35,197 bases of DNA from Oscillospiraceae bacterium. Lineage in GTDB: Bacteria > Bacillota_A > Clostridia > Oscillospirales > Oscillospiraceae. The notes below the pieces were generated by a model. That model did no database searches. It saw nothing but the letters and a program-made list of their open reading frames with translations, and had not been told where the DNA came from. The stretch spans positions 1 to 35,197 of the forward strand of contig JAFQHF010000133.1 of the NCBI GenBank assembly GCA_017398105.1, given 5' to 3'. A program made the position numbers and the translations under genes. This document shows, in pieces, positions 1 to 35,197 of this stretch; within the stretch, counting starts at the first letter, position 1; each line of letters begins with the position of its first letter.

Positions 1-408
1 ACCGAGCTGCGTAAGCAGTTCCGCGAGGCCGGCGTCGAGTACTCCGTTGTTAAGAACACCCTGACCAATTTCGCTACTAAGAATTGTGGCTACGATTTCT
101 CTGAGGTTCTGAACGGCACTACCGCTATGGCTTCCACCACCGGCGACCCCATCGCCCCTGCTCGTATCGTCTGCGAGTTCGCCAAGAAGAACAAGCTGAA
201 GACCCTGACCATCAAGGGTGGCGTTGTTGAGGGCTCCGTGCTGTCCGCTGATCAGCTGAACGGCTTCGGTGAGCTGCCCAGCAAGAACGCTCTGGTCGCT
301 TCTGTCCTGGGTACCTTCCTGGCACCTATCTCCAGCCTGGCCTTCGTCCTGGATCAGATCCGGATGCAGAAGGACGGCTCCGCTCCTGCCGCAGAAGCAG
401 AAGCTTGA
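1..408 (+). CDS. rplJ: 50S ribosomal protein L10 (C-terminal part)
   Basis: The gene runs in from the left edge in frame 1, so its start lies outside the window. About 135 residues remain. L10 forms the base of the ribosomal stalk and holds dimers of L7/L12, which recruit translational GTPases. The visible part starts with the conserved TELRKQFREAGVEYSVVKNT stretch of L10 and ends in an Ala/Glu-rich tail (residues APAAEAEA). rplL follows 57 bases downstream in the usual rplJ-rplL order. Family membership is clear from sequence and context. Any autoregulatory leader would lie upstream of the window. Confidence 0.95.
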   Translation, partial: TELRKQFREAGVEYSVVKNTLTNFATKNCGYDFSEVLNGTTAMASTTGDPIAPARIVCEFAKKNKLKTLTIKGGVVEGSVLSADQLNGFGELPSKNALVASVLGTFLAPISSLAFVLDQIRMQKDGSAPAAEAEA

Positions 409-465
409 TTCCCGCTTAAACCCACAAACCATCTAACACAAAACATATTTTAGGAGGATACTAAA

Positions 466-837
466 ATGGCATCTGAAAAGATCACTGCTCTGGTTGAGCA
501 GGTTAAGGAACTGACCGTCCTGGAGCTGTCCGAACTGGTTCACACTCTGGAAGAAGTTTTCGGCGTTTCCGCCGCTGCTGCTGCTGTTGCTGCTCCCGCT
601 GCTGCCGCTGTTGAGGTCGAGGAGAAGACCGAGTTCGACGTCATCCTGAAGGCTCCCGGCGCTTCCAAGCTGGGCGTTATCAAGGTTGTCCGTGCCGCTA
701 CCGGCCTGGGCCTGAAGGACGCCAAGGAGCTGGTCGACAACTGCCCCAAGACCCTGAAGGAAGCTATCTCCAAGGAAGATGCAGAGAAGCTGGTCGCCGA
801 GCTGAAGGAAGCTGGCGCAGAGGCAGAGATCAAGTAA
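466..837 (+). CDS. rplL: 50S ribosomal protein L7/L12
   Basis: Complete gene of 123 residues, the normal family length. L7/L12 dimers form the mobile ribosomal stalk that binds initiation and elongation GTPases. An N-terminal dimerisation helix covers about residues 1-35. An Ala-rich hinge follows (about 36-55), then the globular C-terminal domain with the conserved [23 protein letters not shown] stretch near the middle. The start is fixed by AGGAGG at 452-457, eight bases before the ATG. It follows rplJ as usual and is closed by a strong terminator at 861-890. Confidence 0.97.
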
Positions 838-860
838 TTTATCTCTTACTGCAATGCAGA

Positions 861-895
861 GGCCGCTGCCATTTTGGCGGCGGCCTTTTTCTCCC
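861..895 (+). terminator. Rho-independent terminator of rplJL
   Basis: GGCCGCTGCCA and TGGCGGCGGCC form an approximately 11-bp stem (one G-T pair) with a short TT loop, followed by TTTTT. It lies 23 bases after the rplL stop. Confidence 0.9.
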
Positions 896-901
896 CTCTT
901 A

Positions 902-950
902 TGAACATTGAAGAATGGGTAGTGATCCATTATCCATCCTTCAGTATTCA
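902..950. repeat. Imperfect 49-bp palindrome with 23-base arms
   Basis: The arms TGAACATTGAAGAATGG... and ...CCATCCTTCAGTATTCA pair over 23 bases around a 3-base centre. All five mismatches are transitions, so the RNA hairpin stays paired through G-U wobbles. It lies in the leader of the membrane protein gene that starts at 982. It may be a small mobile palindrome (MITE-like) or a leader hairpin. Confidence 0.6.
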
Positions 951-981
951 TACCCTCCATCTCCCCTGCGAAAGGAATCCT

Positions 982-1896
982 ATGAACATAGAAACTACCC
1001 TCTCCACCATTGCGGCCGCCCTGCCAGAGGAACTGGATCAGGTCATCGACAAGGCCGCTTCCTATATCCCCCCGGAGCTGTCCTCTGCCATCCGCCATGC
1101 ATCCACCTATCTGCCTGCAGAAATCGATCTGGTTGGCACCACGCAATTCATGCTCTATTTTGCGGCGGCTTCCCTGGTGCTGGGTGTGCTCAGCCGTGTG
1201 GTTCTGGGCAAGCGTTCCAGCCTGAACCACTCCCTGTCCTCGGCCATGGGCATTCTGTTCATTTATGCCGCGACCATTGTCGTGTATACCTTCAAGCCCT
1301 GGAATCTGGAGATTTTCCTCTCTCCCCTGCCCTTTGTCACCTTCTCCGAGGAATATCTGATCCTGTTTCCCATAACGGATGCCCGGTTCCCGGCATTGTG
1401 CAGTCAGGTTCTGTCCCTGATCATTCTGTCCTTCCTGGTGAATCTGCTGGATACCATCACCCCCAAGGGGAACAATCCCATCAGCTGGTATCTTATGCGG
1501 TTTGCCACCATCCTTGCCTGCATGGCGGCGCATCTGGCGGTAACCTGGGCTTTCCGTACATACCTTCCCCAGGTTCTTGTGACCTATGCCCCGGCGGTAC
1601 TTCTGTTCCTGCTGGCCTTTATGATTCTGTCCGGTGTGCTGAATCTGATCCTCGGCCTGGTGATCGCCGTGACCAGCCCCTTCCTGGGTGCCATGTATAC
1701 CTTCTTCTTTTCCAACGTCATCGGCAAGCAGCTGAGTAAGGCGGTTTTTACCAGCGGCATCATCTGCGTACTGTTTTTCCTGATGGACTATCTGGGATAC
1801 ACGGTTATCTCCATCACCGCTGCCTCGTTGCTGACCTATATCCCTCTGGGAATCGCACTGCTGCTTTTGTGGTATCTGATCGGTCATATTTTATAA
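982..1896 (+). CDS. Multi-pass membrane protein, function unknown
   Basis: 304 residues, not recognised as a characterised family. The ATG at 982 is preferred because AAAGGAA lies six bases upstream; an in-frame TTG at 874 would fall inside the rplL terminator. The first 50 residues are soluble and repeat a short motif (SYIPPELSSAIRHASTYLPA), suggesting amphipathic helices. About seven or eight hydrophobic segments follow, among them QFMLYFAAASLVLGVL, MGILFIYAATIVVYTF, LSLIILSFLVNLL, LLFLLAFMILSGVLNLIL and LGIALLLLWYLIG. No catalytic motif is visible. It is a single-gene unit with terminators on both sides. Confidence 0.8.
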   Translation: MNIETTLSTIAAALPEELDQVIDKAASYIPPELSSAIRHASTYLPAEIDLVGTTQFMLYFAAASLVLGVLSRVVLGKRSSLNHSLSSAMGILFIYAATIVVYTFKPWNLEIFLSPLPFVTFSEEYLILFPITDARFPALCSQVLSLIILSFLVNLLDTITPKGNNPISWYLMRFATILACMAAHLAVTWAFRTYLPQVLVTYAPAVLLFLLAFMILSGVLNLILGLVIAVTSPFLGAMYTFFFSNVIGKQLSKAVFTSGIICVLFFLMDYLGYTVISITAASLLTYIPLGIALLLLWYLIGHIL

Positions 1897-1903
1897 AAAT
1901 CAT

Positions 1904-1933
1904 GCCCTCTGCTTGTGCAGAGGGCTTTTTTGT
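1904..1933 (+). terminator. Rho-independent terminator after the membrane protein gene
   Basis: A perfect 9-bp stem, GCCCTCTGC and GCAGAGGGC, with loop TTGT, followed by a run of six or more T. Confidence 0.93.
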
Positions 1934-1974
1934 GATATGATTTTCCTATTCTATTGCAAAACGAGGTCGCAACC

Positions 1975-3111
1975 ATGAGATTCCTTGCATTTCTTCTTTC
2001 CTGCCTGCTTCTGACAGGCTGCGCTTCCGCAGATGGCCCCACGCAGCCCCCCGCAGAAACACCGCCGGCCACAACTGTACCTGCCGAGACCACACAGCCC
2101 ACTGAGCCTCCTGATCCCATCCGGGAGCGGATGGATCTGATGTCCCTTCCGGAGCGGGTGGGACAGCTGTTCCTGGCCCGGTGCAGCGCATCTACGGCGA
2201 TCCAGGATATTCAGCAATACCATCTGGGCGGTTTCGTCCTTTTCGGTGCCGATTTCCGGGAGGAAACACCGGAATCCCTGAAAGCCAAACTGAAAACCTA
2301 TCAGAATGCAGCCAAAATTCCCCTCCTGCTGGCCGTGGATGAGGAAGGCGGCACCGTGACCCGGGTCAGCCGGTATCCTGCCTTCCGGGACAGCAATTTC
2401 GCCTCCCCCCGGAATCTGTATGCCTGGGGCGGTATGGAGTGGGTGCTCGCCGTGGAAGAGGAAAAGAGCGCCCTGCTGTCCGGCCTTGGCCTGAATGTGA
2501 ATCTGGCGCCTGTCTGCGACATCACCACAGACCCGGCCTCCTTTATGTATGATCGTTCTCTGGGGCAGGATCCCGAAACAACCTCTCAATTTGTTTCCGG
2601 TGCCGTCACCGCAATGGCCCGGAATCAGGTCGGCAGCGTGCTGAAGCACTTCCCCGGCTACGGCAACAATACCGATACCCACGTGGGCATGGCCCTGGAC
2701 ACCCGTTCTCTGGAGGAGCTGGAAGGCTGTGATCTGATCCCCTTCGCTGCCGGGATCGAAGCCGGCTGCGGAGGCATTCTTGTCAGTCATACCTTCGTAA
2801 ATGCCCTGGATTCAGAGTTCCCCGCTTCCCTTTCCCCGGCTGTTCATCAGTATCTGCGGCAGGAAATGGGCTTTCATGGTGTCATCGTTACCGATGATCT
2901 GGTGATGCAGGCCATTACCGATCTGTACGGAGCCGGAGAAGCCGCTGTGCTGGCGGTTCTGGCAGGAAATGATCTTCTTATCTCCACAGAATATGCCCTG
3001 CAATACGAGGCCGTACTGGCCGCTGTGCTGGACGGGCGCATCGATATGGATACCCTGAACAGCGCCGTATACCGTGTGCTGGAATGGAAAACCGAATTGG
3101 GGCTTATGTAA
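1975..3111 (+). CDS. Glycoside hydrolase family 3 lipoprotein, beta-N-acetylhexosaminidase (NagZ-like)
   Basis: 378 residues. GH3 NagZ-type enzymes release N-acetylglucosamine from muropeptides during wall recycling or turnover. The start ATG at 1975 has ACGAGG eight bases upstream. The N-terminus is a lipoprotein signal with lipobox LLTGC (Cys16), so the enzyme should be anchored outside the membrane. A Pro/Thr-rich linker follows to about residue 45. The GH3 hallmarks are KHFPGYG at about 224 followed by DTH (the Asp-His acid/base loop of NagZ), and VTDDLVM at about 305-311, which carries the nucleophile Asp. Length fits one catalytic domain without the large second GH3 domain. The exact substrate is inferred from the family. 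Confidence 0.9.
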   Translation: MRFLAFLLSCLLLTGCASADGPTQPPAETPPATTVPAETTQPTEPPDPIRERMDLMSLPERVGQLFLARCSASTAIQDIQQYHLGGFVLFGADFREETPESLKAKLKTYQNAAKIPLLLAVDEEGGTVTRVSRYPAFRDSNFASPRNLYAWGGMEWVLAVEEEKSALLSGLGLNVNLAPVCDITTDPASFMYDRSLGQDPETTSQFVSGAVTAMARNQVGSVLKHFPGYGNNTDTHVGMALDTRSLEELEGCDLIPFAAGIEAGCGGILVSHTFVNALDSEFPASLSPAVHQYLRQEMGFHGVIVTDDLVMQAITDLYGAGEAAVLAVLAGNDLLISTEYALQYEAVLAAVLDGRIDMDTLNSAVYRVLEWKTELGLM

Positions 3112-3114
3112 AGA

Positions 3115-3152
3115 ACAAAACTGGCTGTCACAATCGACAGCCAGTTTTTCTT
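3115..3152. terminator. Bidirectional terminator between convergent genes
   Basis: AAAACTGGCTGTC and GACAGCCAGTTTTT form a perfect stem with A- and T-runs on opposite flanks. It serves the GH3 gene on + and the Mrp gene on -. Confidence 0.9.
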
Positions 3153-3160
3153 ATATTGGA

Positions 3161-3985
3161 TCAGGCCTTCTTGATCGCCTCAATCACGCCATTGACAGCT
3201 TCAGTGTTCACAGTCTCCATCAGGCCGTTGTCGTATGCTTCTGCAACAGAAGGATCGATGGGCAGACGGGCCAGAATGGGCAGGTCGAACTTGGCAGCCA
3301 CCTCGTCCAGATGGGACTTGCCGAAGACGTTGATCTTCTTGCCGCAGTCGGGGCATTCCAGATAGGAATAATTTTCCACGAAGCCCAGAACAGGAATGTG
3401 CATCATGTTTGCCATTCTGACAGCCTTGGCAACGATCATGGACACCAGATCCTGAGGGGTGGTGACGATGACCACACCATCGATGGGCAGGCTCTGGAAG
3501 ACCGTCAGGGGCACGTCACCGGTTCCGGGAGGCATATCCACGAACATATAGTCCACGTCCTCCCAGATCACATCGGTCCAGAACTGCTTGACCGCACCGG
3601 CAATGACCGGGCCGCGCCAGACAACGGGGTCTGCGGGGTTATCCAGCAGCAGGTTGATGGACATGACCTGAATGCCGCCCCGGCTCAGTGCGGGGTACAG
3701 GCCGTCTTCATTGGCGCCCTGGCACTCGGTGACACCGAAGGCAGTGGGTGCAGAGGGGCCGGTGATGTCCGCGTCCAGAACGCCCACCGTCTTGCCCTGG
3801 CGGGCCATAGCCACAGCCAGCATGGAGGTGACAGTGGACTTGCCAACGCCGCCCTTACCGGATACAACGGCGATGACCTTCTTAACCGTGGATTTGGGAT
3901 TCAGATTGGCCAGCAGGCTCTCCGCCTTGCGGTCGCCGCAGGAAGTGCTGCCGCAGGTGGAACAATTTCCGCTACAAGAACTCAT
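3161..3985 (-). CDS. Mrp/Nbp35-family P-loop ATPase, iron-sulfur carrier
   Basis: 274 residues. Mrp/Nbp35 ATPases bind and transfer iron-sulfur clusters in the cytoplasm. The N-terminus has a Cys cluster (CSGNCSTCGSTSC, residues 4-16) like the Nbp35 class. The deviant Walker A GKGGVGKS lies at about 44-51, Walker B-type VDMPPGTGD near 150, and the C-terminal CPDCG pair near 212, where the bridging cluster is expected. AAAGGAG lies 12 bases before the ATG. It is a single gene with a consensus promoter at 4019-4047 and a shared terminator at 3115-3152. Confidence 0.93.
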   Translation of the reverse strand: MSSCSGNCSTCGSTSCGDRKAESLLANLNPKSTVKKVIAVVSGKGGVGKSTVTSMLAVAMARQGKTVGVLDADITGPSAPTAFGVTECQGANEDGLYPALSRGGIQVMSINLLLDNPADPVVWRGPVIAGAVKQFWTDVIWEDVDYMFVDMPPGTGDVPLTVFQSLPIDGVVIVTTPQDLVSMIVAKAVRMANMMHIPVLGFVENYSYLECPDCGKKINVFGKSHLDEVAAKFDLPILARLPIDPSVAEAYDNGLMETVNTEAVNGVIEAIKKA

Positions 3986-4018
3986 TTGTAATTCGCTCCT
4001 TTAATTTTGTCTTTCCCT

Positions 4019-4047
4019 ATTATAGGACGTTCATCCGAAAGTGTCAA
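4019..4047 (-). promoter_or_regulatory. Consensus sigma-A promoter of the Mrp gene
   Basis: TTGACA (4042-4047), a 17-base spacer and TATAAT (4019-4024) on the minus strand: a perfect match to both hexamers, 34 bases before the ATG. Confidence 0.9.
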
Positions 4048-4088
4048 CCCAAATTATCGCTGGCAGGCTGCGTATCCGCCACAGCAAA

Positions 4089-4115
4089 GCGGGGAAGGGC
4101 CGTGCCCCTCCCCGT
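4089..4115. repeat. Half-element of the GTAGGG-type palindromic repeat
   Basis: On the minus strand, TACGGGGAGGGGCACGGCC... folds into one GC-rich hairpin. It closely matches the right half of the element at 18776-18846. It lies just after the gene ending at 4123 and lacks a T-run, so it is not a typical terminator. Confidence 0.5.
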
Positions 4116-4122
4116 AAGTCTT

Positions 4123-4746
4123 TCATTCCTGTTCCTCTGCGGCAGCTTCCAGTGCGGCGCGGGCGGCAGCAACGCCGATGCCTTCCCCTTCGGTGCTCTT
4201 CTGCTCCTCCAGGGCAGCCTCCGCCTCCGCTTCCTTAATGGCGTTGAGCTCATTGTGCACGCGGACCGCCTGCATGGCGCCGCAGGCGATAAAGAAGACA
4301 CCAAAAACAGTCAGCATCCACCAGTCACCGATGTCGCCGGTCAGCAGCAGTTTCAGCAGCACAACCAGAATCGCGGCCGCACCAATGGCAGCTTCCTGCA
4401 TGGCCTGCCGGCGGTACATTTTCACCTTGGCCTGCAGCTTGGCTTCCTGAAAATTGTCAGAAGAAACCCACTCACCCTCCAGTTTGATAAAGGGAATACC
4501 GTTCTCCAGCTGGAAGGGGATCAGCTCACCGTAGATGGAGGTAACGGTATCGATCTGCAGAACATGAGGTGCGCGCTCCTTGTTCATGATCTTCAGGTGC
4601 TTCTTTTCCACATCACCCTCATAGGTAACGCACTCATCTTCCCCAACGACGCAGATCCACTGGCGGATCTCACCGTCATAGTCCAGGCTGAACACATGCT
4701 CATTGGACACATCGATTTTTTCATACTTTTTCTTGAACTTAAACAT
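4123..4746 (-). CDS. Small membrane-anchored protein, function unknown
   Basis: 207 residues, not recognised. The ATG at 4746 is chosen because GGAGCC lies just upstream and the ABC-F gene ends at 4764; a longer frame to 4785 would overlap that gene. Residues 1-115 are soluble and of mixed charge. Two hydrophobic segments follow at about 130-150 (IGAAAILVVLLKLLL) and 155-175 (WWMLTVFGVFFIACGAM). The tail is an Ala/Glu-rich helix. It is the last gene of the comEC-holA-ABC-F cluster and is probably co-transcribed. No function is inferred. Confidence 0.75.
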   Translation of the reverse strand: MFKFKKKYEKIDVSNEHVFSLDYDGEIRQWICVVGEDECVTYEGDVEKKHLKIMNKERAPHVLQIDTVTSIYGELIPFQLENGIPFIKLEGEWVSSDNFQEAKLQAKVKMYRRQAMQEAAIGAAAILVVLLKLLLTGDIGDWWMLTVFGVFFIACGAMQAVRVHNELNAIKEAEAEAALEEQKSTEGEGIGVAAARAALEAAAEEQE

Positions 4747-4763
4747 GGTATTGGCTCCTATCT

Positions 4764-6626
4764 TTATTCCTGGGCAGCTTCCCACTGCTCCATAAGCTCC
4801 ATCAGTATCAGCTCTGCCTCTTCCTTTTCTTCCAGAAGCCTGGTCAGCTCCTGATAGTCGGCTGAAGCCGCTTCGATTTTACCGTCGTATTCCGCGACGA
4901 CCTTTTCCTGCTTTTCGATCTCCCGCTCCAGGCGGCGGATCAGCTTGTCTGTCTCCTTGGTGCCGCCCTTGGGCTTTTCCTTTTTGGGCTTGGGCGCGGC
5001 GGTGATGACGGGTTTCGCCGCAGCCTCGTGCTCCAGAATGGAGCGGTATTTCTGATAGCCGCAGCGGAAATCCCGGATTCCGCCGTCCTCCAGCAGCCAG
5101 ATGCGTTCGGCAAACTTCTCGATAAAGTACCGGTCATGGGACACGAACAGCAGCACGCCCTCGAATTCCTCAATGGCCGCCTCCACCCATTCCCGGGAAG
5201 CAATGTCCAGATGGTTTGTCGGCTCGTCCAGGATCAGCAGATTGATCTTCTCATCCATCAGCATACACAGCCGCAGACGGGACTGCTCGCCGCCGGAGAG
5301 GTTCTTCACCTGCTTGAACACATCCTCACCCTGGAACAGAAACGCGCCCAGACGGTCACGGGCTACCTGTGGGGTACAGTTCTTTTCATAGAGCATGGTA
5401 TCGTACAGGGTTCGCTCCGGATTGCTAAAATGGATAATCTGAGGCAGGTAGCCCCATTTCACCGTGGGGCCGAACTGGATCTTACCGGAGAAGTCCTCCT
5501 CGCCCAGCAGGCACTTGAGGAAGGTGGATTTGCCGGTGCCGTTGTCGCCCAGGATGGCGATGCGCTCGCCGCCCTCCACATTCAGCTCCACACCGGAGAA
5601 CAGCGTCCGATCGCCAAAGGCCTTGGACATATTCTTTATTTTGAAAACCACATCGCCGGAGAAATCCTTTTCCCCGAAGGTGGCCCGCATGGTGCGTTCC
5701 GTTTTGGGCTTTTCCGTCTTTTTGATCCGCTCCATCCGGTGCTGGATGGACATGGCCCGGCGGTAGAGGGTACGGTTGTTGATGCCCCAGCCCTTCATCC
5801 GCTCCACGGTGTAGCCCAGCTGCTTTAATTTGGCCTGCTCCTGCTCGTACTGCTTCATCTGCAGATCGAACCGGGCCTGCTTTTCATCCATGTAGAAGGA
5901 ATAGTTGCCGGAATAGAACTCCGCATGACCCTCCGTGATCTCAATGACCCGGTCGGCCACCTGATCGATAAAATACCGGTCATGGGAGATTGCCAGAACG
6001 GTGCCCTTGAAGGCATTGATGTACTGCTCCAGCCATTCCACACTGTTTAAGTCCAGATGGTTGGTAGGCTCGTCCAGCAGCAGGATATCGGTCTTTTCCA
6101 GCAGCAGTCTTGCCAGATTCACACGGGTCTTCTCACCGCCGGAGAGGCTGGCAAACTCCTGGCTTCGCTGCTCCGGCGTAATGGCAAGGCCGTTGCAGAT
6201 CTTATCCACTTCCACGTCCATATCATAGCCGCCGCCGGACTGAAACCGGTTGGTCAGGGTGTCATATTCCCGCAGCTGTTCCTGGGTGGCTCCTTTGACC
6301 ATTTCACACTCGATCAGCTCCATTTTCTGACGGATGCGCATCAGATCCGCATAGGCGCTGCGCAGCACATCCTCAACGGTAAAGCCCTCCGGGAATTTGG
6401 GGATCTGGGAGATCAGGCCCAGCTTTTTATTGGGATTGACATAGACCTCGCCATCGTCATAGTCCATCTGACCGGTAAGAATGTTGAACAGCGTGGTCTT
6501 TCCGCAGCCGTTGCGGCCCAGGATCGCCACACACTCCCCTTTCTGGATCTCAAAGCTTAAGCCATCCAGAAGGTTCTCACCGATGACGAAGAATTTTGTC
6601 AGGTTTTTTACTTGTATATCTACCAT
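4764..6626 (-). CDS. ABC-F family ATP-binding protein (ribosome-associated)
   Basis: 620 residues. ABC-F proteins have two ABC domains and no membrane part; they bind the ribosomal E site to rescue stalled translation or protect against antibiotics. The start ATG at 6626 follows AGGGAGA. The first ABC domain has Walker A GRNGCGKT (37-44), signature LSGGEKTRV (about 160) and DEPTNHLDL. A charged linker (about 235-310) with LYRRAMSIQHRMERIKK matches the P-site tRNA interaction arm. The second ABC domain has GDNGTGKS, LSGGEQSRL and DEPTNHLDI. A Lys-rich stretch and a C-terminal coiled coil (about 545-620) follow. Length and coiled coil suit a housekeeping YdiF/Uup-like member more than a resistance factor; that choice is inference. 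Confidence 0.9.
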   Translation of the reverse strand: MVDIQVKNLTKFFVIGENLLDGLSFEIQKGECVAILGRNGCGKTTLFNILTGQMDYDDGEVYVNPNKKLGLISQIPKFPEGFTVEDVLRSAYADLMRIRQKMELIECEMVKGATQEQLREYDTLTNRFQSGGGYDMDVEVDKICNGLAITPEQRSQEFASLSGGEKTRVNLARLLLEKTDILLLDEPTNHLDLNSVEWLEQYINAFKGTVLAISHDRYFIDQVADRVIEITEGHAEFYSGNYSFYMDEKQARFDLQMKQYEQEQAKLKQLGYTVERMKGWGINNRTLYRRAMSIQHRMERIKKTEKPKTERTMRATFGEKDFSGDVVFKIKNMSKAFGDRTLFSGVELNVEGGERIAILGDNGTGKSTFLKCLLGEEDFSGKIQFGPTVKWGYLPQIIHFSNPERTLYDTMLYEKNCTPQVARDRLGAFLFQGEDVFKQVKNLSGGEQSRLRLCMLMDEKINLLILDEPTNHLDIASREWVEAAIEEFEGVLLFVSHDRYFIEKFAERIWLLEDGGIRDFRCGYQKYRSILEHEAAAKPVITAAPKPKKEKPKGGTKETDKLIRRLEREIEKQEKVVAEYDGKIEAASADYQELTRLLEEKEEAELILMELMEQWEAAQE

Positions 6627-6653
6627 TGCTATTCTCCCTTGCTTCTGCCTGCA

Positions 6654-6707
6654 GTAGGGCAGGCTGCCCTCAGCCCGCCGCGGCGGCTTCAAGGCAAGCC
6701 GCCCTAC
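6654..6707. repeat. GTAGGGC-type palindromic repeat with 16-17-bp inverted ends
   Basis: The left end GTAGGGCAGGCTGCCCT mirrors the right end AGGCAAGCCGCCCTAC, with CCGCCGCGGCGG in the centre. On the minus strand its end, read TTG TAG GGC, provides the TAG stop of the Toprim gene (6704-6706). Confidence 0.65.
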
Positions 6708-7294
6708 AAGGAGATGTTTCTCATAATTTCTTCCAGTTCTTCCAAAGTATACAGCAGATTCAGCGTCTGGAGCATGGCATTGGGGCTCATGTGCTCCGGA
6801 AGATCCAGCTTTTTCAGCAGTGCCAGACGCTTTGCCGATGCATCCGGGCCGCCGGAAAGGCCCAGAGCCATCAGATCCTGCTTGGTGATGGCGTTGGAGG
6901 CAGCGCCTTCTTCGCCCGCAATCGTTGCGCCGCTGCGGCGCAGGGCTTCCAGAATGATTTCCCGGGACATACCCTCCACACCCAGCTTTCCTTCCTTGCC
7001 GGGCGCGTCCTTGCGCTTCTCTTTTCCGGGGATATCCGGAATATAGGCATGCTTCAGATACTTTCCCGGAATGGCGCTTTTGATATGGTTGCGGATCACG
7101 AAGCCCGCACCGTCAGAATCCGTAAACACGATCAGACCCCGGGTCCGGGCGATTTTCCGCAGCAGCGCCATCTGCTGTTTGTCTTTAAATATACCAAAGC
7201 CTGCGGTTTCCAGGATGGGCGCATCCACGATCTGGGACAGGGTATTTTTGTCATACCGCCCCTCCACCACAATGGCTTCCTTTATTTTAACCAT
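6704..7294 (-). CDS. Toprim-domain protein with DUF4093 tail, RNase M5-related
   Basis: 196 residues. RNase M5 matures 5S rRNA and shares the N-terminal Toprim domain seen here; whether this protein does the same is uncertain. Toprim residues visible are the glutamate of VVEGRYDKN (about 9-17) and the metal-binding TDSDGAG (about 62-68). The conserved GKLGVEGMS follows, as in the M5 family. The C-terminal half, helical and with LMALGLSGGPDASAKR, fits DUF4093. The start ATG at 7294 follows AGGAGG and overlaps the holA stop by 8 bases, implying coupled translation. A longer frame upstream lies entirely inside holA. The stop codon comes from a repeat element. Confidence 0.82.
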   Translation of the reverse strand: MVKIKEAIVVEGRYDKNTLSQIVDAPILETAGFGIFKDKQQMALLRKIARTRGLIVFTDSDGAGFVIRNHIKSAIPGKYLKHAYIPDIPGKEKRKDAPGKEGKLGVEGMSREIILEALRRSGATIAGEEGAASNAITKQDLMALGLSGGPDASAKRLALLKKLDLPEHMSPNAMLQTLNLLYTLEELEEIMRNISL

Positions 7295-8330
7295 TTTGAG
7301 CCTCCTGCGCAAGCTGCAAAATCAGAAGTTCCAGCAGCCGCTCGCTGTCATCGAAGGAGGTCTTGATCTGATAATCCGTTTCCAGCACCAGCTGTGCTGC
7401 CCTGCGGCAGAAATCCGGCCGGAACCGGCGGGCGGCTTCCATAGTCTTCCGGGCAGGATAGTCCGGGATACCGCACAGCTTCTGCAGCTCCGAAGAATTG
7501 CGCCCGTGATCGAGCAGGGTTCTGGCCGTACCGATCCGGCGGAAATGGCCGCCAACGGCACCTAAGATAGCCAGTGGCTCCTGCTGCATTTTCAGCAGCT
7601 GCTGCAGCTTCAGCAGTGCCTGGTCATAGCGGCCCGCACTGAGAAGATCCGTCATCTGGAATACCACTGCGTCCAGCACAGGCTCGGTGACGGCATCGAT
7701 ATCCGTCTTTTTTATTTCATCCGCACCGGAATAGGCGCAGATCTTGTCAATTTCACCGCTCAGGGCCGTCATGGTACCGCCGGTGATATCAATAAGGTAA
7801 GCGCACAGATCCGTGGAGATCCGTTTTTTGTGGGCCGCGAAATGGCGGCTGACCCAGGCGATCAGATCCCGCTGATCCTGCTTGGCAAACTCCACGATGG
7901 AGCCGCCCTCCACTGTCTCCCAGAGCTTTTTCAGCCGCTTATCCGGCTTCCAGGAGGCTGTCAGATAGGTAAAGACTACGGTGCAGTAATCCGGAATGTC
8001 CGAAAGGATCTCCGTCATTTTGCCCCGGTCACCCTCGTTCATTTTGAACAGGTCGATGTCATCCACCTGGACGAAGGTGCTGTCCGCCATCATGGGCAGA
8101 TTTTCCACTGCATCGGCAAAGCTGCGGATATCAAAGGTCTCGTTGTTGAGACGGTGAAAATTGAAGGATTCCGTCAGCGGATCCAGAACCAGCTTTTTCA
8201 TCTGGGTCAGGTAATGGTTCAGCAGGAAGGTCTCCTCTCCATGTAAAAAGTACAGCCTTCCCAGCTCCTTGTTTTTCAGCTGCATCTTCAGTTCGGAAAG
8301 TGCATTGCTCTGGGGCTGTTTTTTTGCCAT
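7287..8330 (-). CDS. holA: DNA polymerase III subunit delta
   Basis: 347 residues, usual for HolA. Delta is the clamp-loader subunit that opens the beta sliding clamp. The N-terminal motif LYFLHGEETFLLNHYL (about 28-43) is the family signature, and TVVFTYLTASWKPDKRLKKL near 120-140 corresponds to the conserved DKR region. The C-terminal helical collar domain spans about 215-345. The start ATG at 8330 follows AGGAGG, which overlaps the end of comEC (8336). comEC-holA is a common arrangement in Firmicutes. Confidence 0.93.
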   Translation of the reverse strand: MAKKQPQSNALSELKMQLKNKELGRLYFLHGEETFLLNHYLTQMKKLVLDPLTESFNFHRLNNETFDIRSFADAVENLPMMADSTFVQVDDIDLFKMNEGDRGKMTEILSDIPDYCTVVFTYLTASWKPDKRLKKLWETVEGGSIVEFAKQDQRDLIAWVSRHFAAHKKRISTDLCAYLIDITGGTMTALSGEIDKICAYSGADEIKKTDIDAVTEPVLDAVVFQMTDLLSAGRYDQALLKLQQLLKMQQEPLAILGAVGGHFRRIGTARTLLDHGRNSSELQKLCGIPDYPARKTMEAARRFRPDFCRRAAQLVLETDYQIKTSFDDSERLLELLILQLAQEAQNG

Positions 8331-8335
8331 GGTTT

Positions 8336-10552
8336 TCACCTCCTGATGATAATGGTTCCGTGTATATCCGTACGGTAAACCGCACAGCCATAGTCCGCCA
8401 GCCGTGTCAGCAGCTCCGGTGCCGGGTGGCCGTAGGAATTGTCTTTTCCCGCGCTGATACACACGATCTGCGGACAGACCGCAGTAAGCAGTTCCTCACA
8501 GGTGGAGCCTTTCGCTCCATGGTGGCCTGCCACCAGAATATCCACATGGGGAAGGTCTGTATTGCGCAGCAGCGCACGTTCACCGAAGGCGCTGCGGTCA
8601 CCGGTCACCAGTATATCACATTTTTTCGTATCTAACAAGATACATAAACTCATTTCATTGCTGTTTCCGGGAAAAGTTGGCACAAAAAGCCGCAGCTGAA
8701 CGTCCCCAAAGGTCAATTCCAGGTCTTCCGCGGCATAGACCACCCTTCCCCCTGCTGCCTGGGCAAGCCCGGAGCGGACAGGCGGCAGGATCAGAAGCTT
8801 TGTGTCCATCCGGGACAGCAGATTCTCCGCACCTCCGGCATGATCCCGGTCTGTATGGGTCAGGATCAGCACATCCAGCCCGGAAATACCCTGACTGAGC
8901 AGGAATTCCGCTGCCTTGTCGGCAGCTGCTGCATCACTGTCACCGCCGCAGTCGATCATGACCGTCTTCCCTTCCGCCTGCAAAAGCAGACATTGCCCCT
9001 GTCCCACATCCAGAACCGTGAAGCGTACATCATCCGTCAGCGGCTCCGTCCAGGAGGCCACCAAAGCAGCGCACAGGCCAAATACTGCACAGGAAGTCAG
9101 AAGAACCGGCCTTTTTCTCCTGCCGGAGCAAAAAACCGCCAGCAGGCAATACACAAATATCAGCCAGACCGCAATATAGACGCTTTCCGTATATACCGCC
9201 GCCAGGGGCAGCTTCGCATGAAGATGGGCCACGGCAAGCACATAGCGAACGGGAACGGAAACCACCTTCGCAAGCACCAAAGCCCCTCCGCTCCATACCA
9301 GGCTCACAAGACAGATCCCCATAATGCCATAAAAAACAAACTGGATGACCCACAGTGTCAGAAGGTTTGTCAGGGGGGCAATCAGGCTGACCGTGCCGAA
9401 ATAACAGGCACACAGCGGTGTTGTCAGCACCATGGCGCTCAGGGAAACCGATACCGACGAGGAAATCCAATTGGCAGCAGCCTTCTTCCAAGATTTTCTT
9501 CCCGACTCCGGAAATCGGGACAGAATCCAGCTGCGAATACCGGAAGAGAACAGGAAGATACCGGAAACGCTGGCCACAGACAGCTGAAAGCCCCCATCGG
9601 TAACGGAAAGCGGATTCACAAAAAGCAGTACCAGAACCGCAAAAGCCAATGCCGACGGCCCGTCATACTCCCGGTTCACCACCATAGCCAGCAGCATAAG
9701 CGCGCACATAAGGCAGGCACGGTTGACCGAAGGGCTGAACCCGGCAACGGCAGCAAACACAAACAGCCCCGGAATCCCCACAAGAGTCATAAGCCAGCGG
9801 TTCCGGAAGGCAACATACCGCAGCAGAGAAAACAAAATCGACACATGCAGACCGGAAACTGCCACCACATGCCGAATGCCGCTGACTTTCAAATCCGTGT
9901 CGGTTTTATAGGAAAGATCAGAGGTATCCCCCAGCAGCAGCGCTTTTGCAAAGAGTGCGGTATCTGCCGGAAAACTCTCATCCAAGGTCTGGCGAATGCT
10001 TCGCCGCAGGATCGCCGGGATATCCTCCTTCCCCGGCGGTGACGGGCAGATCACAGCATCTCCCTCCTGGTAAGAGAGCAGGAAGATGCCCTTGCTCTGG
10101 TAATACCGGGATTCCTCCGTGGCTCCCGGTGCCGTCAGGCGCAGGCGGAAGGGGCCGGTAACGGTCATTCCCGGTTCCAGAGGTTCTCCCGCATCCACAT
10201 AGGCGCGCAGGCGATAGTGTTTTCCATCCACCGTGATCCGGCCGTCAAATGCCATCCCGTATGCCGTTTCCTCGCTGTAATCCATAACACGAATAACGAT
10301 CGTCCTGGTCTGTCCGTCCAGATTGGCCAGAGGCCGCAAATACCACCCGGAATACTGCCTGCACCAGAACAGTCCGGCAAGGCAGCCCAAGATCACCAGC
10401 ATACTCCTCAGCGTCTTCCGTTCTCTTGCCGGAAACACACACAGCAGGAGCAGAAGCCCCATCGCCGGAAAATACCAGCGCTCCTCCACCCCATAGGCAC
10501 CCAGTCCGCATGCCAGAGAAAAACCCAGAACGATATACGGAAGATACCGCAT
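8336..10552 (-). CDS. comEC: DNA internalisation/competence protein ComEC/Rec2
   Basis: 738 residues. ComEC forms the inner-membrane channel for uptake of single-stranded DNA. N-terminal membrane helices and a DUF4131-type region lie before about residue 200. The competence core follows (about 200-480), with VVAVSGLHVSIL and many hydrophobic helices. A C-terminal metallo-beta-lactamase domain shows LTHTDRDHAGG (about 565) and GHHGAKGS (about 675). ATG 10552 is taken as start, 11 bases after GAGGG; a GTG at 10564 sits directly on that site. All domains are intact, so DNA uptake may be possible, though other competence genes are not in the window. Confidence 0.93.
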   Translation of the reverse strand: MRYLPYIVLGFSLACGLGAYGVEERWYFPAMGLLLLLCVFPARERKTLRSMLVILGCLAGLFWCRQYSGWYLRPLANLDGQTRTIVIRVMDYSEETAYGMAFDGRITVDGKHYRLRAYVDAGEPLEPGMTVTGPFRLRLTAPGATEESRYYQSKGIFLLSYQEGDAVICPSPPGKEDIPAILRRSIRQTLDESFPADTALFAKALLLGDTSDLSYKTDTDLKVSGIRHVVAVSGLHVSILFSLLRYVAFRNRWLMTLVGIPGLFVFAAVAGFSPSVNRACLMCALMLLAMVVNREYDGPSALAFAVLVLLFVNPLSVTDGGFQLSVASVSGIFLFSSGIRSWILSRFPESGRKSWKKAAANWISSSVSVSLSAMVLTTPLCACYFGTVSLIAPLTNLLTLWVIQFVFYGIMGICLVSLVWSGGALVLAKVVSVPVRYVLAVAHLHAKLPLAAVYTESVYIAVWLIFVYCLLAVFCSGRRKRPVLLTSCAVFGLCAALVASWTEPLTDDVRFTVLDVGQGQCLLLQAEGKTVMIDCGGDSDAAAADKAAEFLLSQGISGLDVLILTHTDRDHAGGAENLLSRMDTKLLILPPVRSGLAQAAGGRVVYAAEDLELTFGDVQLRLFVPTFPGNSNEMSLCILLDTKKCDILVTGDRSAFGERALLRNTDLPHVDILVAGHHGAKGSTCEELLTAVCPQIVCISAGKDNSYGHPAPELLTRLADYGCAVYRTDIHGTIIIRR

Positions 10553-10674
10553 TTTCAAGCACACCCTCTCTGTTTACCGCCATCACAGGCGCAGGCATAA
10601 TTTGAATTCCTGATAAAACAGCCAGCAGGCTATTTAAACAAACACTTAGTACAAAAATACGTATAACGCAAAAA

Positions 10675-10710
10675 CGTTAAAAAAGAGGTGCAGTCCGAAG
10701 ACTGCACCTC
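10675..10710 (-). terminator. Rho-independent terminator of alaS
   Basis: On the minus strand GAGGTGCAGTC and GACTGCACCTC form an 11-bp perfect stem with loop TTCG, followed by TTTTTT. It starts 15 bases after the alaS stop. Confidence 0.93.
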
Positions 10711-10724
10711 CTGCAGAGTATCCA

Positions 10725-13367
<2,643 letters not shown>

Positions 13368-13394
13368 GGGAAACAACCTCCAAATAATATATAT

Positions 13395-13474
13395 GAGTTG
13401 ATAATTGACAGTTGAAAGTTGACAGTTACACGCAGTTCCGGAACTGTCCACTTTCCACTATCAACTGTCAACTG
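13395..13474. repeat. 80-bp imperfect palindrome with 33-base TTGACAGTTG-type arms
   Basis: The arms are built of repeated TTGACAG/TTGATA/TTGAAAG words (13395-13427 and 13442-13474) around a 14-base centre. It sits in the alaS leader, between the T-box terminator and the ribosome binding site. It resembles in style the element at 17363-17476. Confidence 0.65.
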
Positions 13475-13481
13475 AAAATAC

Positions 13482-13710
13482 AAAAAACGCCGCCCCTAAC
13501 ACCATAGGGGCGACGTGAATCGCGGTACCACCCTAATTCGCCGGCAAATACCGGCATCTTAGCCGCTCTGTAACGGGAGCACCCGTCCCGGTCATCCCGG
13601 GCAACGCAGCAAATGGCTTGCAGCATTTCCGCCGGGGGCTTTCACCGTCTCCCCCTCGCTCAGGACTTCCCTGCTGCTTGGTTTGTGCAATGTCTTTGCA
13701 TATCCACTGT
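13482..13710 (-). promoter_or_regulatory. T-box riboswitch controlling alaS
   Basis: The T-box motif AGGGTGGTACCGCG is read on the minus strand at 13521-13534. It is followed by a terminator, CGCCCCTA and TAGGGGCG plus TTTTTT (13482-13514), which competes with the antiterminator. The bulge UGGU would pair with an ACCA tRNA end, matching the A discriminator of tRNA-Ala. Upstream RNA is highly structured, with several paired segments between about 13550 and 13690. I did not assign the specifier codon. Uncharged tRNA-Ala should allow read-through. Confidence 0.92.
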
Positions 13711-13738
13711 ATTTTACCACAAAGCACAAATTTGTCAA
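13711..13738 (-). promoter_or_regulatory. Promoter of the alaS T-box transcript
   Basis: TTGACA (13733-13738), a 16-base spacer and TAAAAT (13711-13716) on the minus strand. The -35 overlaps the stop codon of the upstream PaaK-like gene. Confidence 0.85.
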
Positions 13739-14673
13739 TGACTTTCTGTGAAATTTTCCCGAAGGGATATTCCCTGTCTGTATTCAAAGGGCTCATCCAC
13801 CTCCGGCTGCCAGGGGCGGATCACCTGCTTTGCAGTGGTGGGAAGTCTGGGAAGCTTCTCGCCCGGGAAGCAGATGATCTCGATCTCCAGTCCGTGGACG
13901 CTTTTTTTCAGGCGGCAATCCAGAATGCTGTTCCATTTCTGCAGTCCCTGCCCCAGGCTGTCCAGCTCCATGGGATTATTGCTGCCCGTACGCATGTCCA
14001 TCAGTCTGGGAGACCGGCTGCCGCAGTCGCAGGGCTGCATGACAAGTCTGGCGTTGTCCCCGATGGCATAGCGGATATCGGGCCTTACTTTGGGATAGAT
14101 CAGGATCTCGCCCACTTTTCCGGGAGGCAGCGTTTTTCCCTCTTTATCCAAAATCTCCACACCGAATTCCTCATCCCGGATGTGAACGCCCCAGCTGTGA
14201 CCACAGGCAAAACCAGCCACGGTTCCACTCTGCTGCAGCGCAAAGCAGCCTCCCACCGCACAGTCCAGACCCGTGACGATACCCTGGCGCATCCACTCCG
14301 GACAGGGATACCCGGTGGTGATGACCCGGCGGATAAACAGCGGCGTTGCCGTCTGGATCTTCAGCTTCGCAAGGCCCAGCAGCAGCAGGGGTTCTCCGAT
14401 GATGGCGCTGACACGGTTGGTAAAGGCCGACCGGAGAATGTACTTCCACCGTTTGTCCGCCTCAATGGTGATGGGGGTGATTTCCAGTTCCAGCAGAGCC
14501 TGCGCAAAAAGCCAGCTCAGGGAGCCTGGCCGCTGATCCAGAAAGCAGAGCATCACCCGGTCGTCTCTGCGCAGGAATTTTCGCAGATGTGCGGAAAGAT
14601 ATGCAATTGTACGGGTCTGATACTGCTGATCTGCGCAGTATTCTGCCATTTGATGGAAAACTTCACGATCCAT
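13735..14673 (-). CDS. Short PaaK-like (phenylacetate-CoA ligase-like) protein
   Basis: 312 residues from ATG 14673; a GTG at 14682 is an alternative start and the ribosome binding site is weak (GGGA). The C-terminal half matches the adenylate-forming PaaK family: GKVGEILIYPKVRPDIRYAIGDNARL resembles the GEIV...IRYRTGD core, and CDCGSRSPRL resembles the CPCGR segment. The usual Ser/Thr/Gly-rich ATP loop is not visible, and the protein is some 100 residues shorter than PaaK. It may be a non-catalytic relative. It has its own promoter and no obvious pathway partners nearby. Confidence 0.7.
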   Translation of the reverse strand: MDREVFHQMAEYCADQQYQTRTIAYLSAHLRKFLRRDDRVMLCFLDQRPGSLSWLFAQALLELEITPITIEADKRWKYILRSAFTNRVSAIIGEPLLLLGLAKLKIQTATPLFIRRVITTGYPCPEWMRQGIVTGLDCAVGGCFALQQSGTVAGFACGHSWGVHIRDEEFGVEILDKEGKTLPPGKVGEILIYPKVRPDIRYAIGDNARLVMQPCDCGSRSPRLMDMRTGSNNPMELDSLGQGLQKWNSILDCRLKKSVHGLEIEIICFPGEKLPRLPTTAKQVIRPWQPEVDEPFEYRQGISLRENFTESH

Positions 14674-14705
14674 ATGCGACACGTCCCATTGTCATTTCTA
14701 TAGAT

Positions 14706-14735
14706 ATTATATACAATCTTCTCTCCATATTGCAA
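14706..14735 (-). promoter_or_regulatory. Promoter of the PaaK-like gene
   Basis: TTGCAA (14730-14735), an 18-base spacer and TATAAT (14706-14711) on the minus strand, 32 bases before ATG 14673. Confidence 0.7.
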
Positions 14736-14754
14736 CACTTTTTTCATCTATTTT

Positions 14755-14789
14755 ATAAAAAAAGAGCTGCCCCGGCGGAGCAGCTCCCA
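14755..14789 (-). terminator. Rho-independent terminator of rex
   Basis: On the minus strand GGAGCTGC and GCAGCTCT pair around TCCGCCGGG, followed by a run of seven T. Confidence 0.9.
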
Positions 14790-14804
14790 TAGATTGCAAT
14801 TGTA

Positions 14805-15452
14805 TCAGGCGTTTCCCTTCTCTTCCTTGATCTGAGCCTGCAGATGTACGCTCAGGACAGCAAGAGAGGTTGCCATATTCTCATTCTGAACCAGGATTCC
14901 GGCCGGAACATCCAGATGCACCGGGGCAAAATTCCAGATGGCCTTGATGCCTCCGGCGATCAGCTGGTCTGCAACTGCCTGGGCGCCTTCGGCCGGTACC
15001 GTGATGATGCCCATGAGGACTTTATGGGTGCGGCAGAAGCTTTCCAGATGATCGATGGAATAGACAGGCTTGCCTTCCTCCGTTTTCTCCATCTTGGGAC
15101 GCTTGTCAAAAGCTGCCAGGATGTTCAGGCCGTATTCATCGAAGCCCTTGTAGCCCATGAGCGCCTGACCCAGCTTACCGGCGCCGATGAGGACGGCATC
15201 GGTGGTATTGTCGTACCCCAAAAACTGTTCGATATCATCGATCAGCGCTTCACGCAGATAGCCGATCTTGGGGCGTCCGCCGTCGGACACCATTGCCAGA
15301 TCCTTGCGCACCTGAACCTCACCCATGCCCAGGGCATTTGCCAGGGCCGTTGCGGAAATGTGGGGGGAAGCAGGGTCGTTGATGCTTTTCAGATAGGCCA
15401 GATATCCGGGAAGCCGCTTCAGGACGGACTTGGAGATTTTCTTCTGTTCCAT
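14805..15452 (-). CDS. rex: Redox-sensing transcriptional repressor Rex
   Basis: 215 residues. Rex is a dimer that binds DNA when NADH is low and controls fermentation and electron-transfer genes. An N-terminal winged helix (about 1-80) includes ISATALANALGMGEVQVRKDL. A Rossmann domain follows with IGAGKLGQAL (about 90-99), the NAD(H)-binding Gly motif. The start ATG at 15452 follows AGAGG; the frame continues upstream without a ribosome site. It has its own promoter, with a candidate operator at 15486-15507. It lies just after sigE. Confidence 0.95.
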   Translation of the reverse strand: MEQKKISKSVLKRLPGYLAYLKSINDPASPHISATALANALGMGEVQVRKDLAMVSDGGRPKIGYLREALIDDIEQFLGYDNTTDAVLIGAGKLGQALMGYKGFDEYGLNILAAFDKRPKMEKTEEGKPVYSIDHLESFCRTHKVLMGIITVPAEGAQAVADQLIAGGIKAIWNFAPVHLDVPAGILVQNENMATSLAVLSVHLQAQIKEEKGNA

Positions 15453-15485
15453 AAATACCTCTTTTGCAATGTTCAATAAAATCAT

Positions 15486-15535
15486 ATCGATAAAAATGTG
15501 TATCGATTATACCATACTGATTTCTCAAAAGTCAA
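15486..15535 (-). promoter_or_regulatory. rex promoter with a 7-8-7 inverted repeat at the start site
   Basis: TTGACT (15530-15535), an 18-base spacer and TATAAT (15506-15511). The perfect inverted repeat ATCGATA-N8-TATCGAT (15486-15507) overlaps the end of the -10 and the likely start of transcription, a classic repressor position. It is not the usual TTGTTAA-type Rex site, so the regulator is open. The -35 overlaps the sigE stop. Confidence 0.75.
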
Positions 15536-16236
15536 GCACAGGATGTCTGTCGAATGAATTCTTTTTTCAACCGCTGCATGATTTTTTTCTCCAATCTGGA
15601 AATGTAGGACTGAGAGATCCCCATCTTCCGGGCGACCTCCTTCTGGGTCAGCTCCCTGCGGCCCTCCATACCAAAGCGCAGGAAGATGATCTCCTGCTCC
15701 CGGGGCGGCAGCTCCTTCAGTGCCTGACGCAGAACCTTTCTTTCCACATCCTCCTCCAGCGGCCGCAGGATCATATCCTCCTCGGTGCCCAGGATGTCGC
15801 TGAGCAGCAGTTCATTGCCGTCACAGTCCATGTTGATGGGTTCGTCCAGGGAGACCTCCGTTCGCTGATTGCTGTTCTTGCGCAGCTGCATGAGGATCTC
15901 GTTCTCGATGCAGCGGCTGGCGTAAGTGGCCAGACGGATTTTTTTATCCAGGCGATAGGTGGAAATGGCCTTGATCAGGCCGATGGTGCCGATGGAGATC
16001 AGATCCTCCAGGAGAATGCCTGTGTTTTCAAACCGGCGGGCAATGTAGACCACCAGCCGGAGATTGTGCTCCACCAAAGTCTGCCTGGCATCCTCGTCCC
16101 CTTTTTCCAGTGCTTCCAGGGCGCTGCGCTCCTGCTCCCCTTTCAGAGGCGGAGGCAGGATATCACTGCCGCCGATGTAAAAGATCCCCTCTGACCGGAT
16201 CAGACCAAGCTTTTGCAGAAATTCCAGCAATTTCAT
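15532..16236 (-). CDS. sigE: Sporulation sigma factor SigE (pro-sigma-E)
   Basis: 234 residues. SigE directs mother-cell transcription after asymmetric division. The family is clear from [41 protein letters not shown], the [18 protein letters not shown] region 2 and the C-terminal helix-turn-helix [22 protein letters not shown]. The leader before [11 protein letters not shown] is about 19 residues, shorter than the 27 or so of Bacillus subtilis pro-SigE, but it keeps the amphipathic character. The start ATG at 16236 has GGGAGGGG upstream and overlaps the spoIIGA stop as ATGA. Confidence 0.96.
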
Positions 16237-17003
16237 AATGCCCCTCCCAGCAATCCCTGATACATATGTTCCCCTCCCAGGCCCTCCGGCGCAAAGGCGA
16301 CGATGGCGCTGACGCGCCGCTGATCCACCATAACCTCCGGAAACCGCATGGCAAGCAGCATTCCGCCGCACCCTACCGCCCGGTAGGGAATCAGCCGCAG
16401 CCCCGGAAGCGGCCGATTAGCCAGGGTCTCCATGGGCGATGCCAGCTGCTCCCGGGTCAGACCGGTGAGGGCCTTTGCCATATCCGCCGAGATTACCAGC
16501 ACCGGCTCCCCGGAGATCGGGTCACGGAGGGTATTGCCAGTGTCCCGCAGCGCTACCAGGCGGACGCATTTCTCCCGGCAGGTGATCTGTACCGGCACAT
16601 ATTCCCTGCCGCCTGCCTGGCCGTCAAAGGCCCAGCAGCACAGCAGCCAGACCAGCCCTCCGGCCAGAAGCACGCTGAATGTATCCCCTCTGCCGATGCT
16701 CACCGCCATGCCCCCAAGCGCCATACTCAGGATCACAAAAACGCCGATTCTTCGCAGCGCGCTTTTATCCAAACCGAAGGCCGCGGCACCCATCAGGCAC
16801 AGCATCACCAGCCGCCAGAGGGTATTGCCCAGAAATCGGAAGCCCGGGAGAAAACAGGCCGCTCCGTAGCAGGCTCCCAGCAGCGCAGCCAGGGCACAGC
16901 GGGCTGCGCCCAGCGGGAAACCGGACAGCCGGTTCGTCCCCAACAGCAGCAGAAAATCCACCAGAAAGTTCAGAAGAAACACAACATCCAGATAAACCTT
17001 CAA
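16233..17003 (-). CDS. spoIIGA: Pro-sigma-E processing protease SpoIIGA
   Basis: 256 residues from a TTG start at 17003, fixed by GGAGG seven bases upstream and by the typical N-terminus (L/M)[19 protein letters not shown]. SpoIIGA is a membrane aspartic protease that removes the SigE pro-sequence after a forespore signal. About five membrane segments fill the first half. The second half carries the catalytic DTGN motif in [16 protein letters not shown] (about 150-165). It is somewhat shorter than the Bacillus protein. Overlap with sigE shows translational coupling. Confidence 0.93.
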
Positions 17004-17137
17004 CCTACCACCTCCGCATTTGTTGTGAGACCAGTATACCCTCCGGCTCCGGAAAAGTCGGTCGCTTTGTTGATGCAGCAGCACCGCAAGTTCCTTCAAG
17101 CCCCCGTTCCATTCCGCGGCATCCGGGTGGATACAAG

Positions 17138-17166
17138 AAAAACCCCCGACTTGCATCAGTCGGAGG
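17138..17166 (-). terminator. Rho-independent terminator of the DUF951 gene
   Basis: On the minus strand CCTCCGACT and AGTCGGGGG pair across GATGCA, followed by TTTTT. The stem contains the stop codon of the gene (17156-17158). Confidence 0.88.
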
Positions 17167-17347
17167 CTTCTGCGCGCTCAACGGCGCGGATATTTTTTTC
17201 AGCTTTGAACCGGGGTGTCATCAGCTCGTGGCCGCAGCCAAGGCACCGCAGGCGGAAATCCGCACCGGTGCGCAGAACCAGCCACCGCTTCTCCCCGCAG
17301 GGATGGGCCTTCTTCATCACAAGAATATCATTCAGCCGGATATCCAT
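17156..17347 (-). CDS. DUF951 family small protein
   Basis: 63 residues. DUF951 proteins are small conserved Firmicutes proteins of unknown role. Matching features are MDIRLNDILVMKKAHPCG at the start, then WLVLRTGADFRLRCLGCGH and LMTPRFKAEKNIR. The two-Cys RCLGCGH knuckle and the HPCG Cys may bind a metal; that is inference. AAGGAGG lies five bases before the ATG. It has its own terminator at 17138-17166 and follows the palindromic element at 17363-17476. Confidence 0.88.
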   Translation of the reverse strand: MDIRLNDILVMKKAHPCGEKRWLVLRTGADFRLRCLGCGHELMTPRFKAEKNIRAVERAEASD

Positions 17348-17362
17348 AGTTTCCTCCTTCGG

Positions 17363-17476
17363 GAATTGAAAATTGATAATGGAAAATTGAAAATTATGGT
17401 ATCCCTTCGGGATTATTTTAAATCATTGCGAAGCAATACCGCAATTTTCCATTTTCAACTTTCAATTTTCCATTTG
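17363..17476. repeat. 114-bp palindromic element with TTGAAAATTG-type arms and two inner hairpins
   Basis: The outer arms are built from TTGAAAA/TGGAAAA words and are complementary. Between them lie two small hairpins, ATCCCTTCGGGAT and ATTGCGAAGCAAT. The right arm overlaps the last codons and stop of rarA (17462). Confidence 0.65.
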
Positions 17477-18730
17477 CTTAATTCTGTCCCAGTACTGCTT
17501 CGCGGCCTGCTCCACCTTGTTGGGGCCGTATTCGTAATAGTGTGTGCCTGCCAGCTCATCGGGCAGATACTGCTGCTGAACCCAGTGGTTCGGGAAATCG
17601 TGAGGATACAGATACCCCTGTTCCCGCTCCATGGTATAGGAATCCGCGTGGACGTTCTGCAGGTGTCGGGGGAAATCGCCACTTTTTCCCTTCTTCACAT
17701 CCGCCAGGGCCATATCCAGGGCGATGTGGCCGGAATTGGACTTGGGGCTGGTTGCCATCAGCACAGCGGCATCCCCCAGTGGGATTCTGGCCTCCGGCAT
17801 GCCCAGCTTCAGAGCCATATCCACACAGGCATTGACGACAGGGATGATCATGGGGTATGCAAGGCCCACGTCCTCCGCCGCAATGACCATCAGGCGGCGG
17901 CAGGCGGACTGCATCTGCCCTGCCTCCAGCAGCCGCGCCAGGTAATGACAGGCCGCATCCGGGTCGGAACCCCGGATGGACTTCTGCAGTGCAGAGAGCA
18001 GGTCATAATGGCTGTCCCCGTCCCGGTCGGCACGCATGGCGCTTTTCTGGGTAACGGCTTTGGCATCCGCCAGAGTCAGAGGCAGGGTATCCCCCTGCGG
18101 AATACCGGCGGAAAACAGCACCTCAACGGCATTCATTGCCTTGCGCAGATCGCCGCCGCAGGCTACACTGATATATTCCAGTGCGCCTTCCTCCGGCAGA
18201 GCCTTCAGGGCAGTGCGCTGCTCCATGTACTGCACTGCCCGGCGGACAGCCTGCAGCGCGGCGGAGGCGGAGATCTGCTTGAACTCAAACACCGTACTCC
18301 GGCTCAGGATCGCGTTGAACACATAGAAGTAAGGGTTCTCCGTGGTGGAAGCGATCAGGGTGATCTTGCCGTTTTCGATGTGCTCCAGCAATGACTGCTG
18401 CTGCTTTTTGTTGAAGGACTGGATCTCATCCAGGTACAGCAGCACCCCATTGGGAGCCAGGAAGGTATCCAGCTGGGATACGATCTCCCTGATATCCGCT
18501 GTGGAGGCAGTGGTGGCGTTTAATTTATAGAGGGTACGGTTGGTCTGCTTTGCTATGATATTGGCAACAGTGGTCTTGCCCGTGCCGCTGGGGCCGTAGA
18601 AGACCATGTTGGGAATCTTGCCGGAATCGATCAGCCGCCGCAGAACGGCACCCTGGCCCAGAATATGCTCCTGTCCGAAGACCTCGTCCAGGGTCTGGGG
18701 ACGCAGAAGATCGGCGAGCGGTTGGTACAT
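17462..18730 (-). CDS. rarA: Replication-associated recombination protein A (AAA+ ATPase)
   Basis: 422 residues, usual length. RarA/MgsA acts at stalled replication forks and is related to clamp loaders. Visible are PLADLLRPQTLDEVFGQEHIL (3-23), Walker A GPSGTGKT (about 46-53), Walker B YLDEIQ (about 98-103), sensor 1 TTENPYF and the arginine finger region ILSRSTVFEF. The C-terminal tetramerisation domain contains GSDPDAACHYLARLLEAG and EDVGLAYP. The start ATG at 18730 follows GGGAGG. The last residues (QMEN) and the stop are encoded in a repeat arm. Confidence 0.95.
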   Translation of the reverse strand: MYQPLADLLRPQTLDEVFGQEHILGQGAVLRRLIDSGKIPNMVFYGPSGTGKTTVANIIAKQTNRTLYKLNATTASTADIREIVSQLDTFLAPNGVLLYLDEIQSFNKKQQQSLLEHIENGKITLIASTTENPYFYVFNAILSRSTVFEFKQISASAALQAVRRAVQYMEQRTALKALPEEGALEYISVACGGDLRKAMNAVEVLFSAGIPQGDTLPLTLADAKAVTQKSAMRADRDGDSHYDLLSALQKSIRGSDPDAACHYLARLLEAGQMQSACRRLMVIAAEDVGLAYPMIIPVVNACVDMALKLGMPEARIPLGDAAVLMATSPKSNSGHIALDMALADVKKGKSGDFPRHLQNVHADSYTMEREQGYLYPHDFPNHWVQQQYLPDELAGTHYYEYGPNKVEQAAKQYWDRIKQMEN

Positions 18731-18775
18731 AGGTGTTTCCTCCCGGGAATTTGGATTTCCATTTATTCGATCATT

Positions 18776-18846
18776 CCGTAGAGGAGGGTCAGTGCTCCTC
18801 CCGAAATGGATCAGCCAGCGGAAAGGGCAATGCCCCTCCCCTACGG
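18776..18846. repeat. GTAGGGG-type palindromic repeat, two hairpins
   Basis: The ends CCGTAGAGGAGGG and CCCCTCCCCTACGG are inverted copies, and each half is itself a hairpin (GGAGG...CCTCC and AGGGCAATGCCCC). It lies between rarA and the DUF2812 gene. Confidence 0.6.
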
Positions 18847-18922
18847 AGAACGTTTTTTATACTATACCATATATCCTGTAAAATTGCACCAACTATTTTC
18901 GTTATTTTCGAATTTTCGTTCG

Positions 18923-20296
18923 TTAACCAAGTTTTGTTCCGACGATTTCTTTCTGTTGCTCTGTCGGCTCCCAGCTGAACTGGATATCTGCCAGAACATC
19001 CTCATAGCACAGCAAATATCGGTCATATTCGGAATCATCTCCAACATCTATCACATGGTAAACTTCCACCGCTCCCCAGGGAGCAGGATCTACCGGTTCA
19101 ATTTTATCCCGTTCCGCATAAGAAAGGTGGAGCTGATTGACCTGAGTCACATTCTTGATCATCTGCTTCCTGCAGCCATCATAAAGGAACGGCAACTTTA
19201 CCTTTACAAGATCGTATTCCATATGCGGAACTTCCGACCAATCCTCCACATCGAACCAGGGCCACTGCCGTACATGACGGTATGCCAGGAAAACCGACTC
19301 CTTGGGAGAGCCCTCCACCACATACTGGTGATCCACATCCAGCAGATCCTCCACCCGCAGGGGATGCGCCACCTGCATAAAGTCATCATCCTGATCAAAG
19401 GCCCCCTCCTCGTTCAAGGCCAAAGTACCGAAGGTAACCAGATTCTGCACTGTAAAGGCCAGCAGGAAGGTTATCAGAAAGCTTCCGATCCGGTTTGTAT
19501 TTTTCGATACCTTCCACCGCTTGAACAGCCGCTTGACCCAGTCTGCCGCAAAGAAAACCAAACCCATGCACACAGCCATGCCGCCCATAATGAACAGCAT
19601 CATCTTATCGGAAGCAAATGTGTAATTCACCACCAAATACACACCGTTCAGCGCCAGAATCCAAAGAGCTCCCTTCTGAATCACCGCCGTGCTGGGCACA
19701 TCCAGAAACTGTCCCTGCTCCGCCGCCTCTGCTGCCCGCTTATGCCAGCGGCGATACACCGTCAGCTCCGTCACCGCCAGAATAAATACCAGCAGCCAGC
19801 ACAATCCGCCAAACACCTTCATGGGGTCTGCCATAGTGGCAATGATGTTTCCGAATAATCCCATCAGGAAGAAAAATCCCATGACCACACTTAGCACCAG
19901 CAAAAACACATGTCCCCAGAAGAAATTCTTCATCATAGCAGCATGGATGGTCTCCACCTCCAGCACCGGGTCTGTCTCTATAGGGATTGGATTTTCCCTT
20001 TCGTTGCAGAACACCTGCATCTGGGCGGATGTACACACCAACTTCCAGCCGGTATGGGCACAGAAGTCCAGAAAGCGCTTCTGTGCTTCCGAAGGCTCCG
20101 GGTCAAACTCGGATGCCTTGGGGTAATAGCTGACTGCAAAGTGCAGCTTTCTCGGCTCCATCCGGCGATAGATCCAGCCGTAGTTTGCCATCCGTTCCAG
20201 CATCCAGCCCTTTTCCGCCATTTTTTCCAAATGAGAGGCAATTCCGGTATGGTTATAAAAGGACAGCACTTCCAAACGCCGTTTTGTCTTTCTCAT
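18923..20296 (-). CDS. DUF2812 domain membrane protein
   Basis: 457 residues. DUF2812 proteins are membrane proteins of unknown role, usually paired with a PadR regulator as here. The N-terminal soluble part (about 1-115) carries the family pattern EKMAEKGWMLERM...GWIYRRMEP and FAVSYYPKASEFDP, then CAHTGWKLVCTSAQMQVF. About six hydrophobic segments follow between about 125 and 320 (for example HVFLLVLSVVMGFFFLMGLF). The C-terminal 130 residues are soluble and probably a second repeat. Its ATG overlaps the padR stop by four bases. Confidence 0.85.
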   Translation of the reverse strand: MRKTKRRLEVLSFYNHTGIASHLEKMAEKGWMLERMANYGWIYRRMEPRKLHFAVSYYPKASEFDPEPSEAQKRFLDFCAHTGWKLVCTSAQMQVFCNERENPIPIETDPVLEVETIHAAMMKNFFWGHVFLLVLSVVMGFFFLMGLFGNIIATMADPMKVFGGLCWLLVFILAVTELTVYRRWHKRAAEAAEQGQFLDVPSTAVIQKGALWILALNGVYLVVNYTFASDKMMLFIMGGMAVCMGLVFFAADWVKRLFKRWKVSKNTNRIGSFLITFLLAFTVQNLVTFGTLALNEEGAFDQDDDFMQVAHPLRVEDLLDVDHQYVVEGSPKESVFLAYRHVRQWPWFDVEDWSEVPHMEYDLVKVKLPFLYDGCRKQMIKNVTQVNQLHLSYAERDKIEPVDPAPWGAVEVYHVIDVGDDSEYDRYLLCYEDVLADIQFSWEPTEQQKEIVGTKLG

Positions 20297-20613
20297 ACAG
20301 CATCCTCCTCAAACAATCTTTCATAGTCCCTGGCCTGGGCCCGGATACGGTCATATTCCTTTTTCAGCACATCCATTCCCTTTTCTGTCAGGATATAGCT
20401 TCTTCTGCGCCCCTCCACCTTCGTTTCACGGATAAAACCCTCTGCCAGAAACTGTTCCAGCAGATTGTACAGAGTTCCGGAGCCTACCTTAACCCGATTG
20501 GCCGTCATCTGCGGCACTTGATCCAGAATATCCAGGCCATAGCATTCTTCCTTCAGACAAAGCAGGATGTAAAACATCTGCTCTGTCAGCGTTTGAAATT
20601 TCTGTCGCGGCAT
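20293..20613 (-). CDS. PadR family transcriptional regulator
   Basis: 106 residues, typical of small PadR proteins. The winged helix is seen in LTEQMFYILLCLKEECYGLDI, VKVGSGTLYNLLEQFLAEGFI and KVEGRRRSYILTEKGM. These regulators repress their own operon and the adjacent membrane protein. AAAGGAGG lies upstream of the ATG at 20613. Two operator-like repeats overlap the promoter at 20630-20685, supporting autoregulation. It is the first gene of a two-gene operon with the DUF2812 gene. Confidence 0.93.
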   Translation of the reverse strand: MPRQKFQTLTEQMFYILLCLKEECYGLDILDQVPQMTANRVKVGSGTLYNLLEQFLAEGFIRETKVEGRRRSYILTEKGMDVLKKEYDRIRAQARDYERLFEEDAV

Positions 20614-20629
20614 TTGGCATTCCTCCTTT

Positions 20630-20685
20630 ATTGTCGAATATCGAGTATCTAATTATAGTATATTGTCGATTATCGAGAATGTCAA
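20630..20685 (-). promoter_or_regulatory. padR promoter with two operator-like repeats
   Basis: TTGACA (20680-20685), a 17-base spacer and TATACT (20657-20662). Two near-identical 19-base units, ATTGTCGAATATCGAGTAT (20630-20648) and ATTGTCGATTATCGAGAAT (20662-20680), lie 32 bases apart, three turns of DNA. One fills the promoter spacer, the other lies downstream of the start. Each is a partial palindrome around TCGA(N3)TCGA. Confidence 0.82.
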
Positions 20686-20694
20686 GTAAAAATA

Positions 20695-20796
20695 TAGGGC
20701 GGAGGCATGCCTCCGCCGGACAGTAACGGCATCTGAGCCATCACATCAGCCGCTCCGCTTCTGCGGCTGCCCGGCGGGGTCATGACCCCGCCCTAC
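20695..20796. repeat. TAGGGCGG-type palindromic repeat, paired perfect hairpins
   Basis: The ends TAGGGCGG and CCGCCCTA are inverted. The left half has the perfect palindrome GGCGGAGGCATGCCTCCGCC and the right half GGCGGGGTCATGACCCCGCC. A third hairpin (AGCCGC...GCGGCT) lies between them. It separates padR from the CobW-type operon. Confidence 0.65.
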
Positions 20797-20814
20797 AATT
20801 ATTTACTTTGGTTT

Positions 20815-21759
20815 TCAGAACGTACAAACATCCGGCATGGCAGGCTCTGCGCCTTTGACCACCTGGATGGCAGTCAGCACGGGGCCCAGGTCGCCCTTGT
20901 ACAGCTTGTGCTTTTCCGCGGTGATCTTTGCCGTCACCATGACCCAGCTGCGTGACTCCAGAGAGGATGCCTGCTCATACCGGCAGGGAATGCCGCAGAA
21001 CTGGATATCGTCCACACAGCAGGTCATCACAAACCGGCCGGGGGCAAAAATGCCGTTCTTGTCCCGGCGGAGCATGGCCACCTGGGCCTTGAAGCAGACA
21101 GTCTTGCCGTCGTACTTTTCCGGCTCCTCGGTCACATCCCGGTACCAGATGGCATAATCGTCATCATTCACACAGATCACGGGAGCGTTGATGTCAAAGG
21201 GCAGCGGATCTTCGATCTCGTCAAACTCGGTGGTGCCGTCGGTGTAGTCATACAGAATATCAATACGGCGGGAGGCGGCTCTTGCCAGCTTGTGGAAGGG
21301 CATCACGTCCGCACCCTTTTCCAGGCGGTTGAAGACCACCATCTGAGCCCCCACCAGCTTGTCCATGACCAGGTTGCGCATATTGGCATTATAGGCCATG
21401 ATGGTGGTGGAATCGGCAAACATGACCTCCTGGGCCACCACCCAGCTTTCGGGGAACTTCATATACAGGTCGCCCACCTGCTGCATGCCGTTCAGCTCTG
21501 CCACAATGCGTTCTGCCTTGTACTTCTTCTGCAGGGCGGAAAGCTGCTTGGTGGTAACGGTCTGCTGATCCAGAACCTCGATATAAACGTTCTTGTGGGG
21601 ATAGGTGGACAGGTCGTACTCTTCCTCGCCCTCTTCAAACAGCAGTACCAGTGTCCGTTCGCCTGCGTTAAAGCGCTCATCCTCGAAGGTCTCCTGGATG
21701 AACTTGGTCTTACCGGAGTCCAGGAATCCGGTGAAGGAATAAACAGGAATCTGCTGCAT
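20815..21759 (-). CDS. CobW/COG0523-type GTPase fused to a TIGR03943-like domain
   Basis: 314 residues. The N-terminal half is a CobW-like P-loop GTPase with GFLDSGKT (about 10-17) and a possible base-recognition stretch VVFNRLEKG (about 140). It lacks the CxCC metal motif of true COG0523 members. The C-terminal part (about 215-314) with GRFVMTCCVDDIQFCG and WVMVTAKI resembles the TIGR03943/YcgQ domain, usually partnered with a permease. The role is likely metal handling, by inference. The start follows GGGGTG inside the end of the upstream GTPase gene, three bases away, so the two are one operon. Confidence 0.78.
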   Translation of the reverse strand: MQQIPVYSFTGFLDSGKTKFIQETFEDERFNAGERTLVLLFEEGEEEYDLSTYPHKNVYIEVLDQQTVTTKQLSALQKKYKAERIVAELNGMQQVGDLYMKFPESWVVAQEVMFADSTTIMAYNANMRNLVMDKLVGAQMVVFNRLEKGADVMPFHKLARAASRRIDILYDYTDGTTEFDEIEDPLPFDINAPVICVNDDDYAIWYRDVTEEPEKYDGKTVCFKAQVAMLRRDKNGIFAPGRFVMTCCVDDIQFCGIPCRYEQASSLESRSWVMVTAKITAEKHKLYKGDLGPVLTAIQVVKGAEPAMPDVCTF

Positions 21760-21762
21760 ATC

Positions 21763-23169
21763 TTACACCCCAAACAGGACGGCTACGCCCTTCTCGTCCA
21801 GGTTTGCGCCGATGACGCACAGCTTGCCGGTAATATCGGCGGAGCCGGAGCGGATATTGTATTCCTCAGGCACATAGTCAAAGTGAATCCAGCTGCCGTC
21901 ATTGGCCATCAGGATGCCCTTGGCACGGAGCACCATGCCATACAGGCCGCTGTCCAGCTGCTTCAGCGCCAGTTCGATCTTTGCGGGGTCAAACTTCTTG
22001 GCCGTCTCCACGCCCCAGGAGGTGAAGACCTCGTCGGCATGATGATGGTGATGGTCATGATCATGGCAGCCGCAGGTGCAGTGCTCGTCATGGTCGTGGT
22101 GATGATGGTGATGCTCATGGTCGTGGTCGTGACCGCAGCAGCACTCGCCTTCCTCATGGTGGTGATGGTGATGCTCGTGCTCATGGTCGTGGTGACCGCA
22201 GCAGCACTCGTCTTCCTCGTGATCATGATGGTGATGCTCATGATGATGGGCGCAGTGCTCTTCCTCCACATGGCCGTGGTGATGCTCGTGGCAGCCCTCG
22301 TCGCCGTGGTGATGGCCGCAGCATGCGCCGTCCTCGTGATGATGGTGGTGCTCATGATTGTGGTCGTGGCCGCAGCAGCACTCGCCCTCTTCGTGATGGT
22401 GGTGATGATGCTCATGGTCGTGATCGTGACCGCAGCAGCACTCGCCGTCCTCATGGTGATGGTGCTCATGCTCGTGCTCATGATCGTGGCAGCCGCAGGT
22501 GCAATGCTCGTCATGCTCATGGTGATGATGATGCTCATGCTCCTGCTGCAGCTTTGCCAGCTCCGCCGCCAGGGTGGCCTTGCCCTCCATGGCGTGCAGC
22601 AGCTGCTCACCGGTCAGGTGGCCCCAGGGGGTAGTGACGATGGTGGCAGCGGCATTGTGCTCTCTCAGCAGTGCAACGGCAGCATCCAGCTTGGCCTGGG
22701 GAATGGAATCGGTACGGGACAGGATGATGGTGGACGCGGTCTCGATCTGGTTGTTGTAGAACTCACCGAAGTTCTTCATATAGACCTTCACCTTGCCGGC
22801 ATCCGCCACAGCCACGGTATAGCCCAGGGTCACTTCCTCATTTGTAACCTTGTTCACAGCACCGATCACATCGGACAGCTTGCCCACACCGGAGGGCTCG
22901 ATGAGGATGCGGTCAGGATGGTACTGCTCGATGACCTGGGTCAGGGCCTTTCCAAAATCACCCACCAGAGAGCAGCAGATGCAGCCGGAGTTCATCTCGG
23001 TAATGTTGATGCCCGCATCCTGCAGGAAACCGCCGTCAATACCGATCTCACCGAATTCGTTCTCGATCAGAACCAGCTTCTGGCCGGCATAAGCCTCCTG
23101 GATCATTTTCTTGATCAGCGTGGTCTTGCCTGCACCCAGGAAGCCACTGTAAATATCAATTTTGGTCAT
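21763..23169 (-). CDS. CobW/COG0523 GTPase with a giant His/Cys-rich metal-binding insert
   Basis: 468 residues. COG0523 GTPases deliver zinc, cobalt or other metals to target proteins. The N-terminal G domain has Walker A GFLGAGKT (9-16), the CxCC metal site in NSGCICCS (about 61-68), and ILIEPSGVG (Walker B/switch). A spacer of about 172 residues (about 208-380) is almost all His, Asp, Glu, Cys and Gly, with four CCCGH and one CCGH blocks and two CTCGCH blocks. The C-terminal CobW domain follows (about 385-468). The insert is far longer than the usual His tract. AAGGAAAAAG lies upstream of the ATG. Confidence 0.92.
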   Translation of the reverse strand: MTKIDIYSGFLGAGKTTLIKKMIQEAYAGQKLVLIENEFGEIGIDGGFLQDAGINITEMNSGCICCSLVGDFGKALTQVIEQYHPDRILIEPSGVGKLSDVIGAVNKVTNEEVTLGYTVAVADAGKVKVYMKNFGEFYNNQIETASTIILSRTDSIPQAKLDAAVALLREHNAAATIVTTPWGHLTGEQLLHAMEGKATLAAELAKLQQEHEHHHHHEHDEHCTCGCHDHEHEHEHHHHEDGECCCGHDHDHEHHHHHHEEGECCCGHDHNHEHHHHHEDGACCGHHHGDEGCHEHHHGHVEEEHCAHHHEHHHHDHEEDECCCGHHDHEHEHHHHHHEEGECCCGHDHDHEHHHHHHDHDEHCTCGCHDHDHHHHHADEVFTSWGVETAKKFDPAKIELALKQLDSGLYGMVLRAKGILMANDGSWIHFDYVPEEYNIRSGSADITGKLCVIGANLDEKGVAVLFGV

Positions 23170-23228
23170 AGTCGTCTTTTTCCTTCCAAAAGTTAGATTT
23201 TTATATGTTATTTATATTTCTCTTATTT

Positions 23229-23388
23229 ATGTTGTAAGTCTACATATCCATACGCATTCACAAAAAAGCAAAGAATATATGATGTCTTATGTTCTTCTAT
23301 TCTCTATTTACGCACCGCACAAAAGTCTACGTTTTTATTCAAAAATATTTACTACACCATTGACATTTTGTGTACAAATGTTGTAAGT
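23229..23388. repeat. Pair of 11-bp direct repeats ATGTTGTAAGT beside int
   Basis: Identical copies lie at 23229-23239 and 23378-23388, in the A+T-rich space between the GTPase gene and the int relic. Copy two is about 65 bases from the end of int, where arm-type or attachment sites are expected. The 284 bases between 23170 and 23453 hold no gene. A weak hairpin (GTGGGGTTTTCGG...GGAAAACCGCCAC, about 23387-23429) lies next to int. Confidence 0.4.
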
Positions 23389-23453
23389 GGGGTTTTCGGT
23401 TTTTCGTCATGCTTTCGGAAAACCGCCACGGGATATGATAACACACCTGTGAA

Positions 23454-24614
23454 CTAATTGCAACGTTTTTCCAGCAATTCCATGCTTTCATAGACCTTAT
23501 CCATCACATTGTCCGTGTAAATGTTCGGCGTTGTTCTGGCATCGGAATGGCCCATCAGATACTGGGCAGACTTCACATCCATATCGGAAGAGACGCATTT
23601 GGTGCAGAAAGTATGTCTCAGTACATGGGGTGTGCACCGATTGATCTTCACTGCACTCACTTCATTGTAGTGGATCATCAGTTTCCGCACGACATCCGCA
23701 TATTCAGAATGGGTTCTGGGTCTGCCGTTCCGTGTCACGGAGAGAAATCCAACATAGCCATCAATCATCACATCCAGCTTGATCTCATTTCGCTTTCGGA
23801 TCAGATTCATGGCGCTCTGCCGAACCTCCTGAGTCATGGGAATATCCCGGACACCATTCTCGGACTTGGGCTTGGTAATGGTGAGCCTTCCTACCAGTCT
23901 GACGATCTGCTTGTCCACATGGATCACATTTCTGGCAAAGTCAACATCCTGGATGGTCAGAGCTGCAAATTCGCTAATCCGCATTCCAGTGCCTGCAAGG
24001 ATCACAAACATATCCAGGTGTCTCTTGCCGATGATATCTTCCCGCAGAAACTTCCAAAGGCTCTCCTGCTGGCTCTGTGTCAGTGCCCGTACTTTGGGGG
24101 TGTCATCATCAATAATGGTCTTGATGGGAAATGCGCAGGGATTTCGCATCAGTGCATTGTCCTCACAGGCCATCTGAAATGCCATTTTCAGAAGCGTATG
24201 GACAGAATTGATCGTTCCAAAGGCTTTCCCTTCATCATGGAGCTGAATCAGAAACTGCTTGCAGTCTGCTATCCGGATCCGGTTGATGGGCATATGATAA
24301 AGCTTGCTGGGCTTGATCAGACACAGATAACGCATCATGGTTTCCCGAGTGGAATCCCGCCACTTACGTTTCAAAGAAAATGCACGATCCAGAGCATCGC
24401 ACAACGGATCACAGCCGTCAAAGAAGCTGACACCCTCGTCCAGCTACTTCTGAATTTCCTTCTCCTTTTTACGCAGTTCATTCAGATCCCGGTCATAGAT
24501 GGTTTGACGTTTTCCGCTGATGTCCTCATACCGAAACTGGTATAAGCCATCTTTGCGTTCACTTTCTCCAGTGCGTAATACACGGCCCTTGCTGTCCTTT
24601 CTTCGTTCAGACAA
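23454..24614 (-). pseudogene. Tn916-family tyrosine integrase, interrupted by an in-frame amber stop
   Basis: From TTG 24614 (AAAGGAAG eight bases upstream) the frame reads SERRKDSKGRVLRTGESERK, the N-terminal AP2-like arm-binding domain of the Tn916 Int family, through LRKKEKEIQK. It then meets TAG at 24444-24446 and continues in the same frame as LDEGVSFFDG. The core-binding and catalytic domains downstream are intact: R in GTGMRISE, HVLRHTFCT, GHSDARTT and the Tyr of NIYTDN. Total is about 386 codons, near the family norm. The 316-residue distal part alone would lack arm binding. A sequencing error is possible but the frame is otherwise clean. Confidence 0.85.
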
Positions 24615-24725
24615 GTCATCCACTTCCTTTCATCAGACAGGAAGAGCCTTGACATACACTGTAATTATAGCACTCTACTGTACAAAAATCTATACTGTTC
24701 TTCATTTTTATTCTGAATTGTCTCA

Positions 24726-24956
24726 TCAGACAGAGTAAGCCTCCTTCAAAAACTGAAGCAGAGCCTCCCGCTTAAACATCCGCTTCCGGCCTACAAACAG
24801 CACATAATCACAGCTGTTATCGTTGGACATCTCTCTGAGTTTGTTGATACCGATACCGGTATAGATAGAGGCTTCTTTCAAAGTCAGCAAGTGTTTTGCA
24901 TCCAGAGGTATGCTTTTTGCTTCTCTAGTATCAGGAAAGTTGTTCTGATTTTTCAT
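24726..24956 (-). CDS. Excisionase, Tn916 Xis-like
   Basis: 76 residues. Tn916-type Xis is a small winged-helix protein that steers Int towards excision. Matching features are LTLKEASIYTGIGINKLREM (helix-turn-helix) and VLFVGRKRMFKREALLQFLKE (wing and last helix). It lies 111 bases upstream of int on the same strand, the standard xis-int order. AGGAG is 12 bases before the ATG. No other genes of a conjugative transposon follow, so the element has decayed or was cut off here. Confidence 0.82.
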   Translation of the reverse strand: MKNQNNFPDTREAKSIPLDAKHLLTLKEASIYTGIGINKLREMSNDNSCDYVLFVGRKRMFKREALLQFLKEAYSV

Positions 24957-24991
24957 TTTCTAGCGTTTCTCCTAAATCTTATGTATTTCCG

Positions 24992-25018
24992 GTTTCAATA
25001 CCTCCGATCGCTTGAAAC
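24992..25018. promoter_or_regulatory. Inverted repeat GTTTCAA-N13-TTGAAAC upstream of xis
   Basis: A perfect 7-bp dyad with a 13-base spacer, 36 bases upstream of xis. It could be an operator or recombinase-accessory site; no match to a known site is claimed. Confidence 0.4.
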
Positions 25019-25060
25019 GTCCTTCTCTGTTGTTATGTAAATCGGAATACACAATTCTTT

Positions 25061-25174
25061 TTATCTCTCTAAGGCGTACAGACGGCGGATTTCAACCGCT
25101 CCATAGGGTTTCCCTTCCACCATTCCCATGGCGGAGCGACCCACGGTGTGACCCATGGCCATCGCAAGTATCAT
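25061..25174 (-). CDS. Possible 37-residue ORF upstream of xis
   Basis: The frame starts MILAMAMGHTVGRSAMG and ends VEIRRLYALER. No strong ribosome binding site is visible. The composition is protein-like and it lies in the same direction as xis, but no family is recognised. It could be a conserved small protein of the mobile element or chance. Confidence 0.35.
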   Translation of the reverse strand: MILAMAMGHTVGRSAMGMVEGKPYGAVEIRRLYALER

Positions 25175-25195
25175 TGTTAAAAGTATCTGTCTGCC

Positions 25196-25246
25196 TTATT
25201 CACTTTTCAAGGTACACGGCTGTAATGCCATCGTTGTGGAGGGCAT
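25196..25246 (-). CDS. Possible 16-residue ORF upstream of xis
   Basis: MPSTTMALQPCTLKSE, with AGAGGG seven bases before the ATG. It ends 21 bases before the 37-residue frame. It may be a leader peptide or a small protein of the element; function unknown. Confidence 0.35.
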   Translation of the reverse strand: MPSTTMALQPCTLKSE

Positions 25247-25360
25247 GATTTATCCCTCTATATATTTAATTAGCATTTGAAGAGGCAAAAATAAAAAATG
25301 CGACAAACCTTCTGAGAGGTTCTCAAAAAATAAGGATTCTCGACAGGAAATGTGGAACAA

Positions 25361-25527
25361 GAAAAAATCGCAGCAGGTTCCTACAAGAACTTGCTGCGGC
25401 AGAACATCTCTATTCACCTGAATAATTCTTCGGATTCTAAGAAAGATGTGTTTTGACTTCGATTATTTCTCTTTCACAAAGCACCCTCTGTGTCGGGCAT
25501 CTGGTAATTGCTGCAATTTCTTGCAGC
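25361..25527 (-). ncRNA. Candidate small RNA or attenuated leader, about 165 nt
   Basis: Transcription from the promoter at 25531-25559 would begin near 25524-25528. The RNA starts with GCTGCAA-GAAA-TTGCAGC (7-bp stem, GAAA loop) and holds smaller hairpins such as CACAGA...TTTGTG and TTCTT...GAAGAA. It ends in a strong terminator at 25361-25398 (CGCAGCA...TGCTGCG stem plus TTTTTT). A tiny frame MPDTEGAL with stop lies at 25474-25500. It could be a free-standing sRNA or a leader whose terminator controls downstream genes, as in resistance-gene attenuation. Confidence 0.55.
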
Positions 25528-25530
25528 TTC

Positions 25531-25559
25531 ATTATAACATACCTTTTCCCATTTGTCAC
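25531..25559 (-). promoter_or_regulatory. Promoter of the 25361-25527 RNA
   Basis: GTGACA (25554-25559), a 17-base spacer and TATAAT (25531-25536) on the minus strand. Confidence 0.75.
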
Positions 25560-25660
25560 GCATAAATCTAATTATTTCTTTACAAAAATACTCGTTATTT
25601 ATTAATTGACTATATTTTCACAATTATTTCATAATATTTCAAATATTCGTCCGGTAATGA

Positions 25661-25884
25661 CAAAAAGGACCGGAAGGATGGCTGCGAACACCGCATTCAC
25701 GTCTGAAAGCAGTCTTCCATTGCAATCATACCTTCCGGCAATCGATTCGAAGACCTTCACCGATTGTGGACCGCTACTGTTCTGCTTCGCTGCCGTCCGT
25801 ACCGATTTCCGCATGCCCTCTGACAGCGTCTAACGTCGGGTGCACGTCCGACGTACCGGTAACCTGGGTGCTTGATCTTGCCTT
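25661..25884 (-). ncRNA. Candidate structured RNA, about 224 nt, class unassigned
   Basis: A near-consensus promoter (25891-25919) precedes a highly structured, G+C-rich stretch in an A+T-rich surrounding. Hairpins: ACGTCGG...CCGACGT (25833-25854), and GCTGTC pairing with GGCAGC around GCATGCGGAAATCGGTACGG (about 25789-25827). The long closing stem is CCGGAAGGTATG with CATCCTTCCGG (25670-25738), enclosing TGCG-GTGTT-CGCA. TCCTTTTTG follows as a terminator tract. Short frames on both strands have no ribosome sites. I suspect a conserved Clostridia RNA class (raiA-motif-like by memory, unverified). Confidence 0.6.
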
Positions 25885-25890
25885 TTATTT

Positions 25891-25919
25891 GTTATAGTAC
25901 ATTTGTTCTTTTATGTCAA
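25891..25919 (-). promoter_or_regulatory. Promoter of the 25661-25884 RNA
   Basis: TTGACA (25914-25919), a 17-base spacer and TATAAC (25891-25896) on the minus strand. Confidence 0.8.
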
Positions 25920-26010
25920 GAAAGGTGCATTTTCAGAATGAGTCTGGGAGAGATTATTTACAAAAGACTAACCAGATGGACAATTCTTTCTGATTGGATC
26001 TTACATAACA

Positions 26011-26925
26011 TTACTCTCCGCCCAGTTCCTTCAGAACTTCAGCCAGCATTTTGTTTCCCTGCTCAAAACAGGCAACGGCATCCATGACCTTCTGATAGGA
26101 TGCATGGCTTCCCGCTTCGTCCAGCTTTACAGCCAGGTCTGCCAATTCCCTGGCATGAGCTGCATTGTGGCCGGTCATGTACTTCATCAGAGCCAGCAGT
26201 TCCTCCATAGGAGTATGGCTGTGATGATGATCGTGTGCATGGGTATGCGTATGATGCTGATCATGGAAATGATGTTCGTGCATGGTTTCTGTCTCCTTTT
26301 CTTTTGTCACGTCTATATATTCCTGCCGGGACAAATCATAAATCCTGTCGGCAATTCTATTGGCTAAATGCCAGTTGTGGGTCACTGCGATGATGCCCAT
26401 ATTCCGCTTCTTTGCTTCCTCCAGAACCACATTCCAGATCTGAGCCTGGGTGATCACGTCCAGCATGGTACTGATCTCATCACAGATCAGATATTCTGCA
26501 CCGCTCATCAGGGCTCTTGCCACGCAGAACCGCTGCAGTTCGCCGCCGGACAGTTCTCTGGGAAACCGGTCAAGCCATGCTCTTTCGATGCCGAAGGCAT
26601 CCAGCACATCTTCCCGCATTTCGCCGCTTTCTTCCAGAACCCGCTTCAGTCTCCAGCGGGGATTGATGGCCTTTTCGGGATGCTGATAGATCAGCTGTAC
26701 CGGGCAGATACCCTTTTTCGGAAGAGGCTTTCCATCCAGAAGGATCTGACCTTCTGTGGGTTCCAGATACCCGGACATCAGCTTGACCAGCGTGGTTTTT
26801 CCGTAACCGCTGGGGGCAAACAGTGCAACACGCTCTCCGCGTTCCACACTGAGGCTGACATTTTCCAGAACAAAGGGTTCCTTCCGGTCATAGCGGAAGG
26901 CAACATTTTTCGCTTCAAGTGGCAT
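26011..26925 (-). CDS. Nik/Opp-type ABC transporter ATPase fused to a His-rich helical protein
   Basis: 304 residues. About 1-214 is an ABC ATPase of the NikE/OppF type: Walker A APSGYGKT (about 38-45), Q-loop IYQHPEKAINPRW, signature LSGGELQR, Walker B YLICDEIS and VTHNWH. In-frame it continues into MHEHHFHDQHHTHTHAHDHH and a helical domain (MEELLALMKYMTGHNAAHA...LAEVLKELGGE). An internal ATG at 26283 has AAAAGGAG nine bases upstream, so a separate 90-residue His-rich protein may also be made. The His tract points to nickel or cobalt cargo. It is the last gene of the importer operon and overlaps the gene before it by 11 bases. Confidence 0.85.
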   Translation of the reverse strand: MPLEAKNVAFRYDRKEPFVLENVSLSVERGERVALFAPSGYGKTTLVKLMSGYLEPTEGQILLDGKPLPKKGICPVQLIYQHPEKAINPRWRLKRVLEESGEMREDVLDAFGIERAWLDRFPRELSGGELQRFCVARALMSGAEYLICDEISTMLDVITQAQIWNVVLEEAKKRNMGIIAVTHNWHLANRIADRIYDLSRQEYIDVTKEKETETMHEHHFHDQHHTHTHAHDHHHSHTPMEELLALMKYMTGHNAAHARELADLAVKLDEAGSHASYQKVMDAVACFEQGNKMLAEVLKELGGE

Positions 26926-27850
26926 GGAAACACCTCACTTCTCCGCCCCGGACTTCTCTGGCGGGCGGAACCTGGTTTTGACACTGCTCCGTGGCATAGG
27001 GACATCGGGGCGCAAACAGGCAACCCTTCGGCAGATTACCGGCATAGGGTTGGAATCCCTCAATGGGCTGGAAGCCGTTCTGGGGCAGCGCTCTCCATAA
27101 GGCTTTGCTGTAAGGATGCCGCAGGGCCTCGGGGCCGATTTTGAAATCCTTCACAGGTGCAGTCTCCACCGTGGTACCGGCATAGAATACGGCTACCCGG
27201 TCCGCAAATTCAAAGGCTAGGTCAATATCATGGGTAATGAGGATGACTGCCTTGCCCTCATTGGCCAGTTCCCGAAACATCTGCAGAGCTTCCATTGCCT
27301 GGCCCAGGCTCATGCCGGGAGTGGGTTCGTCGGCAATAATCAGCTGGGCATCGGTAATCAGCGCTGTGGATACCAGCACCCGCCGAGCCATACCGCCGGA
27401 AAGCTGGAAAGGATAGAGATTTTCTGTTTTCTCAGGAAGTGCAAATCTCTTGAAGAGGCCTCTTCTTTTTTCTGTGGGATAAGGTTTCTTATGTCCGACC
27501 GCCTGCTTACCCACCTTCATCAGAGGGTCAAGAAAAGCAACGCTCTGGGGAACCAATGCAATTTCACTGCCCCGAAGAGACTTCTGCATTTGAGCGTTAA
27601 GTTCTTTGCCTTTGTAGTGCAGATGTCCCCTTACAGTAGCATTGCCCGGCAGGATGCCTAAGATGGCTGATGCCAGCAGGCTCTTGCCGGAACCGGAGGA
27701 ACCGGCCACTGCCACGATCTCACCGGGACGGACGGTTAAATGTAAATCGGAAATCACCTGTAGATCCTTCTGTTCCAGGGTTCCGTCATACATCCGGAAG
27801 GAAACAGACAGATCGTGAATTTCCAGTATTGTTTCGTTTTTTTGTTCCAT
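26915..27850 (-). CDS. Nik/Opp-type ABC transporter ATPase (NikD/OppD-like)
   Basis: 311 residues. It energises import with the ATPase above. Walker A GSSGSGKS (about 50-57), Q-loop LVPQSVAFLDPLMKVGKQ, signature LSGGMARR, Walker B LIIADEPT and switch ITHDIDLA are present. The C-terminal extension with GCLFAPRCPYATEQC matches the Cys motif of oligopeptide/nickel ATPases. AGGAGT lies seven bases before the ATG. The upstream permease gene ends four bases away. Confidence 0.93.
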   Translation of the reverse strand: MEQKNETILEIHDLSVSFRMYDGTLEQKDLQVISDLHLTVRPGEIVAVAGSSGSGKSLLASAILGILPGNATVRGHLHYKGKELNAQMQKSLRGSEIALVPQSVAFLDPLMKVGKQAVGHKKPYPTEKRRGLFKRFALPEKTENLYPFQLSGGMARRVLVSTALITDAQLIIADEPTPGMSLGQAMEALQMFRELANEGKAVILITHDIDLAFEFADRVAVFYAGTTVETAPVKDFKIGPEALRHPYSKALWRALPQNGFQPIEGFQPYAGNLPKGCLFAPRCPYATEQCQNQVPPAREVRGGEVRCFHAT

Positions 27851-27854
27851 AGTG

Positions 27855-28679
27855 TTACTCCTGTGCGCTGTAGGGATCCAGAATCATCCGAAGATTATCC
27901 CCCAGCTTATCCACCAGCAGGACGATCATCAGCAGCGTCAGTCCCGGGAAGACCGCAGGCCACCAGAGGCCGGCGGATAAGTAGTTCATACTTTCTGCCA
28001 GAATAATACCGATGGCAGGCTGGTCCGGAGGCAGGCCATATCCCAGGAAGGAAATAGCAGCTTCGTGCAAAATGGCATGAGGGAACATCAGTACCAGTCC
28101 CACAAAGAACTGGGGCACCAGATGTGGCAGCAGATGATTTACAAGGATCCAGCCGCTGGACTTGCCCAGTCGCCGGGATACGGCTACATACTGTTGGCTT
28201 CGAAGCTGCATAACCTCTGCCCGGATCAGTCGGGCCAGGCTGCACCAGTGGGTTGCGGCCACACCGATCAGCAGGCCCTTCAACCCTCTGCCAAAGGCAA
28301 CGGAAATCAGCATGATCAGAACCATGTGGGGTACACCCATCATCAGATCGATGACCCAATTGATAAAGCTATCCATTCTCCTGGAACCGGTAGCCGCTGC
28401 AATGCCTACAAAGACGGCTATCACAGCACTGATCACAGATGCAATCAAACCTACCGTCATACTGACGGACAGGCCTTTCAGCGTCCGGAAGAACAGATCC
28501 CGTCCCAGCGCATCGGTTCCGAAAAAGTGCTCCAGGGATGGTGGCAGTCTTGTACTGCGGATACTGGGTGCCGTTAATTCCTCCGGCAGCATCACACCAG
28601 CAGCATAGATTGCAATAAATGTAAGTGCCAGAATTACCGACAGAAGCACTACCCTGGTTCGTCTGTTCCATTTTGTCAT
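27855..28679 (-). CDS. Nik/Opp-type ABC permease (NikC/OppC-like)
   Basis: 274 residues. Inner-membrane permease with about six helices. HFFGTDALGRDLFFRTLKG (about 51-69) is the typical NikC/DppC start of the permease domain. The coupling (EAA-type) loop is seen in GVAATHWCSLARLIRAEVM, and the domain ends with GLTLLMIVLLVDKLGDNLR. Its ATG overlaps the stop of the other permease gene by four bases (ATGA), so translation is coupled. Confidence 0.93.
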   Translation of the reverse strand: MTKWNRRTRVVLLSVILALTFIAIYAAGVMLPEELTAPSIRSTRLPPSLEHFFGTDALGRDLFFRTLKGLSVSMTVGLIASVISAVIAVFVGIAAATGSRRMDSFINWVIDLMMGVPHMVLIMLISVAFGRGLKGLLIGVAATHWCSLARLIRAEVMQLRSQQYVAVSRRLGKSSGWILVNHLLPHLVPQFFVGLVLMFPHAILHEAAISFLGYGLPPDQPAIGIILAESMNYLSAGLWWPAVFPGLTLLMIVLLVDKLGDNLRMILDPYSAQE

Positions 28680-29671
28680 TGGGACACCTCCCGGATCTGA
28701 GGATCAATAATGCCGTAAAGCAGATTGGCAATCATATTGCCAATACAGACGAACAAAGCAGAAAACAGTGTTACGCCTAAAAGCAGCGGCACATCACACC
28801 GAAGACCGGCTGCAGATACAGCACTGCCAAGGCCGGGATAGCTGAAGACATTTTCCGCCATGACGCTGCCGCCGAAGAGTTCTGCAAAGGATGTAAACTG
28901 AAGGGTCAGCGCAGGAAGCAGGATATTCCGCAGACCATGCCGCCGCAGGATCGTCCATTTCCCCTCTCCCCTGGCCCGGGCAAAGAGGCAGTATTCGCTG
29001 CTGAGCACATCAATCAGCTTCTGACGGGTATGCAGGGCAATATTGGCAAAGGACATGAGGCTCAAGGTAAAGGCAGGCAGAAACAGATGGTGCAGCCGCT
29101 GGGCAAGAGTAATATCCTCTGAGCGGACACCGATAGGGCTGGAAAAACCTACCGGGAACCACCCCAGCTGTACCGCGAAAACCAGGAGGAACAGCAGGCC
29201 CAGCCAGAAGGTCGGAACGGAAGACAGCAGATAGCAGATCTTTTTCAAAATCTTATCCGGCCACTTCTCCCGGAACATTCCCATGATGCACCCCAAGGCA
29301 AAACCGATGATACCGGCAAAGAGCCAGGCACAGGACATCAGCGCCAGAGAATTGGCAAAACGCTCTGCAATCACGTCTGCCACCGGTCGACGGTAAATGG
29401 CGGAATGCCCCATGTCCCCTTTCAGCAAAGAGGTAAGCCAGTTGAAATACCGCTCCACTGGGGGTTCATTGACACCCCAGTACGCTTCCAGTTCTGCCCT
29501 CTGCTCTGCGGAGACCGCGGTACCCAGACTCATAATATACTGACTTACTGGGTCCACCGGAGAGGCACTGATCAAAGCAAAAGCAATAATACTGACTGCC
29601 AGCAGCAGGGAAAGGATCTTTATGGAGTTTTTCAGAAATATCGTTGTCAGTCGTTTCGTAGTTTCTTTCAT
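28676..29671 (-). CDS. Nik/Opp-type ABC permease (NikB/OppB-like)
   Basis: 331 residues from ATG 29671, which lies nine bases after AGAGG; an in-frame ATG at 29677 is only three bases from it. The family is plain from the N-terminal helix, VSQYIMSLG...YWGVNEPPVERYFNWL, GDMGHSAIYRRPVADVI and the loop YCLFARARGEGKWTILRRHGLRN. It ends with NMIANLLYGIIDPQIR, the usual end of DppB/NikB. It follows the binding protein gene after a 126-base gap that holds a perfect hairpin. Confidence 0.93.
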   Translation of the reverse strand: MKETTKRLTTIFLKNSIKILSLLLAVSIIAFALISASPVDPVSQYIMSLGTAVSAEQRAELEAYWGVNEPPVERYFNWLTSLLKGDMGHSAIYRRPVADVIAERFANSLALMSCAWLFAGIIGFALGCIMGMFREKWPDKILKKICYLLSSVPTFWLGLLFLLVFAVQLGWFPVGFSSPIGVRSEDITLAQRLHHLFLPAFTLSLMSFANIALHTRQKLIDVLSSEYCLFARARGEGKWTILRRHGLRNILLPALTLQFTSFAELFGGSVMAENVFSYPGLGSAVSAAGLRCDVPLLLGVTLFSALFVCIGNMIANLLYGIIDPQIREVSQ

Positions 29672-29757
29672 GGTCATGCGCCTCTTTCTATGTTGGCTAT
29701 CGGCAAAACACCTTATCAATGTTCTCCCGAAAGCCAGCAGATAAAATGATTCTCGAA

Positions 29758-29787
29758 GGGATACTGCGCCGTTTGACGCAGTATCCC
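29758..29787 (-). terminator. Intercistronic hairpin between binding protein and permease genes
   Basis: A perfect 11-bp stem, GGGATACTGCG and CGCAGTATCCC, with an 8-base loop, 11 bases after the binding protein stop. The following bases (TTCGAGAATCATTTT) make a poor T-tract. Partial termination or 3'-end protection of the upstream mRNA is likely, giving more binding protein than permease. Confidence 0.65.
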
Positions 29788-29797
29788 ACAGGAATGG

Positions 29798-31408
29798 TTA
29801 TGCTGTCCAGGTCCAGTCCTGGATATTCTGAAGAAACGGGAAATTGCTTCCGTGAGGATGAACATACTGATTACCAATGTTCAGACCATCCCGGATAAAG
29901 TATACATGATCCAGATTGACGATCCAGACCCAAGGGCACTGGCCGATCATAGCGGTACCGGTTTCGCCGTCCCACTGAACCTTCCGGAAATTCTCATAAG
30001 CTTCTTCCGGGGTCAGTGCCTGCCGGGCAGCTTCCAGATAACCATCGGTGACTTCACTCATGTGGCCTTCGGGGTTGTAGTAGTCATCCAGAAGAGCGCC
30101 CTTGCTTTGATACAGGAAATAGGTCTCGGAAGGATTGGCTGCACCCCAGCCCATCATGACCGCTTCCGAGAACATCCGCAAGCTAATCTCATCCCAGCTG
30201 AGGCCCTCGGGAATAACGTTGATGCCCACTTCCTTCAGAAGTTCCACACAGGCAAGCAATATTGCCTGCCGGGCAGAATCCCCGGCGGGATACATGCAGG
30301 TAAACTCCGCTTTCAGGCCGTCCTTCTCCACAATTCCGTCACCGTCAGTATCAACCCAACCGGCGTCACGAAGAAGCTGCTTTGCGTAATCCACATTGGT
30401 CTCAATTTTTACAGCAGGATTGTTCCAGGGCATACCGTCGTTTTCGGAGAATGCGGGAGTTGCATAGCCGTTCAATGCCACATCCGCAATCAGATTGCGG
30501 TCAATGGCATAGGCGATGGCCTGGCGGATTTCAATGTTGCAGGTAACGTTGTTGCCGATGGGTGCACCGTTCTGAGCTACCTTGCCTCCCGCAGGAAGCA
30601 CGGGCAGGGTGAATCCACGGCAGTCGGCGGTGGCAATTCGCTCAATGTGATAGCCGTTCACCTGGTTCACTGCCAGGGTCGCAGAGGTAATGGCTGCATC
30701 CACCTGTCCCGCCTGGACAGCAGCCAGAGAGGCATCCTCGCCCATGAAGACGATGACCACATTCTTGATGACGGGAACTTCCCCGTAGTAATTTTCGTTG
30801 GCTTCCAGAACCAGCTGCTCCTGGCTGCGCCACTCCACAAACTTGTAAGGGCCAGAGGTGACCGCAGGGTTCGTGCCGTAAGCTTCGGAGTAAGCATGTT
30901 CGGGAATCACACCCACAGAAGCCAGGGTATTCAGGAACCAGAAGGTGGGAGTGTTCAGCGTGATGACCACGGTAAAATCATCTTCCGCCACGGCACTGTC
31001 CATAAAAGTCAGATCAACAGAACCCATGGCAGTCTTGGCAGTTTCCAGAGTGAATGCAACATCATGGGCTGTGACCTGCTGGCCGTCAGTGAAATAGGCA
31101 TCCTCGCGGATTTTAAAGGTCCAGACCAGGCCATCCTCGGAAAGGTTGTATTCCGTGGCCAGATCGTTGACGAAGTTCATGTCCGCATCATACCGAACCA
31201 ACGTGCTCTGCATAATAGGGGCATTGCCATGGCCCCAACCTTTGGTGGGATCCAGAGTAGTCGGTTCATCGCCAATGGCAATAATGACGGTATCTCTAAC
31301 TTCAGAATGTGCTGCTTCTGCAACAGGTGCTTCTTTTGCTCCGCAGGCAACCATGCTCAAAACCATAACCAATATCATCAGCAATGCAGTCAGTTTCTTT
31401 CGGTTCAT
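29798..31408 (-). CDS. Extracellular solute-binding lipoprotein, family 5 (NikA/OppA type)
   Basis: 536 residues. It captures the substrate outside the cell for the importer. The signal peptide ends at VLSMVAC (Cys22, lipobox with Met at -3). The SBP family 5 pattern is seen in DEPTTLDPTKGWGHG, LVWTFKIREDAYFTDGQQVTAHDVAFTLE, AVTSGPYKFVEW, IRQAIAYAIDR and the C-terminal AYENFRKVQ. Whether it binds nickel, cobalt, a metallophore or a peptide cannot be read directly; the His-rich partner and nearby cobalamin genes favour a metal. AGGGGG lies seven bases before the ATG. First gene of the operon. Confidence 0.9.
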   Translation of the reverse strand: MNRKKLTALLMILVMVLSMVACGAKEAPVAEAAHSEVRDTVIIAIGDEPTTLDPTKGWGHGNAPIMQSTLVRYDADMNFVNDLATEYNLSEDGLVWTFKIREDAYFTDGQQVTAHDVAFTLETAKTAMGSVDLTFMDSAVAEDDFTVVITLNTPTFWFLNTLASVGVIPEHAYSEAYGTNPAVTSGPYKFVEWRSQEQLVLEANENYYGEVPVIKNVVIVFMGEDASLAAVQAGQVDAAITSATLAVNQVNGYHIERIATADCRGFTLPVLPAGGKVAQNGAPIGNNVTCNIEIRQAIAYAIDRNLIADVALNGYATPAFSENDGMPWNNPAVKIETNVDYAKQLLRDAGWVDTDGDGIVEKDGLKAEFTCMYPAGDSARQAILLACVELLKEVGINVIPEGLSWDEISLRMFSEAVMMGWGAANPSETYFLYQSKGALLDDYYNPEGHMSEVTDGYLEAARQALTPEEAYENFRKVQWDGETGTAMIGQCPWVWIVNLDHVYFIRDGLNIGNQYVHPHGSNFPFLQNIQDWTWTA

Positions 31409-31440
31409 ATCATTTCCCCCTGTTTTATGTCATTATGGAA

Positions 31441-31526
31441 AGTATACTTTATTCAAATAAAGCGCACAAGCCGGGTGGGGGGATATTTTTGATATATTTT
31501 TATCGATATCCCCCCTAGGGGGATAC
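31441..31526 (-). promoter_or_regulatory. Promoter of the metal importer operon with two C/G-dyad boxes
   Basis: TTGTGC (31464-31469), a 17-base spacer and TATACT (31441-31446). ATATCCCCCCACCCGGC (31470-31486) abuts the -35 upstream. A perfect palindrome TATCCCCC-CTA-GGGGGATA lies at 31507-31525. The style recalls C4-G4 operators of CsoR/RcnR-like metal sensors, but the regulator is not identified. The same 17-base box abuts both promoters at 32119-32233. Confidence 0.75.
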
Positions 31527-31536
31527 TGCTTTTTCA

Positions 31537-31575
31537 ACAAAAAGAACCCATGGGCCGTATGAAACAGCTCATGGG
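31537..31575 (-). terminator. Rho-independent terminator of the 31569-32087 gene
   Basis: On the minus strand CCCATGAGCTGT pairs with ACGGCCCATGGG (one mismatch, one wobble) around TTCAT, followed by TTCTTTTTG. The stem overlaps the stop codon. Confidence 0.8.
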
Positions 31576-32087
31576 ATCTCCTTTGAGATAATACTTGCCA
31601 GAACAATTCGGTATGCGGGATTATAAAAACGCCGGTATTGCTCACTGTGGGATACCATAGGATATCCCGCTCTTTTGTATTCTTCCAGATAGGCCTCTAG
31701 TTCTTCCAATGTGAATCCAAACGCACCGGAATCCGTGACCTTACGGAGAATTTCCAGTTTGATCAGAAAGCTATTTAGATTTCCTTTATGCGCTTCCGAA
31801 CTGCGGATAAAGTCATCGGCCAACTGTTGGATACTATAATCGCTGCTATCGATAGCATTGAGCATTACCCGTACAAGGCCGTTGCCAATGCTTTCCAGAA
31901 GCGGTGCGTGAAGATCCTGGGGTGTAAATTCATACTCCCGCTGCAATGCATTGCGGCAGCTTGTAGGATCCCGGATCAGATGTCCTCCCCCGAATACATT
32001 TTGATAGATTAGTTTCACCGCATCTGTCGGCTGCATCATGGGATATTTCCGGGCATGCCGCCGTAACACCTGTTCCAGGTTTTCCAT
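31569..32087 (-). CDS. Conserved-looking protein of unknown function
   Basis: 172 residues, soluble and mostly helical. The start is marked by GTAGAGGTGG just upstream of the ATG at 32087. A distinctive stretch is MMQPTDAVKLIYQNVFGGGHLI (about 17-38), rich in Gly and His, and there is a Tyr/Arg-rich end (SEQYRRFYNPAYRIV). I recall similar uncharacterised proteins in gut Firmicutes, but no function. It is transcribed away from the kinase gene at 32257. Both promoters share the box found at the metal importer promoter. Confidence 0.75.
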   Translation of the reverse strand: MENLEQVLRRHARKYPMMQPTDAVKLIYQNVFGGGHLIRDPTSCRNALQREYEFTPQDLHAPLLESIGNGLVRVMLNAIDSSDYSIQQLADDFIRSSEAHKGNLNSFLIKLEILRKVTDSGAFGFTLEELEAYLEEYKRAGYPMVSHSEQYRRFYNPAYRIVLASIISKEIP

Positions 32088-32118
32088 CTAACCACCTCTA
32101 CGCTTTCTCAGTGGGATT

Positions 32119-32164
32119 ATTGTATCATAGGGTTTTGCAGTACAGAAGCCCCCTATAGGGATAT
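32119..32164 (-). promoter_or_regulatory. Promoter of the unknown protein gene with ATATCCC box
   Basis: TTCTGT (32142-32147), a 17-base spacer and TACAAT (32119-32124) on the minus strand. ATATCCCTATAGGGGGC (32148-32164) abuts the -35. Confidence 0.65.
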
Positions 32165-32187
32165 TCTGTACTGTTATTTTGCATATC

Positions 32188-32233
32188 ATATCCCCCGGTG
32201 GGGCTTGCGGGCAGAGCATTGAGCCGATACAAT
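32188..32233 (+). promoter_or_regulatory. Promoter of the P-loop kinase gene with ATATCCC box
   Basis: ATATCCCCCGGTGGGGC (32188-32204) abuts TTGCGG (32205-32210), then a 17-base spacer and TACAAT (32228-32233). The layout is the mirror image of the promoter at 32119-32164. Confidence 0.68.
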
Positions 32234-32256
32234 ATAGCCCAAAGGAGAGGATTCCT

Positions 32257-32814
32257 ATGAACAGATTAATCACCGTACAAAACGCAATTCAGCAGTTGCT
32301 CTGCCAAAAAGAAACTGTGATAGTGGCTATAGACGGCAACTGCACATCCGGAAAAACTACACTGGCAAATCAGCTTGCTGCAAATTATGATTGCAATGTA
32401 TTCCATATGGATGATTTCTTCCTCCGCCCGGAACAACGCACTGCGGAACGTTTTACTGAGATCGGCGGCAATGTGGACTATGAACGATTCAACCAAGAGA
32501 TTCTGCTTCCTCTGAAATCCGGTAAGCCCTTTTCTTACCGGCCATTCGATTGCGGCACCTTCCAATTGACGGATCCGGTTTCGGTCATGCCCAAGAAACT
32601 GAACATCGTTGAGGGAACCTACAGCTTGCATCCATACTTTCGAGATGTCTATGATCTGAAGATCCGTCTCACTATTTCACCAGAATTGCAGCGCCAAAGG
32701 GTTCTGGAAAGGCCAGAATTCCTTCATCAACGGTTCTTTGAGGAATGGATCCCTATGGAGAACCTGTATTTTGAAGGCTTTGCTATTTCTGAAAAGTGTC
32801 ATATTATACTATAA
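32257..32814 (+). CDS. P-loop kinase, uridine kinase-like
   Basis: 185 residues from ATG 32257, six bases after AAAGGAGAGG. The P-loop is GNCTSGKTT (about 24-32). HMDDFFLRPEQR (about 49-60) matches the uridine kinase/phosphoribulokinase substrate loop, and VEGTYSLHPYFRDVYDLKI matches the Walker B region of that family. The substrate is not known; a nucleoside or vitamin-like alcohol are options. It ends in a bidirectional terminator. Co-regulation with the importer is suggested by the shared promoter box. Confidence 0.85.
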   Translation: MNRLITVQNAIQQLLCQKETVIVAIDGNCTSGKTTLANQLAANYDCNVFHMDDFFLRPEQRTAERFTEIGGNVDYERFNQEILLPLKSGKPFSYRPFDCGTFQLTDPVSVMPKKLNIVEGTYSLHPYFRDVYDLKIRLTISPELQRQRVLERPEFLHQRFFEEWIPMENLYFEGFAISEKCHIIL

Positions 32815-32816
32815 GC

Positions 32817-32856
32817 AAAACGTCTGCATTGCTTTCATCGCAGTGCAGACGTTTTC
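32817..32856. terminator. Bidirectional terminator between kinase and cobC
   Basis: AAAACGTCTGCA and TGCAGACGTTTT form a perfect 12-base stem with a 15-base loop, with A- and T-runs on the two sides. It separates convergent genes. Confidence 0.92.
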
Positions 32857-32858
32857 TG

Positions 32859-33398
32859 TTATGGAATGCATTGATACCCATGATCTTTGATCATATATCC
32901 ACAGCCATTTTTCGGCTGCCAGTCATAGCGGGTTTTGTTTTCTTCCGGAAACAGGTGTTCCATGATGGCTGCAATGACACCGCCGTGGCAAACGATTACA
33001 GTATCCTCTTTGATCTCCAAGAAGGCTTCCAGAACACGCTGCTTCATCTGTAGGCCGCTTTCGCCGTTGGGTGGAACATTGGCTTCGTTGTCGCCTGTGC
33101 ACCAGATCTGATAGGCAGGGTTATCTTTCAGTTCCTCATAGCTGTGCATTTCGAAATCACCGAAGTCTACTTCCCGGAAGCGAGAATCCTCTTCATAAGC
33201 TACATCGCCAAACAAAACCTTTAAAGTTTCATTTGTCCGCGACCTGCCACTGGTAAGGAAGCGGACATTTTGGATGTCATAGGGAATCCGCCGCAGTTCT
33301 TCCCGGCCCTTTTTCGACAAGGGTAGATCCGTACTGCCGCAATAGAGCCATTTTTCATTGGCTTCTGTTTTACCATGGCGAATCAGATAAATGATCAT
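32859..33398 (-). CDS. cobC: Histidine phosphatase, probable alpha-ribazole phosphatase
   Basis: 179 residues from ATG 33398. The histidine phosphatase signature is YLIRHGKTEANE (about 4-15), with the second catalytic His in VCHGGVIAA (about 138-146) and the acid in the REVDFGDFE region. In cobalamin synthesis CobC removes the 5'-phosphate from alpha-ribazole phosphate or cobalamin phosphate. Assignment rests on the cob operon; the family alone is broad. Its ATG overlaps the short cobU-like gene by four bases. Confidence 0.83.
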   Translation of the reverse strand: MIIYLIRHGKTEANEKWLYCGSTDLPLSKKGREELRRIPYDIQNVRFLTSGRSRTNETLKVLFGDVAYEEDSRFREVDFGDFEMHSYEELKDNPAYQIWCTGDNEANVPPNGESGLQMKQRVLEAFLEIKEDTVIVCHGGVIAAIMEHLFPEENKTRYDWQPKNGCGYMIKDHGYQCIP

Positions 33399-33757
33399 TT
33401 TATTCTCTGCTCCAATCCGCAGAAGATTCTGCTGACCTGAGCTGCTTCCGCTGCCAAGTACTGGCACAGCCGCCCGGTTTTCTGCCTCCAGGCCCGGTTT
33501 TCCTCTCCCATGGGAACCACACCGCAGAAGATATCCTGGCAGATCAGAATGCTGTTTTCCCAGTCTGTTCGGTTGGCTTTGAAATAGCCGATCGGGTCGG
33601 GATGATGATAGGTAAACTCTTCGAGTTTATAGATGCACTGTTGGGAGAAGTCGATTTCCCCTGTGGTGCAGGTATAGATTTTCTCTTCGGTGATTCCATA
33701 CTGATTTTGGGCGAAATCCAATTTCCCCTGATAGGCGCCGCCGATAATCAGAATCAT
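33395..33757 (-). CDS. Short degenerate CobU-like protein
   Basis: 120 residues, against about 180 for CobU. The N-terminus MILIIGGAYQGKLDFA keeps the shape of the CobU P-loop (GGxxSGKS) but lacks its Ser/Thr after Lys. The middle of CobU is missing. The C-terminal part CGVVPMGEENRAWRQKTGRLCQYLA matches the conserved CobU end (the V/IVP...R..GR..Q.LA pattern). It may be a non-kinase partner or have only one of the two CobU activities. GGAGGG lies seven bases before the ATG. It lies between cobS and cobC. Confidence 0.8.
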   Translation of the reverse strand: MILIIGGAYQGKLDFAQNQYGITEEKIYTCTTGEIDFSQQCIYKLEEFTYHHPDPIGYFKANRTDWENSILICQDIFCGVVPMGEENRAWRQKTGRLCQYLAAEAAQVSRIFCGLEQRIK

Positions 33758-33769
33758 GTCATTCCCTCC

Positions 33770-34510
33770 TCAAATCAATGCATAAACAGCTGCGGCGCAG
33801 AGTTCTGCAATACTTAAGGAATAACCGGAAATATCACCGTTCATGCCTTCCAGAGACCTGTAAGCCTTCCACAAAGCAATGCTATACCCCACCAGACATC
33901 CCACAAGCACAAAACCATAGTGACCACAGCACAGGAATCCTGCTGTGACAAAAAGGGCCGTCATGGATATCAGAATCACGATATGAGATTTCGGCTTTTT
34001 CTGATCTGCATATTGACTGGTATTCATAGGTTTCAGTGCTGTCACCGCCAGAGCGCTGCAGCAGCGGCTGACGGCAGGCACAAAGAGCAGAATCCGAAAA
34101 TCCGCTTTATCTTTGACAGATGCCATAAATGCAAACTGAGCAAGGAGCAGCAGAGCAATTCCGATCACGGAAAAAGCACCCACATGGGAATCTTTCAGAA
34201 TTTCTCTCCGACGTTCCAGACTGCGATAAGACTTCACCGCGTCCGTCACATCCATATAGCCATCCAGATGAATAAAACCGGTGACCAGATAAGGATAGAC
34301 TGACAGGATCAATCCCTTTACCAGAACCGGCAGATTCAACACATTACTGAGCCAGGCAAGGAGTGCCCAGATCCCACCGATTTCCAATCCAACGATCGGC
34401 AGGAACAGCAGCATCTTATCCCTCGCCTTTTCATCCCAGATATTACCGGGAAAGGGAACAGAACAGAACATACTCTGGCACATGGCAAACGCATGAAAAT
34501 ACGTTTTCAT
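33770..34510 (-). CDS. cobS: Adenosylcobinamide-GDP ribazoletransferase (cobalamin synthase)
   Basis: 246 residues, the usual length. CobS joins AdoCbi-GDP with alpha-ribazole(-phosphate) in the membrane, closing the nucleotide loop. The N-terminus FHAFAMCQSMFCSVPFPG and the acidic motif GFIHLDGYMDVTDA (about 78-91) are family marks. KDSHVGAFSVIGIALLLL follows. About six hydrophobic helices are visible. The ATG overlaps the cobU stop by four bases. Confidence 0.95.
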   Translation of the reverse strand: MKTYFHAFAMCQSMFCSVPFPGNIWDEKARDKMLLFLPIVGLEIGGIWALLAWLSNVLNLPVLVKGLILSVYPYLVTGFIHLDGYMDVTDAVKSYRSLERRREILKDSHVGAFSVIGIALLLLAQFAFMASVKDKADFRILLFVPAVSRCCSALAVTALKPMNTSQYADQKKPKSHIVILISMTALFVTAGFLCCGHYGFVLVGCLVGYSIALWKAYRSLEGMNGDISGYSLSIAELCAAAVYALI

Positions 34511-35052
34511 AGCTGCAATTCCCCCTTATGTACGATGTATTGACCTGCGGATACTTCCACAACCGTGTCACAGACCTGTGCCAGCCGTCGGTCAACATCT
34601 GCAAGGCATCTGCGGTATTTTTCCGTAGATTCCGAATACACTTCCGCATCGGAATAAATGTAGTCACTGACAAAAATTGCATGTCTGACCTTATCTACAA
34701 ATTCCACCAGTTCATCAGCACATCGTTTTGCGGCATCCAGATCCAGTTCGTAGTTTTTTTCTGCCGGAAACAGAGAATTCTGCAGCAAAGCCGTCACGCT
34801 GTCCACCAGAAATGCCCCAGCTGCATCTGCCGTTTCCAGGCAGTCCAGAATGTTTTGGAAGCATTCTACGGTTTCAAAACCCATTCCGTCACGGTCAGCA
34901 ATGTGCCGCCGGATGCGCTCATCGTCTTCTTTTCCGGAGGATATCATGGTAGCAACATAGTAATGTTTTCCGCCATCCGCCAAGGCCACCGTCAGATTCT
35001 GGGCCAGGGTGGATTTTCCGCATTTGGCACCGCCGGAAATAAAGTAGGTCAT
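34507..35052 (-). CDS. cobU: Adenosylcobinamide kinase / AdoCbi-phosphate guanylyltransferase
   Basis: 181 residues, full length. CobU phosphorylates adenosylcobinamide and then attaches GMP. The P-loop GGAKCGKS (7-14) is intact, followed by HYYVATMISSGKEDDERIRRHIADR, the substrate-binding region with the conserved His of RRHIADR. The C-terminal half (FVSDYIYSDAEVYSESTEKYRR) is divergent from the standard VTNEVG...VP segment, which instead appears in the short gene at 33395. ATGA overlap with cobT upstream. Confidence 0.92.
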   Translation of the reverse strand: MTYFISGGAKCGKSTLAQNLTVALADGGKHYYVATMISSGKEDDERIRRHIADRDGMGFETVECFQNILDCLETADAAGAFLVDSVTALLQNSLFPAEKNYELDLDAAKRCADELVEFVDKVRHAIFVSDYIYSDAEVYSESTEKYRRCLADVDRRLAQVCDTVVEVSAGQYIVHKGELQL

Positions 35053-35197
35053 TTTGCTCCCTCCACGGAGAATTTATCACCCTCCCGGATCTCATCCAGG
35101 TAGCCGTCGTCAATACCCGCCTGTTCAAAAGTTGCCATATCGTTGATGATAGCACAGGCTGCGTCCAAAATTTGGAAGGCCAGCGGGCAGCCGCTGC
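35049..35197 (-). CDS. cobT: Nicotinate-nucleotide-dimethylbenzimidazole phosphoribosyltransferase (C-terminal end)
   Basis: Only the last 48 or so residues are in the window. GCPLAFQILDAACAIINDMA and TFEQAGIDDGYLDEI match the C-terminal helix region of CobT, which makes alpha-ribazole phosphate from the lower-ligand base. The frame ends at TGA 35049-35051, overlapping cobU. The gene continues past the right edge. Confidence 0.85.
   Translation of the reverse strand, partial: SGCPLAFQILDAACAIINDMATFEQAGIDDGYLDEIREGDKFSVEGAK

Follow-up and report, generated by a model that had tools for sequence, protein, structure and literature searches.

The importer operon and three boxed promoters of the window

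The window, i.e. the whole 35,197-bp stretch of DNA analysed here, carries a five-gene operon of the NikABCDE/Opp type encoding a substrate-binding protein (SBP), two permeases and two ATPases (Table 1). The importer genes reached no NCBIfam cut-off, and the substrate is therefore not settled by those models. The second ATPase contains a His-rich stretch and a C-terminal domain, and its C-terminal part had no Pfam match. A pair of genes for CobW-family GTPases, of which one has a DUF1980_C domain, lies upstream of the importer region and forms another metal-homeostasis locus near the importer. Between them and the importer there is a gene for a Xer-type tyrosine recombinase, given which the importer segment may be an insertion. 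On the other side of the importer are two separate, divergent genes, each with its own box, encoding a 172-aa protein (UP172) and a P-loop kinase (KIN), and beside the kinase gene are cobalamin genes (alpha-ribazole phosphatase type, CobU types and CobS).

Table 1. Positions of genes, boxes, promoters and other features in the window
Feature	Position	Strand	Remarks
CobW-family GTPase genes (two)	20815-23169		One with DUF1980_C domain
Xer-type tyrosine recombinase gene	23454-24404
Importer ATPase 2	26011..26925	(-)	His-rich stretch and C-terminal domain (about 26014-26214)
Importer ATPase 1	26915..27850	(-)	ABC_tran and oligo_HPY
Importer permease 2	27855..28679	(-)	BPD_transp_1
Importer permease 1	28676..29674	(-)	BPD_transp_1
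Substrate-binding lipoprotein	29798..31408	(-)	SBP_bac_5, Nik/Opp type
Importer core promoter	31441..31469	(-)	−35 TTGTGC 31464-31469; 17-bp spacer; −10 TATACT 31441-31446
Importer box	31470-31486	(-)	ATATCCCCCCACCCGGC; C-run/ACCCGG sub-class
Second dyad	31507..31525	(-)	TATCCCCCTAGGGGGGATA; ~40 bp upstream of importer box
UP172	31569..32087	(-)	172 aa; N-terminal half of fused protein in relatives
UP172 core promoter	32119..32147	(-)	−35 TTCTGT 32142-32147; 17-bp spacer; −10 TACAAT 32119-32124
Inverted repeat around UP172 box	32137-32174		CAGTACAGAA...TTCTGTACTG
UP172 box	32148-32164	(-)	ATATCCCTATAGGGGGC
KIN box	32188-32204	(+)	ATATCCCCCGGTGGGGC
KIN core promoter	32205..32233	(+)	−35 TTGCGG 32205-32210; 17-bp spacer; −10 TACAAT 32228-32233
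KIN	32257..32814	(+)	P-loop kinase, uridine-kinase type; C-terminal half of fused protein in relatives
Cobalamin genes	32859-35052		Alpha-ribazole phosphatase type, CobU types, CobS

A preliminary description of this DNA had placed one box at the promoters of the importer, UP172 and KIN, each copy ending where the −35 starts and each promoter having a 17-bp spacer, and all three were recovered at these places. The exact pattern ATATCCC-N7-GGC occurs three times on both strands of the window, always at these promoters and not before the cobalamin genes, against a chance expectation of 0.12 on average and at most 2 in 300 first-order resamplings of the window. When two mismatches are allowed, the pattern is weakly enriched (52 seen versus 38.3 expected), so that the signal lies in the exact form and the position of the box. 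The further dyad that had been claimed for the importer promoter is also present and represents a possible second operator. A perfect 10-bp inverted repeat surrounds the UP172 box and covers its −35 too; it was seen neither at the importer box nor at the KIN box.

Conservation of the box in related genomes

The genome closest to the window among 22 compared was G001 (Rex protein, 76%), and its family supplied a set of 300 genomes. The importer SBP was detected at E ≤ 1e-120 in 27 of them. The box precedes a −35 and a −10 in 13 of the best 16 SBP places (L074-L089), the best spacer being 17 bp in 10 of these and 18 bp in 3. Two other orthologues (L085 and L088) have no box in 330 bp upstream, and the sequence of L080 stops 82 bp upstream of the SBP gene. 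No box was seen at 11 lower SBP places (43-45% identity), where the gene seems to follow closely behind other coding sequence. Three exact sites in the window against 0.12 expected, together with conservation at the importer orthologues, place the shared position of the box beyond chance. The possibility raised beforehand, that the box would prove not to be conserved in relatives or would fall at random places, is thus contradicted at the importer, but no box was found at UP172 in the 56 loci of relatives that were read.

Nine importer leaders (L074-L079, L082, L086 and L071) share, between the −10 and the SBP start, a conserved element, GCCCCGG-(C)TGGCTGGCACCAA-CCGGGGC-GCCGACC...AAAGGCAGGC...ATTATACAC..CCTGCC, which is possibly a metal-responsive RNA. 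Rfam gave no relevant match for it in the four of its nine carriers searched, and it was not seen in the importer leader of the window. The boxless orthologues L085 and L088 have another leader stretch in common, TTTAGCCACGAAGG...GAAC...GTGG.

A search for box plus promoter in 19 genomes with UP172 relatives gave 10 matches versus 7 control hits and is mostly noise. Two of the 10 fall on one 4.5-kb contig of genome G014 on which four boxed promoters were read by eye, before an SBP gene, a MATE gene, a gene for a small protein and at one further place. A looser pattern applied to 98 relatives of G014 was likewise mostly noise (30 places among the matches listed versus 15 control hits); in G046, the box precedes genes of FecB-type SBP, permease, ATPase and FmdE type, named by eye except for FmdE. 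With the pattern ATCCCC-N7-GCTT-N21-TANNNT and no mismatch, 30 places were found in 19 genomes versus 0 control hits, these genomes having been chosen for importer or UP172 hits and part of the 30 places being importer-orthologue promoters. Across the family, this pattern matched in 122 of 300 genomes versus 7 control hits (table count), and the analysis of the promoters covers 150 of the listed places, from 88 genomes. The notion that three similar C/G runs came to lie near promoter-like sequences by chance could draw on the weak enrichment of the relaxed pattern in the window, but it is refuted by the exact count, the orthologue conservation and the family-wide matches, and its probability is negligible.

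Association of the box with a CsoR/RcnR-family regulator

In genome G185, a cluster of boxes lies divergent to genes for a His-rich protein and a CsoR-like regulator (L133). This regulator belongs to PF02583 (E 5e-27, 94.5 bits, cut-off 22.8), as does a box-adjacent protein at L206 (96.8 bits, same cut-off), and its nearest solved structure is InrS (5fmn, E 6.6e-19). A search with it gave a match at E ≤ 1e-6 in 223 of the 300 family genomes. Pairing boxes and regulators by eye among the matches listed, we found that at least 19 genomes have a box no more than 1 kb from the gene of a CsoR-like protein, where random placement would give about 0.31. The box precedes the regulator match on its own strand by 74-151 bp in ten of them, a placement as for autoregulation.

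Box and regulator also co-occur. At E < 1e-18, a cut-off chosen after viewing the list, the regulator is present in 98 of 122 box-positive versus 30 of 178 other genomes (odds ratio 20, Fisher 5e-29, kinship ignored) and in 46 of the 48 genomes with two or more box hits. This leaves 24 box-positive genomes without a close regulator and 30 regulator-positive genomes without a box. The Cys-His-Cys ligands are retained in 21 of 22 box-flagged regulators, which have N-terminal His residues, often many; the exception, at L223, keeps the first Cys and lacks the His and the second Cys. The comparison included a reference row for RcnR.

No CsoR-like regulator gene was found in the 35,197 bp of the window. 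The C-terminal domain of the second importer ATPase is related to His-rich proteins near CsoR-like genes in three genomes (G185, G260 and G140), a resemblance that is an independent tie between the window importer and the regulator. A NikR regulon was considered and rejected, since NikR_C was detected in only 1 of 300 family genomes versus 5 of 14 named control genomes, and NikR is thus nearly absent.

Another candidate regulator is a LysR-type protein encoded behind a box in genome G119 (L137), where an HTH_1/LysR_substrate gene has the box upstream and importer genes follow. The dyad can also be read as a T-N11-A LysR box. A gene of this type was noticed beside a box in one genome, however, set against PF02583-type genes that stand beside boxes in many genomes and co-occur with them, which makes this reading highly improbable.

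Box adjacency, autoregulatory placement and co-occurrence with CsoR/RcnR-family genes strongly support the single regulator proposed in the preliminary description. Its hint at CsoR/RcnR-like sensors was right as well: the box is tied to genes of this family, and its two-tract shape matches type 2 operators as published in PMC3902906. Its reservation about the usual overlap of such operators with the core promoter counts for little, given that the box extends with its right half into the −35. We therefore regard the box as the probable operator of an InrS-type CsoR/RcnR (PF02583) metal sensor, placed at the upstream edge of the −35, with a probability of roughly 0.8; the identification of operator and regulator, taken on its own, is very probable.

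Box architecture and register with the −35

Over 150 listed places, the consensus reads ATCCCCC(C/G)GGGGGGCTTG(C/T)G, of which ATCCCC and GCTT, as well as the TA...T of the −10, are imposed by the search pattern. The box is a pseudopalindrome of two C/G tracts with an AT-rich left end, and in promoter sites its right end is the CTTG of the −35. A sub-class, ATCCCCCCACCCGGCTTG, resembles the importer box of the window, and the middle of the importer-type sub-class, CCACCCGG, occurs 8 times among the 150 places. The −35 starts with TTG in 100 and ends with ACA in 2 of the 150, and an extended −10 (TGn) is present in 68. If the reading is correct, the promoter code is precise, with a C-run followed by GGCTTGYG and, across 17 bp, by the −10.

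Because these patterns force the register, the bare dyad was searched for with no promoter condition in 40 genomes (2 control hits); all of them were box-positive, and the result is hence about register and not frequency. Among 65 dyads, including two symmetric ones read on both strands, CTT begins precisely 15 bases after the start of the dyad in 34, irrespective of G-run length, versus 0-5 dyads for any other offset from 13 to 44. The best −10 is at 17 bp in 28 of the 34 in-register dyads, 20 of them with no more than one mismatch from TATAAT, and the remaining 31 of the 65 dyads are out of register. A site at fixed distance that touches a poor −35, as found here, is the arrangement of class II activator promoters. 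The symmetric TAT/ATA form of the box is rare and does not exceed the control (7 places in 4 of 40 genomes versus 8 control places in 2 genomes). A second GGGG-AT half-site follows downstream of the −35 in 12 of 151 promoters, in most cases within the spacer; shuffling gave 1.7 on average and 7 at most.

Genes behind the box

The first downstream gene was read, mostly by eye, for 81 box places. These genes include Nik/Opp-type SBPs and permeases, FecB-type SBPs, PF02583 regulators and CbiM-like genes (L153, L165, L220 and L222, PF01891 being confirmed for L222). Also behind boxes are genes for His-domain proteins (L219 and L220), a MinD/CooC-like ATPase (L220), a MATE transporter, YezD-like proteins (DUF2292), WPIKL-type proteins and many class I methyltransferases, and the cluster at L136 contains a cobaltochelatase-type gene whose TIGR02442 match is below its cut-off. 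A few boxes stand before unrelated genes or none, and these may be chance. The small WPIKL-type protein (...WPIKL...APYFHNAHLLIAADC...) recurs behind boxes or within box clusters (L133 7519-8046, L132, L037 and L255); the L133 copy matched no Pfam family, and, having Cys residues, the protein may bind metal.

This inventory bears on the possibility that the regulator acts as a classical de-repressor, repressing as apo-protein until released by metal or by another inducer (copper, persulfide), with the boxed genes serving detoxification or chelate handling. Such a scheme would be the standard CsoR/RcnR mechanism with its autoregulation, and the MATE transporter and the methyltransferases would suit it. 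Many of the recognisable targets are, however, importers of the CbiM, NikABC and FecB types, and no Ni/Co exporter was recognised by eye among the 81 first genes, so that we consider this scheme quite unlikely.

Proposed mechanism and sign of regulation

In the mechanism that we favour, the InrS-type regulator would bind the box and, with its His-Cys-His-Cys ligands, sense Ni(II) and/or Co(II), thereby tying Ni/Co acquisition to metal supply in bacteria mostly without NikR. Described members of the CsoR/RcnR family lose DNA affinity on binding metal, according to PMC7055735 and PMC7689651, and useful control of importers would therefore need activation by the apo form. There is one reported case in point: InrS is reported in PMC7055735 to bind upstream of nik and to enhance the nik operon, as well as repressing an exporter. 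Activation by the apo form agrees with the fixed register in which the box meets a poor −35. Less certainly, with about an even chance, apo protein bound beside the poor −35 (TTGYGN) might activate and metal would release it, so that the importers would operate under metal scarcity. This switch would, in the window, govern the NikABCDE-type importer and, divergently, the UP172 and kinase halves.

The activator sign is held at about evenly balanced because downstream half-sites suit repression and extended −10 elements are common. A downstream half-site would cover the core promoter, an extended −10 could compensate for a poor −35, and the poor −35 may perhaps be solely a consequence of operator overlap. 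The same regulator could accordingly work with the opposite sign, its metal-loaded form binding the box and repressing importers by covering the −35, in a NikR-like logic. Import control of this kind would be sensible, and the right half of the box running into the −35, the half-sites downstream of it and the frequent extended −10 would all suit it. The loss of DNA affinity with metal described for the family (PMC7055735 and PMC7689651) speaks against it, as does the single fixed register to the −35, which is needless for a repressor site, and we regard it as rather unlikely. The complete form of the favoured mechanism can be put forward tentatively, at slightly less than even odds: in gut Oscillospiraceae without NikR, an apo-activator sensor of the CsoR/RcnR family would bind a composite operator/−35 and assist RNA polymerase, and Ni(II)/Co(II) would turn off NikABCDE, FecBCD-type and CbiM importers together.

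Comparison with known metal sensors

InrS, the Ni(II) sensor of Synechocystis, is the nearest solved relative of the L133 regulator and has Cys-His-Cys ligands and N-terminal His in common with the box-flagged regulators. In the system described here, by contrast, the operator recurs at many importer promoters in a single fixed register relative to the −35, the regulator's own gene is often boxed too and no exporter target was recognised. The CsoR type 2 operators of S. lividans, B. subtilis and others likewise have two short C/G tracts around one centre, set there between AT-rich ends; the consensus given in PMC3902906 has TAC/GTA ends, compared with a TAT-like left end and the CTTG of the −35 on the right here, and those operators control copper efflux, whereas the targets here include importers. 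With the Ni/Co de-repressors RcnR and DmeR, the regulator has PF02583, the Ni/Co setting and autoregulation in common (PMC7689651); they differ in having exporters as targets and, for RcnR, a single G6 tract (PMC7055735 and PMC3902906). NikR controls the same kind of importer, NikABCDE, through a different protein family and operator.

The CsoR/RcnR family and its type of operator are already known, as is one instance of enhanced import. As far as our literature search goes, a family-wide import regulon that has its operator built into the −35 and takes in CbiM is new. According to a 2021 review (PMC7689651), control of a cobalt importer by a protein-based cobalt sensor had not been found up to then. 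With CbiM-type genes behind a CsoR/RcnR-type operator in several genomes, a single protein and a single promoter would be enough to test this question. If true, the proposal would establish a family-wide import regulator among proteins otherwise known for controlling export and, with CbiM as a target, a cobalt importer under the control of a protein sensor. The analysis also yields a map of the metal-acquisition regulon for a large and mostly uncultured group of gut bacteria, and hints at Ni/Co-linked roles for the unnamed proteins UP172-kinase, the His-domain protein, the YezD-like proteins and the WPIKL-type protein.

UP172 and the kinase

UP172 belongs to no family in Pfam or NCBIfam, and its predicted structure, a confident model, shows no clear match to a known fold. 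The best NCBIfam match of KIN is PRK06547, below its cut-off. Relatives of UP172 were detected in 47 of the 300 family genomes. In 28 of 30 loci from these genomes, UP172 and the kinase share an open frame as one fused protein, the frame having been read through in five of these; no kinase match was found beside UP172 in the other two, one of which is in G001. A further 26 GTDB loci encode relatives with 38-56% identity, and the kinase adjoins UP172 in 14 of them. These gene arrangements leave no doubt of a link between UP172 and KIN.

The functional link between importer, UP172 and KIN suggested in the preliminary description stood in part. No box was seen in the 220 bp upstream of UP172 in the 26 GTDB loci (read by eye) or before UP172 in the 30 loci from family genomes, so that the inclusion of UP172 and KIN in the metal regulon depends on the two boxes that they have in the window. 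In favour of the link are the fusion of the two proteins in relatives and an ECF S-component gene (PF12822) found in 27 of the 56 UP172 loci, a homologue of which is part of box operons in two further genomes (L173 and L174). In these operons, the box is followed by a methyltransferase gene and then by that of the ECF S-component.
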